From positions 84,430 through 148,429 of the forward strand of contig NZ_JABBFW010000014.1 in assembly GCF_012927045.1 (NCBI RefSeq): 64,000 nucleotides of DNA. The letters are read 5' to 3'. The DNA is from Azohydromonas caseinilytica (lineage in GTDB: Bacteria > Pseudomonadota > Gammaproteobacteria > Burkholderiales > Burkholderiaceae_C). Position 1 is the stretch's first letter, and every line of letters begins with the position of its first letter. The notes under the pieces are model-generated. The model was not told the origin of the DNA. It searched no databases and saw nothing but the letters and a program-made list of their open reading frames with translations. Positions 1 through 64,000 of the stretch are shown in pieces. The translations under genes and the position numbers were made by a program.

Positions 1-2
1 GC

Positions 3-605
3 TGTGGCAAGACGCGGCTGCTGCACGCGCTGGCTGCCGCTGGCCAACAGATCATCGACCTCGAGGAACTGGCGTCGCACCGCGGCTCGCTGCTTGGGAA
101 ACTGCCCGGCAGGTCCCAGCCGACGCAGAAGTGGTTCGACTCGCTGCTGCTGGAGTACATGCGCGGCCTCGATCCGAATCGCCCGGTGTGGTTGGAAGCC
201 GAGTCAAAGAAGATCGGCAACGTGCAACTGCCCGATGCGCTGTTCGAGGCCATGCACCAGACGGTTCCTATCCACGTTACGGCGCCGATGGAGGAGCGCG
301 TGCGGCTCTGGCGAGAGGATTACCCTCACTTGGCCAGTGATCCCGTCATGTTGGTGAATCTGCTGGAGCCCCTGAAGCCGCTGGTAGGTGGCGAAGAACT
401 GAAACTCTGGCGCGAAATGGCCGACACCGGACGCGTGGACGAACTTTTCGCTCGTGTCATGACGCACCACTACGACCTCTGCTACGAGCGGTCCACCAAG
501 CGCAACTACAAGGCGTCTGACGAGTCGCCCCGGATTGAGCTCGATTCGTTGAGGCCTGAGCGACTGGCTGAAGTGGCGACCGAACTGGCCGAGAAATTTA
601 CTTGA
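3..605 (+). CDS. mnmH: tRNA 2-selenouridine synthase MnmH (SelU), 3' part
   Basis: MnmH replaces sulfur by selenium in 2-thiouridine at the wobble position of some tRNAs (known for the family). The window opens inside the gene, so the N-terminal rhodanese domain and first part of the P-loop are missing. The frame starts with CGKTRLLHALAAAG, the end of a Walker A motif. Next come the family signatures IIDLEELASHRGSLLG and QPTQKWFDSLL, and further on the segment around PVWLEAESKKIG. The frame is open from the first base and ends with TGA at 605. About 200 residues are visible out of the usual 350-370. No selenium gene partner (selD) is in view. The identification is secure; the start lies outside the window. 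Confidence 0.93.
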   Translation, partial: CGKTRLLHALAAAGQQIIDLEELASHRGSLLGKLPGRSQPTQKWFDSLLLEYMRGLDPNRPVWLEAESKKIGNVQLPDALFEAMHQTVPIHVTAPMEERVRLWREDYPHLASDPVMLVNLLEPLKPLVGGEELKLWREMADTGRVDELFARVMTHHYDLCYERSTKRNYKASDESPRIELDSLRPERLAEVATELAEKFT

Positions 606-640
606 AGCTACTTGGGCGATTTGCGTGCTGCTCCAGATGA

Positions 641-1000
641 TCAAGAAACCTGATTACGAGTGCAGACCACAGCTGCATCTGGATAGATTTTGAAGACCAA
701 GTCGCTGTCGATAAATTGCTGCTCCGTGAGGCCGCAATACACGTGGTCATAGAGCCACGCAGACCCAGCCATCTGGATCATGGCCTTGTCGGCATCATCT
801 TCCTTGCCTTCGACGCCGTAACTTTCCTTGAACATTTTTCCGAAGAACGGAAGGGCGCCCATTGTCCAGCGAGCGCCCTTTTCCCGCGCGAGTGCTTCTC
901 TTGACCGTTGCACAAGAATCAGGTTTGTGGGATTTATCTCTGTGTGTGCCTGCGCGACCACCTCACCGGCTTCATCCATTATCTGGACCGTGATTAGCAT
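641..1000 (-). CDS. Hypothetical protein, 119 aa
   Basis: I do not recognise this gene. It encodes a soluble protein with no signal peptide and no membrane segment, beginning MLITVQIMDEAGEVVAQAHT. The ATG at 1000 follows GAGG at a seven-base spacing, which supports the start. The middle holds a phenylalanine- and lysine-rich stretch (GALPFFGKMFKESYG) and the end has single Cys residues with no metal-site pattern. It converges on mnmH and follows the hydroxylase gene at 1073-2140 on the same strand, with a gap of about 70 bases. Codon use matches a real gene. Function unknown. Confidence 0.6.
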   Translation of the reverse strand: MLITVQIMDEAGEVVAQAHTEINPTNLILVQRSREALAREKGARWTMGALPFFGKMFKESYGVEGKEDDADKAMIQMAGSAWLYDHVYCGLTEQQFIDSDLVFKIYPDAAVVCTRNQVS

Positions 1001-1072
1001 GAGGTCACCTCTGCTTCGGAGAGTTCCCTAAGGCCCAAAGGTTTAATAGTCCAGGCCACTATCAAAACCCCG

Positions 1073-2140
1073 TCAGCGGTTTAGACAAAAAATCCGCCGG
1101 CCTGCTGATACCTGCCGGTACGGCTCCCGTTGCCACGCCTTGAGCGCTGGCAGCATGAGCGAACGCCACAGCGGCGGCACCATGCTTGCGAACAGCAGCA
1201 CGATGTAGCCGGCTGGCTGTCGAGGCGATCCGGGAAGGATCTCCCGACGGTAGTAGGGCACCGCCGCCTGGTGGTGGTGGGCTTGGTGGTAGCTGATGCA
1301 CAGCGACAGCCAAGCTTGCAGCCGACAGCCATCTTCCCAGGCATAGTCGCCTTCCTGGGCGTCCGGCACGGCATCAGGCCCGAGACCCCAATGCTGAACG
1401 TACGTCATGGCCTGAAGCGTCCAAGCTACACCCGCTGCGACAGCGCAATACACCGTCAATCCGGGCAGGCCAGCTACTGCATAGAACAGGGCCCCAGTCA
1501 CCAACATCGCGGCCACGGCCATCGGCAGCCCACCGGCCAGCCGATGGCCTTTCAAAGCTGCGGCCTGCTGGTCGCCCTCCCATGCGTCAAAAGCCACGCG
1601 TTTCATCCGCCGAGCGGTGTAGCTCCACAACGACTCGTCTACGCGTGCCCAATCCGTCTCGACCACATCGCCACTTTGGATGTGATGCTCCCGGTGCTCG
1701 TGCTCCAGCAACGGGTATCCCATGGCACCACTGACTAGCCGACCGAGGGCTTTGGACACCGGCGCGCGCGGCCGGTGCAAGAGCTCATGGGCATAACAGG
1801 ACGAAAAGATGGCGACGGCCCAGAGACTTAACCCGTACTGCACCCATTCCCCGGCTGCCAATTCCTGTTGGCCGATGGCCCAGGCGCTGTAGCCCACCGA
1901 GAGCAGAAACACCACAGCTGCTGTCATGGGCAGCAGTTCCAGCAACATTGCGGCGGGCTCGCTCCACTCCGGTTGCTTGGGCGGTGCATCACCGAGCACC
2001 AAGCGCAGTAGCGGCGCGACAAAGATCAGACAGACAAAAGGCAAGACCAACAGCCCTTGCACCGTACTGCAGGCCATCAGCACTGGTGGCAAGAGGATGA
2101 GCAGATAGCCGCTGCCATGAACCAGTTCTTCGCGCTTCAT
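1073..2140 (-). CDS. AlkB/XylM-type membrane diiron hydroxylase (first copy)
   Basis: This 355-residue integral membrane protein belongs to the fatty-acid desaturase / alkane hydroxylase superfamily, which uses a diiron centre bound by histidine boxes to hydroxylate hydrocarbon or lipid chains. Visible in order: N-terminal hydrophobic segments; first box HELLHR (about residue 118); second box in LLEHEHREHH; the AlkB-type segment TYVQHWGLG; and the last box SYHQAHHHQ near residue 285, followed by PPLWR. These match the AlkB layout rather than acyl-CoA desaturases. The ATG overlaps the stop of the LuxR gene by four bases, so the two are probably translated together. No rubredoxin, ferredoxin or reductase is in the window, so the electron donor must be elsewhere. 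The substrate cannot be told from the sequence. Confidence 0.82.
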   Translation of the reverse strand: MKREELVHGSGYLLILLPPVLMACSTVQGLLVLPFVCLIFVAPLLRLVLGDAPPKQPEWSEPAAMLLELLPMTAAVVFLLSVGYSAWAIGQQELAAGEWVQYGLSLWAVAIFSSCYAHELLHRPRAPVSKALGRLVSGAMGYPLLEHEHREHHIQSGDVVETDWARVDESLWSYTARRMKRVAFDAWEGDQQAAALKGHRLAGGLPMAVAAMLVTGALFYAVAGLPGLTVYCAVAAGVAWTLQAMTYVQHWGLGPDAVPDAQEGDYAWEDGCRLQAWLSLCISYHQAHHHQAAVPYYRREILPGSPRQPAGYIVLLFASMVPPLWRSLMLPALKAWQREPYRQVSAGRRIFCLNR

Positions 2141-2928
2141 TCTTGCAGTAGCCCGTACTCAGCGGCGATTAGTGCCGTGGCCCGACGATTGGGCTGATTG
2201 AACTTCGCATTCAGCCGCTGGAATCGGCTGTCCACACTCGCCAGCGTAATCTCCAACAAAACTGAGATCTCCTTCGTCGATTTGCCCTCGCGCTCCAGCC
2301 TGATGAGCTGCAAATCCTCGTTGGTGAGCCGGTACGTAGCGACGATCTTGGCTCGAACTTTCTTTAGCCACCATGCGTGCAGGCTCATGGCCAGCCCTTG
2401 AGCCATGACACGAATACGAGCCGTCGCAGCGTCTTCAAAATATCCGGGAACGCTAGACCCCAGAATCAGCACGCCCAGTCTCGAAACTCCGCCTGCAGAA
2501 GGCGCCGGCACGATATAGGCCGAAACCATGCCGAACTGCGCAGCCAGCGCGCGGGCCTCACGTTGTGACTTGGTGCGTAGCGGAATGGCACTGTCGCAAA
2601 CTGGCTCTGCTCCCACCATGGCGTACAGCAACCACGGGTCCTTGGCGTACCAACCTTTTTGCTCATACGTCAGGCACCAGGCGGGATGGGCGGCATTTAT
2701 GAAATCAAAGCTCTCATGCGAATCATCGTCGCGAATGAAGCTGGCGAAAACGGCTTGCTCTGCCCCCAAGGCATCTCTCGCCTCTTTGAGCAGCTCCACC
2801 ATCTCTGCGTCATCGGCTACGTTTTGAACGTGTTGAATCACGTCGATAGCGCGTGCTGCGAAGCCCTGCGCGTTTACAACATCGCTCAAGCAACGAGGAG
2901 TATTACGGGTCGGCGTAGAGGAGGTCAT
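2137..2928 (-). CDS. LuxR-family regulator with autoinducer-binding-like domain
   Basis: This is a 263-residue transcription factor. Residues about 35-190 look like the autoinducer-binding domain of LuxR proteins, with the aromatic run HPAWCLTYEQKGWYAKDPW that in this family lines the ligand pocket. The C-terminus is a LuxR helix-turn-helix, from LTNEDLQLIRLEREGKSTKE to the SVDSRFQRLNAKF recognition region. The HTH is slightly off the usual consensus (ASVDSRFQRLN where many members have TVxxHxxxIxxKL). The ATG at 2928 follows AGGGAG at four bases. No luxI-type synthase is in the window, so it would be a solo receptor. The four-base overlap with the diiron hydroxylase downstream suggests that it controls lipid or hydrocarbon hydroxylation; that is inference. 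Confidence 0.85.
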   Translation of the reverse strand: MTSSTPTRNTPRCLSDVVNAQGFAARAIDVIQHVQNVADDAEMVELLKEARDALGAEQAVFASFIRDDDSHESFDFINAAHPAWCLTYEQKGWYAKDPWLLYAMVGAEPVCDSAIPLRTKSQREARALAAQFGMVSAYIVPAPSAGGVSRLGVLILGSSVPGYFEDAATARIRVMAQGLAMSLHAWWLKKVRAKIVATYRLTNEDLQLIRLEREGKSTKEISVLLEITLASVDSRFQRLNAKFNQPNRRATALIAAEYGLLQE

Positions 2929-3196
2929 GGAACTCCCTGATCAACGCTTGATATACGAGAGGCTGTGTGAACCGAATCTTGTCGGCTTGGCAGAAGAGAT
3001 CAAACTCGCCCTCCGTCGTGAACAGCATCTGTAGAGATACCGTTCCCGCATACGAGCCTTCGTCTACCTTCTCACAACGCTGAACATGTACGCCGGTTCG
3101 TGATCGCGCCAATACAAAACTCAACCGGCCATCTTGGCTGGAGATATGCCGTTTCCTGTCAGCCAAGCCAACGCTTTTGATTCTGCTCTGCTTCAT
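2903..3196 (-). CDS. Hypothetical protein, 97 aa, upstream of luxR
   Basis: Unrecognised soluble protein with an ATG at 3196. It starts MKQSRIKSVGLADRKRHISS and contains a small beta-rich segment (RLSFVLARSRTGVHVQRCEK). Its 3' end overlaps the start of the LuxR gene by 26 bases, and its 5' end overlaps the zinc-ribbon gene by 38 bases. The order zinc-ribbon, this gene, luxR, hydroxylase therefore looks like one tightly packed transcript. No known domain is visible. Confidence 0.55.
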   Translation of the reverse strand: MKQSRIKSVGLADRKRHISSQDGRLSFVLARSRTGVHVQRCEKVDEGSYAGTVSLQMLFTTEGEFDLFCQADKIRFTQPLVYQALIREFHDLLYADP

Positions 3197-3452
3197 CGCA
3201 ATACCTGAAAGTGCTTTTGCAGGCCTCGCACGTCAGCATGTTCAATGCCGTTTCAGAGGGCTCATGAGGCCAAGTGAATACCTGCTCGTTAGCGCAGCGA
3301 TGGCATTCCATCAAAGCAAAGGAAAAATGTTGGCCACAGTTCTCGCAGCGCATGTCATCGAGCACATCAGGATCAAGCACTTCGAAAAAGTCTTCAGCTT
3401 CGTGCTCGCAATGCGGGCACTGAATACAGAGGTTGGAAATTTCAGTACTCAT
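3159..3452 (-). CDS. Zinc-ribbon protein with multiple CxxC motifs
   Basis: A small protein of about 97 residues with metal-binding cysteine pairs in order: CIQCPHC, CENC, CHRC, CEAC. These would form two zinc ribbons. The frame is open up to a TTG at 3530, but a good promoter (TTGACA, 17-base spacer, TACGTT) lies over that TTG and would start transcription near 3495. I therefore chose the ATG at 3452 (MSTEISNLC); the ATG at 3488 is the alternative. None of these starts has a clear Shine-Dalgarno site. Spacing and sequence do not fit rubredoxin (no CxxCG knuckles with the aromatic core), so it should not be taken as the electron donor of the nearby hydroxylases. Function unknown. Confidence 0.6.
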   Translation of the reverse strand: MSTEISNLCIQCPHCEHEAEDFFEVLDPDVLDDMRCENCGQHFSFALMECHRCANEQVFTWPHEPSETALNMLTCEACKSTFRYCDEAEQNQKRWLG

Positions 3453-3501
3453 TTCGAAATTGGGAATTGGTTGACGCTGGCCGTCCATGGAAATGCGACG
3501 G

Positions 3502-3530
3502 AACGTAGGTGGCGTCCGCAGTTGTGTCAA
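3502..3530 (-). promoter_or_regulatory. Predicted sigma70 promoter for the zinc-ribbon/luxR/hydroxylase operon
   Basis: On the minus strand, TTGACA (3525-3530) is followed after exactly 17 bases by TACGTT (3502-3507). The start of transcription would be near 3495, upstream of the zinc-ribbon ATG at 3452. It is the only good box pair seen before this run of overlapping genes. Confidence 0.5.
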
Positions 3531-3532
3531 AG

Positions 3533-3903
3533 GTCGTAAAAGCGTGTAACGTAGTATTTGTGTTCTAACAAAAGGTTAGTCGTGCGAGGGGACTCAGGGT
3601 TTACCCGAGAAGCGATCCGCCATTGACTTGACCAAAGGAGCACAGGGCAACCCTACCGGTATTCCCCTTGGAAACGCGATACAGACGCAGAGCGGACGAA
3701 GGGTTGCGCTCAGCGATGCTCCCAGCCTATGCCGGCGCAGGTAACCACACGACAAGATCAGGCAACGCGCCTGTCGGATTATTTGGTAATGGCGCTGTAA
3801 TTAGCGCAAGGCATGTCGTGGCAATGCAGCTGGCCACCGCGACCGCAACGGCTGCCAAGCAGGAAATCTAACTCCAATGCGCCTCAGTCACTCACGGAAT
3901 TTG
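3533..3903. other. Intergenic region between divergent operons
   Basis: About 370 bases without a supported gene. A 67-codon frame at 3668-3871 on the plus strand starts with TTG, has no ribosome site and no recognisable sequence. The region is less GC-rich than the flanks. It separates the minus-strand zinc-ribbon/luxR/hydroxylase genes from the plus-strand hydroxylase and probably holds control sites for both. Confidence 0.5.
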
Positions 3904-3932
3904 TTGACGTTTTAATTCATGGTGCCAATAAT
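3904..3932 (+). promoter_or_regulatory. Predicted sigma70 promoter for the second hydroxylase
   Basis: TTGACG (3904-3909), a 17-base spacer, and AATAAT (3927-3932) lie 46 bases before the ATG at 3979. An imperfect dyad (GGTGCC, eight bases, GGCGCC) overlaps the -10 box and could be an operator; that is a guess. Confidence 0.5.
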
Positions 3933-3978
3933 ATGGCGCCTAATGACGGTGATGTGCAGTCAGCACTAATGGATTGAT

Positions 3979-5010
3979 ATGAAAAGCAATGAGCGGAAAG
4001 CATTTGTGCTGAAGAATGCAGGTTTTTCTCTGATGCTGCTTATACCGGCATTTGGGCCCATCGGCTACAGTGCTGGCATCCCATGGCTTTCTCCGTTCGC
4101 TATATTCGTAGCCGTTCCTCTGCTTGACTTGATATTGGGTGATGACCAAACTGCCTCTGACAATCGCGATCGACGAAATGGTTTATGGAACGGCTACTTG
4201 TACATGGTGCCCATCCTTTATGTCGCGGCTTGGATTGCAAGCCTGTTCTGGGCTACTTGGCTTGTGTCAACTCAGTCAGTTCATAATGCGGAACTCATTG
4301 GGGTGCTCGTTGCAACGGGATTGAGCAGTGCTTTTGCGACGTGCGCAGCGCATGAGCTGCTGCACCGCCGCAATGCGTTTGACCGTTGGCTCAGTCGAAC
4401 CACTATGGCGATTTGCTGCTACGGCCAATTTGTGGTTGAGCATCTTCACCACCACAGAACGGTTGGCATCGCCGAGGCCGGTACTCTGCCTTACAAGGGG
4501 GAATCTCTCTATAAATTTGTTTTGCGTAATTTGCGTTTCAGCTTTGGCAACGCCTATAGGATTGAGGAAATTCGCAGAAGCACTAAACATCTATCTTTAT
4601 GGAGCAACCGAGTCATTCAGCAGCACGCTTTAAGCGTTCTCATAGGCGCCACGTTCCTTGTCACATGGGGATGGGTCGGGCTTAGCGTGTTTGTGTTTCA
4701 AGCACTCATGGCAATGTTTGTCGTGGAAACGATCCAATATTTTGAACACTACGGCTTGCAGAGAACTAATAAGAGTCCTGTCTCGCTGCGGTACTCGTGG
4801 AACTTCAACGGATGGCTCACCAATGCCATCACGTTGAATATCACTCGGCACAGTCATCATCACGCGAACATCACTGTGCCCTACCAGCATCTCAATATGC
4901 TGCCAGGCGCCCCTACCATGCCGGTAGGCTATTTCGGCTTGACTTGGCTGGCGATCCTTCCGCCTCTGTGGCGCATGGTCATAGACCGGCGGATTCCAGA
5001 CTGCAAATAA
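3979..5010 (+). CDS. AlkB-type membrane diiron hydroxylase (second copy)
   Basis: A 343-residue membrane protein of the alkane hydroxylase family. Boxes in order: HELLHRR (about residue 125), VVEHLHHHRTVG (about 155), QYFEHYGLQ (the AlkB signature NYxEHYGL with Q for N), and ITRHSHHHANI near residue 290, then PGAPTMPVGY and PPLWR. The stretch GESLYKFVLRNLRFSF after box two is also typical of AlkB. It is a distant paralogue of the gene at 1073-2140, with the same boxes but little other identity, and is transcribed divergently from it. Codon use is more AT-rich than in the metal genes to the right. Substrate unknown: medium-chain alkane, aromatic methyl group or a lipid are all possible. No electron-transfer partner is nearby. 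Confidence 0.85.
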   Translation: MKSNERKAFVLKNAGFSLMLLIPAFGPIGYSAGIPWLSPFAIFVAVPLLDLILGDDQTASDNRDRRNGLWNGYLYMVPILYVAAWIASLFWATWLVSTQSVHNAELIGVLVATGLSSAFATCAAHELLHRRNAFDRWLSRTTMAICCYGQFVVEHLHHHRTVGIAEAGTLPYKGESLYKFVLRNLRFSFGNAYRIEEIRRSTKHLSLWSNRVIQQHALSVLIGATFLVTWGWVGLSVFVFQALMAMFVVETIQYFEHYGLQRTNKSPVSLRYSWNFNGWLTNAITLNITRHSHHHANITVPYQHLNMLPGAPTMPVGYFGLTWLAILPPLWRMVIDRRIPDCK

Positions 5011-5046
5011 CGCTACATAAAGAAATTAGTTGTCAAGACTGACTTC

Positions 5047-5325
5047 TCACTTATTATTATGGCCGCGAAAATGTCTTAATATCGACCACGGCCAGTACCA
5101 AGCATGCACGACGTAAAAGTAACCCTTGTCTGCGAAGCTCAGTTTTTCCCATTGGGTGTTGTCTTTAAAGCGCATGAAAATAGTTATCCCAATGCCTGCA
5201 ACAAAATATATGTTGAGGAAATTATAGAAAACAGCGTCAGAAGCCATTGCTTGAGTGTAAAGTAGCAGTACGACAAGCGTTAATGGATAGGATGCAATAT
5301 ACCAAGCCTTGCTGCCGAACATCAT
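5047..5325 (-). CDS. Small membrane protein, 92 aa
   Basis: Unrecognised. It has two or three hydrophobic segments (YIASYPLTLVVLLLYTQAM; FYNFLNIYFVAGIGITIFM) and an aromatic C-terminal part (GYFYVVHAWYWPWSILRHF), so it is an inner-membrane protein. The ATG at 5325 overlaps the stop of the upstream gene (5322-5534) by four bases, so the two are coupled. It lies between an AlkB-type hydroxylase and an OmpW-type porin, which suggests a role near membrane lipids, but nothing in the sequence proves it. Confidence 0.65.
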   Translation of the reverse strand: MMFGSKAWYIASYPLTLVVLLLYTQAMASDAVFYNFLNIYFVAGIGITIFMRFKDNTQWEKLSFADKGYFYVVHAWYWPWSILRHFRGHNNK

Positions 5326-5534
5326 TTCTCTGGCTTGCTTGCGTAAAGATCTCTCTCTTCTTGAATGATCTTCAATACATCAAGTGGGCCGTCACCGGGT
5401 TTGCGCTTTGACCATGCCGCCTGAAGGTTGCTTAAAAATCTGACGATGAAGTAGGCCAATATACAGGCAAGCACCAAAAGATTCAGGAGTTCCACGATTT
5501 CTTTGAGGCTCCACTTGGAGGTATCCAGGTCCAT
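5322..5534 (-). CDS. Small single-pass membrane protein, 70 aa
   Basis: One transmembrane helix (LLNLLVLACILAYFIVRFL) is followed by a charged, lysine-rich tail. The start is the ATG at 5534, which follows GGAG at six bases; an earlier in-frame TTG at 5552 has no such site. It is translationally coupled to the next small membrane protein (four-base overlap). No family recognised. Confidence 0.65.
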   Translation of the reverse strand: MDLDTSKWSLKEIVELLNLLVLACILAYFIVRFLSNLQAAWSKRKPGDGPLDVLKIIQEERDLYASKPEK

Positions 5535-5613
5535 CAATATCTCCACTGCCAAAAGCTAGGCTATTATTGCGAGTCCAGTGCATATGTTCTGCAACAAGGC
5601 GCTGCTTGCGCTG

Positions 5614-6273
5614 TCAAAAACGAAATAAAATTCCCGCGTGAAGCACCGCAGGATTTAATTTGACATTTGTATTAAGTGGCGCGCCGGCGAGAGCAGGCAG
5701 GTTTCCGGTTGCCGAAGTTTTGACGAACAGCTTTTTTGCGTCAATGAAAAGACCCAAGTGGGAATCAATATTGTAATGGATGCCGAATTGTATAACGCCG
5801 CCAAAGGCGTTGTCGATTTTTAGATCCTTGATGAAAGAATCGTATTCCTTGAGCATCACGAAATACGTGATGCCTGTGCCTATATAGGGATGCCATCGCC
5901 CGAAGTCGTTGAACGCATATCTCACTGTTAGCGCCATCGGACCGTAGCGGCCTGCTCCCATTTCTCCGAAAGCCTCGGCTGCGCCAGTGCCGATAACTCG
6001 TGTGCGAGCCGGCACGCCGACGGTTAGCCCGGCAGACCAAGCGGGCGTAAAGTGGTGCGAGATTTCCGCAGCCAGAGTCGTGTTGTTTTGGAGTTTTGCT
6101 CCCGCGCCGGGTACAGGTGCACCGGCAACCGCGAGAGCCGCTGACTCATGAAAATCAATGCGTGCTGGACCAATTTGCATGCTCCAGTGGTTTTTGTTCC
6201 CACTCTGGGCCAAGGCAGTTGAAGCATTCGCGAGAAGTGCAGAGGCGGCTACAATAATGCACCGAATTCTCAT
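5614..6273 (-). CDS. OmpW/AlkL-family outer-membrane protein
   Basis: A 219-residue beta-barrel protein. A clear signal peptide (MRIRCIIVAASALLANASTA, cut near ALAQ) is followed by the alternating pattern of an eight-strand barrel, with the OmpW-typical block GRWHPYIGTGITYFV near residue 130 and a terminal aromatic (GILFRF). OmpW/AlkL proteins let hydrophobic compounds cross the outer membrane by lateral diffusion (known for the family). In alk operons AlkL sits beside AlkB; here the barrel sits 1 kb from two AlkB-type genes, so uptake of a hydrophobic substrate is a reasonable reading. It is on the minus strand and not in the same transcript as the second hydroxylase. Confidence 0.85.
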   Translation of the reverse strand: MRIRCIIVAASALLANASTALAQSGNKNHWSMQIGPARIDFHESAALAVAGAPVPGAGAKLQNNTTLAAEISHHFTPAWSAGLTVGVPARTRVIGTGAAEAFGEMGAGRYGPMALTVRYAFNDFGRWHPYIGTGITYFVMLKEYDSFIKDLKIDNAFGGVIQFGIHYNIDSHLGLFIDAKKLFVKTSATGNLPALAGAPLNTNVKLNPAVLHAGILFRF

Positions 6274-6563
6274 GTTTGCCTTCCCTCAGTTCGATATGCG
6301 TCGGAATAAAATGTGCGGACGAATGATTATCGCGAATATATGTCTGACCGCAAGCGGCTATCTTGGTGTTATGGTTAATTGGCCGGCAAACTTCTATTCT
6401 TGCCCAGTTATTTGCTTGACGATCAGTGAGGAATATTTTTTCTGTGAAGAATAGCTGCTGGTTCACGTCCAAGCCGTCAGTAGAGGGCCCGGCGCATGCA
6501 TGCTGGGCTTGGCCGTCATGGCAGGGCAGGGTACTGTCTCCGCGTCAGCTTCCCGTGCTTGTC

Positions 6564-7193
6564 ATGCCGCTTTCTCCATATTGGTACGACCGTTACCTGC
6601 TACCGCGTCTTTTGGACTGTGCCTGCGGCCTTGCGCCTATCGCGCGCCAGCGGAGAAAGGTAATTCCTCAGGCGGCCGGGCGGGTGCTTGAGATCGGGAT
6701 CGGCACCGGGCTGAACCTGACCTTCTACGATCGCAGCAAGGTAGAGAAGGTCGTCGGCGTGGACCCGGCAGCAGAGATGCACCCGCTGGCCCGAAAGCGT
6801 AGCCAACAGCTGGGCCTGCCAGTGGAACTGCTGCAGCTTTCCGCCGAGGAGTTGCCTGCGGAATCTGGCTCCTTTGATACCGTGACCTGCACCTACAGCC
6901 TGTGCTCCATCACCAACCCGTCTAAGGCCCTGCGCGAGATGCGCCGGGTGCTGAAGCCGGGCGGCAAGCTGCTGTTCGCAGAGCATGGCCTCGCGCCCGA
7001 TGAGCCCGTGGCGCGTTGGCAAAGGAGGCTGGAGCCGTACTGGAGCCGGATCGCCGGCGGTTGCCACTTGACGCGCGACATACCCCGGCTGCTGGCGGAA
7101 GCGGGCTTCTCCGCCAACATGGAGGCCGGCTACGTGGCGTGGCCGAAGTCGCTGGCCTACAACTTCGTTGGCACTGCAACTGCGGCGACCTGA
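6564..7193 (+). CDS. Class I SAM-dependent methyltransferase (UbiE/Methyltransf_11 type)
   Basis: The SAM-binding motif I is RVLEIGIGTGLNLTFY, followed by the acidic loop VVGVDPAAEM and the motif FDTVTCTYSLCSITNP, then the post-III segment MRRVLKPGGKLLFAEHG. This order defines the small-molecule methyltransferase fold, about 209 residues. The open frame extends further upstream to 6426, but that part looks untranslated; the ATG at 6564 (MPLSPYWYDRYLLP) gives the usual N-terminus for this family. The substrate cannot be told; relatives act on quinones, phospholipids or small metabolites. It lies tail to tail with the zinc-ribbon membrane protein gene. Confidence 0.85.
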   Translation: MPLSPYWYDRYLLPRLLDCACGLAPIARQRRKVIPQAAGRVLEIGIGTGLNLTFYDRSKVEKVVGVDPAAEMHPLARKRSQQLGLPVELLQLSAEELPAESGSFDTVTCTYSLCSITNPSKALREMRRVLKPGGKLLFAEHGLAPDEPVARWQRRLEPYWSRIAGGCHLTRDIPRLLAEAGFSANMEAGYVAWPKSLAYNFVGTATAAT

Positions 7194-7218
7194 CGCTGCA
7201 CAGTCACGCGAGCCAGGC

Positions 7219-8991
7219 TCAACCTTCGAACTTCTCGCCGCAGTCCATGCAAAAGCGCGCATTGCCCGGATTCCGGTGGCCGCAGGACGGGCAGAACTTG
7301 GGCTTGGCCTGCGCAGCCTGCGGCGCTGGCGTGCCGGCCTCCGGGCGGCCGAGCGCCGCCGCCACGTCGGCGGCGATGCGGTCCTGCGCGGGCGAGGCGA
7401 TTGAACCTTGCAGCGCGCGCTCGGCAGTCGCGAGCGCCTGGATGCGGCCCAGGTCCTCCTCGCTGGCCGGCGCCACGAGGCTGGCGCGCGTCTGGCCGAA
7501 CTGGATCAGGTGGTCCGCCAGCGCCTGGGCCTCGGCGTCGGTGGAGAACATCGCCGTGATTTGGCGCGCACTGTCCTTGCCGAACACCACCGACTCGATG
7601 CGGGCGCGCCACACGCGCAGCGTCATCGACTCGGTGCGAACGATCTGGTTGGAGCTCTGGACCTTGCCGGTGAAGTTGTTGCCCGTGCCGATGCTCGCGG
7701 TCTGGTAGGTGCCCTCCATCTCGACCCAGGTCAGCACCGAGGCGAAGTCAAAGCGGCCCCAGAGGCGGCTGGACGCGCGAAAGCCGAACGCTGCCACTAC
7801 CAGGAAGATCGACGCCGCGCCCAGCAGCCGCAGCGGCAGCTCGCCACCCCCTTCGACCGAGCGCACGAAAGCCAGCGCGCAGCCCACGGCCACCACCATG
7901 AGCAGCGCGGCGTAGAGGTCCAGCAGCGTCAGGAACCGGTGGCGCGTGGACTGCAGCGCCTGGCGGATGGTGGCCGGTGCCGTGTGCGCCATGGGCATGG
8001 GCTGGGTTTCCTCCAGCAGCTCGCCCGCGAACGGGCCGGCGTGCAGCTGCGGGTCGATCACCGGCGAGATGCGCGAGTAGCGGCGGTTGGGGATGCGCTC
8101 GACCCACTGCTCCTGCAGGTGGCGCTCGAGCTCGTCGAGCAGCAGGCTCGGCGGCACGTTGAGCGAGACGCGGCTCTGGCGCGCGCTGGTCTGCGTGGGC
8201 GGCGGCGGCTGCACCTGCTCCAGCGTGGCCGCCAGCACCAGCGCCACGGCCACCAGGCCGGAGACCAGCAGCATCGTGGTCTGCGGCGCCAGCGAGATCT
8301 GCGGCACCTGTGGCAGCGCCCGGGAGACGAGCCCCACCAGCGCCGGGCCCAGGATCGCCACGGCCAGCAACGCCACCAGCGACGCGGTGGTCAGCCGCGC
8401 GGTGGAGGCAGCCACTACCGGGCGAAGCAGGAAGAAGACACCGAAGGCGAAGTACGCCATGCTCAGCAGCGGGCGCGACGCCTCGGTGCCGAACAGCCCC
8501 CAGGCCAGCGCGAAGCTCACGGCCGTCACCAGCATCGCGCACAGGTTGTAGAACGCGATCTTGGCCTGCTCCTGGATGGCCAGCGGGGCGGTGATGAGCC
8601 GAGGCACCCAGTGGTACAGCACGCCCTCGATGGCCCGGGCGGGCTCCGGGTAGGTCAGCGCCCCGTCGCGCAGGATGCGCTTGATGGTCGAGGCTTGGTC
8701 CGAGGTGCCAACCATGGCGTTGGGCAGCTCCGGCGCCAGCGAGGCCGGCCGGCCGCGGCCGAAGAAGAAGCGCAGCCGCTTGGCGCCTGTGGCCGCCGTC
8801 ACGACGCTGGCGAACAGCAGCCCCAGACCGACGGCCACGGCGATGGGCTCCAGCGACTGACGGTGCTCGAACAAGGTGAAAAGGGCCGCCGCGCCCATGA
8901 GCGCGGCGCAGGCGAACAGCAGCTTGTTCTGCACTCGATACGGGTTGGGCAGCTCCAGGGTGGCGTTGGCGGAGCTGTAGTCATAACTCAT
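7219..8991 (-). CDS. Membrane protein with C-terminal zinc ribbon, 590 aa
   Basis: The protein has several hydrophobic segments: two near residues 25-75, a cluster of about four in the middle (about 160-265), and two more near 375-420. It ends with a zinc ribbon, FCPSCGHRN plus ARFCMDCGEKFEG, four Cys in two CxxC pairs. Between the last helices and the ribbon lies a soluble part of about 150 residues. The start chosen is the ATG at 8991, after GAGG at five bases; the frame reaches 9024. Zinc-ribbon membrane proteins of this build are common and mostly uncharacterised. Very GC-rich codon use gives long false frames on the other strand. No operon partner is evident. Confidence 0.75.
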   Translation of the reverse strand: MSYDYSSANATLELPNPYRVQNKLLFACAALMGAAALFTLFEHRQSLEPIAVAVGLGLLFASVVTAATGAKRLRFFFGRGRPASLAPELPNAMVGTSDQASTIKRILRDGALTYPEPARAIEGVLYHWVPRLITAPLAIQEQAKIAFYNLCAMLVTAVSFALAWGLFGTEASRPLLSMAYFAFGVFFLLRPVVAASTARLTTASLVALLAVAILGPALVGLVSRALPQVPQISLAPQTTMLLVSGLVAVALVLAATLEQVQPPPPTQTSARQSRVSLNVPPSLLLDELERHLQEQWVERIPNRRYSRISPVIDPQLHAGPFAGELLEETQPMPMAHTAPATIRQALQSTRHRFLTLLDLYAALLMVVAVGCALAFVRSVEGGGELPLRLLGAASIFLVVAAFGFRASSRLWGRFDFASVLTWVEMEGTYQTASIGTGNNFTGKVQSSNQIVRTESMTLRVWRARIESVVFGKDSARQITAMFSTDAEAQALADHLIQFGQTRASLVAPASEEDLGRIQALATAERALQGSIASPAQDRIAADVAAALGRPEAGTPAPQAAQAKPKFCPSCGHRNPGNARFCMDCGEKFEG

Positions 8992-9218
8992 CGGGGCCTC
9001 GGCGCGCTGGCATGGGAGAGACAAACGATTGTGTTGGCGCCGCGGCGGCCGAGGGTGCTCAGGTTGTTAGGGCAGGGCGCAGGCGGGACACCATCGTGTG
9101 CCGAGCCGGCGGTGGAAGCCGCCGATGCGCCGTGGTCCTGACAGCTGGCGTACAACTGCGTGCGTGAGGGTGCCGAGCTGCGCCTTGGCGCCGGGTAGCC
9201 ACACGGAAGGAGCCGGTC

Positions 9219-9572
9219 GTGATTGAAGGACTTGTCGCAGGCAAGGTGTACGGCTGCCCCGAGCAGCGCACGAGCAACAGCACCGGCAAGGTCTTCACCG
9301 TGGCCAAGGTCCGCGCCGCCACCAGCGGCGGCGAATCGCTGTTCGTCAATGTGCTGGCCTTCGACGCCACCGCCCAGGCGGCACTGCTGGTGCTCTCGGA
9401 CGGCGATGCGGTGTCGCTGGCGGGCACGCTGACGCCAAAGGTTTGGATTGACCGTGAGAATCAACCTCGGCCTGCGCTGGACCTGATCGCAGGTCAGGTT
9501 CTTACTCCGTACCACGCAAAACGCAAGCGCGAGGCCGTGAGCAGCGCGCAGCAGCCGCTACGCCAGGGCTAG
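9219..9572 (+). CDS. SSB-like OB-fold protein of integrative elements
   Basis: A 117-residue protein beginning VIEGLVAGKVYGCPEQRTS (GTG start, AAGGAG at six bases). The pattern of short strands with KVFTVAKVRAAT, SLFVNVLAFD and AVSLAGTLTPKVW resembles the OB fold of single-stranded DNA-binding proteins, in the short form often seen on integrative and conjugative elements. It lacks the acidic tail of housekeeping SSB. It probably binds single-stranded DNA during transfer or repair of the element. It stands alone, with no recognisable transfer genes beside it, which suggests a remnant of an element. Confidence 0.6.
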   Translation: MIEGLVAGKVYGCPEQRTSNSTGKVFTVAKVRAATSGGESLFVNVLAFDATAQAALLVLSDGDAVSLAGTLTPKVWIDRENQPRPALDLIAGQVLTPYHAKRKREAVSSAQQPLRQG

Positions 9573-9697
9573 GCACCGACGCAGCACGAGGACTACCGCT
9601 CGCTGGCATCAGCACCGCCAGCACGGCCTGCAGCACCGGCGACAACCGATGCCGATGGCTGGCCGGTCTCGGACGCCCTCTGGAAAGAGGCGACGCC

Positions 9698-10132
9698 ATG
9701 ACCGGCGAGCGGGATCTGCGCAAGCTGCTGCGGCACATGACGCCGCAGTTGCAGCCCGGCACCTTCGTGTTCTGCAGCTTTTCGGGCGAAGAGGTACCTG
9801 CCGGCTTGGCTCCCATCGCCACGTTCCGCGAGGCCGAAGGGCTCAGCGCGATCCTCGCGCTGGACGACGCCCAGCGCGCCGGCGTGCCCTACCAGTTCGA
9901 GTCGGGCCTGATCACCCTCACGATTCACTCCTCGCTGGACGCCGTGGGGTTCCTGGCGGCAGTTTCCGCGGTGCTGGCCGACGCCGGCATCCCGTGCAAC
10001 GCCGTGGCGACTTTCCACCACGACTACCTCTTCGTGCCGCGGGACATGGCGCAGCGGGCGCTGGATCTCCTCGTGGCGGTGGCTGTTGCGCCGATGCCGG
10101 TTCCAGCCCGGCAACAGCTGCCTTCAGATTGA
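9698..10132 (+). CDS. ACT-domain protein (ACT_3 / DUF2241 type)
   Basis: A 144-residue soluble protein. The first half carries TFVFCSFSGEEVPAGLAPIA and the second half an ACT-like block (LTIHSSLDAVGFLAAVSAVL, then ADAGIPCNAVATFHHDYLFV). This matches the small family of tandem ACT-domain proteins that bind amino acids or related ligands; the molecular role is not known. The ATG at 9698 is the first good start. No neighbour shares the strand closely. Confidence 0.7.
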   Translation: MTGERDLRKLLRHMTPQLQPGTFVFCSFSGEEVPAGLAPIATFREAEGLSAILALDDAQRAGVPYQFESGLITLTIHSSLDAVGFLAAVSAVLADAGIPCNAVATFHHDYLFVPRDMAQRALDLLVAVAVAPMPVPARQQLPSD

Positions 10133-10349
10133 ATGCTCCTTGTTACATCAGCCGGCAGAACAACAACGCCAAGCAGACAGACGGTGTGCAGCGGTGGAGT
10201 CGAAGCCACACCCAGAATCCGCTGCGTGCCCTGAGCCGCCTGCCGTCCAAATCAAGAGCGGATGTTCACCCGTGCCCGAAAATTAACCCACGGCAAGTTT
10301 TGTTTTATGAAAACATTCCTTTTGACAATTGCAGCTTGTCAATTGGTTT

Positions 10350-13300
10350 TTACCATCTGCCCGCCCGCTTCTCTTCGTCTTTCAACGATTCCCTAGTTCT
10401 GCTCTGGATTGCCTCGTCAATTATGTGTTGTGCCCAAACTCTCACTCTTTCGTGATCATGATCAAGGAGGGGCGTTACCACACTGATAAGCCGATCGTAG
10501 AATGGAACGAGTGAACCGGACCAAAAGAACGTATGCAAGTTTGCGCCGAGAGAATCCAAAACGCCATCAACATTCGAATAATCATTAATCAGCATCATGG
10601 CTGCTACTGACAAATGCCATACATCAGCCTCATCCTTTTCGATGGCCTTGACAATGCGTGCAATTAACGTAGGAGCGAGAGCCAGGTCATCGTTGCACCA
10701 TTCCTTTAAAAAACGCAAATCCAAGTTGTCGATGGCACCTGACTTGTCTCCCCCCGCTCTCCGAGCACGCAGCGCCTCGCCAAGCTTCCACCTAGCAATG
10801 TTGCCACTCTGAGTGAGAGCCTGCCTAACAATGGGCCATGAGACCTCGGGCTGTTGCTCGAAGAGGGAACGAAATAGCTTCTCCACGAGATGATCAGAGA
10901 TACGAGTTTCACCCGTAACCGAAAGACAGAGCTCTTGGGTCAAGACCTGTGCAATCTCAGCCGATTGTGGTATTAGCCGACTGGCTGCAACCTCAAACTC
11001 ATGCGCATCGCGCTGTGCTCGGCCTGATGAGAGCATTCCTCTCGTAGAGAGAATTGCGCTGAAATCTGGGTGAAGTGCCTCAACAGTTTCTGGCTGTCCG
11101 TGGCTATAAATAAAAAGAATGTCTAGAGCGATCCAAGCTCCATCAATACCCTTCTGCAAGAGTGCCCGGTTTAGCTTAGAAATCTGCTCAACAGATACCC
11201 CTGCCATCGCTTGCCCATTTGAGAGGCCGTACAGCAGATTCACCTCTATGTGACCAGCTTCAACAAGGCCTTGCAGTACAGCTGTGCGATTATTGTTAAG
11301 TCCCACACCACGAGCAATGCTTGGCAGCGATTGTCGCAGAGCAGGACTCTCTGCGAGTGCAGTGAACAATGCATCGCATGAAGTTGCGTCATGTTCAGCA
11401 ACCACTGATAGCCAGCCACTGAGAAGTGCGCTATTTCGACGTTCAAATGGGATGTCGGTGAGTCGCGAAAGAATGACCGCATAAAGCGCCTGCGCCATAC
11501 GGCTACCGCGTGCTAAGCCCTGACCGAAAGCGTATGCCTGCCGTTGCTCGCCCTGTAGGACGAGGTCTAGGTGCGAGACGACTGTTTCCCAGTTACGTCC
11601 AAAGTCTTGCCCAAGTGCTTCAGCCTCTCTTGCGGCAACATCAATCCAGCTACCGTCACTACTTTCAGTATGCTCAAAAGGCGGCTCTGTTATTAAAAGC
11701 TTAAGCCGCTGAGGAATATCTGCCGGAGCTAATATTTGGAGCCAAGATTGCACCCGTGGCTCCGTTCCTACCGGTGTCCCATCCAAATCATACTTAAGTA
11801 CATCCTTGACAGCATCTACCGCTTGGACCCAAACCTTACCTTGGGCGCGAAGATCACTAATGACGTCACCGAGGGCCCATTCGACATCATCTAGCCGTCC
11901 ATGCTGAACAAGCCCTCTAATGTGTGCAGCGATGATCGCTACAGCGTGTTCGCCGATGTCACCGGGCTCTTTTGCTAGCCGAACTAGTTCCTCAAGGCAA
12001 TTTCTCCAGTATTCAAAAATTTCCTTCCATGTTTTCGGCCGGTACTGTGGCAGCGGACCAGAACTACCTTGATACTCCGGGCCCGACATACCGGAAAAGT
12101 TATCTGTAGTTAAGGCCTTGTCAAGCGCCAAGATTGCAATGCGCCTAGCGTCAATTTCCTCATTGCGCCCCATCTGGCGCAGTAAGGGGAATCGTAGATC
12201 GAGAGGAACCTGCGTCCCGGAGAGCAACACCATGAAAAGCCGGGTCAAGACCCCTGTGGCATTATTCGACCAAGTTTCGTTCTCGGCACAAGCAAGTTTG
12301 AATAAGAACCGGGCTGCTCGCGGAAAGCTTACCTCCCGAAATGCAAGCTTCTCTAAGGCCCATACAAGGTTCCGTCTGGGAGTGCCTGATAAGGTCCGAA
12401 GGTCGTCTGTTTTCCAATCGCCAAAGGCGTAATCAAGTGCTGCGACGGCATGCACCGGGTTCACTTCAGCGATCGCGCGAAAGAGCTGCGAACCCAGATC
12501 AGAACTGAGCACTTTCGCTTGGCCAAAAGGGCCTGTCCTCCCACAAAGCTTCTCGGTTAAGCCTGATAGGGCCGGAACGAAGTCGAGCATTCGGATTCGT
12601 TCACAGAACGCATCAGCGAGTGCTGGAGGAAATGGGAGTGCGACAATCTCAGCAGCGCGCTCTGGAGGGCATTTTTCCCACCAGTCTGCGGCTAGGCGGA
12701 TAGCGAGTGGCCTAGGGCGAACCTGGATCAAACGCCCGTATTTTGTGACTGCTCCACTTTTCTGAAATTCGACAAGCTCGGCATAGAAGTCATCCGTCGA
12801 TACTTCTGGACAAAAAATAGATCGGACGAATTCCCTTTCTGGTGTGGTGTCGCCATCAAATCCTATGTTTTCGAATAGCGCGCAGGCTGCTATTACCTTG
12901 GCCGCACGTGACGCCACCTCGACATGTCTTCCAAGGAGCTTTGCTAAAACTTGCGGCGTAAGACGTGCTGATAGTGGGGCTTTATCTGCTCGAGCTTCAG
13001 CGGTCCGAATTGCCATCAACGGGTACCCCTGCGCTAGTTCGTTAGCGATGAAACGCCGATCGTCCGGTGTGAGATCTTTGAAAGCAATATCAAGCAGGCC
13101 TTGTATCAAATCCGTACTTGCCGGTTCAAGACGTACCAACCTTGTCGGAGTGCCAGCGTACGCAGACGAATCGAGATCATTTCCGATGGTAATTAATGCT
13201 AAGCGACTATCGGCGCGACGAGCTTCTTCAGCGAGGAATTCGTGCAATTCCAGCGGGCAGTCATCGACCACGATTGTGCCAATGCAGTTTACGCGTCGCC

Positions 13301-14153
13301 AAGCACGCACTATCCCTTCAATGTCACTTGTTCGTGCTGCATTCAGGTAGCAGAACCGGCTTGAAAGCCTGGCCTGTTCTGGGTTAGCCGCTGGATCAGT
13401 CGGTGGACGGAATGCTTCAAAGACGAGCCTACTTTTGCCTAAGCCCGACGCGCCAGTAAGGCGAGTGATGCTCCGCTCTTCTGTTGCCGCCACCCGAAGA
13501 GACTTAACAATTTCGACTCGCGCTTTTTCTGCATCAGCAAAAGGAACTTCGAACGACGGGTATCCAGATAACTCAGACCAAGTGAGCGCCCCGGCGCCCG
13601 GTTTGCCCAAATACTCAAATACGGCGGCAACTGCTGCCGGATATGTATTAACCCAACCCGCTATGTCTGTTGCGTCATAGATGTAGACGTCACCGGGCGT
13701 AAGCTTTTCTCCTTCGGCAACTTCAGAAGCGCTTGTAATGGCTTCTTTGAGAGCAGTTATGCGAGGATCTTTTGATTGGCCTACGCAGTCTCGGCCCAAA
13801 AACAAAACATAAGCACCTCCGCACTCGACTAGTTTTCGGACCTGTGGCTTTAAGGTTCCATCCTTATTTCGGACCTCAGACGAGCATGCCGCCTCACTCA
13901 TGTCCGTGGCTTTTGCTTGAAAGCCGACTATTCGGCCCGGTAACATGGTAGTTTTATCCGGTCCGTCAGTCCAGCGCGCTAAACCGTCAATGCCACCGTC
14001 CTTGATGTATATGGAAAGTGGAACTTGGCTGTCATATTTTTCAATACGATTCGCCGAGAGTTCTAAGTTAACAAGCCGCCATAGCAACTCCACGAGTTGG
14101 CTGTCCTTGAGAAGTTTGATGTCGTCGTTTGTTGTTTGTAGTGGCGAAGGCAC
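10350..14153 (-). CDS. Predicted defence protein: PD-(D/E)XK nuclease + STAND NTPase + long sensor region (Avs-like)
   Basis: A 1267-residue protein. Residues about 20-120 look like a restriction-type nuclease: GGIDG (Asp56) and then GFQAKA (Gln79, Lys81), the D...QxK signature of Mrr-like PD-(D/E)XK enzymes. Residues about 205-340 hold a P-loop with Walker A GASGLGKS (234-241) and Walker B IGTIVVDDCP (Asp297/298), as in STAND NTPases. The remaining 900 residues look helical, without known repeats. Effector, NTPase and long C-terminal sensor is the order found in Avs antiphage proteins, which recognise phage proteins, assemble, and cut DNA; assignment here is by architecture only. GTG start after AAAGGAG at six bases. 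Codon use is more AT-rich than in flanking genes, which suggests transfer. It is a single-gene unit near other defence genes. Confidence 0.72.
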   Translation of the reverse strand: MPSPLQTTNDDIKLLKDSQLVELLWRLVNLELSANRIEKYDSQVPLSIYIKDGGIDGLARWTDGPDKTTMLPGRIVGFQAKATDMSEAACSSEVRNKDGTLKPQVRKLVECGGAYVLFLGRDCVGQSKDPRITALKEAITSASEVAEGEKLTPGDVYIYDATDIAGWVNTYPAAVAAVFEYLGKPGAGALTWSELSGYPSFEVPFADAEKARVEIVKSLRVAATEERSITRLTGASGLGKSRLVFEAFRPPTDPAANPEQARLSSRFCYLNAARTSDIEGIVRAWRRVNCIGTIVVDDCPLELHEFLAEEARRADSRLALITIGNDLDSSAYAGTPTRLVRLEPASTDLIQGLLDIAFKDLTPDDRRFIANELAQGYPLMAIRTAEARADKAPLSARLTPQVLAKLLGRHVEVASRAAKVIAACALFENIGFDGDTTPEREFVRSIFCPEVSTDDFYAELVEFQKSGAVTKYGRLIQVRPRPLAIRLAADWWEKCPPERAAEIVALPFPPALADAFCERIRMLDFVPALSGLTEKLCGRTGPFGQAKVLSSDLGSQLFRAIAEVNPVHAVAALDYAFGDWKTDDLRTLSGTPRRNLVWALEKLAFREVSFPRAARFLFKLACAENETWSNNATGVLTRLFMVLLSGTQVPLDLRFPLLRQMGRNEEIDARRIAILALDKALTTDNFSGMSGPEYQGSSGPLPQYRPKTWKEIFEYWRNCLEELVRLAKEPGDIGEHAVAIIAAHIRGLVQHGRLDDVEWALGDVISDLRAQGKVWVQAVDAVKDVLKYDLDGTPVGTEPRVQSWLQILAPADIPQRLKLLITEPPFEHTESSDGSWIDVAAREAEALGQDFGRNWETVVSHLDLVLQGEQRQAYAFGQGLARGSRMAQALYAVILSRLTDIPFERRNSALLSGWLSVVAEHDATSCDALFTALAESPALRQSLPSIARGVGLNNNRTAVLQGLVEAGHIEVNLLYGLSNGQAMAGVSVEQISKLNRALLQKGIDGAWIALDILFIYSHGQPETVEALHPDFSAILSTRGMLSSGRAQRDAHEFEVAASRLIPQSAEIAQVLTQELCLSVTGETRISDHLVEKLFRSLFEQQPEVSWPIVRQALTQSGNIARWKLGEALRARRAGGDKSGAIDNLDLRFLKEWCNDDLALAPTLIARIVKAIEKDEADVWHLSVAAMMLINDYSNVDGVLDSLGANLHTFFWSGSLVPFYDRLISVVTPLLDHDHERVRVWAQHIIDEAIQSRTRESLKDEEKRAGRW

Positions 14154-14668
14154 GCTTGTCTCCTTTCCTTGACTTGGTTTTTACTTGCTGGCTTGTCCTG
14201 AAACCGCAGGAGTTAGCGGTTGTGATAAAGGCTGGCTTGGCTTAGCTGTCTGGTTTGCCATAATAGCCGGATGTGACCGGCCATGGGTGGGGCGGCGGTT
14301 CCAGGCTGCGCGCTTTCATACGCCATGCACTGGATGAATTCGCGACGGCTTACTTGAAATCCCGGCTCTCGGTTTCCATCGTCCCAGTAGCGGCATAAGT
14401 TCTTACAGCCGCCGGGCGATGAGGTACCGCACTTACCCTTCGCGCTACCACACGCTGTAGACGGCCAGCAGCCCGGAGTGCGGCTGTCACTTTCCGCCGT
14501 ATAGGCGCCACGGCGTTTTCGGCGTCATGGAGCCACGCGGTTTCCGCCGTAATGGAGCCACTTCGTTTTCGGCATATAGGAGCCACCCAGGGCTGACGGG
14601 CACCTCGATCTGAGCCCGGCCGCGTCGGTGCTGAAGTGCGTGCCATCCAGGCAAGCACGGAGGCAGCG

Positions 14669-16213
14669 ATGGGCCGAAGGAGGTTCGAGATGTTCCAGTA
14701 CCGATCCGTGCTGGCGCAGATCCGGCGCGGCGCTTCCGACCGCGAACTCGCACGCAGCCACGCCATGGGCCGGCGCAAGCTCGCCGAGTTCCGGGCGCTG
14801 GCCGCCATGCAGGGCTGGCTCGACGCCGAGGCGCCGCTGCCGGACGAGGCCCAGATCGCCGCGGCGCTGGAGCCGGCAAAGCAGGCCGCCAGCACCGTCT
14901 CGAGCCTGGAGTCGCACCGCCAGCGCATCCAGGAGTGGCTGGAGCAGTCGGTGCCCGCCACCGCGATCCTGGCGGCGCTCAAGCGCAACCACGGCTACCC
15001 GGGCAGCTACTCCTCGCTGTACCGGATGATCGTCTCCATCCGCGGCGAGACGCCGCCGGCGGCCACCGTGCCGCTGGCGTTCGCACCGGGCGAGGCGGCG
15101 CAGGTGGACTTCGGCGCCGGGCCGAAGCTGCTGCACCCCGACGGCAGCGTGCGGCGCACCTGGGCGTTCGTGATGACGCTGTGCTTCAGCCGCCACCAGT
15201 ACGTCGAGTTCGTCTGGGACCAGACAGTGGCAACCTGGCTGGGCTGCCATCGCCGCGCCTTCGAGTGGTTCACGGCCGTGCCCAGGCGGCTGGTGATCGA
15301 CAACGCCAAGTGCGCCATCAGCAAGGCCTGTATCCACGACCCGGTGGTGCAGCGCGCCTACGCCGAGTGCGCCGAGGGCTGGGGCTTCCGGATAGACCCT
15401 TGTCCCCCAGGCGACGCCCCTAAAAAAGGAATCGTCGAAGCGGGGGTCAAGTTCGTGAAGATGAACTTCCTGCCGCTGCGCGAGTTCCGCGACCTGGCTG
15501 ACCTCAACGCGCAGGCCTGCGGCTGGGTGATGAACGAGGCTGGCCAGCGCGTGCACGGCACGACACGTCAGAAGCCGCTGACGCTGTTCGAGCTGGACCG
15601 GGCGCACATGCTGGAGCTGCCCGCCGTCGCGCCCGACCTGGGCACCTGGCACCGCGTCACGGTGCACCGCGACTGCCACGTCGCCCACGAGCGCGCGCTG
15701 TACTCGGTGCCGTTCACGCTGGTGGGCAAGACGCTGTGGCTGCGCGCCACCGACACCGCGGTGTTCGTCTACCACGAGCACCAGCTGGTGGCCACGCACC
15801 GGCGCGCGCAGCGCCCGGGCGAGCGCGTGAGCGTGCGCGATCACCTCCCGCCCGAGGCCCAGCTCTTCTTCGCCCACGACCGCGCCTGGTGCCTGCAGCA
15901 GGCGCGCGAGATCGGCACCGCGTGCGCCGAGCTCATCGAGCAGATGCTCACCGACCGCATCCTGGAGCGGCTGCGCGCCGCCCAAGGCGTGCTGCGCATG
16001 CGCGACACCTACGGCGCCGAGCGGCTCGAAGCCGCCTGCGCGCGGGCGCTGCTGCATGCCAGCCCGTTCTACCGCACGGTCAAGACCATCCTGGCCGGCG
16101 GCTACGACCGACAGCCGCTGAGCGTGGCCGAGCTTGGCCACGTGCACGCGCCCGGCGCACGCTTCGTGCGCAGTGCGCAGCTGCTGTTCGACCCCGACGC
16201 TCCGCGTCACTGA
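14669..16213 (+). CDS. istA: IS21-family transposase IstA
   Basis: A DDE transposase of 514 residues. The N-terminal helix-turn-helix is followed by the catalytic core: first Asp in AAQVDFGAGPK, second in RRLVIDNAKCA, and the Glu in KKGIVEAGVKFVK. The start is the ATG at 14669 (MGRRRFEMFQYRS), which follows GGAGG at five bases; the frame extends 11 codons further to a GTG with no ribosome site. istB follows after 24 bases on the same strand. IstA cuts and joins DNA while IstB, an ATPase, helps choose the target (known for the family). No stop or frameshift is seen. Confidence 0.95.
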   Translation: MGRRRFEMFQYRSVLAQIRRGASDRELARSHAMGRRKLAEFRALAAMQGWLDAEAPLPDEAQIAAALEPAKQAASTVSSLESHRQRIQEWLEQSVPATAILAALKRNHGYPGSYSSLYRMIVSIRGETPPAATVPLAFAPGEAAQVDFGAGPKLLHPDGSVRRTWAFVMTLCFSRHQYVEFVWDQTVATWLGCHRRAFEWFTAVPRRLVIDNAKCAISKACIHDPVVQRAYAECAEGWGFRIDPCPPGDAPKKGIVEAGVKFVKMNFLPLREFRDLADLNAQACGWVMNEAGQRVHGTTRQKPLTLFELDRAHMLELPAVAPDLGTWHRVTVHRDCHVAHERALYSVPFTLVGKTLWLRATDTAVFVYHEHQLVATHRRAQRPGERVSVRDHLPPEAQLFFAHDRAWCLQQAREIGTACAELIEQMLTDRILERLRAAQGVLRMRDTYGAERLEAACARALLHASPFYRTVKTILAGGYDRQPLSVAELGHVHAPGARFVRSAQLLFDPDAPRH

Positions 16214-16237
16214 CCTTCCTCTTGTGGAGTGCTTGCC

Positions 16238-17026
16238 ATGAACCCCATGCCAGTGCTGAGCCCGCACCTGAAGCAGCTTCGCCTCTCGGGCATCCTCGAC
16301 TCGCTGGAGGCGCGCAACCGCCAGGCCATCGAGTCCAAGCTCGCCTACACCGAGTTCCTCGCCTTGCTGGTGGAGGACGAGGTCGCGCGGCGCGAGCAGA
16401 AGAAGTTCGTCACCCGGCTGCGACGCGCCGCCTTCCGCAGCAGCAAGACGCTGGAGCAGTTCGACTTCGAGCGGCTGCCCGAGCTCAACCGCGCCCTGGT
16501 GCACGAGCTCGCCACCGGGCGCTACCTGGAGGAGAAGTCACCGGTCCTCATCGTCGGCCCGTGTGGAACGGGCAAAAGTCATCTGGCCCAGGCGCTGGGG
16601 CACTGCGCGGTGCGCCAGGGCGTGGACGTGGCCTTCATGACCTGCAGCCAGCTCACCGCCTCGCTCAACGCCGCCCGCGCCACCGGCGGCTACGAGCGCC
16701 GGCTGGCCAACCTGGCGCGCGTGCCACTGTTGATCATTGACGACTTCGGCCTGAAACCACTGCGCCCGCCGGCCGACGAGGACCTGCACGAGCTCATGGC
16801 CGAGCGCTACGAGAGCGTGGCCACCATCGTCACCAGCAACCTCGACTTCCAGGAGTGGGACCAGGCGTTCCCGGCCAACAAGCTGCTGGCCAGCGCCACG
16901 CTGGACCGCATGCGCCACAACGCCTACTGCCTGGTGCTCGACGGCACGAGCTACCGCGCACCGCGGCAACTCCCTACCGTCATCCACAACCGGCTTGCCA
17001 GCGGCTCAAAGGCCGCCCAAGCTTGA
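16238..17026 (+). CDS. istB: IS21-family ATPase helper IstB
   Basis: An AAA+ ATPase of 262 residues, related to DnaC. Walker A is VGPCGTGKSHLAQALG, Walker B is VPLLIIDDFGLK, and the sensor region is TIVTSNLDFQEWDQAF. IstB regulates IstA and target selection. The ATG at 16238 follows GGAG at eight bases; a GTG three codons upstream is the other possible start. It lies 24 bases after istA and 84 bases before the right end of the element. Confidence 0.94.
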   Translation: MNPMPVLSPHLKQLRLSGILDSLEARNRQAIESKLAYTEFLALLVEDEVARREQKKFVTRLRRAAFRSSKTLEQFDFERLPELNRALVHELATGRYLEEKSPVLIVGPCGTGKSHLAQALGHCAVRQGVDVAFMTCSQLTASLNAARATGGYERRLANLARVPLLIIDDFGLKPLRPPADEDLHELMAERYESVATIVTSNLDFQEWDQAFPANKLLASATLDRMRHNAYCLVLDGTSYRAPRQLPTVIHNRLASGSKAAQA

Positions 17027-17304
17027 GGCCGTCACCGGTGTCCAAAAGAGCCCTTCGACGTGGCTCCTATATGCCGAAAAAGGCCGGCTCCTATATGCCG
17101 GAAAGTGACATGCGGCATTTCCCGGCGCCGCGGCTCGCGCAGGGACCGCCACACGATGACCTTCACTGTGCCGGTCTCGCCGTCCAGCGTCAAAGGGCCG
17201 ACGCCTTTGGTGAGGCTGGTCGCGCACCCGCGCGGCGTGCCGCGCGGGCCAGGGCCACGCAGTAGCCCTCAATACGCGCCTCGTGTGCATCCGAGCTGCA
17301 GCTA

Positions 17305-17525
17305 TATGCCTACTATGACACCCTGGCTGCTCGCCACACCGTCTACACCGCTGCGGTTGAACGCAACTCATCGCACTGGTCGAGGACCACTCGCAACTGA
17401 ACGCTCATTGGCGCCGTGCCTTTCCAGCTCAACCCCGAACGCGAGGCCATCGTTGAGACGCACTCGCTTACCCCGAATAGCCTGTCTCTGGCTGCATACT
17501 CCAGGCGACAGGTACGTTGACGCTC
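17305..17525 (+). pseudogene. Possible IS3-type transposase remnant (C-terminal end)
   Basis: In two adjoining frames the plus strand reads LYAYYDTLAARHTVYTAAVE, then HWSRTTRN, and, after a stop, GAVPFQLNPEREAIVETH. The pattern RNxxxWSxxTRN followed by LNPERxxxV recalls the C-terminal end of some IS3-type transposases. No start, ends or catalytic triad are present. I give it low weight; it could also be a chance match. Confidence 0.3.
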
Positions 17526-17586
17526 GCCGTACGTCAGGCGGTAACTACCTTAACGGGCGCTGGGTTCACTTGAACAACTTTTGCAT

Positions 17587-18303
17587 TCATCTCGCACGCA
17601 ATTTATCTTTCTGATAGGTGTATATGGGGAGAATGGAGTCATAAAGCTGAAAAAGCTTTTCCTCAATATTGCCTAAATATATGCCAAGTTCTTCCCTTTT
17701 TGTTTCTAAGTAAGATTTTTTTATAATTCTCAATTCCTCCGGCTTTATGAATGAACCTTTGCCAACTTCTTTCGATAGGCGATCTGCACTGATGATCAAA
17801 TTTAGTTTATCAAGCTGGTCTTCAGAGTGGCGACCATGGTGTATCACGGTATTCCTGATTAATCTATATCCATTGCAGGCCTTGTTGATATTCTTGAGCT
17901 TTTCGTCCAATTTAAACTTTTTTACATGCTCATTCGTAACCATAATGTTGTGGCTTATGGATTCGTTGCTAATACCTAGATCGAGTATTCTATTGACAAA
18001 AATCAGAGTCCTGTCATAAATTGACTGGACTCTTATAATGCAATTTTCAACAAGCATTTCTATGTATGCCTCATCTGATTGACCTGTCTCGCTAAATAAT
18101 TCTACGTGGCTCACGTCTAGGAGCGACAGAGAAAGCTTTGTTTTCTCTGTCGACGATATAATAGTTGTCAGCGCCTTTGCGCAAGAAATTATGTAAAGAT
18201 CTAGGTCGCTTTTTAGTTTTGGATGGACACCTCCATTGCTAGTTTCTGCCGACAATAGTGGACTTTCTTTGTCCAGAAGAATTTCAGTTTCAATTTTGTG
18301 CAT
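17587..18303 (-). CDS. HEPN-domain protein (possible RNase, Cthe_2314-like)
   Basis: A 238-residue, mostly helical protein with the motif RNTVIH (Arg150, His155), which fits the Rx4-6H active site of HEPN RNases; the context YRLIRNTVIHHGRHS is typical. HEPN proteins serve as toxins and abortive-infection effectors, cutting RNA (known for the superfamily). The codons are strikingly AT-rich against the GC-rich surroundings, a sign of transfer. The start chosen is the ATG at 18303 after CGAGAA; the frame reaches 18396. There is no small partner gene (MNT-type antitoxin) on either side: an IS5-family element and IS/dnaE2 debris flank it. Whether it is a toxin, a lone defence gene or something else is open. 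Confidence 0.6.
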   Translation of the reverse strand: MHKIETEILLDKESPLLSAETSNGGVHPKLKSDLDLYIISCAKALTTIISSTEKTKLSLSLLDVSHVELFSETGQSDEAYIEMLVENCIIRVQSIYDRTLIFVNRILDLGISNESISHNIMVTNEHVKKFKLDEKLKNINKACNGYRLIRNTVIHHGRHSEDQLDKLNLIISADRLSKEVGKGSFIKPEELRIIKKSYLETKREELGIYLGNIEEKLFQLYDSILPIYTYQKDKLRAR

Positions 18304-18525
18304 GTATTTCTCGGTAAATATTGCGTCAATTCGACTTGGAAGCCTTGGGAACGTTCCCTCACTTCCGCCAACCGGCCAAGCCAGCTTGCCTCGCACGAGA
18401 ACGTCGACTGTCCTCGTGATGAAAGAAGCCCACCCACATCAAGCGCCAATGAAGCGCTGCAGCTGGCGGCGCCATTGGCCGAGCCAATCTGTCAGCAGCA
18501 AGGCGGTATCGTCGAACCTGCCTTA

Positions 18526-19415
18526 GAGCCTATCCCATTAGGGAATTGGACCGCCAAACAACAAGGCCGCAGGCCAGATGCAGCATAGCCAGATAAGTGT
18601 CAGCCCGCTTTTCCCAACGTACCAATAGCCGGCGGAATCGATTGAGCCAACTGTGCGTTCTCTCGACTACCCAGCGGCGCGCCTTGAAACCAGCTTGTTT
18701 CTTCATGGCCTTGGCTTCCTCACCACGAGTGCGAATATGTGCAGTAAATCCAAACTCAAGCACAATGTCACGCACCTCGTCGTAGTCAAATCCCTTGTCC
18801 AGGCATAGCCTCTGGGGTTCATCGTAAATAGGTATGGGTCGTGGAATCACGATCGCCGACAACGTCGCCCTGGTCAGCTTCATGTCGTGACGATTCGCTC
18901 CCGCTACTTCCATCGCGATGGGCATGCCTGCTGCGTCCGTGAGCGTGCTGCGCTTGGTGCCTTCTTTGCCTCTGTCCGTAGGGTTGGGGCCGGTTTTTTT
19001 CCCCGCCCAAGGGCGCCTTGGTCATTGCGCCGTCCATGGCCAGCCAGTCCCAGTCAATGCCTTTGAGGACCTGATAATCCAACAAGCTCTGTCGCCAGAA
19101 TTCCCGGAAAACGCCAGCTTCAGTCCATTCCAGAAAACGTCGATGGGCCGAGCTTGAAGAGCAGATTCCCGTGGCGCTCAAAGCATTCCACTGCATACCC
19201 GTGCGCAGTACCAACAAAATGGCATTCATTGCAGCCCGGTCCGGAACACGTGAGCGGTGACAGCCAAGAGGATGAGATGGTCGCTGTGGCAACAGAGGTT
19301 CAATCTTTTCCCACAGCTCGTCACTGATACGCCAGCCGTCGTCCTTCGTCACGAGTCCCATACTGACCTCCGACGCCAAACCTACGGCTTAGACTCATCC
19401 AAATGGGATAGGTTC
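18526..19415 (-). mobile_element. IS5-family insertion sequence, 890 bp
   Basis: The ends are GAGCCTATCCCATTAGG at the left (18526) and GAACCTATCCCATTTGG read inward from the right (19415). TTA is directly repeated just outside (18523-18525 and 19416-19418), which fits the 3-bp TNA duplication made by the IS1031/IS427 group. It holds one transposase gene in two frames. Confidence 0.88.
18530..19361 (-). CDS. IS5-family transposase in two overlapping frames (orfA/orfB)
   Basis: The first frame runs from the ATG at 19361 (MGLVTKDDGWRISDELWEKI) to WDWLAMDGAMTKAPLGGEK. The homologous reading then continues in the +1 frame from TGPNPTDRGKEGTKRS through AAGMPIAMEVAGANRHD to KARRWVVERTHSWLNRFRR near 18600. 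The switch occurs at a run of seven A (minus strand GGGGAAAAAAACCGG, about 18994-19008). In this IS group such A-runs serve for programmed frameshifting, so the gene may be functional; one extra A by mutation is the alternative. DDE residues lie in LAMDGA, CLDKGFDYD and VVERTHSW. Confidence 0.85.
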
Positions 19416-19603
19416 TTAGCAAGCAATGCAGCCGTCAACGAGGGCAATTCGGTCTGAGCTGCTTGTCCCCGTTTTCTGTGGGCAAGTCTGGTAGTAAGCC
19501 ACCGCAGCAGCTCGCAAGCCGTTGATACATAACAATTTTCCAGGGCTGCTCAAAAAACAAGCAACGTGCCGCTGCACGGGAAAACCAAAAGCCGTTTCCA
19601 GCC

Positions 19604-19936
19604 CTATTGCGTTTCCTGCTGTGCTGCCGCGTGGATGACCCCCACCATGCACCCGTCCTCACCGAACAGGATCGCGACACGGCGCGCAGCAGGACTTGAA
19701 GGCGAGCCCGCAACCGCACCCCACTGCAGCAGTCGCTGGCCGTTCGGGTAGCCCGTTTCGGCGGTGTGTGGTCCGAGCAGCGCGGTGGCGTCTGCGACCG
19801 TGGTGACGCCCGGCGTGAGGCGGTCCACCGGCGCGGCGCCATCGACGAGCCTGCCCGTGCCGCAGGCGGCCATGAGCACGGTGGCGGCAAGGGCAGCTGC
19901 GGCACGAGCCCAGCGTCGAATGCTTGTCAACTCCAC
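19604..19936 (-). CDS. Small lipoprotein, BamE/SmpA-like fold possible
   Basis: A 110-residue protein with a lipoprotein signal: hydrophobic stretch AAAALAATVLMAAC with the lipobox LMAAC (Cys near residue 25). After the Cys follows VDRLTPGVTTVADATALLGP, a pattern resembling the BamE/SmpA domain (x-L-xxGxTxxxVxxLLGxP), and then QRLLQWGAVAG. GTG start after GGAGG at five bases. It would be anchored in a membrane facing the periplasm. It stands alone between an IS5-family element and element genes. Confidence 0.68.
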   Translation of the reverse strand: MELTSIRRWARAAAALAATVLMAACGTGRLVDGAAPVDRLTPGVTTVADATALLGPHTAETGYPNGQRLLQWGAVAGSPSSPAARRVAILFGEDGCMVGVIHAAAQQETQ

Positions 19937-20078
19937 GGCTCCCTCCTATGTCGTCATGTTCTTGTAATGCATTACTAGGCCGGCGGAGTTGGCCTTGAAG
20001 GCGAAGTTCACCCAGGCGATGGCTTGTATGAAACCGTGGCTTTTCTGGAACATGCGAGAGCAGTCCGGTGTGGCGGCG

Positions 20079-20816
20079 TCAGTGGTAGTTCTCGACGTAT
20101 TCAACAACCTCGTCCACGGCCTTGGCATGGGACTCACCATCGGCGGTGTGCCAGCCGAGCTCCTTGACCATGCACTTTAGTTTGTACACGTCGAGCATGT
20201 GCCAGGTTTCCACCAGCCGCTCAAACTCGGCGCCGCCGTTGGCCAGGTATTCGTGGACCTCCCGGCGCACCAGCAGCGCGTCCATGCGCAGCACGCGCAC
20301 GCAGTCTTCGAAGATGGCTTCGTCCACGCCGCGCAGCAGTGTGAGATCGAATTGGAACCGGCTGCCGTTGTAGAGCCCGAGCAAAAAACGCGCGACGCGG
20401 CCGCACTGGCCTGAGTTGCCCTTGGCGGTCTTGAACAGGCGTTGCAGCGCCTGGATGCCTACGTCCTCCAAGCCCTCGCGCCGGTCGGCCACCGAAGCGG
20501 TGGAATTTGCTTCGGCGAAGCGCTTGGCTTGTAGCGCATGTAGCTGCTCGGCGTCGGCCAGCGCCGCGGCTGGATCGCGCTTATCGTCTTCGAGGATGCG
20601 GGTGCGCAGCGCATAGGTGGTATCGGGGTCGTGAACCAGGGCTTGCGCCGCGCCGCGATAGTCGTGGGCGTCGAAATCGAATGCTGGTGCGATTGCGCGC
20701 ACCTTGCCGCTGGTGAAGTCCTTCAGCAGTTGCTCGAACTCGGCCACCTGCTCTGCGGGAATCTGCAGCGTCATCGTGACCGGCGGCTGAAGCCTGGAGT
20801 AGTCGTCGGATGCCAT
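20079..20816 (-). CDS. Element-associated hypothetical protein (DUF7673-like)
   Basis: A 245-residue soluble protein starting MASDDYSRLQPPVTMTLQIP (ATG at 20816, after GGGAG). The C-terminal half reads ALQRLFKTAKGNSGQCGRVA and RFLLGLYNGSRFQFDL and ends in a helical part (FERLVETWHMLDVYKLKCM). This resembles a protein of unknown function common on integrative conjugative elements of beta- and gammaproteobacteria; I recall it as DUF7673 but cannot check. The open frame extends to 20918 without support. Confidence 0.6.
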   Translation of the reverse strand: MASDDYSRLQPPVTMTLQIPAEQVAEFEQLLKDFTSGKVRAIAPAFDFDAHDYRGAAQALVHDPDTTYALRTRILEDDKRDPAAALADAEQLHALQAKRFAEANSTASVADRREGLEDVGIQALQRLFKTAKGNSGQCGRVARFLLGLYNGSRFQFDLTLLRGVDEAIFEDCVRVLRMDALLVRREVHEYLANGGAEFERLVETWHMLDVYKLKCMVKELGWHTADGESHAKAVDEVVEYVENYH

Positions 20817-21111
20817 GAAGAAACTCCCGGTAATGGCCGGTGGTGGCGGAGAGGCAGAGACGGATGCTAGACCAGTAACATCAGACCAGAACAGCGAATC
20901 GCGCCAGCATGGCCGCACTGCTTCCTGCGCAGACGGCGGGTGCTGTGTAAGGCTGGTGCGTTGGCTGGCACCGCCTTACCTGTCCCACCTACTTACCCCC
21001 AAAATCCTGTGCACAGGTCTGTTTGCAAGTGCCCGTGGCTCGCAACAAGTGGCTGAATCGGCAGGAGTTTTTATCGCTGCCCGAAATTAAGGCATTTCTC
21101 GACCAGCGCGT

Positions 21112-22272
21112 TCAGCCTTGCTCAGATCTGGGGGGCTGTTCCGCAGGTTCGGCAGTAACGGCCGGCGCTTCAATTGCAGCGGGTTCACTTATTACTTCCA
21201 AGTCGGCAGTTGGTTCTGGTAATTCAGCCGTTCCCGCTGCTGCAGCTGCAGTTTGGGCCTCTATGTCCGCAAAGAAGGCCATCACGCGGTCTCGGAGCGG
21301 AGCGTTCTGCTCGATGCGGGTGACGTAGTAAAGCAGCGCTTCGACGGCCACGCGTTGCTTAAGCGCGTCCCAGAGCCGCACGTGGCTCTGCATATCGGAC
21401 CGCGATAGCGGCTCCAGCCCCATAGATTTCAAAGCCGTCCTAGCGGTAGGCGTAAAGTCCAAGGCAACCACTAGGCCAAGCGCTCCCTCATTCGCCACCT
21501 GTGTGGCGAAATCTTCAAAATCCGGCACTTCATCTTCCTTGATGATGTACTGCTTGACCTCAGCGGAAATCACCAACTGTTGGCCGTTAAGTGCATCGAT
21601 GTCGCCGATGCGCCCCTCGCGCTTGCCTGCACTGCGTACCCGGGCAGTTTCAATCTGCAGGTGTGCGGCGTCGGCGCGGATATAGCCGAAAACTGTGCCT
21701 TGATATGCTGCGCCGCTTTTCTCACCACGGTGGCGGCTAGTAGATAAATCAAAATTTTGAAGAAATAATGAGAAACGCAGTGGTTCTCTGCGTAGCGCAG
21801 AAGTATCGCGAACGTGTGCGGGTAGTTGCTCTAAAACGAAAGCTTTGACGCGTTGTTCCAACGTATCTAGACTTTCATCAGTCATTGGCAGAAAACTTTC
21901 CAACCAATGCTGATAGTCACCCCAAGCTTGCGTAGCATGAGGCGCTGCCTTTGGGTAATCCAGCCGCTTATTGTCAATGCGAAGCCACCGAACGAAAGCC
22001 TCGTAGTACGGGCGAATACTTTGCGTTCGGTTCTCGCCTGGTATGGAAATGATGAGCGTATTAGCCCGACCCCCATCAGCGGTGACCGTCTGGCGCGGAT
22101 ATGCAGCGTAGAACTCGGCCATTGATGAAAAGCGGCCGTCGTGGCCGCGAACGCCACGAACGAGGTTCATCATCGCAATGAGAAGGCCTGGCAGGAAACG
22201 CCGTCGTCGCCGACTGTTGGTTTCTAGAAAGCTGTTTCTTACTTCTTCAAAAATCTCGTCGGCGGTGGACAC
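21112..22272 (-). CDS. Predicted type II restriction endonuclease
   Basis: A 386-residue protein directly behind a DNA methyltransferase gene (11-base gap, same strand). Residues about 220-242 read RIGDIDALNGQQLVISAEVK: Asp224 or Asp226, then Glu238-Val-Lys240, the D...ExK signature of PD-(D/E)XK restriction enzymes. The last 70 residues are an Ala/Pro/Glu-rich tail that looks disordered. The start is GTG at 22272 with a weak ribosome site. The specificity cannot be told from the sequence. The pairing with the methyltransferase is the main argument for the function. Confidence 0.72.
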   Translation of the reverse strand: MSTADEIFEEVRNSFLETNSRRRRRFLPGLLIAMMNLVRGVRGHDGRFSSMAEFYAAYPRQTVTADGGRANTLIISIPGENRTQSIRPYYEAFVRWLRIDNKRLDYPKAAPHATQAWGDYQHWLESFLPMTDESLDTLEQRVKAFVLEQLPAHVRDTSALRREPLRFSLFLQNFDLSTSRHRGEKSGAAYQGTVFGYIRADAAHLQIETARVRSAGKREGRIGDIDALNGQQLVISAEVKQYIIKEDEVPDFEDFATQVANEGALGLVVALDFTPTARTALKSMGLEPLSRSDMQSHVRLWDALKQRVAVEALLYYVTRIEQNAPLRDRVMAFFADIEAQTAAAAAGTAELPEPTADLEVISEPAAIEAPAVTAEPAEQPPRSEQG

Positions 22273-22283
22273 GTTGCTTTTTA

Positions 22284-23336
22284 TTAGGTGCTGATTTTGA
22301 TCTGCGACAGCCTGGGAATGGCTTGGTGGGCCATGGTTAAGTACTGTACGTCGCGCTCGGTTCCGATAGCGGAAAGGCCGAGGTTAGCAGCCGCTGCAAG
22401 CGTTGAGCCGCTGCCACAAAACGGGTCATAGACAACACCACGGGATAGCGGCAAAACGCCACGGACGATGTAGCGCATCAATTTCTGTGGCTTGAGCGAA
22501 GGATGCGGGGCTAAGTCACGCTCTGGGGAGCGTGCTGGTGCAGCCTCAAAAATGTCGCGGAAGGGCTCATCGTCAGAGATACGGCGAAAGCCACCCGTGC
22601 CCCATTTGCGCAGGTTCTGGGCTACGGTTTTTTCGGAAATGGGCTTGCGGAACAGTCCCCAAGGCTCCCAACTGGAGCGAGGCATGACCGAAACGTCGGA
22701 AAACTCGGTTTCAGCGCCTTTGGGGCGGTCACCACCGCGCAGTGTCTTGACGATACGGATCAGTTCGCCGCGCTTCTCCATGCCTGAGGTTTCACAGGCA
22801 TAGAACACTGTCGTTGAAAGCAGCGGGTTGGCAGCAATAACTAAGTGACCGCCAGGCACCAAAATGCGCTGAGTTTGGTACGCAAACGCCTTGAAAAAGG
22901 TGTTTAGCTTCTCGCGTTCCTTGGGCGTGAGGACAGTAAAGCGAGGCAGTGGGCTACGCTGGGAGCCGTCGAACGAGGGCGGGATACGCCAGAGGCCACC
23001 TTGACCCTGGCGCATCTTGTCGTGGTCTTTGTCCTCGTACTCGACCAGGGCATACGGAGGGTCGGTGACGATGGCGTGCACGGAGTTTTCGTCGCGCTGA
23101 GCCATCCACTGGAGCGCGTCAGCAAGCACTAGCTCGATCCCCGGGAGGGGATGCAAGTGCGGGAACTCTACGGGCTCGACTGCTGGAGCCGTGACGACTG
23201 GCTCAGCAGCGCCAGCGACCTGTCGGGGAGCTTTTAGGGTTTTGGGGGACTGCATTGTGGGCGGCATTATTACGTTTTGACCTTCAAGGAGAGCGCCGAT
23301 AAACACGCAGATCAGTGCGTCATCGGCGGATTGCAT
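22284..23336 (-). CDS. DNA methyltransferase of a type II restriction-modification system (beta-class layout)
   Basis: A 350-residue enzyme. The catalytic motif IV is TDPPYALVEY (DPPY at 92-95), and the SAM-binding motif I comes later, VVYDPFCGSGSTLAAAANLG, followed by IGTERD. Catalytic motif before SAM motif is the beta-class order; DPPY indicates methylation of the amino group of adenine or cytosine (N6A or N4C). Between them lies a long target-recognition part. ATG at 23336; ATGs at 23267 and 23255 are alternative starts, since the first 25 residues look unlike the family. Together with the downstream nuclease it forms an R-M pair, and expression of the methylase first is sensible. Confidence 0.88.
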   Translation of the reverse strand: MQSADDALICVFIGALLEGQNVIMPPTMQSPKTLKAPRQVAGAAEPVVTAPAVEPVEFPHLHPLPGIELVLADALQWMAQRDENSVHAIVTDPPYALVEYEDKDHDKMRQGQGGLWRIPPSFDGSQRSPLPRFTVLTPKEREKLNTFFKAFAYQTQRILVPGGHLVIAANPLLSTTVFYACETSGMEKRGELIRIVKTLRGGDRPKGAETEFSDVSVMPRSSWEPWGLFRKPISEKTVAQNLRKWGTGGFRRISDDEPFRDIFEAAPARSPERDLAPHPSLKPQKLMRYIVRGVLPLSRGVVYDPFCGSGSTLAAAANLGLSAIGTERDVQYLTMAHQAIPRLSQIKIST

Positions 23337-23431
23337 CGAGTGGTGTTCCTTCGGAGTTCCGTGGCACCAGTAGGGCGCAGTGCGGGCCTGCCAAGCGTGC
23401 TAGACCAGCGATGCCGGCCCATGTGGGCCTG

Positions 23432-24106
23432 TTAGGCAAGTACGGCCACGTTGATGCTGTGCGGACGGCGGGCGCTGGGCGAGGCCTGCACGCTGGCTAG
23501 ATCACTCCCGCTGCGAGCATCGAGGGCGTTGTCTGTATTGCGCAGGCTCTCGGCCATGGCCAAGAACGCTGCACGCTTGTCGCGGCGCACGCGGAAGTCG
23601 CTATCGACCACTTCGTTGACGCGTGCCCATTGATTTCACGCAAAGCTGCGACCCAGCCCGACCGTCGTGTTGCTGGACGGGAACGAGTCGGCGTTGCGCA
23701 CCAAGTCGTCCCACGTTGCGCCGAACTCGACTTCATCAAAGCGCGAGTGCTTGCCCGTGAGCGCCCTGCGCTCCAGCTGCAGCGCCTGCTCAAGCAGCTC
23801 GGGATGCTTGCCGGCCAACCACCAAAGCTCCCAGACCTTGGACGCCGGGCACATCAAGCAGGCCGACTTGATCGGCACCATCGCCGGCCCCAGCACCTGC
23901 ACGATCGCGCGCACGCAATCCTGGCGGTGCCAGCCAATCAACTGCAGCAGGTGCAGGTAGTCGAAATTGCGGTCGCTGGCCGGCGCCTTGTGCGAGCGGC
24001 GCAAATCTGCGCGGCCGCAGTCGTAGCCGATGAGCTTTACGATGCGCAGGCTCTGGTGTGGCGCGGCGATCTGGATGAGGCTCTCACCTTGATTGACGTG
24101 CGGCAC
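23432..24106 (-). pseudogene. Broken PAPS-reductase-like (PP-loop) gene of integrative elements
   Basis: The minus strand encodes HVNQGESLIQIAAPHQSLRI, then LIGYDCGRADLRRSH, then FDYLHLLQLIGWHRQDCV, then MVPIKSACLMCPASKVWELW, ending with TTVGLGRSFA. There a TGA stands at 23636-23638 where a Trp codon is expected; in the same frame the protein continues as NQWARVNEVVDSDFRV for 67 more codons to a TAA at 23432. The N-terminal ATP-binding loop (SGGxDS) is missing upstream of 24106. So the gene is both truncated and interrupted by a nonsense change. Intact relatives on mobile elements are of unknown role; some PAPS-reductase-like genes take part in DNA phosphorothioation, but no dnd gene is here. 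Confidence 0.6.
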
Positions 24107-24906
24107 TCTGGGCCAGCGCCTGCAGCCACAGCGGGTGCGGCGGCCTCCTGTCGGGGCGCGGCTCACGCCCATCAGCAACTGGTCCTGCGGCGCCGTCTTC
24201 CACTCGGAGCCGCAGAGCTTGACGCCGGCCGAAGTGCTAGAGGAGCTGGCGCGGACGTGGCCTGCCATGGCGGCGCCGCCGCCGCCGTTGGTGCTGAGCG
24301 TGTTCAAAGCCGTGGTGGCGGACAAGCTCGAGCGGGCGAGCAATCGCGCCGTGAAGCTGTCCATGGAACTGCACGCCAACAGCGCGCCTTACTACGTCCC
24401 GGCCGGCCTGCCTTGCTGCGACATAGGCGAACAATTCACGACAACGGGAGGGGGCGCCGGCAAGGCTGCAGGGGTAGCAGATGGTGCGCCGGCAACGGCT
24501 GGAATGAGCGCCGCCACGACGAGGCCGGCCGCTTCGATAAGCGCGGCAATGACCGGGGAATGCAGGAACGAGTGCATAAAGTTTCTTTAAGAAATCCGCC
24601 CCCGGTTCCTGTCGCCATTATATCTGTGGCTTCGGGGTGTCGAACGGGTCGATGTCGCTGAACGTGCGGGAGGGGCGGAGGCTATGCTGACGATGCCCTC
24701 TGGCGCCACGGTGGCGGCCAGAGACGGAGTGAGGTCTCAAGCGATTCATCGAGACTTCGACGCGCTGTTCGAGCGCGTTGCTGCCCGTCTTTAAGCGTGC
24801 GGTGACATCGATCTCGTTGGACAGCGCCGGCAGGCGGTGAGCTATGCGGCCGGCTGCATCTCCGGGCGGCCCAGCTCCCCGTCTTGCAGCAGGGGCCGGC
24901 GCGGCT
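24107..24906. other. Region without a supported intact gene
   Basis: About 800 bases. A plus-strand frame ending at 24590 contains a protein-like stretch (AEVLEELARTWPAMAAPPPP, then VFKAVVADKLERASNRAVKL) but no convincing start. A minus-strand frame 24392-24577 (61 codons, MHSFLHSPVIAALIEAAGLV) looks like a short membrane peptide without a ribosome site. Bases 24600-24900 show no gene. This is most likely deletion debris of element genes. Confidence 0.4.
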
Positions 24907-26527
24907 TCAGCCCTTGGCCCGCAGCACGGGCGGCAGCCACCGCTTGCCCTGCAGCCGCTGCTGGGCCAGCGCGACGGCGTCGCCCTTCTTCAGCCCTTCC
25001 AGACCCGACGCCGCCTCAGCGCCTGCGCCCTCGCGCACCGCTTCGATGACCTTGGCCTTGGGGACCGAGTTCAAGTAGTTCTCGCCGGTGGCCATCCACC
25101 AATGCGACATGTCGAGGTCCACGGCGGCGGCGATGGCGTCCGCGATGGGCTGCGGCGCCTCGCGGCTTTGCACCGCGTTGAGCGTGCACGCGGTGCACAC
25201 GGCCAGCAGGTCCAGCACCTGCGAATCGTTGGCCTTCAGCAGCCAAGCCAGCAGGTCTTGCGCCTGGCGGGGCAGGCGCTCGCTCCAACGCTGGCGGTGA
25301 GCGTCCAGTTCCTGCTGTGCGCGGCACTCGGCCAGATCGGGACCTTCCTTGCGCATATCCGTCACGTCGGCACGAATTTCGACCGGATCGTCTTCCCGGC
25401 CGTACAGGGATGCAAGGCCGGTTCGCAATGCAAGCTGCCATGCCAGCACGCGCAGCGCCACGCTCGGGTTACCTGCTAGCATGGCGCGAAGCGCCGCTGT
25501 CCGGTGCGCCGACAACTGGCGCAGCAGCTTTTCCGAAAATTCGGCCTTGGGCGGCTTGGGTGAGGTGGCGCTGCCCGTGCTGGCGCTGCCAGATGCCACT
25601 GCCCCACCTTGCGCAGCCTGTGCCTTGCGGTCCTCGACGCGCACCAACCCCCGCAGCACGGCCAGTTCGCCGCGCTGATCGACATACACCACCGCACCGG
25701 CCAGCGGCAGATCGCGCGGGTCGATCTGCTGCAGGGTCTGCTCAATCGCCTCGCGCTCGGCCTCGGCCCGCTGCTGCTGCGCTTCCAGCGCGTCGATGGC
25801 CGCGCTGTCGGCTCCGAGGTCCAAGTTCTCGATCTGGTCGCCCAGCTCGGACACCAGCGCCTCGATGGCGTCGAGCCGCTGCTGCTGTTCCTCGCTCGGG
25901 CCCACGTCGAGCGTGCGGCAGTGGTCGAACGCCTGCCGGTCGGTGTAGCTGAAGCTGGTACGGACTTCGACCCACTGCCAGCAGCCTTCGGAGCGCACGG
26001 CTTCGGCTTCGCGCTCCAGGCGTTCCAGCGCCAGCCGCTCCAGCAGCGCCAACTCCGTCATATAGCCGGGCGAGTTTTCATCGTCGGAAAATAGATCGCG
26101 GCGAATATTCCCGCCTGCTGCCTCATAGGCGGCAAAGCCCACGAACTGCGCCAGCGGGTTATTCAGCGGCACATCGCGCTCGGTCAGTTTGCGGCGCAGG
26201 TTGTGCGCCGACCGCTCCCAGGACGAGGAGCCTTCCCAAACCTGTTCCTGCAAAGAATGATCGTCAGTAAGGGTCAAAGCCATCAACTGTTCCAGCTCAA
26301 TCTTGTCGTCCCGGTACAGTGCCATGAGCTTCGGGCTGATCTTGGCAAGTTTCAGCCGGCGCTCCACTGTAAGCGGGCTGATGCCCCAGGCGTCGGCAAT
26401 TTGCCCAACCGTCTTGCCCAATTCAATTAAGGTAGCGAAAGCGTCAAACTGGTCTGCGCCGTGGAGAGGTTCACGCCCGCAGTTTTCGGCCAGGGATACC
26501 GACACCGCATCCTCTTGCGACACCTCC

Positions 26528-27740
26528 CAGGGCTGTTCACTTCTCCCAAATGCCTGCGTAGTTGAGCACCTTGTCGAGCGAGAGCGCATTGCGGTACAGG
26601 GCCTGGGAGATATTGCGCTCACCGTTGCCGCGCAGCAGGTTCAGCGCGAGTTGGCGTAGACAGGCGAAGACGCCGGGATTGCGGCGGATGCGGCTGGCGT
26701 CCTCAGCCATGGTGGTGTCGAGCACATGATGCAGGCTGTTCTCGATGCTCCAGTGTTTGCGTACGAGGCGGGCGAACTCACGGGCGGTCACCTTGGTGCT
26801 GCTGAGCGTGCTGAGGTAGTACGCCGGGGCCTGAGCGCGGGGGACGAAGCGAGCTGTGGCGGTATCAAACACCTCGGTGGTGCGGCGTACCTCGATGAGG
26901 GTAAGGAAGTGGTCGTGCCAGGGCTCCACGCCGCTGCCCGGGGGCAGTGCCCACACCCGCACCTCGCGCTGCTCGATTCGGTTGCGCTGCCCGACATCGC
27001 AGTCATAGGCGCAGTCGGCGGCCGGGCGTTGCTGCGCGTGTTTGTGCATGGCGTTATGCAGTCGGGGCTGGTTGGCTTTGAGCTGGCACAGCAAGTGCGC
27101 CCCAGCAGCTGTTACCTGATCAACTGTTTTTTTGCAGGTGTAGCGCGTCCAACGTGAAGATGCACCCGGCCAAATCCAGTTCTTCGATGAGCCGTTGCAC
27201 GGCAGGAATCTCGTGGTCCTTGCCTTCGCCCTCGATGAGCACGTGCCCCAACACCAAGCGCTCATGGACTGCCAGCGCGCTGAGCACCTGAGCGGCCTTG
27301 CGATCCTCGAACTGGTCCAAGCTGCCGCGCAACGTCTTGCCGTCCATCGCCACGAGCGCACGCTGCACCGGCGCCTCGGGTGCGTCGCACAGTTGCTCCT
27401 CAGCCATCAAGCGCATTGCCTGCTCCAACTCTGCCGCATCGAGTCCCTGCAGGATCTTTCGTATCCCGGTGTAGGCCGGCGCGCGCCTCCAAGCGCTGCC
27501 AAATACCTCGTTGAGCCGCTGCCAGTGCGTGTCGATGAACAGGTGGATCTTGCGGTACGACGTCGCCCCGGAAGCCACCGCCAGCACGCAGTACAGCAGT
27601 GCGTGCACGAGGTCGTAGCGCTTGCCTTGTGCCCGGCGCGGGTCGCTCACCGTCGCCAGGCATTCCTTCAACGTCTTCATCCACTTGCCGTCATTGCATT
27701 ACCAGCTCGCCATTATCCTTGGCAGAAGTGAACAGCCCTG
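26528..27740 (-). mobile_element. ISAs1-family insertion sequence, 1213 bp, with 10-bp target duplication
   Basis: Terminal inverted repeat CAGGGCTGTTCACTTCT at both ends (26528 and, inverted, 27740). The flanking 10-bp CGACACCTCC occurs on both sides (26518-26527 and 27741-27750) and belongs to the parB codons for EVSQ. Size, ends and duplication length fit the ISAs1 (H-repeat) family. Confidence 0.94.
26537..27680 (-). pseudogene. ISAs1-family transposase with a frameshift in an A-run
   Basis: The first part (ATG at 27680) reads MKTLKECLATVSDPRRAQGK through ALVAMDGKTLRGS (first Asp) to TLDALHLQK (second Asp). The second part continues in another frame as KTVDQVTAAGAHLLCQLKAN, ending with ARLVRKHWSIENSLHHVLD (catalytic Glu) and TTMAEDASRIRRNPGVF. 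The switch is at a run of seven A, minus strand CTGCAAAAAAACAGTTGA near 27122-27139; with six A the frame is continuous. This family is not known for programmed frameshifting, so a one-base mutation that killed the transposase is the simplest reading; slippage on the A-run cannot be ruled out. Confidence 0.85.
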
Positions 27741-28165
27741 CGACACCTCCAGGCAGCGCACCGGAAAATCTGCGTCGATCTTGCCCTGAGTGAAAAGCAG
27801 GTTCAGGGCTTCCAGGCGGCGGCCACCGGCGACGACCCCATAGCGCCCGGTGGGCTTGGACGCCTTCTTGCCCGAGAACTCGGCGCGCACGATGAGGTTT
27901 TGCAGCAGGCTCTGCGAGTAGATCAGCGCCGCCAACTCTTCGACACTGCGCGCCGGGGTTTTGCGGCGGACATTGAGGGCGTCGCGGAACAAGTGCTTCA
28001 GAGATACGGTTATCTCCCGGCCTTGCACCCGCTTGATCGCTTCGACAATCTGAGTTTGTTCAGAGAGATCCATGTGCTGCTCCAAAAAGGCCGGGACACG
28101 AGCCCGGCAATGAGGGTGCGAACCAGCCGGGAGAGCGCCCGGCGCGCCGGCCCTTGCTTTTGATA

Positions 28166-28201
28166 GAGCCGATGCCTAAATATATCGCATGCTGTCGGCT
28201 C
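28166..28201. repeat. Inverted repeat in the parB / DUF932 intergenic region
   Basis: GAGCCGA (28166-28172) and TCGGCTC (28195-28201) enclose an AT-rich 22-base core that itself starts TGC and contains GCA. It lies between the start of parB (28073, minus strand) and the DUF932 gene (28361, plus strand). It could be an operator or a ParB binding site; it does not match the usual parS consensus TGTTTCACGTGAAACA. Confidence 0.4.
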
Positions 28202-28360
28202 GATGATAAATAGCAGTGAACTCTTACAAGTCAAACGATATTGAACTGTCTTTAATGGGCATTTGGCCTATATTTGAGCCATGGAAGCAGCCAAGACATC
28301 ACACGCCAGCCTGAAGTTTTGCTGAGTCCTATCCGCAACTTTCTGCTTGGAGATTTCCAA

Positions 28361-29410
28361 ATGGCTCACTTGATCGACACCACTACCGGCCGCGCCGCTA
28401 TCGCTTTCGTCGGAGAGGCCCCCTGGCACAAGCTGGGGCAGCGCCTGACGGCCGGCGCCGATCTCGAAACGTGGCACCGCGAAGCCGGGCTGGCCTACAG
28501 CGTGGAGCGCACGCCCGTCCTGTTCCAGCGCGCCCATGCCGGCGCCGCCGACCGCAACGAGGCGATGGAAGGGCGGGACGTGCTCTATCGCTCCGACACG
28601 GGCGCCGCGCTCAGCGTCGTGAGCGGCGGCTATCAGGTCGTGCAACCGGGTGAGGTGCTGGACTTCTTCGGCAAGCTGGCGGAAGCCGGCGGCTTCGTGC
28701 TGGAGACGGCCGGCGCCCTTTCACACGGCAAGCGGGTGTGGGGGCTGGCGCGTGTGAACGACGGCGCGCCTGTCGTTGGGCAGGACACGGTGCGCCCGTA
28801 TCTGCTGCTGGCGACCTCCTATGACGGCACGATGGCCACCACCGCCAAGTTCACCGCAATCCGCGTGGTCTGCAACAACACGCTGACCATGGCCGCGGGT
28901 TCTGAAACTGGTGTGCAGTCCGAGCAGGACACCACGGAAGGCCCGGTTGTGCAGTGCGTGCGCGTGCCGCACATGAAGAAGTTCGACGCGGGCGCCGTGC
29001 GCCAGCAACTCGGCATCGTGCTCACCGCGTGGGATCGCTGGCTGGTGCAGGCGCGGCTGCTGGCCCAGGTGGACGTGACGGAGGCGCAGGCCGACAAGTT
29101 CGCGGCCGACCTGCTGCTGTCGGTCCAGGCCGCGCCCAAGGGCCGGCCGCTGTCCGACGTGCGCGCGAGCCGCAGCTACAAGCGGCTGATGGACCTGTTC
29201 GGCGGCGCGCAGATCGGCGCCGACCTCTGCGGCACGCGCAGCGCGTGGGCGCTTCTCAACGCCGTCACCGACTACGTGGACCACGAGCGCGGGCGCAGCG
29301 ACGACACGCGCATGACCAGCGCATGGTTCGGCGCCGGCGAGGGGCTGAAGCTGCGTGCGTGGGAGGCGGTGCGTGCCCTGGCCCAGCAAGCCGGCGCTAT
29401 CGCGGCCTGA
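28361..29410 (+). CDS. DUF932 / phage-plasmid-like protein (TIGR03299 type)
   Basis: A 349-residue soluble protein. The start MAHLIDTTTGRAAIAFVGEA with APWHKLGQ, then SVVSGGYQVVQPGEVLDFF, ARVNDG and IRVVCNNTLTMA are typical of DUF932 proteins, common on plasmids and integrative elements and of unknown function. The ATG at 28361 follows GGAG at eight bases; the frame runs 29 codons further upstream without a better start. It opens a plus-strand run of small genes to about 33.1 kb and is divergent from the disrupted parB. Confidence 0.85.
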   Translation: MAHLIDTTTGRAAIAFVGEAPWHKLGQRLTAGADLETWHREAGLAYSVERTPVLFQRAHAGAADRNEAMEGRDVLYRSDTGAALSVVSGGYQVVQPGEVLDFFGKLAEAGGFVLETAGALSHGKRVWGLARVNDGAPVVGQDTVRPYLLLATSYDGTMATTAKFTAIRVVCNNTLTMAAGSETGVQSEQDTTEGPVVQCVRVPHMKKFDAGAVRQQLGIVLTAWDRWLVQARLLAQVDVTEAQADKFAADLLLSVQAAPKGRPLSDVRASRSYKRLMDLFGGAQIGADLCGTRSAWALLNAVTDYVDHERGRSDDTRMTSAWFGAGEGLKLRAWEAVRALAQQAGAIAA

Positions 29411-29470
29411 CGCCTGCGGGGCCGGCGCCACACCGGCCCCCTCAGCACAGCCCATCGCAGGAGCAACAGC

Positions 29471-29779
29471 ATGCGAACTGAGCTCGAATCGAGCGCGGTG
29501 CCGGTGCGCTTCCTGGCACTGGAGCACCTGCGCGTGATCCTGGGCAGTGCCGCCATGTTCGCCAGGAACACGGCACTGCGGCGCGCGGGGTGGCTGCCTG
29601 CGGCCATCACCGGCAGCGCACCGCGCCGCAAGGGCGGCGAGGTCGGGCGCTGGGAGGACTGCCGCGAGTTCCGCCGCTTTGGCGATGAAGCCCGCCGCCT
29701 CCTGGCAGCGGGCGACCGAAGCGCCGCTGCCGACGCCCTCAGCAAGCTGGCTGACCTCCAGCGCACCGCGGAACGCTGA
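29471..29779 (+). CDS. Element-associated hypothetical protein, 102 aa
   Basis: A small soluble protein beginning MRTELESSAVPVRFLALEHL. It includes RRAGWLPAAITGSAPRRKGG and a helical C-terminus (RLLAAGDRSAAADALSKLAD). No known domain. An AGGAG ribosome site precedes the ATG at 29471. It is part of the run of short genes that starts with the DUF932 gene. Function unknown. Confidence 0.6.
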   Translation: MRTELESSAVPVRFLALEHLRVILGSAAMFARNTALRRAGWLPAAITGSAPRRKGGEVGRWEDCREFRRFGDEARRLLAAGDRSAAADALSKLADLQRTAER

Positions 29780-29781
29780 CC

Positions 29782-29922
29782 ATGGACACCCTGACCGATC
29801 TTCACCAGCGGGCCGAGGCCGAGCGTGCGCTGCTGGCGCAGTTCAGCCCGATGGAGCTTGGCCGCATCGCGCTGGGCTCTCCTTCCCTTGTCTCCATCAC
29901 CCACCACCTGGAGCAGCCATGA
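29782..29922 (+). CDS. Small protein, 46 aa
   Basis: A 46-residue frame, MDTLTDLHQRAEAERALLAQ and on to VSITHHLEQP. It starts two bases after the previous stop and its stop overlaps the next ATG (29919) by four bases. The exact tiling with both neighbours and the codon use suggest that it is a real gene. No family recognised. Confidence 0.5.
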   Translation: MDTLTDLHQRAEAERALLAQFSPMELGRIALGSPSLVSITHHLEQP

Positions 29923-30536
29923 ACACCGATCCTGTACTTGCCGGCTTCGACAGGTTCATGACCGCCGTGCGCGGTATCGACGCCCGGCACATTGCCCAAG
30001 CGCTCAACGCGTTCACGCCTGGCACGGACTGGCGCGGCTGCTCGAAGTACCGCATGGCCGAGTGCTACGGGATGGCGGTGGCGGACTGCAGCCCGGGCGT
30101 GTTCGATCTCGCCGCGGCGGCCCTGCGCACCCTGGATCTCGCCGCGCTGTCGATGCGGGCGCAGGCCTGCGCCGAGGGGCGCGCGGGTTGGAGTGGCCTC
30201 GATCCCTGGAAAGCCACGCCGCCGGCGGCCACCACGGCCGAGATCGCAGCCGAGGTCTTCAAGGCCCCGCTGCTTGCCAGCGTGCGGCAAGAGCTGCACG
30301 ACGTGTCGCGCTCGCTGCTGCGCACCGAGGACAAGCTGCGCGAAGCCCAGCAGCAGGTGAAAGACCTGCAGGAGCACAACGCCGCGCTGCTGGCGCTGGT
30401 GGAGCAGGCGGCCGCCCCGGGCGGCATCGGCGAGCATGAATTCGCCCGCCCCGGCGGCTGGCGCGAGCGGGCGCTGCGCGCTATCCCCGCGCCTGGTGCC
30501 CTGGCCGGGACGCACGAGGACCACGCGCCAGCCTGA
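29919..30536 (+). CDS. Element-associated hypothetical protein with coiled coil, 205 aa
   Basis: It starts MNTDPVLAGFDRFMTAVRGI (ATG at 29919, overlapping the upstream stop by four bases). Residues about 105-150 form a coiled coil (SLLRTEDKLREAQQQVKDLQ), and the C-terminus is basic and Pro/Ala-rich. The central stretch ALRTLDLAALSMRAQACAEG is helical. No known domain. It belongs to the run of element genes, and its coiled coil suggests oligomers. Confidence 0.6.
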   Translation: MNTDPVLAGFDRFMTAVRGIDARHIAQALNAFTPGTDWRGCSKYRMAECYGMAVADCSPGVFDLAAAALRTLDLAALSMRAQACAEGRAGWSGLDPWKATPPAATTAEIAAEVFKAPLLASVRQELHDVSRSLLRTEDKLREAQQQVKDLQEHNAALLALVEQAAAPGGIGEHEFARPGGWRERALRAIPAPGALAGTHEDHAPA

Positions 30537-30562
30537 CCTGACCTTCTTCACCGGGGAGCGCC

Positions 30563-30874
30563 ATGTACTACATCGAGAAATACCGGGGCACCGACAGCCC
30601 GGAGACGGATAACAACCGGCACAGCTGGGAAGCGGCTTTAGGCCTGAAGTCCGGCCGCTCCTACTTTGATGCGCAAGACGACGACGAAGCGCGCGAGAAG
30701 TTCGACGCCGAGCTCAAGCGCACGCGCTGCGGCTTCTTCCGCCTGTCGTGCTTCGCTGGCTTCGGCTACGGCATCCATGCACGGCAAGTCACGACCAAGG
30801 ACTTCAGCAATCCCCACGCCGCGCCCGGTGCTGCTGGAGCCGGGCACCAGGCCGGCAGGAGAAAAGAAACATGA
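30563..30874 (+). CDS. Hypothetical protein, 103 aa
   Basis: It begins MYYIEKYRGTDSPETDNNRH and carries FDAQDDDEAREKFDAELKR and FRLSCFAGFGYGIHARQVTT. ATG at 30563 after GGGGAG. Its stop overlaps the next ATG by four bases. It is soluble, and no family is recognised. Confidence 0.6.
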   Translation: MYYIEKYRGTDSPETDNNRHSWEAALGLKSGRSYFDAQDDDEAREKFDAELKRTRCGFFRLSCFAGFGYGIHARQVTTKDFSNPHAAPGAAGAGHQAGRRKET

Positions 30875-31155
30875 ACGCCAGCCTCCCAGGTGCCACAGGC
30901 CAGTGCTGCCGTTGCCAGCACTGGCAGCGCCGCGGCGGCACGCTGGCGCCGGCGGCCATGGGCTGCAGGGCCTTCGAGCGCGAGCAGCCCGAGCGCACCG
31001 CAGCGCTGCTCGCTACCGTGGCCGTGGAGCGCTCCAGCCGCGGGGTCTGCCCCGTGTGCGAGCCGCTGCCCGACGAGCCTGATTCCTTCATCGCGCGGGA
31101 TCTGCCGCTGGTGTCCGCGTCCGCCTTGCCTTCCACAGATATAGAAAGGCTCTGA
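30871..31155 (+). CDS. Small cysteine-rich protein, possible zinc finger
   Basis: 94 residues from the ATG at 30871 (MNASLPGATGQCCRCQHWQR). Cys pairs CCRC near residue 13 and CPVC near residue 63, with a single Cys at CRAFERE, could bind zinc. It overlaps the upstream gene by four bases, so it is translationally coupled to it. Small Cys-rich proteins of this kind are frequent on integrative elements; the role is not known. Confidence 0.58.
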   Translation: MNASLPGATGQCCRCQHWQRRGGTLAPAAMGCRAFEREQPERTAALLATVAVERSSRGVCPVCEPLPDEPDSFIARDLPLVSASALPSTDIERL

Positions 31156-31156
31156 A

Positions 31157-31513
31157 ATGGCGTCATCCACTTCAACGACTGCGTGCAGCGCTTTCCGGCC
31201 GCCGTGCGCGGCATCGCAGGCACTGCCCGCCCGGCATGCTGCCTTGACCGATTCTGCGCACGCCGTGGGCACCCGCTCTGCGCAAGTCTGCTTGGTGTCT
31301 CACCAAGAGTTCCGGCAGGCACTGCGGCGGGCTGGCCACGGGCTCGCCGCAGCCCTTGCCTACCGCTACGACGCGCGGTGCGATGAAACCGTCTGGACGG
31401 TCAACGGCCAGCCCATTGGGCTGACGGTGGGCCGCGTTGGCTCCACCAGCGCCTGTTATCTCGCAGCACTGCCAAGCACCGATCTGTTTTCAACCGGAGC
31501 CAGCAATGGATGA
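31157..31513 (+). CDS. Hypothetical protein, 118 aa
   Basis: It starts one base after the previous stop (ATG at 31157) and overlaps the next gene by eight bases. The C-terminal half is the better-looking part: VSHQEFRQALRRAGHGLAAA, then ALAYRYDARCDETVWTVNGQ. The first 35 residues are Ser/Ala-rich and could be untranslated if a later start is used. No domain recognised. Confidence 0.5.
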   Translation: MASSTSTTACSAFRPPCAASQALPARHAALTDSAHAVGTRSAQVCLVSHQEFRQALRRAGHGLAAALAYRYDARCDETVWTVNGQPIGLTVGRVGSTSACYLAALPSTDLFSTGASNG

Positions 31514-32279
31514 AGAATCAACCATGAGAGACAACGGCGACAAACACCGGTTGCAGCGCCTTGAAGCACTGTACGAGGCCGTGTGCAACTGGGCCGGCGA
31601 GCGCGAGGTGCGCCACCCCAGCGACGGTGCACTGCTCAAGGCCTTGTGGACCTTCGATGGCGACTACACAGGGCCATGCCCGGGATGCGATGCCGAGTGC
31701 GACGAGCCCTGCGCGCAAGCGTGCAGCGTGGCTGAAGCGCACGCGCGCATCGACGCCGAGGTGCGTTCACGGGAGCAGGCAATCCGCGCCGAGCAGCAGG
31801 CCCGGGACGGACTGCACACGGCCGCACGCACGGCCTTGCTGGCGCTGCAGGATGACGAAGCCGGCGAAGCCATGCGCCGCCTTGCGGTGGTGCTGCTGCG
31901 CGGCGCATTGAAGCCTGCCGCGCGCCAGCGGCGCAGCGCCGCTCATGCCGACCCGCAGTTGCAGCCGCTGCTCGCCGTGCGCGACGTGCTGGCCGAGCGC
32001 CAGCGGCAGCTCGATGTCGAGGGCTGGACACCGGAGCACGACGACCAGTACACCGAGGGAGAGCTCGCGGTGGCCGCCGCCTGCTACGCCGCCAGCAGCA
32101 TCGACCCAGACGAGGTGGCGAAGGAGCCGCCACGGCTTTGGCCCCTGCCGGCGCAGTGGTGGAAGCCTTCGACCGCGGAGCGGATGTTGGAAATGGCGGG
32201 TGGGCTGCTGCTGGCAGAGATGGAGCGGCGCCGGCGCATGCGCCTCACTTTTACTGACAGCGAAGAGGAGCGGCCGTGA
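31506..32279 (+). CDS. Phage/element-type protein with C-terminal DVLxERxRQ...W domain
   Basis: 257 residues from the ATG at 31506. The N-terminal part has a Cys cluster (GPCPGCDAECDEPCAQAC), and the middle is a long coiled coil (EQAIRAEQQARDGLHTAART). The C-terminal 100 residues, AVRDVLAERQRQLDVEGWTP, then EHDDQYTEGELAVAAACYA and a final W/L/E-rich helix, match a module common in prophage and element proteins of unknown function. It continues the run of coupled small genes. Confidence 0.65.
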   Translation: MDEESTMRDNGDKHRLQRLEALYEAVCNWAGEREVRHPSDGALLKALWTFDGDYTGPCPGCDAECDEPCAQACSVAEAHARIDAEVRSREQAIRAEQQARDGLHTAARTALLALQDDEAGEAMRRLAVVLLRGALKPAARQRRSAAHADPQLQPLLAVRDVLAERQRQLDVEGWTPEHDDQYTEGELAVAAACYAASSIDPDEVAKEPPRLWPLPAQWWKPSTAERMLEMAGGLLLAEMERRRRMRLTFTDSEEERP

Positions 32280-32420
32280 GCATTCCAGCCAGCACAGGTA
32301 CGCTTTCCGCACAGACTGAATAAAGGACAACGATGGTGAAAGTTTCGATGACGGCTGAAGCAAACAGCGTTTAACTTGCTGCCCACGAGCACTGCGCAAC
32401 CAGATTGTGGAGATTACTCA

Positions 32421-33077
32421 ATGCCTACCATCGAACTTTCGACCGTCGCTTTTTACGCGGGACTCCGGCCTAGATCACTGTCTTTGTGGGCCTGCTCCGT
32501 GCCATTGATCAAACATGTGCCGGGCGCGTTGACGGCCATTTATGGCGCCAAGAGCAAGCCAGAAGCATTCATGGCGGCGAGTGATTATGCCCAGCGCAAC
32601 GGGTTTCAATATACGGTGATCGATTTCATTGTGAATCTTGAGAAAAGGCCCAGTCCGGTGATGAAGCCCGATGAGCTGGAGCGCTTTGACTTTCTGAACA
32701 TGTCGCGCATGGCGTCTGCCATGAATGAGCCGATCGGCGAGTGGATTTGTGCCGAATTGGCGCCTGGTGACAGCCGCGCCAAGCTGCTCAACGAGATGCC
32801 GCTCCAGCAAGCCTTGAGGCAGGATCCGTCGCTCCTGGGCGTCTTGTTGGAATCCCCCGCCTGTCGCCATTTGAAGTTGATTGCTTGTCCAGCTCAAACG
32901 AAGCTTGGACTCCAGCCTCTCAGAGTTGGCGTGGTACCTTTTCGGCACTGGTTGGCAATTCAAGAAGCAACCTGCCGTCTGGACCCGACAGTGCACATCA
33001 CCGTTGAGCCTCCAGATCCTGCAGCTGCCAAGTTGGTCGAGGCGTCCTCAAGGGCGGCTGCTGCACCCAAGCCATGA
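32421..33077 (+). CDS. Hypothetical protein, 218 aa
   Basis: ATG at 32421 (MPTIELSTVAFYAGLRPRSL). It contains IKHVPGALTAIYGAKSKPEA and an acidic helical middle (DELERFDFLNMSRMASAMNE). It is less GC-rich than the genes before it, so it may be of separate origin. No domain, signal peptide or membrane helix is seen. It is the last plus-strand gene of this block. Confidence 0.55.
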   Translation: MPTIELSTVAFYAGLRPRSLSLWACSVPLIKHVPGALTAIYGAKSKPEAFMAASDYAQRNGFQYTVIDFIVNLEKRPSPVMKPDELERFDFLNMSRMASAMNEPIGEWICAELAPGDSRAKLLNEMPLQQALRQDPSLLGVLLESPACRHLKLIACPAQTKLGLQPLRVGVVPFRHWLAIQEATCRLDPTVHITVEPPDPAAAKLVEASSRAAAAPKP

Positions 33078-33426
33078 AAACCTGGCCTGCACTGACCCAT
33101 GCGCGCGGACTACGGGTTATCGTGCCCTGACATAGGCGACATTGCGGCAGAGGCGGCCAGCGGCTGTCGCGCGTAGACCGAGTTCACCATGCGCGGCTGC
33201 AGGCAGGACTGGTGCGCGAGGCCGCCCGGCCGACTGGTCTTTGGCCGACTTCTGGGATTGGCTCACGGCGCCGCTGGTGGCGATGGCGCTTGAGCGTCAA
33301 TTGCGCGCACCGCGGCTGCTGAGATACAGCGATGCGGACTGGATCGACGCCGCGGCAATGTCGAAATGAATTACCGTATGCGTAGCAATCGCACGTCGCG
33401 ACGCTGGGTGCATACTTTCTGGGTGC
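33078..33426. other. Intergenic stretch with a possible gene fragment
   Basis: About 350 bases. A frame ending at 33369 contains DWSLADFWDWLTAPLVAMAL and YSDADWIDAAAMSK, which looks like a protein C-terminus but has no start codon of its own except a TTG and is preceded by stops in the other frames. It is probably the tail of a deleted element gene. The region marks the border to the CBASS operon. Confidence 0.4.
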
Positions 33427-34155
33427 CTATTTCGTCAGCCAATCCGCATATGCATTCACGTCGATCATCGGGACCGTGCCGCTGAACTGCAGCATCGAAA
33501 TCAACTTGAAGAGAAACGCGGTCGCAGGTTTGCCCTCGCGCGTGAATTCGTACTTGCTATTCGCGGCCTCCCAAACAAAGTGTCCGTGCGCAGCCACGCA
33601 CCCAATGTCCAAGCGGTCCACTTCAACGTTGCCGTCACCTAACGCCTTCCACAACGCGTCGCCGCAGCAAGGCGTCCAATCGCTCTCAAACGTCAGGATA
33701 CCGCCCAGGATAGGGATCAGCGGCTTTGGTGGGTAGATTCCCTTTGCATACGGTATCGGAAGGCTCGTGCGGTGCAGCCTCCGCACCGTCGCTACCTTTT
33801 GCCGCGCATACGTTACATGCTGCGCGTTGATGGTCTGCTTCGCCTCGAAAACCGCGTAGACACTCTCCGCCGGGACAATCGTCTGCCCCTCGTACTGGAA
33901 AATGAACGGCGAATACTGCCTGTCGTAGACCACGACATCGATCTGCTCGCTGAAGGTGCCCTTGCTATCGACCACGAATGCTTTGTCAGCCCGGTAGCGT
34001 TCGGGAAGATACTTGGCAAGCATCTCGAGCCAGACAGCCTCGCTCGCGTCCCCCTTCGTCCCAGGATGGGCAAATGACTTGCGCGCAATATGCAGCCGGT
34101 GCTGAATGTCGTCATGCAGATTGGCCAGCAGAACTGGCAGTGACCAGCCGCTCAT
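33427..34155 (-). CDS. nucC: CBASS effector endonuclease NucC
   Basis: A 242-residue restriction-fold nuclease. The active site reads SEQIDVVVYD (Asp73) and YAVFEAKQ (Glu104, Lys106); these positions are the same as I recall for E. coli MS115-1 NucC, and the sequence around YDRQYSPFIFQYE and SVRRLHRTSLPIP-like RRLHRTSLPIPYAKG fits that family along its length. NucC trimers bind cyclic tri-AMP, join as hexamers and cut double-stranded DNA, destroying the chromosome of the infected cell (known for the family). It is the last gene of the operon; its ATG overlaps the TRIP13 stop by four bases. Confidence 0.95.
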   Translation of the reverse strand: MSGWSLPVLLANLHDDIQHRLHIARKSFAHPGTKGDASEAVWLEMLAKYLPERYRADKAFVVDSKGTFSEQIDVVVYDRQYSPFIFQYEGQTIVPAESVYAVFEAKQTINAQHVTYARQKVATVRRLHRTSLPIPYAKGIYPPKPLIPILGGILTFESDWTPCCGDALWKALGDGNVEVDRLDIGCVAAHGHFVWEAANSKYEFTREGKPATAFLFKLISMLQFSGTVPMIDVNAYADWLTK

Positions 34156-35078
34156 GGCCTATGCTCCTCGAACGGCGGTGTTGGATGCATATGCTGTGCG
34201 ATCTCCAACGCCCGTGCGGAGTCAATCCCACGCGCGGGATATGCATCAAGGACGATGGCCGGAAGAAGGCGCTGCGTCAAATCGGAGAACGTGAACCCGT
34301 GGTTGCGGGCAGCTGTATTGCCGGTCGCGGCAGCCAGGGCATCGATGTCCGGACCGGATAAGAGGCTGCTGAGCCACTTGTCCAACAGATGGCGACGCTG
34401 CTCTCGAGTTGGACGGCCGAAGTGCATGACGTCAGCCGCGCGCCGACGCACCGCCGGATCTAGCGCGGTGAGTCGGTTCGTGCACATGATGACGGCCGCA
34501 GGAAGGCGGCCGTTGGCCATTCGATCGATGCCACGGATGAACGCGTTGACGCCTGCACGGTCCTCGTGATGCATCTGCTGCGTCTCGCGAGATTGCGCCA
34601 GCGCATCAGCTTCGTCCACCAGCAAGATGACGCCGCCACGTGCTGCCCCGCTCGTCGACTTGTACTTGGCCGCCTGCGCGCAGGCATGCTCAAAGGCCGA
34701 ACTGATCAGCTGCGTCATCTCACCCACACGCCCTTGGCCGCGCGAAGACAGGCTCAGCGGCAGCAGCGTGATGTCGATGTCCTCTTGCCTGGCCACCAAA
34801 TCACCAACGGTTTCGGCCAGTTCAGTCTTGCCGGAACCGACATCCCCAGCCAGCACCACCAGCGGCGGCCGACGCAGGACCACATCGACCAGCGCGGTCG
34901 CGCGGTGCTGATTGGCCCACTTCTGCAGCCCTGTCGGGTTGATCAGTACACCCAGCATGTTGGCCAAGCGCTTGATCTTGTCATCCATACCGACCAAACG
35001 TTCCAGACGCATGCGCGCGTCAGGGTCGGGGAGCATGGCCGGGCGCTCGAAAAGTCCCTGGGTTTGCGCGTGAGTCAT
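34152..35078 (-). CDS. cap6: TRIP13-like AAA+ ATPase of type III CBASS (Cap6)
   Basis: A 308-residue AAA+ protein. Walker A is LAGDVGSGKTELAETVG (GDVGSGKT at 78-85), Walker B is GVILLVDEADALAQS (Asp155, Glu156), and the sensor/arginine-finger part is VIMCTNRLTALDPAVRRRA. In type III CBASS the TRIP13-like protein disassembles the HORMA-CD-NTase complex and so limits signalling (known). It overlaps the HORMA gene upstream and nucC downstream by four bases each, so it lies in one coupled transcript. Confidence 0.94.
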   Translation of the reverse strand: MTHAQTQGLFERPAMLPDPDARMRLERLVGMDDKIKRLANMLGVLINPTGLQKWANQHRATALVDVVLRRPPLVVLAGDVGSGKTELAETVGDLVARQEDIDITLLPLSLSSRGQGRVGEMTQLISSAFEHACAQAAKYKSTSGAARGGVILLVDEADALAQSRETQQMHHEDRAGVNAFIRGIDRMANGRLPAAVIMCTNRLTALDPAVRRRAADVMHFGRPTREQRRHLLDKWLSSLLSGPDIDALAAATGNTAARNHGFTFSDLTQRLLPAIVLDAYPARGIDSARALEIAQHMHPTPPFEEHRP

Positions 35079-35596
35079 CCGTAACTCCTGACGCTGTCGC
35101 GGCCAAGAGAACGGCCGCCAGAGCTGTAAGTTCTATCAGTCACAAAGTAGCCGTTCACGTTCGGTGCCTGCGCACCGGTGCGTTGCACGGCCAAGCTTTC
35201 TTTGAAATCCGCCTGCTGCTGGCTGTTCAGGCTGTCCCACTTCGCGCTGTAAGTGAGGTAGCTATAGAAGCTAGCGCCCGCTACATCAGCCCCGGGCCGC
35301 ACCTTGCCAGGGTCGTCGTCTGCAGCATCGACGCCAGCAGCGAGATCTTGCGCCGTGTACCTCAACGTCGGCTCTATCCACTGGTCGTTGCGCTTGAAGC
35401 CATACATCACCGTACCCAGGTAACCGCAACGCAGGAGTTCAACGACCTCAGATTCGTAGCTGTCGATGTCCGCATCGCTGGGTTTGTCGTAAAGCCGCTG
35501 CATGCGTTTAAGGTCGGTCTTAACCTTGGCGGCAAGGTGACGCGCATGCACAACGGTAAAGGTTGCGGCCTCCGTGGCCGTGAAGCTGTAGCTCAT
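35075..35596 (-). CDS. cap7: Bacterial HORMA-domain protein of type III CBASS (Cap7)
   Basis: A 173-residue HORMA protein: MSYSFTATEAATFTVVHARH, then AAKVKTDLKRMQRLYDKPSD, and the YLTYSAKWDSL strand region. The C-terminal tail (VTDRTYSSGGRSLGRDSVRS) is the mobile seat-belt part. HORMA proteins sense a peptide, presumably from the phage, close around it and switch on the CD-NTase (known). There is one HORMA gene here, as in the E. coli MS115-1 system; some relatives have two. It starts 12 bases after the CD-NTase gene. Confidence 0.92.
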   Translation of the reverse strand: MSYSFTATEAATFTVVHARHLAAKVKTDLKRMQRLYDKPSDADIDSYESEVVELLRCGYLGTVMYGFKRNDQWIEPTLRYTAQDLAAGVDAADDDPGKVRPGADVAGASFYSYLTYSAKWDSLNSQQQADFKESLAVQRTGAQAPNVNGYFVTDRTYSSGGRSLGRDSVRSYG

Positions 35597-35608
35597 CTGC
35601 TTGACTCC

Positions 35609-36574
35609 TCAGCCTTGGAAGGTCGAGCCGAGAACCTTTTGCCAATACCGCACGGTCAGTTCCTTGGTGGGCGCCGACAGTGCTGCGTCGATAGCGTCGC
35701 CCGCATCCAGCGCAGCATCGACAATGGCGTCGGCCTGCTCGGCCGTGTATAGCTTGGCAACGTTGTTGGTGGGATTGATCGGATCGAAGATCTGAACAAC
35801 GTCGAAACACTTGCCGACGTCGGAGACGGGATAGTGGTCGGTGAAGACGATGCGCTGACGCAGGTTCGAACGAGCGATGTAGGTGAAAAACGCCTGCATT
35901 GCGTCGGGGTAGTCCGACAAGTCCTGGCCCTGGTCTGTCAAGTGCGCGAGGATGAGCTCGACCATGAAGGACTTGAAGCGAAAGCCCTCGCGCTCTTGCT
36001 TCATTCGGCGCGCCCAGAACTTCAGCAGGCGCGCAACCTGGGCAAAGTGAGTCTCCTGAGCGCGCTTGCGCTTGCGGATGAACTCCAGATGCAACGGGAT
36101 GCTGGTCTCTAGAAAAGAGCCGTCCTCTTGGCTGACGAGGTTGCCTCGCCACGCAGAATCACCGGCATACAGCACCGGCACGACGTCGACGTCCAGCCCG
36201 GTACCCTTGAAGGATACGGTGACGGAGTATGTCTGCGGCTTGACTTGGTCCGGCGAAAAGTTGGGGAATGCCTTGCGCAACCGCTCGGCCAAGTATTCCA
36301 GCAACTGCTTGACGTCATGCGGCGCGTCTGAGCCGCTGATGTACACGGCCACGTCGATGTCGTTGAGCGTGCGCAGAGCTGTGCCCTTGGCCAAGCTACC
36401 CGACAACATCATCCTGCGCAGCGTGAAGTTGGGGTGCTCGTCCAGATAGGTTTCAAGCTTCTCGCGTAGGCGTCTGGCCTGCGCTCGGTATTCGTCAGCC
36501 TTGTCACGCGGAAGATTCACCCGTTCTTCGGCGAACCGGGCGATGGCACGGTGATCGACATGGGCCCTGCTCAT
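35609..36574 (-). CDS. cdnC: CD-NTase (cGAS/DncV-like nucleotidyltransferase) of type III CBASS, probable CdnC
   Basis: A 321-residue nucleotidyltransferase. The catalytic loop reads MLSGSLAKGTALRTLNDIDV (Gly59-Ser60, Asp72, Asp74), with a third acidic pair in GTGLDVDVVPV (Asp128/130). Helical C-terminal half with FWARRMKQEREGFRFKSFMV. The family makes cyclic oligonucleotides after infection; with NucC as the effector the product should be cyclic tri-AMP (inference). It is the first gene of the four-gene operon. The clade (C or D) is judged from the operon type and similarity to MS115-1 and needs a tree. ATG at 36574. Confidence 0.94.
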   Translation of the reverse strand: MSRAHVDHRAIARFAEERVNLPRDKADEYRAQARRLREKLETYLDEHPNFTLRRMMLSGSLAKGTALRTLNDIDVAVYISGSDAPHDVKQLLEYLAERLRKAFPNFSPDQVKPQTYSVTVSFKGTGLDVDVVPVLYAGDSAWRGNLVSQEDGSFLETSIPLHLEFIRKRKRAQETHFAQVARLLKFWARRMKQEREGFRFKSFMVELILAHLTDQGQDLSDYPDAMQAFFTYIARSNLRQRIVFTDHYPVSDVGKCFDVVQIFDPINPTNNVAKLYTAEQADAIVDAALDAGDAIDAALSAPTKELTVRYWQKVLGSTFQG

Positions 36575-36979
36575 CGGTCGTTTCTCTTCCTCAAGTCAGT
36601 GCTTGTGCGCCGAGCGCGATGCCTTCGCGCATACGGCATGAAAAGCCAGTTGTGAAAAAGTCCCGGCTTTCAAGCAGGCGATCCGTGGCAGGATTTCGCC
36701 ATCTACATGCTTCATAGCGGATCAACCTCCCTGCCAGAACTTCGTGGGGTGCAGAGGGCCACGGTGCCTGTTGGCCTTTTGCATCGGTGTTCCCTGCTTC
36801 TTCGGTTGCCTGAATAAGTACTTTATTCAGGCTCCTGTTGCGAAACGTTAGAAACGTTACGACAAATGATAGCCTCGAAGCATGTCTTTGGAGCACAGGG
36901 CGGTTCGCGGTAAGCGGATTTCTCGTGAATGTGTGAAGCCGGGGCTGATTGCATAGCGGAGTTGATGGACTCTGCCGCG
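36575..36979. other. Intergenic region upstream of the CBASS operon
   Basis: About 400 bases without a convincing gene. It holds the inverted repeat at 36808-36832 and, next to it, a direct repeat AAACGTTAG/AAACGTTAC (36841-36858). A 39-codon minus-strand frame just before cdnC (MKHVDGEILPRIACLKAGTF) has a distant GGGAGG and is doubtful. No regulator gene such as capH/capP or capW is seen. Confidence 0.45.
36808..36832. repeat. Perfect inverted repeat upstream of CBASS
   Basis: GCCTGAATAA (36808-36817) and TTATTCAGGC (36823-36832) are perfect 10-base arms with a five-base centre. It lies about 230 bases upstream of the cdnC start. It could be an operator for a regulator encoded elsewhere, or a transposon end. 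Confidence 0.5.
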
Positions 36980-37590
36980 GTAGCGGCGCTGTGCACCTGG
37001 CACAAGGGGCTGTCGGCGCGCGAAGCGGTCGAGTAGTACCTGCCTCAAACACTGGTTGATGGCGCATCGGCGCGCGGCGTGCTCGGCAGCATCCGGCGCC
37101 AGCTGCAGCGTTTGGCGCGCTCGCGCTCGCGCCAGCGGCCGGACCTGGCCGAAACCTTCGCCGTGGAGCGCCGTTGCGCACGTTGCCTCCGCCGCAGCCC
37201 CTCATCGGCGACCGCGTCGAGCACTGGCTGCCCACGCGCATCGCCGCCGCGCTGCAGTCGGAGGGCATCGAGACGCTGGCGGCACAGACGCTGCGCGTGC
37301 CGCGGCTGCCGGCGCTGGTGGACGGCCGTGCCCGGGCTGGGCGCCACTGGCGTACGCCAAGTGGAGGCCTTCTTCGCCGCGCACCCCGGGCTCTCCGAGC
37401 GCGCCCGCACGCTGGTGGCGGTGCCGCCCACGGACGTGCAGCCGTGGGAACGCATCGCGTTGCCGCAGGAGCTCGACGGCTCGCAGGGGCGCTTCCGCGC
37501 CCCGCGGGAGAGCTGTGTGCTCGACGCCCGCGACGACTACGCCGCGGTGCAGGCCTGGCTGCAGCGCCACGAGTCCGAGGTCACGCGCCG
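36980..37590 (+). pseudogene. Tyrosine recombinase (phage integrase family) remnant
   Basis: In plus-strand frames one reads LCTWHKGLSAREAVE, a TAG, then YLPQTLVDGASARGVLGSIR and LPPPQPLIGDRVEHWLPTRI, a frameshift near 37310, then WWTAVPGLGATGVRQVEAFF, LPQELDGSQGRFRAPRESCV and AVQAWLQRHESEVTRRA. These blocks are the N-terminal part of a known group of large site-specific integrases found on mobile elements of this kind. The catalytic C-terminal half (R...HxxR...Y) is gone; the sequence passes directly into an MFS transporter fragment at about 37590. Stop, frameshift and truncation make it dead. Confidence 0.65.
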
Positions 37591-38183
37591 GGCTCACCGC
37601 CGCGCTGCTGGCCTTCACGTTTGCCGCTGTCTGGTTCGTGAGCACCGCCATGGCGGCGCACCTGCCGCGGATACTGCAGGCCGTCGGCGCCAGCCTCGCG
37701 GTGGCGGTCGGCGTGGGCGCCCTGGTGGGGCCGGCCCAGGTGGCCGGACGGATCTTCGAGTTCAGCGTGCTGCGCAAGGTGCACCCGCTGCTGTCGGCCC
37801 GGCTGGCCGCCCTGGCGCATCCGCTGGGGGCTGCCATCTTGCTGACGGCCGGCGCGTCGATGGCGCCGGTGTTCGCGCTGCTGCACGGCGCGGGCAACGG
37901 CATCCTGACCATCGCCATGGGAACGCTGCCGCTGGTGCTGTTCGGCTCCCGCGGCTATGGCGCGCGCCAGGGCTGGATCATGATGCCCGCGCGCTGCGTG
38001 CAGGCGCTCGCGCCCTTGCTGTTCGGGCTGGCGCTGGACGGCTGGGGTGCCGCGTCGCTGTGGCTGTCGGCCGCGCTGGGGCTGTGCGCCTTCGGCGCCT
38101 TGATGTTGCTGCGTGCGCCGGCTTCGCCTTCCCCGGCCCTGGCCCCCGCCCGCCCCGACACTGCCCGGGGCTGCGGGCGCTGA
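37590..38183 (+). pseudogene. MFS transporter, N-terminally truncated
   Basis: About 197 codons of membrane protein: LTAALLAFTFAAVWFVSTAM, then VGVGALVGPAQVAGRIFEFS, ILLTAGASMAPVFALLHGAG and NGILTIAMGTLPLVLFGSRG. This fits the C-terminal six helices of a major facilitator transporter; the first half is missing because the recombinase remnant is joined in front of it. MFS genes of this kind often precede arsenic genes, and the arsA remnant follows after 32 bases. No start codon with a ribosome site is present at the join. Confidence 0.7.
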
Positions 38184-38215
38184 ACGCCGCAGTCCTTCAC
38201 CGCAAGAACATCACC

Positions 38216-39551
38216 ATGTCCCTGAACGATCCCCTGGCGCTGCTCGAAGCTGCGCCGCGCTTTCTCTTCTTCACCGGCAAGGGGGGCGTGGGCAAGACCT
38301 CGCTGGCCTGTGCCTGCGCGCTGGCCCTGGTGGACGCGCGACGGCGGGTGCTGCTCGTGAGCACCGACCCGGCCTCCAACTTCGACGAGATGCTCGCCAC
38401 GCCACTGGGGCGCGTGCCGACAGACGTGGCCGGCGCGCCGGGGCTGCAGGCCCTCAACATCGACCCGGAAGCCGCGGCCGAGGCCTACCGGCTGCGCGTG
38501 ATCGCGCAGATGGCCCTCGAGAGCACCGAGGTACAGCGCGGCAAGGTGCGCGAGCAGCTTTCCGGCGCCTGCACCACCGAGATCGCAGCCTTCGACGAGT
38601 TCGTGGGGCTGCTCGCGGGCGACGCCGAGGGCTTCGACCACGTCATCTTCGATACCGCCCCTACCGGCCACACGCTGCGGCTGCTGAGCCTGCCCAAGGC
38701 CTGGACCGGTTTCCTGGAGGGCAACGACCGCGGCGCCTCGTGCCTGGGGCCGCACTCGGGGCTGAAGATGCAGGAGATGCGGTTTCGCGAGGCGATGACG
38801 GCGCTCGGGGATGCACGGCGCACGCGCGTCGTGCTGGTGACCCGGCCTGACGCGCCGGCGCTGAAGGAGGCCGCGCGAACCCGTACGGAACTGGTGGAGC
38901 TGGGACTCGCGAACCAGTGGCTCGTCGTCAACGGTGTCTTCACGGAAGCACCGGGCGACGATGCGGTGGCCGCGGCGCTGTGGTCCCAGCAGCAGGCGGC
39001 ACTCGCTGCCCTGCCCGAAGCCCTGCAGGGACTGCGGCAAAGCCTCGTGCCGCTGCGGGGCTTCGACATGGTTGGCCTGGCGGCCCTGCGCGCGCTGCTG
39101 GCTGGCGGCACCGAGCCGCCCACGGTGCGCAGCGGTGAGCCGGACTCCGTGGGATGCCACGGGCGCCTACCACCGGCAGATGCTGCGCGACTTCAAGGGC
39201 GCGGCCAGCACGCGCGTGGTCACGCCGCTGATGCGGCTGCAGGACCCCGACTACACCCGCATCGTGCTGGTCACGCTGCCGGAGACCACGCCGGTGTCCG
39301 AAGCGGCTGCGCTGCAGGAGGACCTGAAGCGCGCGCGCATCGAGCCCTTCGCCTGGGTCGTCAACCGCAGCCTGGCGACCTCGGGGACCACTTCGCCCGT
39401 GCTGGCCGCCCGGATAGCCGGCGAGATGCAGCAAGTGCGCCGGGTCGCAAGCTCGCTGGCCCAGCGGACATTCGTCGTGCCCTGGCGCCAGGAGCCGCCG
39501 GTCGGCATCCAGGCGCTCGGGCAACTCGACGAGAAACCGGCCAGCGCGTAG
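38216..39551 (+). pseudogene. arsA: arsA (arsenical pump ATPase) with internal deletion
   Basis: The first half is intact: FFTGKGGVGKTSLACACALA (P-loop), VLLVSTDPASNFDEML and DHVIFDTAPTGHTLRLLSLP. It ends near 39150 in LAGGTEPPTVRSGEPDS. At that point the reading jumps to another frame with DATGAYHRQMLRDFKGAAST, VLVTLPETTPVSEAAALQED and VVPWRQEPPVGIQALGQL, which is the end of the second half of ArsA. So the second P-loop and about 150 residues are deleted. ArsA normally has two nucleotide sites and powers ArsB; here the first half would read into a false tail ending at 39682. A half-ArsA might fold, but loss of function is likely. Confidence 0.82.
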
Positions 39552-39670
39552 TCGTGGTCGATTTCCAAGGCAGGACGGCCGGCACGGGGCTGTTGCTGCG
39601 CACCGCCTGTCGTCGGCACGCCCCGTGGTCGCGGCAACCGAAGGGACTTCGGGTTCTCATTTCAAAAACA

Positions 39671-39688
39671 ATTCCAGTATGATGGAAT
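39671..39688. promoter_or_regulatory. Putative ArsR operator
   Basis: ATTCCA (39671-39676), six bases, TGGAAT (39683-39688): a perfect dyad ending one base before the arsR ATG. ArsR-family repressors bind such dyads over their own promoter (known). Here it would cover the start of arsR and block transcription of the genes that follow. Confidence 0.6.
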
Positions 39689-39689
39689 C

Positions 39690-40016
39690 ATGGAAGAGAA
39701 AGACGTCGTCCGCTCCCTTGCCGCGCTGGCCCAGTCGGCACGGCTGCAGATATTCCGCAGCCTGGTGGTCGCGGGCCATGCGGGCATGACGCCCGGTGCG
39801 ATGGCCGAGGCGCTGCAGCTGCCGGCATCCACGCTGTCGTTCCACCTCAAGGAGCTCACCAACGCCGGTCTGGTGAGCCAGGAGCGCGAGGGCCGCAACC
39901 TGATCTACCGCGCCGCGTTCGGGCACATGAACGCGCTGCTGGCCTACCTCACCGAGAACTGCTGCCAGGGTGCCCAGGAGTGCGTGCCGGCGGCGCAAGG
40001 CTGTTCCAACTGCTGA
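39690..40016 (+). CDS. arsR: ArsR-family metalloregulator
   Basis: A 108-residue winged-helix repressor. The HTH is MAEALQLPASTLSFHLKELT, followed by the wing LVSQEREGRNLIYRAAF. The C-terminus has clustered cysteines (ENCC, then QECV and CSNC), the probable As(III) site; many ArsR proteins use a different site in the HTH helix, so this is the C-terminal-site type. Binding of arsenite would release the operator just upstream. ATG at 39690. The ars genes follow on the same strand with small gaps. Confidence 0.92.
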   Translation: MEEKDVVRSLAALAQSARLQIFRSLVVAGHAGMTPGAMAEALQLPASTLSFHLKELTNAGLVSQEREGRNLIYRAAFGHMNALLAYLTENCCQGAQECVPAAQGCSNC

Positions 40017-40045
40017 TTTCCAAGACCCACCGGGAGAGCTGCTCA

Positions 40046-40555
40046 ATGAAGCGTTTTCACGTCCACCTGCACGTCGATGACCTGGCCAGGAGCATCGCCT
40101 TCTATTCCAGGCTCTTCGCCGCCGAGCCCGCGCGTGTCGAGAGCGACTACGCCAAGTGGATGCTCGACGACCCGGCCGTGAACTTCGCCATCTCCACGCG
40201 CGGCCAGGCCGGCGCCATCGATCACCTGGGCTTCCAGACGGACGATCCGGAGGAACTGGCCGCCATGAAAGCCCGTGCCGAGGCCGCCGACATGGCGCTG
40301 CTCGACGAGGGGGCGACCACCTGCTGTTACGCGCGCAGCGAGAAGCACTGGATCACGGACCCGCAGGGGATCGCCTGGGAGCACTTCCACACCCTGGGCA
40401 GCATCCCCGTGTTCCGCGAGGGGGAAGGCGCCGACACCGGGGCCTGCTGCACGCCGGCAACGCCCGCTGCCGAGCCCGCGCCGGCCGCCAGTTGCGCGCC
40501 GCGCGGCAAGCCAATCGGCATCCCGGTGAAGTCCTCCACCAGCTCCTGCTGCTGA
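40046..40555 (+). CDS. arsI: ArsI/CadI-family VOC protein (C-As lyase type)
   Basis: A 169-residue vicinal-oxygen-chelate protein: MKRFHVHLHVDDLARSIAFY, then KWMLDDPAVNFAISTRG, GAIDHLGFQTDD, and the cysteine pair in EGATTCCYARSEKHWITD, with Glu in AWEHFHTLG. His/His/Glu and the Cys pair are the expected metal and arsenical ligands of ArsI, which splits methylarsenite into arsenite and formaldehyde (known). The C-terminal tail is Pro/Ala-rich and ends SSCC. ATG at 40046; arsC follows after 10 bases. Confidence 0.86.
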   Translation: MKRFHVHLHVDDLARSIAFYSRLFAAEPARVESDYAKWMLDDPAVNFAISTRGQAGAIDHLGFQTDDPEELAAMKARAEAADMALLDEGATTCCYARSEKHWITDPQGIAWEHFHTLGSIPVFREGEGADTGACCTPATPAAEPAPAASCAPRGKPIGIPVKSSTSSCC

Positions 40556-40565
40556 GAGGCCGGCC

Positions 40566-41069
40566 ATGGACACCAAGGTGTACAACGCGCTGTTCATCTG
40601 CACGGGCAACTCCGCACGCTCGATCATGGCCGAGGGGCTGCTCAACCACTTCGGGCGCGGGCGCTTTCGCGCCTATTCCGCAGGCAGTCATCCCGCCGGT
40701 GCCGTGAACCCGCTGGCCTTGGCGCTGCTGCACAAGTGGCACATCCCGACCGACGGCTTTCGCAGCAAGTCCTGGAACGAGTTTGCTGCGGCCGGTGCGC
40801 CCGAAATGGACTTCGTCTTCACGGTCTGCGACAAGGCCGCCGGCGAGGTCTGTCCCCTGTGGCCGGGCCAGCCCATGACAGCGCACTGGGGCGTGGCCGA
40901 CCCGGCCACGGTCGAGGGTCCTGATGAGGTCCGTGCCCGCGCCTTCCTGGATGCCGCCACGGTGCTCAAGCGCCGTATCGAGCTGATGCTCGCGCTGCCC
41001 TTGCAGTCGCTGGCCCGCATGTCGCTGCAGCGCGAGATCGAGCGCATCGGCAAGTCCGGCGCTGCCTGA
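40566..41069 (+). CDS. arsC: Arsenate reductase, LMW protein-tyrosine-phosphatase type (first copy)
   Basis: A 167-residue protein with the P-loop FICTGNSARSIMAEGLLN (Cys12 in the CX5R loop) and the later cysteine motif FTVCDKAAGEVCPLWPG that provides the partner thiols. It reduces arsenate to arsenite with thioredoxin or a glutathione/mycothiol system (known for the family). It follows arsI by 10 bases and is followed by a terminator, so part of the transcript may end here before the second copy. Confidence 0.92.
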   Translation: MDTKVYNALFICTGNSARSIMAEGLLNHFGRGRFRAYSAGSHPAGAVNPLALALLHKWHIPTDGFRSKSWNEFAAAGAPEMDFVFTVCDKAAGEVCPLWPGQPMTAHWGVADPATVEGPDEVRARAFLDAATVLKRRIELMLALPLQSLARMSLQREIERIGKSGAA

Positions 41070-41080
41070 GCCTCGCACTT

Positions 41081-41116
41081 CGGCCCCGCGCTGTTCGCTG
41101 CGGGGCCGGCTTTTTT
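41081..41116 (+). terminator. Rho-independent terminator after the first arsC
   Basis: CGGCCCCGC (41081-41089) pairs perfectly with GCGGGGCCG (41100-41108) over a 10-base loop and is followed by six T (41111-41116). It separates arsR-arsI-arsC from the next arsC, which may be read through or use its own promoter. Confidence 0.85.
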
Positions 41117-41146
41117 CCGACGCATTCCAAGCTGCCTGGTTCTTCG

Positions 41147-41650
41147 ATGACCACCCACGTACTGATCCTGTGCACCCACAACTCCGCACGCAGCGTGCTG
41201 AGCGAAGGGATGCTCAACCACCTGGCCGCCAAGCTCGGCCGTGACGTGCGCGCCCACAGCGCCGGCAGCGCCCCGAGCGGGCGCATCAACCCGTTTGCTC
41301 TTGAAGCGCTGCAGAACGCCGGCATCGACACCAGTGCCTACCGCAGCAAGAGCTGGGACGAGTTCTCGGCGGGCAGCGCGCCGGCGCTGTCCATCGTCAT
41401 CACCGTGTGCGACAGCGCCGCGGCGGAGGCCTGCCCGGTGTTCTTCGGCGCCAACGGCCAGCCCGTGAAGGTGCACTGGGGCTACCCCGACCCGTCCAAT
41501 GCCGAGGGCGGCGACGAGGGCAAGCGCCGCGCCTTCGAGCTCACGCGCCAAGCCATCGGCTACCGGATGCTGCAGCTGCTGGCGCTGCCGCTGCAGACCA
41601 TGGACCGCGACGCGCTGCAGGCCGCGCTCATCGAGATCGGCCGCAGCTGA
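41147..41650 (+). CDS. arsC: Arsenate reductase, LMW protein-tyrosine-phosphatase type (second copy)
   Basis: A 167-residue paralogue of the preceding arsC. P-loop LILCTHNSARSVLSEGMLN (Cys9), then YRSKSWDEFS and VITVCDSAAAEACPVFFG. The HNSARS form is the more common one in proteobacterial ArsC of this type; the first copy has GNSARS. ATG at 41147, 30 bases after the terminator. acr3 follows after 14 bases. Confidence 0.92.
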   Translation: MTTHVLILCTHNSARSVLSEGMLNHLAAKLGRDVRAHSAGSAPSGRINPFALEALQNAGIDTSAYRSKSWDEFSAGSAPALSIVITVCDSAAAEACPVFFGANGQPVKVHWGYPDPSNAEGGDEGKRRAFELTRQAIGYRMLQLLALPLQTMDRDALQAALIEIGRS

Positions 41651-41664
41651 GTGAGAGACCGACC

Positions 41665-42756
41665 ATGAACAACACCCGAACCGTACCGGCCGCGCAGGCG
41701 GCCCGGGCTGCCGCACCGGCGCCCATGAGCGTCTTCGAGCGCTGGCTCACCCTCTGGGTCTTTCTGTGCATCGTCGCCGGCATCGCGCTGGGGCAACTGC
41801 TGCCCGGACCGTTCCAGGCCATCGGCCGCGTGGAAGTGGCCCAGGTCAACCTGCCCGTGGGCGCGCTGATCTGGATCATGATCATCCCGATGCTGCTGAA
41901 GGTGGATTTCACCTCGCTGCACCAGGTGAGCCAGCACTGGAAGGGCATCGGCGTCACGCTGTTCGTGAACTGGGCCGTGAAGCCCTTCTCGATGGCGCTG
42001 CTGGGCTGGATCTTCGTGCGCCACCTCTTCGCGCCGTACCTGCCCGCCGAGCAGCTCGACAGCTACATCGCGGGCCTGATTCTGCTGGCCGCGGCGCCCT
42101 GCACGGCCATGGTGTTCGTGTGGAGCCGGCTCACCGGCGGCCACCCGCTGTTCACGCTGTCGCAGGTGGCACTGAACGACACCATCATGGTGTTCGCCTT
42201 CGCGCCCATCGTGGCGCTGCTGCTCGGGCTGTCCTCCATCACCGTGCCCTGGGACACGCTCATCACCTCGGTGGTGCTCTACATCGTGATCCCGGTGATC
42301 GTGGCGCAGCTCTGGCGCCGGGCACTGCTCAGAAAAGGCCAGGCCGCCTTCGACGCCACGCTGGCGAAGATCGGCCCCTGGTCCATCACCGCGCTGCTGG
42401 CCACGCTGGTGTTGCTCTTTGCCTTCCAGGGCGAGGCGATCCTCAAGCAGCCGCTGGTGATCGCCATGCTGGCCGTGCCCATCCTGATCCAGGTCTTCTT
42501 CAACTCGGCGCTGGCGTACTGGCTCAACCGCAAGGTGGGCGAGTCGCACAGCGTGGCCTGTCCCTCGGCGCTCATTGGCGCCAGCAACTTCTTCGAGTTG
42601 GCGGTGGCCGCGGCGATCAGCCTCTTCGGCTTCGAGTCCGGGGCAGCCCTGGCCACCGTGGTGGGCGTGCTCATCGAGGTACCGGTGATGCTGCTGGTGG
42701 TGCGCATCGTCAACCAGAGCAAGGGCTGGTACGAGGCCGGTGCACGCGGGGGCTGA
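41665..42756 (+). CDS. acr3: Arsenite efflux transporter Acr3
   Basis: A 363-residue transporter with about ten membrane helices, e.g. FLCIVAGIALGQLLPG, LIWIMIIPMLLKVDF and LILLAAAPCTAMVFVWSRLT. The conserved Cys in APCTAMVFVW is essential in characterised Acr3 proteins. It exports arsenite using the proton gradient (known). ATG at 41665. Earlier ars clusters call this gene arsB, but the sequence is Acr3, not the larger ArsB. Confidence 0.95.
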   Translation: MNNTRTVPAAQAARAAAPAPMSVFERWLTLWVFLCIVAGIALGQLLPGPFQAIGRVEVAQVNLPVGALIWIMIIPMLLKVDFTSLHQVSQHWKGIGVTLFVNWAVKPFSMALLGWIFVRHLFAPYLPAEQLDSYIAGLILLAAAPCTAMVFVWSRLTGGHPLFTLSQVALNDTIMVFAFAPIVALLLGLSSITVPWDTLITSVVLYIVIPVIVAQLWRRALLRKGQAAFDATLAKIGPWSITALLATLVLLFAFQGEAILKQPLVIAMLAVPILIQVFFNSALAYWLNRKVGESHSVACPSALIGASNFFELAVAAAISLFGFESGAALATVVGVLIEVPVMLLVVRIVNQSKGWYEAGARGG

Positions 42757-42953
42757 GGCCAAAGATGCGTTCCACGCGAGGCGGCTTGGCGTCCGCCTCG
42801 CGCTCATGCCGCGCGTACATCGCATCGGAGGTGGCCTGATGACAGGCGCGGCATATCGACATCGTCGCGCTGGAGCTTGTTGCCGGCCTCTTGGGTGCAG
42901 TGCCGACTGGCGCCGGGGCCCTTGAGGCATCGGCGGCCTGCGCACAATGACCC

Positions 42954-43274
42954 ATGAAAACGTTCCTGCTGTACGTCGCCACGGCGCTGGCCGAGATCGT
43001 CGGCTGCTACCTGCCGTACCTGTGGCTCAAGCAAGGGCGCACCGCCTGGCTGCTGCTGCCTGCCGCCGCGAGCCTGGCACTGTTCGCATGGCTGCTCACG
43101 CTGCACGACACGGCTGCGGGACGCGTCTACGCGGCCTACGGCGGTGTCTACATCGGCGTGGCGCTCTTGTGGCTGTGGGTCGTTGACCAGATCCGCCCGA
43201 CAGCCTGGGACCTGGCCGGCGTTGCCGTGGCGTTGGCTGGCATGGGCATCATCATGTTCCAACCAGACCGGTAG
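42954..43274 (+). CDS. YnfA-family small membrane protein
   Basis: 106 residues with four hydrophobic helices. [20 protein letters not shown], then [38 protein letters not shown] and [18 protein letters not shown] match the UPF0060/YnfA family, distantly related to SMR exporters. Function is not settled; SMR-like efflux has been reported. It sits inside the ars cluster, 200 bases after acr3. Confidence 0.9.
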
Positions 43275-43329
43275 GACTCCAACAGGCGACCCGGTTCGGC
43301 CAGCCCCATCCCCAATATCGAATCGACCC

Positions 43330-43752
43330 ATGACCGACGTCACCATCTTCCACAACCCCGCCTGCGGTACCTCGCGCAACACGCTGGCGCTCATCCGCCA
43401 TGCCGGCATCGAGCCGACCGTTGTCGAGTACTTGAAGACGCCGCCCACCAAGGAGCAACTGCGCGAGCTGGTGGCGGCCACGGGCCAGGGTATGCGCGCG
43501 CTGCTGCGCGAGAAGGGCACGCCGTACGCGGAGCTGGGCTTGGCCGACCCCAAGTGGAGCGACGAGCAGTTGCTCGACTTCATCGTGCAGCATCCCATCC
43601 TGATGAACCGCCCGCTGGTCGTGACGCCTCTGGGCGCCAAGCTGTGCCGCCCGTCCGAAGCGGTGCTGGAGCTGCTGCCGGTGGGCCAGCTGCCACCCTT
43701 CACGAAGGAAGACGGTGAAGTGGTGCAGGACAGCGGGGTGCGCCGTGGCTGA
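43330..43752 (+). CDS. arsC: Arsenate reductase, glutaredoxin-coupled ArsC type
   Basis: A 140-residue protein: [19 protein letters not shown] (catalytic Cys12), [16 protein letters not shown], and the arginine region [20 protein letters not shown]. This thioredoxin-fold family uses glutaredoxin and glutathione to reduce arsenate (known), unlike the two LMW-PTP-type genes upstream. ATG at 43330. Its end overlaps arsH by eight bases. Confidence 0.93.
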
Positions 43753-44467
43753 GCTGGACCAGACGTTTCCTGCACTGGACGCCTCGCTGTTCCGCGTGCC
43801 GACTGTCGAGCAGTTGCAGGTGCGCGAGCCCTCGCGCCACGCGCCGCGCTTTCTGATGCTCTACGGCTCGCTGCGCGAGCGCTCGTACAGCCGGCTGCTG
43901 ACGTTCGAGGCGGCGCGGCTGCTGCAGGCCATGGGCGGCGAGGTGCGCATATTCGACCCCACGGGGCTGCCGCTGCCTGACGGCGCCCCGGACACGCATC
44001 CCAAGGTCCAGGAGCTTCGGGAGCTCGCGGCCTGGTCCGAGGGCATGGTGTGGTGCTCGCCGGAGCGCCATGGCGCGATGACCGGCATCATGAAGGCGCA
44101 GATCGACTGGATACCGCTGTCGGTCGGCGCGGTGCGACCGACGCAGGGCAAGACGCTGGCGGTGATGGAAGTCTCAGGGGGCAGCCAGTCCTTCAACGCC
44201 GTCAACCAGATGCGCGTGCTCGGGCGCTGGATGCGCATGATCACCATCCCCAACCAGAGCTCGGTGGCCAAGGCCTTCAACGAGTTCACCGAGGACGGCC
44301 GCATGAAGCCCTCGGCGTTCTACGACCGGGTGGTGGACGTGATGGAGGAGCTGTTCAAGTTCACGCTGCTCATCCGCGACGTCGCGCCGTACCTGGTGGA
44401 CCGCTACAGCGAGCGCAAGGAGAGCGCCGAAGAACTCTCCAAGCGCGTCAACCAGCGCGCCATCTAA
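43745..44467 (+). CDS. arsH: ArsH, NADPH:FMN oxidoreductase (organoarsenical oxidase)
   Basis: A 240-residue flavoprotein. The flavodoxin-like motif [20 protein letters not shown] binds FMN, and [20 protein letters not shown] and [20 protein letters not shown] are typical of ArsH. It oxidises trivalent methylarsenicals to less toxic forms (known). The start is GTG at 43745, inside the end of arsC; ATGs further upstream lie within arsC. With ArsI it handles organic arsenic. Confidence 0.93.
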
Positions 44468-44591
44468 GCCTTTGCGCCAGTTTCCGCTGCACGATGCCGC
44501 TTTGGCATCGAACTGCATGCACAGTCGCTGCTGCATGACGCTGCCGAGTTACCACGAAGGAGGCTGACCGGGAGAACTCATGCGGGGCCGC

Positions 44592-45068
44592 TCAACGCGG
44601 CTCTGGCCCGTCCCCGTGCCGATGGGCGCCTTTGACATGGCTGTGTGGCCGCGACCCCGGTTCTGCCGTCTGGCTGGCCGCCTGGGCCAATTCATTGAGG
44701 ATGCCGCAATCCCGGGCTGGCTGGCCCTGATTGCATAGCCGGCGCAATTCCTTGAGCTCCTTTTGCAGCGTGCGCAGCTGTTGGATGCGGCGCTCGACAT
44801 GGCCGATGTGCTCGTCCAGCAGCGCGTTGACCTCGCCGCAGTTGTCATGCGGCGCGTCCTTGTAGTGCAGCAGCACCCGGATCTCGTCGAGCGTCATGTC
44901 CAGCGAGCGGCAGTGCCGGATGAATGCCAGCCGCTCCACGTGCCCGGTGTCATAGACCCGGTAGTTGCCGCTCGTGCGCGGCGGCAGGGGTAACAGCCCT
45001 TCGCGCTCGTAGAAACGGATCGTCTCCACCTGAATGCCTGTCGTGTTGGCCAGCTCACCGATCTTCAA
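44592..45068 (-). CDS. cadR: MerR-family Cd/Pb-responsive regulator (CadR/PbrR type)
   Basis: 158 residues. HTH MKIGELANTTGIQVETIRFY, then the MerR wing LPPRTSGNYRVYD. Metal-binding cysteines at 77 (DNCGEV), 112 (LCNQGQ) and 121 (RDCGILN) match the CadR/PbrR group, and a His-rich tail (HSHVKGAHRHGDG) is typical of CadR. It activates a divergent promoter of an exporter when Cd(II) or Pb(II) binds (known). The exporter gene starts 290 bases away on the plus strand. Confidence 0.92.
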   Translation of the reverse strand: MKIGELANTTGIQVETIRFYEREGLLPLPPRTSGNYRVYDTGHVERLAFIRHCRSLDMTLDEIRVLLHYKDAPHDNCGEVNALLDEHIGHVERRIQQLRTLQKELKELRRLCNQGQPARDCGILNELAQAASQTAEPGSRPHSHVKGAHRHGDGPEPR

Positions 45069-45109
45069 GACCTGCTCCGTTGCTACCCTGCCACGAACTA
45101 GGCAGGCTA

Positions 45110-45140
45110 TTGAACTCTAGACGAACTACAGGGTTTGAGA
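45110..45140. promoter_or_regulatory. Putative CadR operator near cadR
   Basis: TTGAAC (45110-45115), then a 19-base spacer containing the dyad ACTCTAG and CTACAGGGT, as in CadR/PbrR sites. The 19-base spacing is the hallmark of MerR-type promoters. The -10 side (TTGAGA) is poor, so it may serve mainly for autoregulation. Confidence 0.45.
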
Positions 45141-45293
45141 ACGGCCTTGAGCCGCAAACCACTTTTTCGCGTCTTGCTTGGCCCATCCTGCCAGAGGGGC
45201 CCGGACGTTTCTGTTCGAAGCCACTGAGGCACGGATCGAGGCGGACTGCGAGGCGGCTTTACCCTGAAGTTTGAAAGGGAATCGAGCCTTGCC

Positions 45294-45324
45294 TTGACTC
45301 TGTAGCTACTTCACCGTTTGCAAT
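45294..45324 (+). promoter_or_regulatory. Predicted MerR-type promoter of the ATPase gene
   Basis: TTGACT (45294-45299), a 19-base spacer (CTGTAGCTACTTCACCGTT) and TGCAAT (45319-45324). The left half-site CTGTAG and the spacing fit CadR control. Transcription would start near 45331, which rules out the ATG at 45323 and supports the one at 45356. Confidence 0.6.
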
Positions 45325-45355
45325 GCTATGGAGCCCCGCTCAGAGCCATTTGAGA

Positions 45356-48300
45356 ATGAAGACCGATCAAGCAAGCATCGCAGGAAACACAGCAGGCGTC
45401 GCCGTTGCCCATCTCCCGCCCACTGACGAAGGTGGCAGCTTGGCTGTCTTCCTAATCCCGAACATGGATTGCCACTCGGAAGAGCGCGCCATCCGGGATC
45501 GACTCGCGAGCCTGGCGCAGATCCAGTCCCTGTCCTTCGACTTGCCAGGGCGCCGACTCACCGTGAGCCACTCGCTGCCATCGCCGCAGCCGCTCGTCGA
45601 GGCGCTGCACGAGATCGGCATGCAGGCGTCGCTGGAGCAGGCACCGGCTGCAGATACCGGTGGCGGCTCATGTGGTGCGTCCTGCGCTTCCTCCTGCGGT
45701 GGCTCGGCAGCAACGTTGTCCGAGGACGTCTTCACCATCCCGAACATGGACTGCCGCTCGGAAGAAGCGGCCATTCGTGAACGGCTGGGCAAGCTGGCAC
45801 AGGTCCAGGCCTTGTCCTTCGACTTGCCGGGCCGCCGCCTCACCGTGACCCACTCGCTCGCATCGCCGCAACCATTGGTCGAGGCGCTGCACGAGATCGG
45901 CATGCACGCATCCCTGGGTGTGGTGGCTGCAGGAACCGACAGCGGCTCATGTGGCGCCACCTGCGGTTCGGCGTGCGGCGGCTCACCAGCAACGTTGTCC
46001 AAGGACGTCTTCACGATCCCGAACATGGATTGCCGCTCCGAGGAGGCCGCAATCCGCCACCGCCTGGGCCAACTCCAGGGCGTCGAGGCGATGGAGTTCG
46101 ACCTTGCTGCCCATCGGTTGTCAGTGGCGCACGCCCTGCCTTCGGTGCAGCCGATCCTGGCGGCGTTGGAGGCGATCGGCATGCGCGCCTCGTTGGGCGA
46201 GGAAGCCGCAGCGCCCAAGGCCAGCGATCATGAAGCGCAAGCCGCGAGTTGTGGCCCCTGTGGCAAGCCTGTGGCCAGCCCCGGGCCTGCGGCCACCGGC
46301 AACACGCTGCAGTTGCTGATTACGAACATGGACTGCCCGACCGAGGAGGCGTTGATCCGCAAGCGCCTGGGCAAGGTCAGTGGAGTCGACCGGCTGGACT
46401 TCGACCTGATGAACCGCCGCCTGGCGGTGCAGCACCGGTTGCCTGACACCACGCCGGTGCTGTCGGCCCTGCGCGAGATCGGCATGGATGCCACGGTCGA
46501 GCGGGAGGCTGGACCGAGCCCGAAGGGGCAGGCGACCTACCTGATCGAGAAGATGGACTGCCCCACCGAGGAGGCGTTGCTGCGCAAGGCGCTGCAGGGC
46601 ATGCCTGGGGTCAGCAGCCTGCAGTTCGACCTGATGAGCCGCACGCTCACGGTCAGCCACGAATTGCCGGATGAGGCGCCGATCACGGCCGCCATCGAGC
46701 GGCTGGGGATGTCACCCGTGCTGCGCGACCGCAGCCAGCCGGCTCCGGCCGTGACACGTGAGTTCGGCACGGGCATCTCCAAGGCCCAGTGGGCACGGAT
46801 GGGTGCCGCCGGCGTCCTGGCCATTGGTGCGGAAGCGATGGCCTTTGCCGGCCTGGGAGAGTCGTCCTGGCCGGTGGTGGGGGCGGCGCTGGCCGCGATC
46901 GCGCTGGGCGGCATCGAGACCCTGAAGAAGGGCTGGATCGCGCTGCGGACGCTGTCGTTGAACATGAACCTGCTGATGACGATTGCCGTCACCGGCGCGG
47001 CCCTGATCGGCCAGTGGCCTGAGGCGGCGGTTGTCATCTGGCTGTTTGGCATCGCCGAGATGATCGAGGCGCTGAGCCTGGACCGCGCGCGCAATGCGAT
47101 TCGGGCGCTGATGAACCTGGCCCCCGAGACCGCCCTGGCCAGGCAATCCGACGGACGCTGGGAAGAGGTCCGCGCAGAGAGCGTCCCCATGGGCGCATTG
47201 GTGCGCGTGCGCCCGGGCGAGCGCATCGCGCTGGACGGCGTGGTGGTTTCTGGTGGCTCCTCGGTCAACCAGGCGCCGATCACCGGCGAGAGCATGCCGG
47301 TGGAGAAAAACCCGGGTGATACGGTCTTCGCCGGGACGATCAACGAGCGTGGCACGCTGGAGTTCGAGGTGCGCTCGCGCAAGGGCGAAACCACGCTCGA
47401 CCGCATCGCCCGCTCGGTGCAGGAGGCGCAGGGCCAGCGCGCCCCCACGCAGCGCTTCGTCGATCGCTTCGCCAGCGTCTACACCCCGATCGTCTTTGCC
47501 CTGGCCGTGGCCGTGGCCGTGATTCCGCCACTGCTCTTTGGCGGGGCCTGGTTCGACTGGGGCTACAAGGCGCTGGTGATGCTGGTGATCGCCTGCCCCT
47601 GCGCCCTTGTGATTTCCACGCCGGTCACCGTGGTCAGCGGGCTGGCCGCCGCGGCTCGCCGCGGAATCCTGGTCAAGGGCGGCTTGTACCTGGAGCAGGG
47701 CCGGCTGCTGCGCGCAGTCGCGCTGGACAAGACCGGCACGCTGACACACGGCCGCCCGAGCCTGACCGATACGGTGGCGCTGGGCGCCATGTCGCAGGAC
47801 GAGGCCCTGCGCGTGGCGGCCAGCCTGGACGCCTTGTCCGAACATCCCGTGGCCACGGCCATCGTGAGCGCCTACGGGGCGCGACCGCACGCCGTGGTGC
47901 AGCGCTTCGAAGCGCTGGCCGGCCGTGGCGTAAAGGGTGACATCGACGGTGTGACCTACTACATCGGCAACCAGCGGCTTGCCGACGAGCTGGGCGTGGC
48001 CGACGAACGCGTGCGCGAAGAGCTGGAGCGACTGGAGGCCCAGGCCAAGACTGCCGTCGTGCTGGCCACGGCAAGCCAAGCGCTGGCCGTTCTCGCCGTG
48101 GCGGACACGGTGCGGGAGAGCAGCAAGCAGGCCGTGGCCGAGCTCAAGCAGCTCGGTGTCGAGCCGGTCATGCTCACGGGCGACAACCGCAAGACGGCCG
48201 AGGCCGTCGCCGCGCGGGTTGGCATCACGGATGTCCGTGGCGAGATGCTGCCGCACGACAAGCTCGCGGCCGTGGAGCAGCTGGCCTCCCAGGCGCCGGT

Positions 48301-48661
48301 GGGCATGGTCGGTGACGGCGTGAACGATGCGCCGGCGCTGGTCAAGTCGAACATCGGCTTCGCCATGGGTGCCGCGGGCACCGACACCGCCATCGAGACG
48401 GCCGACGTGGCACTGATGCAGGATGACCTGCGCAAGCTGCCCGAGTTCATCCGGCTGTCGCGGCGCGTGGGTGGCGTGCTCAGGGCCAACATCACGTTTG
48501 CCATCGGCACCAAGGCCATCTTCATGGTGCTGGCCTTCACGGGCCATGCCAGCCTGTGGCTGGCGATCCTGGCCGACATGGGCGCGAGTCTGGCCGTGGT
48601 CTTCAACGGCCTGCGGCTGCTCAAGGGCTCACCCTCAGGACGCACGCACCATGCCGGTTGA
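45356..48661 (+). CDS. cadA: P1B-type heavy-metal ATPase (Cd/Zn/Pb) with five tandem HMA domains
   Basis: An 1101-residue exporter. Five HMA modules at about residues 31-94, 125-188, 217-281, 318-382 and 392-456 carry NMDCHSEE, NMDCRSEE (twice), NMDCPTEE and KMDCPTEE, i.e. Cys plus Glu-Glu in place of the usual CxxC. Cys-rich linkers (SCGASCASSCGG, SCGATCGSACGG) separate the first three. The core follows: TGES, CPCALVISTP (CPC metal site), DKTGTLTHGR, a HP-containing N domain (SEHPVAT), MLTGDN and GDGVNDAP. It pumps divalent soft metals out of the cytoplasm. Usual relatives have one or two HMA domains and 700-850 residues, so this one is clearly long. ATG 45356; dsbB overlaps its end by 11 bases. 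Confidence 0.94.
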   Translation: MKTDQASIAGNTAGVAVAHLPPTDEGGSLAVFLIPNMDCHSEERAIRDRLASLAQIQSLSFDLPGRRLTVSHSLPSPQPLVEALHEIGMQASLEQAPAADTGGGSCGASCASSCGGSAATLSEDVFTIPNMDCRSEEAAIRERLGKLAQVQALSFDLPGRRLTVTHSLASPQPLVEALHEIGMHASLGVVAAGTDSGSCGATCGSACGGSPATLSKDVFTIPNMDCRSEEAAIRHRLGQLQGVEAMEFDLAAHRLSVAHALPSVQPILAALEAIGMRASLGEEAAAPKASDHEAQAASCGPCGKPVASPGPAATGNTLQLLITNMDCPTEEALIRKRLGKVSGVDRLDFDLMNRRLAVQHRLPDTTPVLSALREIGMDATVEREAGPSPKGQATYLIEKMDCPTEEALLRKALQGMPGVSSLQFDLMSRTLTVSHELPDEAPITAAIERLGMSPVLRDRSQPAPAVTREFGTGISKAQWARMGAAGVLAIGAEAMAFAGLGESSWPVVGAALAAIALGGIETLKKGWIALRTLSLNMNLLMTIAVTGAALIGQWPEAAVVIWLFGIAEMIEALSLDRARNAIRALMNLAPETALARQSDGRWEEVRAESVPMGALVRVRPGERIALDGVVVSGGSSVNQAPITGESMPVEKNPGDTVFAGTINERGTLEFEVRSRKGETTLDRIARSVQEAQGQRAPTQRFVDRFASVYTPIVFALAVAVAVIPPLLFGGAWFDWGYKALVMLVIACPCALVISTPVTVVSGLAAAARRGILVKGGLYLEQGRLLRAVALDKTGTLTHGRPSLTDTVALGAMSQDEALRVAASLDALSEHPVATAIVSAYGARPHAVVQRFEALAGRGVKGDIDGVTYYIGNQRLADELGVADERVREELERLEAQAKTAVVLATASQALAVLAVADTVRESSKQAVAELKQLGVEPVMLTGDNRKTAEAVAARVGITDVRGEMLPHDKLAAVEQLASQAPVGMVGDGVNDAPALVKSNIGFAMGAAGTDTAIETADVALMQDDLRKLPEFIRLSRRVGGVLRANITFAIGTKAIFMVLAFTGHASLWLAILADMGASLAVVFNGLRLLKGSPSGRTHHAG
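45446..46723 (+). repeat. Five tandem HMA-coding repeats inside cadA
   Basis: The metal-site cysteines lie at residues 39, 133, 226, 327 and 402, so the first three units are about 280 bases apart. Repeats 1, 2 and 3 share long near-identical DNA stretches around the codons for IPNMDCRSEE, for SFDLPGRRLTV and for QPLVEALHEIGM, and the Cys-rich linker is repeated too. Units 4 and 5 are more diverged from them and resemble each other (MDCPTEEAL). Confidence 0.85.
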
Positions 48662-49124
48662 CCGCGCGCGGCGTCCGCCTGGCATGGGTGTGGGCCGGCC
48701 TGGTCAAGCGATGCGCGGCTGGTCGCTGCTGCTTGTGGCATGGCTGGTCGCGCTGATGGCGACCGCAGGAGCACTGTTCATCGGGGAAGTCATGGGCATG
48801 ACGCCCTGCGTGCTGTGCTGGTACCAGCGCATCTTCATGTTTCCGCTGGCGATCATCCTGGCCATCGCCTGCTACAGCGAAGACCGGCGAGGCGCCGTCT
48901 ACGCCTTGCCCCTGGCCGCGGGTGGTGCCGCGCTGGCCACTTATCACACGCTGCTGGTCGCTGGCCTGGCGCCCAAGGCATGGATTCCGTGCGGTGCCGG
49001 CGTGTCCTGCGCGGACCAGCGACTGGTCATCCTGGGCGATGTCCAGATTCCCTGGCTGTCCCTGGCCGCGTTCCTCGCCATCCTCGGCCTGCTCTCCGTC
49101 TACCTGCGAAAGACCTCGAAGTGA
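48651..49124 (+). CDS. dsbB: DsbB-like disulfide oxidoreductase membrane protein
   Basis: About 157 residues with four hydrophobic helices. The first redox pair is TPCVLCWYQRIFMFPLA (CxxC near residue 47) and the second pair lies in WIPCGAGVSCADQRLV. DsbB re-oxidises periplasmic DsbA with quinone (known). ATG at 48651 overlaps the cadA stop by 11 bases; the ATG at 48711 (MRGWSLLLVAW) is the other choice. Its overlap with the DsbA-like gene downstream gives a matched pair tied to the metal exporter. Confidence 0.88.
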   Translation: MPVDRARRPPGMGVGRPGQAMRGWSLLLVAWLVALMATAGALFIGEVMGMTPCVLCWYQRIFMFPLAIILAIACYSEDRRGAVYALPLAAGGAALATYHTLLVAGLAPKAWIPCGAGVSCADQRLVILGDVQIPWLSLAAFLAILGLLSVYLRKTSK

Positions 49125-49777
49125 ATTCCAAGAAGCTGACCGTATCGCTCCTGCTCGGCGCCGTGCTGATTGCCTTTCTCCTGGGCATGAGCGCCTACCA
49201 AAAGCGGGCCCAGGAATCACAGCAGCAAACCGCCACCGAGCAGGCAAACCGTCTGGTGCGCATGCATTCGCCCGTGCTGGGGCCGCTAAACGCGCCGGTG
49301 ACGATCGTGGAATTCTTCGACCCGGCGTGCGAGACCTGCCGGGCGTTCTACCCCATCGTCAAGGACCTGATGGCCAAGTACCCCAACGACGTCCGTGTCG
49401 TCGTGCGGTATGCGCCCTTCCACCAGGGTTCGGACCAGGTCATCGCACTGCTGGAGGCGTCAAGGCGCCAGGGGAAGTACGAGGCCGTTCTGCAAGCGGT
49501 CCTGGCCGCGCAGCCCATGTGGGCCGACCATGCCCAGCCCAATGTCGAGCTCGCCTTCAGGGCAGCGCAGGAAGCCGGAGTGGATCTGCAAAAGGCCCGG
49601 GCCGATGCAGAACTGCCGGCGGTGCGCTCCGTGCTGGAGCAGGACGTGGAGGACTTGAACGCGCTGGGTGTCAACAAGACGCCGACCTTCTTTGTCAATG
49701 GCCGGGCGCTGCCCAGCTTCGGTGCCGAGCAACTCGCTGCGTTGGTGGCCGAGGAGGTGGCCAGCGCCAGGAAGTGA
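49121..49777 (+). CDS. DsbA-like thioredoxin-fold protein
   Basis: 218 residues. An N-terminal membrane anchor (LTVSLLLGAVLIAFLLGM) is followed by a thioredoxin domain with EFFDPACETCRAFYPIVKDL (active site CETC) and cis-Pro region VNKTPTFFVNGRALP. It starts with GTG at 49121, overlapping the dsbB stop (GTGA). It is periplasmic and anchored. With DsbB it may keep thiols of metal-binding proteins in the right state under metal stress; that is inference from the operon. Confidence 0.88.
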   Translation: MNSKKLTVSLLLGAVLIAFLLGMSAYQKRAQESQQQTATEQANRLVRMHSPVLGPLNAPVTIVEFFDPACETCRAFYPIVKDLMAKYPNDVRVVVRYAPFHQGSDQVIALLEASRRQGKYEAVLQAVLAAQPMWADHAQPNVELAFRAAQEAGVDLQKARADAELPAVRSVLEQDVEDLNALGVNKTPTFFVNGRALPSFGAEQLAALVAEEVASARK

Positions 49778-49838
49778 ATAGCGCCGGCGTCCCGAATCCC
49801 GCAGACACGGCACCGGTTGCCGCAACCCTGTAGTTGCT

Positions 49839-50215
49839 ATGCTTTTTTGACGCGCCACTGGCTCCTGGTCCTCCTCATGGCAATCCAGCCGCTGCAGCCG
49901 TGCTAGGCTGCGGTGGCGGGGTGCTGCCCGGAGGAGCTGGCTCAGGCGGTGCTCTTCGGGCGACACGGGCATGAGCACCGCGACCACGGCACCAGCGGCA
50001 AGGAGCCCCAGGCCGACAAGAAGAGCCCGCCGACGGTGGACGACGACTGCGGCACCTGCCAGCTTGGCCACGCGCCGGCGCTTCCCACCAACGCGCCTGC
50101 CTTGGCACCTTCCGTATTGCCACCGCGCATGGCGTTGCAGCCTGCGCTGCCCGGCTCGCCCGTCCCGGCGCTGCCAGAACGCCCCGACCGACACCTCGCC
50201 GGCTCTGCCTTGTAG
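49839..50215 (+). pseudogene. Decayed CzcI-like (His/Cys-rich exported) gene
   Basis: Reading from the ATG at 49839 gives RHWLLVLLMAIQPLQPC after a one-base shift at the T-run, then a TAG, and in the same frame ELAQAVLFGRHGHEHRDHGT and PPTVDDDCGTCQLGHAPALP, ending at 50215. The layout (hydrophobic leader, His-rich part, DCGTCxxGH motif) is that of the intact CzcI-like gene at 53197-53562. Frameshift and stop make it a dead copy. It lies between the dsb pair and the sensor kinase gene. Confidence 0.6.
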
Positions 50216-50288
50216 ACGTTCCCCCACACGCGCCGCAAGGCAACGTCCTGGTGCGCGGAAATGCGCTTTCTCGCCGTTGTTTTCCCGC

Positions 50289-51617
50289 TCATGCAGCCGG
50301 CAGCCTCAGGCCGATGGTGGTGCAACCGGCTTGGGACGTCGCGAAGGTTTCACCGTCGTGCATTCTGGCGATGGCGGCCACGATGGCCAGGCCCAGCCCG
50401 TGATTGATGTCACTGTGCTCACGTGATGCTTCCGCCCTGTAGAAACGATCGAACAGGTGCGGCAGGTGTTCGCGGGCGATCTCGTTGCCCATGTTGCTCA
50501 CGCTGAGCTGCAGGACATCGCAGGAGGGCATCGTGACGTCCACGTCCACGATGGTCCCTGCGCTGGCATAGCGGGTTGCATTGGAGAGCAGATTCGACAG
50601 CGCCCGGCGCAACAGTGCCGCGTCGAACGCGCCCGACGCATCGCCCGTCACGCGAACCTGCAGCCCAGCCTCGTGCAGGCAGGCCTCATGAAACTCCGCC
50701 ACGTCGCTGGCCATCGCGGCAACGCTGGGCACGGGCGTGCGGCGCGCCCTGGCGCCCCGGTCCGCTTTGGAGAGGAACAGCATGTCGTTGACGATGCCCG
50801 CGAGCCGCTGCAGATCTTCGAGGTTGGTGCCGATGACCTCCTGCAGCTCCTGCACGGAGCGCGGCCGGCTCAGCGCCACCTCGCTGTGGCCGATGAGCGC
50901 TGCCAGGGGCGTGCGCAGCTCATGGGCCACATCGGCATTGAAGGCCTCGAGCTGGGCGTAGGCCCGCTCCAGCCGTCCCAGCAAGTCGTTGAACTGCTTA
51001 ACGACCGGCTGAAGCTCCTCGGGCTGGCCGCTTCCGTCGAGCCGTCCGTGGAGCCCATCCGGCCCGAGTGAGCGGATCTGGCGGGACAGCGCCAGCACCG
51101 GGGACAGGCTGCGACGCACCAGCATGAACCCGGTGACCGAGATCAGCATGGCGCCCGCCAGCGTGCTCACGATCAATATCGCCCCCAGCCGGTCCAGCAG
51201 GCTGTCATCCGCGCTGGTGTCGAGCACCAGCTCGCCGTGCACGCTGCCCTGCGGCGACGGCAGCCAACGGCGCTCGAAGGCTGCCTGGCGCGTCTGGCTG
51301 CCGCGGCGTTGCACCGTGCGCTCGTACAGCGCAGTGCCGTCCGGCAGTGTTAGGCGCAGCCCCATGCCGGCGCTGCCGACAAAGAAGTCGTCGAGCTTGT
51401 GGCGCAGGGTCCCCACATTGGCGTCGCTCACCGCCTCGTCCAGCAGGTGCTCGACCACGACCTGGCGTTGCGTCAGCGTTTCCTGCTGGCGCATGGACAG
51501 GCTCCACGCCGTGGCCAGATACACGCCCATGGACACCAAGGCCAGTCCCATCAGGCTCTGGACGGCCTGCCAGCCCGACAGGTGCCACACCAGCGAGCGC
51601 CCCAGCGGCCGTCTCAC
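50289..51617 (-). CDS. Heavy-metal sensor histidine kinase (CopS/CusS/CzcS type)
   Basis: A 442-residue kinase: membrane helix near residues 15-38, periplasmic sensor loop, second helix ([20 protein letters not shown]), HAMP region, phosphoacceptor helix [21 protein letters not shown]-box [20 protein letters not shown] [11 protein letters not shown], and G-box [14 protein letters not shown]. The start is GTG at 51617, overlapping the stop of the response-regulator gene by four bases. It would sense a periplasmic metal ion and phosphorylate its partner. The cop/cus-like operator nearby points to copper or silver, but sensors of this type also answer to Zn, Cd and Co. Confidence 0.92.
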
Positions 51618-52300
51618 GGCCCGCGGTCCTCCAGCACGTAGCCCATGCCCCGCACGGTATGCAGCAGCTTCTTGTCGAAAGGATCGTCGAGCTTGCTGCG
51701 CAGGCGCCGCACGGCGACCTCCACCACGTTGGTATCGCTGTCGAAATTCATGTCCCAGACCTGCTCGGCGATCACGGTGCGCGACAGCACCTCGCCGCGG
51801 CGCTGCAGCAGCACGGTGAGCAGCAGGAACTCCTTGGCCGTGAGATCGAGCCGCTGTCCGCCACGGGTGGCGCGCCGGCGCACCAGGTCCAGCTCCAGGT
51901 CCGCCAGTTGCATCCGGTTCGCGTCCTGCTCGGCACGCTGTGGCGCGCCACGGCGCAGCAGCGCCTGCACGCGGGCCAGCAACTCCGAGAATGCAAAGGG
52001 CTTGACCAGATAGTCGTCAGCCCCCTCCTGCAGCCCCTTGACGCGGTCGTCCACCGCATCGCGCGCGGTCAGCATCAGCACCGGCGTGTTGCGTACCGCG
52101 CGCAAGGCGCGCAGCACCGCAAAGCCGTCGATGCCGGGCAGCATCACGTCGAGCAGCACCAGGTCGAAGCCGCCTTCGAGCGCCAGATGCACGCCACCGA
52201 TGCCATCGTGCGCCACGTCCACGACGTACCCGTTTTCTGACAAGCCCTTGCGCAAGTACTCGGCCAGGCGCTTCTCGTCTTCGATCACCAGCAATCGCAT
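51614..52300 (-). CDS. OmpR-family response regulator (CopR/CusR/CzcR type)
   Basis: 228 residues from the ATG at 52300 ([20 protein letters not shown]). The receiver domain has the phospho-Asp in [19 protein letters not shown] and conserved Lys in [14 protein letters not shown]; the winged-helix DNA-binding part runs from [20 protein letters not shown] to [16 protein letters not shown]. It controls the divergent metal operon, most likely through the dyad at 52344-52363. The frame extends to 52339 with no better start. Confidence 0.93.
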
Positions 52301-52343
52301 GGCGCGATTGTCGGCTCCCGTGCAATGCGGCAAGCCCACGGGA

Positions 52344-52363
52344 AGATGACGAAATTGTCATCT
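52344..52363. promoter_or_regulatory. Cop/Cus-box-like operator between regulator and metal operon
   Basis: AGATGAC (52344-52350), GAAATT, GTCATCT (52357-52363): a perfect seven-base-arm dyad. It fits the CusR/CopR box ATGACAA-N2-TTGTCAT closely (here ATGACGAAATTGTCAT). It lies between the regulator start (52300, minus) and the first periplasmic gene (52451, plus), so it can serve both. Confidence 0.75.
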
Positions 52364-52450
52364 GCGCGCCACTCGTGCGTCGAGGTCCGGTTTCTACAGT
52401 GCTTCCACGGTCGCCGATGTAGCGGCCAACGTCAAAGAAGGAAGTGCCTC

Positions 52451-52750
52451 ATGAATACCCGGAAATTCTCGGTTGTAGCCGCCCTTGCCGCTGCGCTGCT
52501 GGCGCCGGCTGTTTCCATGGCGGATTCGCCCTGGGTGCCGGCCAACAACAACCAGGGCTACCAGTACCAGCCGGATCATGGCCACACGGACAAGGGCGCA
52601 GCAGGCCGCAGTGCCGCCAGCATCAACACGGCGGCGAGTACCTCCGCCGCTGCCGCGAGTGGCAAGACCCGCGAACAGGTCCGCAACGAGTATCTGAATA
52701 TGTCCGCTGCCGAAAAGCAGCGCATGCAGGAGCTGTTCCGCGGCAATTGA
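52451..52750 (+). CDS. Small periplasmic protein, 99 aa (first of two paralogues)
   Basis: A signal peptide (MNTRKFSVVAALAAALLAPA, cut after SMA) is followed by WVPANNNQGYQYQPDHGHTD, an Ala/Ser linker and the end SGKTREQVRNEYLNMSAAEK to RMQELFRGN. The C-terminal block is shared with the next gene. ATG at 52451. It is the first gene behind the cop-box-like operator, so it is probably strongly metal-induced. Function unknown. Confidence 0.75.
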   Translation: MNTRKFSVVAALAAALLAPAVSMADSPWVPANNNQGYQYQPDHGHTDKGAAGRSAASINTAASTSAAAASGKTREQVRNEYLNMSAAEKQRMQELFRGN

Positions 52751-52802
52751 GCGCACGCGCTGCAACTCCCACCATTTTTCAAGTTCGGAAGAAGCATCTC
52801 CC

Positions 52803-53132
52803 ATGAAATCCCGTCAATACCAGATCGTGACGCTGGTGGCCGCTGCCTTGCTCGCGCCTGCCATTTCCATGGCCAACACTGAATGGCACCAGGAGAACAG
52901 CGACCGGGGCTTCAGCTACCACCCTGAGCATGCCCAGCGCACGCTCGGCCGTGCCCAAGTCCAGAGCGACGCGCGCTCAGCCGAGCCGGGCCGGATCATT
53001 CGCGAAGGTGCGCCGCTGGACACCTTCCCGGCAGCCACGAGCACCAGGACCCGCGAGCAGGTGCGCAGTGAACAGTTGAGCCTGTCGGCCGACGAGAAGC
53101 AGCGCTTGCAGCAGCTCACGCGCGGCAACTGA
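52803..53132 (+). CDS. Small periplasmic protein, 109 aa (second paralogue)
   Basis: Signal peptide MKSRQYQIVTLVAAALLAPA, then EWHQENSDRGFSYHPEHAQR and the shared end RTREQVRSEQLSLSADEKQR to LQQLTRGN. It has the same design as the gene 50 bases upstream, so the pair arose by duplication and diverged. Function unknown; the His residues in both N-terminal parts could bind metal weakly. Confidence 0.75.
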   Translation: MKSRQYQIVTLVAAALLAPAISMANTEWHQENSDRGFSYHPEHAQRTLGRAQVQSDARSAEPGRIIREGAPLDTFPAATSTRTREQVRSEQLSLSADEKQRLQQLTRGN

Positions 53133-53196
53133 GCACGCGTCAGCCCGCGACATCCTGTGCGGCAGGCGGGCGCATTGGTGTTGATACACTGGCAAG

Positions 53197-53562
53197 ATGC
53201 GCCGTTTTGTGCTTGTCCTGCTCATTGCACTGCTGCCGCTCCAGGCCGTCTGGGCAGCCGCGGCGAACGCGTGCGGGCACGAGCACATGAGCGGCAAGGC
53301 GCACTTCGGCCACCACGAGCATGTGCACACGGCCAAGGTCACTGCCGCCGCGGATGACGTTCCCGACGCCGGCGCGGCGGACTGGTCCTGTGGCGCGGAC
53401 TGCTCGACATGCCACGGTCATGGCTGGTCTGCAGTCTTGCTGGATTCCCCACCGGCCCTCACTCAGACTGGACCGGGCTTCGTGCCCAGCGCCTATGAGC
53501 GCTTCGTTGCCCAGCGCTACTTGGACAATCCGCTGCGTCCTCCTCTCGCACGCCTGATCTGA
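53197..53562 (+). CDS. CzcI-like His/Cys-rich exported protein
   Basis: 121 residues. Leader MRRFVLVLLIALLPLQAVWA, then a His-rich segment (ACGHEHMSGKAHFGHHEHVH) and CGADCSTCHGHGWSAVLL, followed by a C-terminal part of about 40 residues. This resembles CzcI, a small regulator or chaperone encoded at the head of czc operons. It precedes the czcC-like gene by 115 bases on the same strand. A dead relative lies at 49839-50215. Confidence 0.78.
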   Translation: MRRFVLVLLIALLPLQAVWAAAANACGHEHMSGKAHFGHHEHVHTAKVTAAADDVPDAGAADWSCGADCSTCHGHGWSAVLLDSPPALTQTGPGFVPSAYERFVAQRYLDNPLRPPLARLI

Positions 53563-53676
53563 GATCCGGACGGGACGGCCGGGCCACGCCCGGTTGATAC
53601 GCCGCTGTAGCGGCGCGTCGCACCGTCCTGCCTGACAAAACCGCGGGCTGCGGCCCGCTCGCTTGCGAGAGATTCC

Positions 53677-54933
53677 ATGACATTCGGACCCTGGGGCCGG
53701 GGTGCGGGCCGATCCGCATCCGCCCTGGCATTGGCGGTGCTGCTCGCCGGCGTGCCTGCACACGCACAAGACACCGCAGCCTCTTCCTCCATCACGCTCA
53801 GGCAGGCTTTCGAAAGCGTCTGGCAGCGCCAGCCCGAGGCCCGCAGCGCGGCGGTGCGGCGTGACGCCACGAGCGCCCGGCTCGAAGCCGCGCAAAGCTG
53901 GACGCCTGAGCCGGCAGCGCTGGAGGTTTCAGCGCGCAGCGACCGCCCGGTTCGCAACAACGGCCAGCGCGAGTACGAGGCCGGCGTGGCCGTCCCGTTG
54001 TGGCTGCCTGGCGAGCGCGGGCGCGCGCAGGCGGTGGCCGAGGCCGAGCGCCAGGCGGTGGACAGCCGCGTGCTGGCCGCGCAGCTGCGCGTGGCGGGTG
54101 AGGTGCGCGAGGCATGGTGGAGCGTCCACCGTGCCCGGCTCGAAGCCGATCTGGCCCGCGCGAGGCTGGCCAATGCCCAGCAATTGGCGGCCGACGTGGC
54201 GCGCCGCGTGGCTGCAGGCGACCTTTCCCGGGCGGACCAGCATCAGGCCGAGGGCGCGGTGGCCGCTGCGCGCGCCGCCGCAGCCGAGGCATCGGCGCTG
54301 CAGGCGCAGGCACTGCAGACCTTGCAGGCGCTGGTGGGCGTGGGCGTGAGCCAAACGCTGCCCGACACGCCCGAAGCCGTGCCTGCGACGACAGCTCAGC
54401 TGCCACACCCGCTGCTGGTCGAGTTGCAGGACCGCGCCGAAGTGGCGCGCCGCAGCCAAGCGCTGGCCAGCGTGCAAAGGCGCGCCAATCCAGAGCTGGC
54501 GCTGGCACTCACGCGCGAGCGGGACGGCTTTGGCGAGGCCTACGGCCGTTCGATCACCGTGGGCGTGCGTATTCCCTTGGGTTCCGACAGCCGGCACCGC
54601 GCCCGGGTGGCCGCGGCCAGCGCGGAGCAGATCGAGGCCGAGAGCCTGCTCGGCGTGGAGCAGCAGCGGCTGCAAGGCGAGCTTGCCGCCGCCCGCGCGC
54701 GCGTGGACGGTGCACGTGAGGTGGTCGAAGCCGCGGCGCAGCGCGCAGCGCTGGCCGGCCAGACGCGCGGCTTCTTCGACAAGGCTTTCCGGCTCGGCGA
54801 AGCGGATCTGCCGACGCGGCTGCGTGTCGAGCTGGAAGCCTTCGAGGCCGAACGGTCGCAGGCTCGCGCGCGCATTGAGCTGGCGCAGGCGCTGTCGCAA
54901 TGGCGCCAGGCCATGGGCCTGCTGCCCGAGTAA
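53677..54933 (+). CDS. czcC: CzcC-like outer-membrane factor of an RND exporter
   Basis: 418 residues with a signal peptide (ending LLAGVPAHAQ). Long helices with Ala/Arg/Gln heptads, two repeats of the TolC/CzcC type: ESVWQRQPEARSAAVRRDAT to VAVPLWLPGERGRAQAVAEA, and AEVARRSQALASVQRRANPE to ITVGVRIPLGSDSRHRARVA. It forms the trimeric outer-membrane channel of the complex (known). The next gene begins 75 bases later on the same strand. Confidence 0.9.
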   Translation: MTFGPWGRGAGRSASALALAVLLAGVPAHAQDTAASSSITLRQAFESVWQRQPEARSAAVRRDATSARLEAAQSWTPEPAALEVSARSDRPVRNNGQREYEAGVAVPLWLPGERGRAQAVAEAERQAVDSRVLAAQLRVAGEVREAWWSVHRARLEADLARARLANAQQLAADVARRVAAGDLSRADQHQAEGAVAAARAAAAEASALQAQALQTLQALVGVGVSQTLPDTPEAVPATTAQLPHPLLVELQDRAEVARRSQALASVQRRANPELALALTRERDGFGEAYGRSITVGVRIPLGSDSRHRARVAAASAEQIEAESLLGVEQQRLQGELAAARARVDGAREVVEAAAQRAALAGQTRGFFDKAFRLGEADLPTRLRVELEAFEAERSQARARIELAQALSQWRQAMGLLPE

Positions 54934-55007
54934 GGCACGGCATGCCTGCGCAGACCGCCGCACGTGCCCACACCCATTCAATGCAACGACATCCCGGGAC
55001 GCTCCTC

Positions 55008-55577
55008 ATGCATGCCCCATACCCCCTCAAGATCCTGGCTGTCGTTGTGACGGCCCTCCAACTGCTGGCGTGGTCGCCCGCGCAGGCCGCGGATGACCAT
55101 GGCCACGACCATGGCGATGCGCCGGCTGCAGCGGCCGGCCCGGCCTTGCCGCGTTTTGCCGCCGTTTCCGAAGAGTTCGAACTAGTGGGTGTTGTCAATG
55201 GCACGCAGCTGACGCTCTACCTGGACCACGCCGACAGCAACAGCCCCGTCAAGGACGCGACGCTGGAGCTCGACATCGGTGGCCAGAAGGTGCCGGTGGA
55301 GTCCCACGCCGAAGGCGAGTTCGAGGCCACGCTGGCCAAGCCGCTGCAGCCCGGCACCATTCCCGTGACGGCCACCGTCACCGCCGGTGCCGTCTCTGAC
55401 CTGCTCGCCGGCGAGCTCGACCTGCACGGCGACGAGCATGCCGAGGAAGCCGCCGCAACCAATTGGCCGCGTCGCGCCGCATGGGCCGGTGGCGGACTTG
55501 TCGCACTGGCAGCGCTGGCCTTGGGCCTGAGGCGCTATGCCGCCCGCCGCCGCAACCGCACCGGAGCCGCCGCATGA
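55008..55577 (+). CDS. Periplasmic metal-binding protein with C-terminal anchor, CzcB N-terminal-domain type
   Basis: 189 residues from the ATG at 55008 (MHAPYPLKILAVVVTALQLL; ATG at 54981 is possible). After the leader comes DDHGHDHGDAPAAA, then a beta-sandwich-like domain (EEFELVGVVNGTQLTLYLDH to PGTIPVTATVTAG) and a C-terminal helix (AAWAGGGLVALAALALGLRR) with an Arg-rich end, so it is anchored in the inner membrane. The same domain occurs in the gene at 59868-60260. In some CzcB proteins such a His-rich domain is fused to the adaptor; here it is a separate gene overlapping it by four bases. Confidence 0.75.
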   Translation: MHAPYPLKILAVVVTALQLLAWSPAQAADDHGHDHGDAPAAAAGPALPRFAAVSEEFELVGVVNGTQLTLYLDHADSNSPVKDATLELDIGGQKVPVESHAEGEFEATLAKPLQPGTIPVTATVTAGAVSDLLAGELDLHGDEHAEEAAATNWPRRAAWAGGGLVALAALALGLRRYAARRRNRTGAAA

Positions 55578-56686
55578 CTTGCTTCAACATCCGACCCGTT
55601 GCTGCGCTGCTGGCGCTGGCACTGATCTCGGCGCCGTCGCTGGCCGGCGACGGCCATGACCACGGCGATGCGGCCCCGGCCGCCACCGCTAACGGCCCGC
55701 AGCGCCTGCCCGACGGCAGCGTCTTTCTTCCCAAGCCCGCGCAGCGCCAGATGACTGTGCGCACCTCGGCGGTCCAGGCCGGGAAGCTGCCTCGTGCTCT
55801 GGAGCTGCCTGGGCGCGTGCAGATGGACCCCAACGCCGGCGGCAAGGTTCAGGCCCTGGTGGCCGGGCGGCTGGAGCCGGGCCCGCGCGGGCTGCCCTCC
55901 GTGGGCCAGTCGGTGCGCAAGGGTGACGTGCTGGCCTATGTCGTGCCATCGGCCGATGCGATCGAGCGCTCCAACCAGGCGGCCCAGCTGGCGGAGTTGC
56001 GGGCCAGCCGGGATCTGGCGCAAAAGCGCCTGGCGCGCCTGAGAGAGTTGGCCGATACCGTGCCGCGCAAGGAAATCGAGGCGGCCGAGAGCGAGGTCGC
56101 CAGCCTGAGCGCGCGCATGGCCGCCATCGGTGGGGGCCTGTCCGGGCGCGATCCGCTGGTGGCTCCCGTGTCGGGCGTGATCGCCTCGGCCAACGCCGTG
56201 ACGGGACAGGTGGTGGATGCACGCGAGCTGGTGTTCGAGGTGGTGGACCCGACGCGGCTGCGCGTGGAGGCCTTGGCCTTCGACGCCGCGGTGGCGTCCG
56301 ACGTGGACACGGCGTTCCTGGTGGCCGCCGGGAAGAAGGTGCCGCTGGCCTTCATCGGCGCGTCGCGCACGCTGCGCGAGCAGGCCCTGCCGCTGATGTT
56401 CCGCGCCGAAGGCGCGGCGCTGTCGGCGCTGGCGGTGGGCCAGCCCGTGCAGGTGGTGGTGCAGACACGCAGCCGCATCGAAGGCGTGCCCGTGCCGGCC
56501 GATACGCTGGTCAAGAACCCGTCGAACCAGAACATCGTCTGGGTCAAGACGGCGCCCGAGCGCTTCGAGCCCAGGGTGGTGACGGTGCAGCCGCTCGACG
56601 GCGCGACGGTGGCGGCCACGACGGGTCTCAAGGCGGGCGAGCGGGTCGTGACGCAAGGCGCGACGCTCGTGAACCAGGTTCGCTAA
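55574..56686 (+). CDS. czcB: CzcB-like periplasmic adaptor (membrane fusion protein)
   Basis: 370 residues from the ATG at 55574, which overlaps the upstream stop (ATGA). Signal peptide MTCFNIRPVAALLALALISA, a His-rich start (AGDGHDHGDAA), lipoyl halves VQALVAGRLEPGPRGLPSVG and DPLVAPVSGVIASANAVTGQ, a helical hairpin with ELRASRDLAQKRLARLRELA, and a membrane-proximal beta domain ending GERVVTQGATLVNQ. It links the RND pump to the outer-membrane factor (known). czcA-like gene follows after 13 bases. Confidence 0.92.
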   Translation: MTCFNIRPVAALLALALISAPSLAGDGHDHGDAAPAATANGPQRLPDGSVFLPKPAQRQMTVRTSAVQAGKLPRALELPGRVQMDPNAGGKVQALVAGRLEPGPRGLPSVGQSVRKGDVLAYVVPSADAIERSNQAAQLAELRASRDLAQKRLARLRELADTVPRKEIEAAESEVASLSARMAAIGGGLSGRDPLVAPVSGVIASANAVTGQVVDARELVFEVVDPTRLRVEALAFDAAVASDVDTAFLVAAGKKVPLAFIGASRTLREQALPLMFRAEGAALSALAVGQPVQVVVQTRSRIEGVPVPADTLVKNPSNQNIVWVKTAPERFEPRVVTVQPLDGATVAATTGLKAGERVVTQGATLVNQVR

Positions 56687-56699
56687 AGGCGCAGCGCAC

Positions 56700-59819
<3,120 letters not shown>

Positions 59820-59867
59820 GCCTGGCCCGCACACCCCCATCCTCAACCCGAACCGAAAGGACCCCTC

Positions 59868-60260
59868 ATGAAACTCAAGCGCTTCTGGGCCACCGCAGCC
59901 CTGCTGGCAACCCTTGGCACGGCCATGGCGGCACAAGAGCACGAGCATGGCCACGGCCACGAGCCGATGCACGGTGGCGTCGTTGTGGAAGCCAGCGACA
60001 TGGACTTCGAGCTCGTTGCCAAGGCCGATGTCGTCACGCTGTACCTGCGCGACCACGGCAAGCCCGCGATCACGAAAGGTGGCAGCGGCAAGATCACGCT
60101 CCTGAGCGGCAGTGACAAGACCGAGGCCACGCTCGTCCCCGCGGGCGACAACAAGCTCGAAGCCAAGGGCAGCTTCAAGGTCGCTTCCGGCACCAAGGCC
60201 GTGGCCATGGTCACGCTGCCGGGCAAGAAGGCGATCAATGTGCGCTTTGCCTTGAAGTAA
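59868..60260 (+). CDS. Periplasmic His-rich protein sharing the domain of the 55008 gene
   Basis: 130 residues. Signal peptide MKLKRFWATAALLATLGTAM, His-rich start EHEHGHGHEPMHGGVVV, then DMDFELVAKADVVTLYLRDH and KASGSFKV-like AKGSFKVASGTKAVAMVTLP. The block (D/E)FELV...LTLYL.DH is also in the protein at 55008-55577, so the two share a beta-sandwich domain. Probably a soluble periplasmic metal carrier that hands metal to the adaptor (inference). Confidence 0.75.
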   Translation: MKLKRFWATAALLATLGTAMAAQEHEHGHGHEPMHGGVVVEASDMDFELVAKADVVTLYLRDHGKPAITKGGSGKITLLSGSDKTEATLVPAGDNKLEAKGSFKVASGTKAVAMVTLPGKKAINVRFALK

Positions 60261-60308
60261 TCCAGACTTCGGCCCTCGGCCTGCGCTTTTGGCGTTGTGG
60301 AGGCAAGC

Positions 60309-60848
60309 ATGCATGCAAGGCGTACTGCGCTATTGGCTCTTGCCGGGATCGCCTTGGCAGGCTGCGCCCTGCCAGGCCGGCACCGTGCAGGTGAAGACGG
60401 GCGGTATTGCTACAGGGTGAACAGCAAGAGAAGGTACCCTCGCACCTGCACAACAGCGCCTGTTCCTTCGCAGCAGGAGGAGGAACAGGCCAAGCGCTTC
60501 GAACCCGCCCCGGGCGTGTTCACGCTCTTCATCGTGCGAAGGCGGTGGGCCGACGCCGTGAACCAGGTAGACATCAGTGTCGATGATGTCGGCCCGGTCA
60601 CGACAGTGCCGCAGTCCTTCATCCAGGCCCGCCTGGCGTCCGGACGGCACCAGCTGGCACTGAGCTGGGAGGGGGCACAAGCAGTCCTGGAGGTCGAAGG
60701 CGTGGCAGGTGAGGTCCGCTTTGTCGAACTTGCAGGATCCACCTGGTTCTGGGGCAGCCGCTATCGATGGGTGGCCAACGACCAGGAGGGCGCGCGTGCG
60801 AGGGCACGGGCGAGCCGCCTGATCGCCGTCATGGATCTGGCGCATTGA
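60309..60848 (+). CDS. Lipoprotein, 179 aa
   Basis: Lipoprotein signal MHARRTALLALAGIALAGCA (Cys near residue 19), then PRHRAGEDGRYCY-like GRHRAGEDGRYCYRVNSKRR and a DUF-type beta region VFTLFIVRRRWADAVNQVD with GRHQLALSWEG. The ATG at 60309 follows GGAGG at five bases; the upstream GTG at 60297 overlaps this ribosome site and was not chosen. It would be anchored in the membrane facing the periplasm. It follows the RND operon and precedes czcD; function unknown. Confidence 0.7.
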   Translation: MHARRTALLALAGIALAGCALPGRHRAGEDGRYCYRVNSKRRYPRTCTTAPVPSQQEEEQAKRFEPAPGVFTLFIVRRRWADAVNQVDISVDDVGPVTTVPQSFIQARLASGRHQLALSWEGAQAVLEVEGVAGEVRFVELAGSTWFWGSRYRWVANDQEGARARARASRLIAVMDLAH

Positions 60849-60923
60849 CCTTGCCCAGGGCGTGCCAGCTGCCGCCGGCGTCGCGGTTCAAACAGCACGG
60901 CAAGTTGCAAGGGGATAAAGGCC

Positions 60924-61862
60924 ATGGGCGGCGATCACTCACATCACGGGCACCAGCACGGCAGCACGGGCAACCTGAAGACGGCCTTCCTGCTGAACCT
61001 CGCCTTCACGGTCATCGAGATCATTGGCGGCTTCTGGACCAACAGCATCGCCATCCTCAGCGATGCCGTGCACGACCTCGGGGACTCCCTGTCGCTCGGA
61101 CTGGCCTGGTACTTCGACCGGATCTCGAAAAAGGGGGCGACGCCCCACAACACCTATGGCTACCGCCGCTACTCCCTGCTGGGTGGACTGATCACGGCCA
61201 TCGTGCTGCTGGTCGGGCTGGCCTTCGTCCTGTGGCAAGCGCTCGCCCGGCTGTTCTCTCCGGAGCCCGTCAATGCGCCAGGCATGGTGCTGCTCGCGGT
61301 GGTCGGCGTGGCCTTCAATGGCGCAGCCGTGCTGAAGGTGAGACGGGGCTCGTCCCTGACCGAGCGGGTCGTGAGCTGGCACTTGCTGGAGGACACGCTG
61401 GGCTGGCTGGCCGTGTTGATCGGTGCAGCGATCATGACCTTTTGGGACCTTCCGATCGTCGATCCCATCCTGTCCATCGGGATCTCGCTCTTCGTCCTCT
61501 GGAACGTCGTGCGCAACCTGCGTCAGTTCTTCGATGTTTTCTTGCAGAAAACGCCTAGGACCTTCGATGCACAGCAGTTCGAGCGTTGCGTTCTGGCGAT
61601 GCCCAAGGTCGCGTCGATGCACCACACCCACAGCTGGTCCATCGACGGCGAGACGCATGTGCTCACCACCCATCTGGTGATGAAGGCAGACGCGAGCCGG
61701 GACGATGTGGTGGAGGCGAAAAACCGGGTGCGCAGCCTGCTCGATCGAGAGGCTTTCGTGCACGTCACGGTCGACGTGGAGCTCGAGGGTGAAGAGTGCT
61801 TGGCGAGCGAAGAACACAGCCACGCCGGATCGGAATTCCATGCGCACACGCACAATCACTGA
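60924..61862 (+). CDS. czcD: Cation diffusion facilitator (CzcD/ZntB-CDF type)
   Basis: 312 residues. His-rich N-terminus (HSHHGHQHGS), six helices with AFLLNLAFTVIEIIGGFWTN, the metal site SIAILSDAVHDLGDSLSLGL (HxxxD-type in TM2) and SWHLLEDTLGWLAVLIGA (TM5 HxxxD), and a C-terminal domain with HHTHSWSIDGETHVLTTHLV and a His-rich tail. It exports Zn(II), Cd(II) or Co(II) from the cytoplasm to the periplasm, where the RND pump can take it up (known partnership). ATG at 60924. Confidence 0.93.
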   Translation: MGGDHSHHGHQHGSTGNLKTAFLLNLAFTVIEIIGGFWTNSIAILSDAVHDLGDSLSLGLAWYFDRISKKGATPHNTYGYRRYSLLGGLITAIVLLVGLAFVLWQALARLFSPEPVNAPGMVLLAVVGVAFNGAAVLKVRRGSSLTERVVSWHLLEDTLGWLAVLIGAAIMTFWDLPIVDPILSIGISLFVLWNVVRNLRQFFDVFLQKTPRTFDAQQFERCVLAMPKVASMHHTHSWSIDGETHVLTTHLVMKADASRDDVVEAKNRVRSLLDREAFVHVTVDVELEGEECLASEEHSHAGSEFHAHTHNH

Positions 61863-62005
61863 TCAGAGCGTACGGCGTCTGCTGGCATTCGAGCAGCCCG
61901 AGGCCCATGCCGCGCCAGGACAGGCTCACCAGAGGCACAGCCTTCCAATAGTCCGCTTGAGCCGGTCTGCGCGGTGCTCTCTCAGCCGGCGGATCGTCCC
62001 CAAGG

Positions 62006-62182
62006 TCATGGGCGCGGCCGTGCCTTGCTTTTCTTTCTTTGGGCACGCCGCTGCTCACGGCGCTCACGCTTGCGCCTGTAGTTGCGCAACTCCAGGTAAG
62101 CGCCATAGACGAGAAGCAACGCCAGACCGATGCCTCCCGTGACGATCAGGTAGGTGAAGGACAGGTCATGCGGATCGGACAT
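62006..62182 (-). CDS. Small membrane protein with basic tail, 58 aa
   Basis: MSDPHDLSFTYLIVTGGIGL begins a protein with one membrane helix (YLIVTGGIGLALLLVYGAYL) and a strongly basic tail (RRKRERREQRRAQRKKSKAR). ATG at 62182. Such single-pass basic peptides are common and hard to classify. It is short and lies among debris, so I am not sure it is expressed. Confidence 0.45.
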   Translation of the reverse strand: MSDPHDLSFTYLIVTGGIGLALLLVYGAYLELRNYRRKRERREQRRAQRKKSKARPRP

Positions 62183-62367
62183 TCCGGGATTGTCGCCGCG
62201 GTGTCGGCATGGGCAGGAGCGGCCTTCGTTCAACCATACGAGCCATGGTCCTGTCGCCAGAGCAGCGCGCGACACCGTCTTGGTCGTGAATCGACGGGAG
62301 GCTGATGCTTTCGCAACTTGGCCGGTTGACTGTCGTGTTGGCGCTGGCCCAACCCGGCGTAGGACGA

Positions 62368-62557
62368 CCTGATCATCGCCGGGCTGGGCGGCAAGGAACT
62401 GTGGCGCGTGGTGCTCGACGGCCGCAGCGTAGTGTCGCGCACCCGCATGTACGCTGGCTTGGGTGAGCGTTTTCGACATGTGCAGCAGGCGCCCGATAGT
62501 GCGCTGTTGCTGCTGACCGACGAAACCAACGGCCGCATCCTGCGCGTGGCGCGATAA
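62368..62557 (+). pseudogene. Fragment of a PQQ-type sugar dehydrogenase (YliI-like), C-terminal end
   Basis: A frame without a start reads DDLIIAGLGGKELWRVVLDG, then VVSRTRMYAGLGERFRHVQQ and LLLLTDETNGRILRVAR with a TAA at 62555-62557. This is the last beta-propeller blade pair of soluble PQQ-dependent aldose dehydrogenases (GxLxGxxLWRxxLDG ... LLTDExxGRILR). A stop lies just upstream in the same frame, so only the tail of the gene remains. Confidence 0.65.
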
Positions 62558-62854
62558 CGGTACAGGCGCAACGATTGTGTGATCTTCACGGCGCGGGTCC
62601 AGTGACCGAGCCGCTCGGCAAGGATCAATGCGAGCAAGGAAGGTTGCCGTCTGGTTTTTATGCAGGAAGTGCGGCATGGACGTTCAATGGCTGTCGCTGA
62701 GCCCAGGCTTATGGAACCTCCGTGCCTGCTGACTGCACAGGTCACCGCGGCCTACGCTCGCTACGGATGCCCACGAGGGCCGCGCCTACCCCAGTACCGG
62801 CCTCCACGCCGGCCATGACAGAGCAACACTGGGGGATGCTTTCACAAAGGTATG

Positions 62855-63020
62855 ATTGTCGGCGCCCTTTGGGGAGTAGCCTGCTCGCGCGCTGCGAGCG
62901 CCTGCGTCAACACGCTTGGCCGTCACGGCCATGGCGCAGGCAGCTGAGGACATGCATGGTCCTGAGTTGGCAAGACCATCGGCACGTTGACGCATCCCTG
63001 GTCGGGCCGTCGCCGTGTCG
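62855..63020 (+). ncRNA. yybP-ykoY manganese riboswitch upstream of mntP
   Basis: TTTGGGGAGTAGCC (62869-62882) is the core signature of the yybP-ykoY class. Further on come GCGTCAACACGC (62904-62915), a hairpin GGCCGTCACGGCC (62918-62930), TTGGCAAGACC (62966-62976) and CACGTTGACGC (62983-62993), the second conserved side. The 3' part lies just before the mntP start (63049). The class binds Mn(II) and turns on Mn exporters (known). The exact ends are estimates. Confidence 0.8.
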
Positions 63021-63048
63021 TTGTTCCTGCCCGACCCGGAAACGGACC

Positions 63049-63621
63049 ATGAACCTCACCGCTACCGCGTTCCTCGCACTTGCCATGTCCACCGATGCCT
63101 TTGCCGCTGCGGTGGGCAAGGGCGCAGCCCTGCACAAGCCCCGGTTCAGCGAGGCGCTTCGCACGGGTGCCATCTTTGGCGTCATCGAGGCCCTCACGCC
63201 CGTGGTCGGATGGGCACTGGGCTTGGCCGCGGCACAGTACGTGAAGGCGTGGGATCACTGGATCGCGTTCACGCTGTTGACGTTGCTGGGTGCTCGCATG
63301 GTGCTCGCCGGCCTCAACGCGCAGGACGACGAGGCGCAGGGCGAGCGGCCGCAACGCCACGGCTTCTGGCTGCTGGCCATCACGGGGTTTGCCACGAGCA
63401 TCGACGCCATGGCCGTTGGCGTGGGCCTGGCGTTCCTCGACACCGACATCGTCCCGGTGGCCGCCGCCATCGGCGCGACGACGTTCGTGGCGGTCACGAC
63501 CGGCGTGATGATGGGCCGCGTGCTGGGCGTCGTCGCAGGCAAGCGCGCGGAGATCGCTGGTGGCCTGCTGCTCATCGGCATCGGCGTGGCCATCCTGGTG
63601 GAGCATCTACGTGCAGCCTGA
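63049..63621 (+). CDS. mntP: Manganese efflux pump MntP
   Basis: 190 residues with six hydrophobic helices. [20 protein letters not shown] contains the conserved ALAMDAFAV-type start (here Ser-Thr-Asp), and the second half has [20 protein letters not shown], the repeat of the motif. The Asp residues of both repeats are needed for Mn export in E. coli MntP (known). ATG at 63049. The yybP-ykoY element upstream provides Mn(II) control. Confidence 0.93.
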
Positions 63622-63873
63622 TTCCCACCGGGAGCAGGCCACATGCAGCGCATCTCCTGGTGGCAGCGGTGAACCAGTCCAAATCCATCGCCGCTTGCCA
63701 TACGTGACCGCGCCCGCTTGACCTTGACACCGTGGCAAGGATCAAAGTCCAGGGCCAGGGACCAGTCGGTCCCCGCAACGCACAAGCGACCGCCCGGATG
63801 GGCTTGAGTGGCGAAATGCCCGCGCTGCGCGTTGCGAGCCTGGTCGGTGCCATCGCGCACCGGCACGATTTTT

Positions 63874-64000
63874 GGCTCTGATGAATTTCAAGTGGGTTGC
63901 CGGGCATGAGGGTTGACCGCGCTGAAGTCCAGCTTGCCGGCGATCAGGAAGATCACGGTCTTGATGGTGGCCATGCGGGTGAAGCCCCGGGCGCGGCGCT
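63874..64000 (-). mobile_element. End of an ISL3-family insertion sequence (runs off the window)
   Basis: GGCTCTGATGAATTTCAAGT at 63874 looks like the terminal inverted repeat, and the transposase C-terminus lies just inside. The T-rich 8 bases before it (CGATTTTT, 63866-63873) could be the target copy; the other end is outside the window, so this cannot be checked here. Confidence 0.55.
63888..64000 (-). CDS. ISL3-family transposase, C-terminal part
   Basis: The minus strand from the window edge reads RRARGFTRMATIKTVIFLIA and GKLDFSAVNPHARQPT with a TGA at 63888-63890. This ending (xARGF...TxIFLxAGKLDF..xNP) is typical of ISL3-type transposases. Only about 37 residues are inside the window, so the catalytic residues cannot be seen. 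Confidence 0.6.
   Translation of the reverse strand, partial: RRARGFTRMATIKTVIFLIAGKLDFSAVNPHARQPT

What the first reader, a model, noticed from the sequence alone, without database searches (positions are those of the whole stretch)
10350..14153. Avs-like STAND NTPase with an N-terminal restriction nuclease: best candidate for an undescribed defence gene
The protein has a D...QxK nuclease signature (GGIDG, GFQAKA), a clear Walker A (GASGLGKS) and Walker B (VVDDCP), and then 900 residues of apparently helical sequence. That is the order effector, switch, sensor. Antiphage Avs proteins have it, but I recognise no specific Avs family in the C-terminus, so the sensor may be new. AT-richer codons, a single-gene layout and neighbours such as CBASS, R-M and HEPN support a defence role.
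Basis: partly seen in the sequence, partly recalled or inferred. Interest (0 to 1): 0.85.

Follow-up and report, generated by a model that had tools for sequence, protein, structure and literature searches.

The report
Nuclease-armed bacterial NLR-like phage sensor
A bacterium carries a likely horizontally acquired gene whose protein is a distant relative of one part of a proven E. coli anti-phage system (PD-lambda-4) and is predicted to work like plant and animal immune receptors, with a long arm that likely senses an invading virus and a head that would then cut DNA; in relatives the same arm carries two other predicted kinds of enzyme head.

Summary
The ORF and motifs are real and exactly placed. 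The tripartite reading holds in models: residues 1-185 PD-(D/E)XK nuclease, 200-525 NLR/Apaf-type STAND NTPase with winged helix, 526-1250 HEAT-like solenoid. But it is not an undescribed kind of defence gene: over its full length it matches PADLOC's PD-Lambda-4_A (E 2e-79), component A of an E. coli system found by phage selection (Vassallo 2022). It is a very divergent relative (18-22% identity) without the B component, which its genome also lacks. What looks new: in the papers I could search, this family is not described as Avs/NLR-like. One shared STAND-solenoid core carries three N-terminal enzymes (nuclease, alpha/beta-hydrolase, TIR-like); the tree needs at least five changes, and a single hydrolase clade is rejected (AU p 4.6e-6). 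The gene is low in GC and begins about 120 bp inside a variable spot that, in one of two same-genus genomes looked at, holds DUF262/SspE-like defence genes. Most likely mechanism (inferred): the solenoid binds a phage protein, the STAND module oligomerises, the nuclease cuts DNA, the infected cell stops. Trigger and killing are untested. Verdict: new variant of a known kind.

The parts
10350..14153 (-). whole gene, 1267 aa, PD-lambda-4_A-family receptor
13599..14153 (-). predicted PD-(D/E)XK nuclease effector, residues 1-185
   Evidence: model pLDDT 83, structural alignment
13911..14000 (-). nuclease signature D52-GGIDG ... Q79-A-K81
   Evidence: conservation in 103 rows
12579..13556 (-). predicted STAND NTPase and winged helix, residues 200-525
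   Evidence: model pLDDT 92, alignment to NRC4, CED-4, RPP1, Dark
13431..13454 (-). Walker A GASGLGKS, residues 234-241
13254..13271 (-). Walker B VVDDCP, residues 295-300
10404..12578 (-). predicted HEAT-like helical solenoid, candidate sensor, residues 526-1250
14160..14166 (-). Shine-Dalgarno AAAGGAG
   Evidence: sequence
10230..10231 (.). edge of variable region: homology to two same-genus genomes ends here

Best explanation
It is most likely a single-gene, NLR-like anti-phage receptor of the PD-lambda-4_A family, in which a C-terminal helical solenoid is predicted to recognise a phage protein, a central STAND NTPase would then bind ATP and oligomerise, and an N-terminal PD-(D/E)XK nuclease would be switched on to cut DNA and stop the infected cell. 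Shown here: the gene and its intact motifs, homology to PD-lambda-4 A, different N-terminal domains on one conserved core, no component B in its genome, and a place at the edge of a variable low-GC region. Predicted by models: the three folds. Inferred from Avs and NLR proteins: ligand binding, oligomerisation, DNA cutting, abortive outcome, and that A works without B. The trigger is unknown; my best guess is a conserved essential phage protein, because the solenoid is kept across many phyla.
Confidence: 0.68

Rival explanations
1. Direct-acting nuclease: the same protein senses phage DNA or a replication intermediate and cuts only that, so the infected cell survives. The NTPase would be a gate for DNA access rather than an oligomerising death switch.
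For: 7 of 11 DNase-containing systems of the same selection gave direct immunity (PMC9519451, text part 3 read). No methyltransferase or other partner recurs among the neighbours.
Against: The same core also carries hydrolase and TIR-like heads, which do not act on phage DNA; the NTPase models as an NLR/Apaf STAND, not as a DNA translocase.
Confidence: 0.13
2. Defence against plasmids or other mobile elements rather than phages: the receptor detects an element protein and kills or clears the cell.
For: Homologues lie on 42 plasmid records, 21 of them conjugative; no match in 50,697 phage records.
Against: The E. coli relative was obtained by selection for phage resistance (PMC9519451). Presence on plasmids says who carries the gene, not what it targets.
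Confidence: 0.1
3. Half of a two-component system: it needs an unlinked or unrecognised partner in place of PD-lambda-4 B.
For: The E. coli reference locus has B directly behind A.
Against: No gene family recurs as a partner in 88 loci; B absent from own genome and from 369 genomes of the class; two enterobacterial loci have A without B.
Confidence: 0.06
4. A STAND regulator without a defence role whose nuclease signature is a relic.
For: Many STAND proteins are regulators (recalled); no direct assay exists for this branch.
Against: Q79 and K81 invariant in 103 rows, exchange with hydrolase and TIR-like heads, sporadic low-GC gene in a variable spot.
Confidence: 0.03

Closest known systems
PD-lambda-4 component A (E. 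coli)
   Same: Full-length homologue with the same nuclease signature, Walker motifs and nearly the same length
   Different: 18-22% identity; no component B beside it or in its genome; separate branch of the tree
Avs3 and Avs4 (AVAST)
   Same: Order nuclease, STAND NTPase, helical sensor; nuclease model aligned best with the Avs4 N-terminus; Avs3 best Foldseek match of the rest
   Different: No Avs model among PADLOC hits at E up to 0.1; Avs chains not among PDB profile hits at E up to 5; shorter (1267 aa; chains of 1534 and 2028)
Plant and animal NLR/Apaf receptors (NRC4, RPP1, CED-4, Dark)
   Different: Nuclease head; HEAT-like solenoid in place of LRR or WD40 (latter recalled)
LmuA-type hydrolases and CAP12/Pycsar TIR effectors
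   Same: Similar domains stand in place of the nuclease in relatives
   Different: Not in the window protein; the TIR matches are weak

Membership tests
PD-lambda-4 system | component A homologue over its whole length | tested here: met
   PDLC03991 E 2.1e-79, residues 8-1262 on 7-1278 of 1283
PD-lambda-4 system | component B present | tested here: not met
   none in the window or own genome
PD-lambda-4 system | protects against phage lambda-vir | not testable with these tools
   needs a plating test
Avs (AVAST) | effector, STAND NTPase and helical sensor in one chain, in that order | tested here: met
   motifs and models; predicted, not solved
Avs (AVAST) | sequence match to a named Avs family | tested here: not met
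   PADLOC hits at E up to 0.1 are PD-Lambda-4_A models only
Avs (AVAST) | activation by phage terminase, portal or other phage protein | not testable with these tools
   needs co-expression or binding tests
PD-(D/E)XK nucleases | conserved D ... (D/E/Q)xK on the core sheet | tested here: met
   Q79/K81 invariant, D56 at 90% or more; strands 57-60 and 75-81
PD-(D/E)XK nucleases | fold | tested here: inconclusive
bNACHT proteins | NACHT domain | tested here: inconclusive
   Pfam at E up to 1 lists only AAA_16, E 0.025
Type II restriction-modification | methyltransferase partner beside the nuclease | tested here: not met
   the gene after it is an ACT-domain protein, the one before it IS21; the R-M pair at 21112-23336 has its own REase

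The most novel reading that the evidence does not exclude
PD-lambda-4_A is a separate, many-phylum lineage of bacterial and archaeal NLR-like receptors beside Avs1-5: one conserved HEAT-solenoid sensor reads one universal feature of phage infection and has been re-armed several times with interchangeable killing heads (nuclease, hydrolase, TIR), with no partner gene needed.
Probability: 0.45. Interest if true: 0.72.

Novelty: new variant of a known kind. Interest (0 to 1): 0.5.

Why it matters
PD-lambda-4 is listed under P-loop NTPases in a review table (PMC10952713, passages read). Placing its main protein among NLR-like receptors gives it a testable mechanism, predicts that A alone can suffice, and offers a natural set of head swaps on one sensor with which to ask what such bacterial sensors see.

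Tried and rejected
Undescribed family: rejected by the PADLOC match. Component B nearby: looked for in the window, own genome, neighbour ORFs of 70 aa or more in 88 loci, some of them short or cut, and 369 genomes; none. NCBIfam: no family. PDB by sequence: nothing relevant for the protein, a 29-row family profile or the TIR-like heads. Phage records: no match. Foldseek with the nuclease model: best E 0.35. RNA fold after the gene: z -1.07, not remarkable. Promoter-like sites: 3 found, 2.8 expected; terminator-like 6 found, 4.9 expected. Pfam on three TIR-like full-length proteins: nothing at E up to 0.01; on the 8 N-termini alone 6 matched PF10137, best E 1e-4, and the one shown in full was below the curated cut-off. 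Defence-gene enrichment: immediate neighbours (115 of the 139 picked) matched 66 PADLOC families, farther genes (92 of 97) matched 43, E up to 1e-20, with no per-gene counts, so no enrichment is claimed. Shared recombinase-ParB element with an E. coli locus: two weak matches only, dropped. Two Avs papers by id are not held.

Rows left out. Tree: 75 of 88 loci used; left out L035, L054, L057, L064, L068, L077, L078, L082, L085 (broken or partial) and L088, L092-L094 (near copies). Of 116 homologues 23 used, the window protein included; P0113 and P0115 were tried and dropped because the core motif was not found, the rest were not tried. Three enterobacterial proteins added. Tree: 66 of those 101 rows, 35 dropped by me (long branches, near relatives). 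The clade test used these 66, and its group was named after the first tree was seen. One search kept the best 80 of 147 relatives.

Full report
What is there. The minus-strand ORF 10350-14153 encodes 1267 residues from a GTG with AAAGGAG six bases before it. GC3 is 0.48; seven presumed host or IS genes of the window lie at 0.78-0.93, the CBASS genes at 0.70-0.78, the R-M genes at 0.55-0.65 and the HEPN gene at 0.41.

What it belongs to. Pfam gives only a weak AAA_16 match (E 0.025) and NCBIfam nothing. PADLOC matches PD-Lambda-4_A over the whole length, E 2.1e-79. To find the E. coli reference I used DNA of an Enterobacter plasmid homologue: it matches 173 of 5426 E. coli genomes at 60-80% identity, none over 80% of the query. 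One such locus carries A (1283 aa, 2532 bits) and B (303 aa, 650 bits) on an element with an integrase at the tmRNA gene. The window protein and E. coli A share 22% identity over 1045 columns, E 4e-35, 18% in the multiple alignment. The PD systems come from the functional selection of Vassallo and co-workers (PMC9519451: abstract, found passages and parts 2 and 3 of 8 read); by its naming rule PD-lambda-4 was selected with lambda-vir, and each system was confirmed to lower plating. PD-lambda-4 itself was not found in the main text, so its phage range and whether it is abortive were not seen. A review table lists it under P-loop NTPases (PMC10952713, passages).

Different heads on one core. A scan of genome contigs gave 79 loci (best 80 kept of 147 relatives) and one of viral contigs 9. 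Of these 88, 55 begin with the nuclease (43 by pattern, 12 by eye), 21 with an alpha/beta-hydrolase (18 by the GxSxGG pattern, 3 by eye), 8 with a TIR-like domain (by eye) and 4 lack the N-terminus. Hydrolase: Pfam PGAP1 or Abhydrolase_6 in the two scanned, above the curated cut-off in one; LmuA in L037, L062 and P0087. TIR-like: CAP12-PCTIR_TIR in 6 of 8 N-termini, best E 1e-4, and a PADLOC TIR effector at E 8e-4 in one of two scanned; all 8 loci are in Bacteroidota. On a tree of the STAND-solenoid part (101 rows: 66 nuclease, 27 hydrolase, 8 TIR-like) the labels need 5 changes, shuffled mean 31.4. A mixture-model tree of 66 rows again needs 5, and holding its 22 hydrolase rows together is rejected, AU p 4.6e-6, for a group named after the first tree was seen. 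A Lelliottia plasmid protein has a hydrolase head inside the E. coli PD-lambda-4_A clade of 8 rows, and 9 nuclease rows from five phyla form a clade among the hydrolase rows. Root and direction of change are not known.

Partner. Component B is missing from the window, from its genome, from the neighbour ORFs of the 88 loci, some of them short, and from 369 genomes of the class, 12 of which, the window's own included, carry A at E up to 1e-20. E. coli GPEC389 and the Enterobacter plasmid have A without B in the stretch looked at, and the E. coli control genome matches B but not A. I infer that A is the self-sufficient unit; this is untested.

Setting. A is sporadic: 1 of 60 relatives, the window's own genome. 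Homology to two same-genus genomes ends at 10230/10231, past an ACT-domain gene and about 120 bp short of this gene. In one of them the spot then holds two low-GC genes that match HEC-06/Orf5/SspE models; in the other low-GC genes with one weak match among seven scanned. Beyond the gene follow an IS21 pair and a HEPN protein, a type II R-M pair and, 19 kb on, CBASS. Homologues lie on 42 plasmid records, 21 of them conjugative, and in no phage record. PADLOC families occur both beside and farther from homologues, so context alone proves little.

Mechanism. STAND proteins share effector, NTPase and sensor, and Avs1-4 cut phage and host DNA after recognising terminase, portal or another phage protein (PMC12931631, passages). 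By analogy the solenoid here would bind a phage protein and oligomerisation would switch on the nuclease. Within the solenoid, 526-650 and 676-725 are more conserved than 876-1150; that could be a ligand site or a structural contact, and these data do not tell which.

Novelty. Full-text searches for PD-lambda-4 found 2 papers. Searches for STAND or Avs with effector terms (5 of 5, 25 of 71, 11 of 11 and 15 of 22 papers listed) showed no title or abstract start that names this family; most subscription papers are not held. So the family is known as defence, its NLR-like anatomy with exchangeable heads is unreported in what I could search, and the window protein is a new variant of a known kind.

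Noticed in passing
window 33427-36574: CBASS genes: CD-NTase, HORMA, TRIP13 and NucC effector in a row.
   Followed up: partly
window 10230/10231; L099, L100: Variable spot after an ACT-domain gene; in one same-genus genome it holds two genes matching HEC-06/Orf5/SspE models.
   Followed up: partly
L041; P0099: Nuclease-type members with an extra MqsA-antitoxin/helix-turn-helix domain before the nuclease.
   Followed up: no
L003, L005, L006: PD-lambda-4 B not found beside A in two enterobacterial loci and split into two ORFs in a third; the E. coli control genome matches B but not A.
   Followed up: partly
window 17587-18396: HEPN_Cthe2314 protein with GC 0.40, the lowest of 15 window genes measured, between an IS21 and a transposase remnant.
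   Followed up: no
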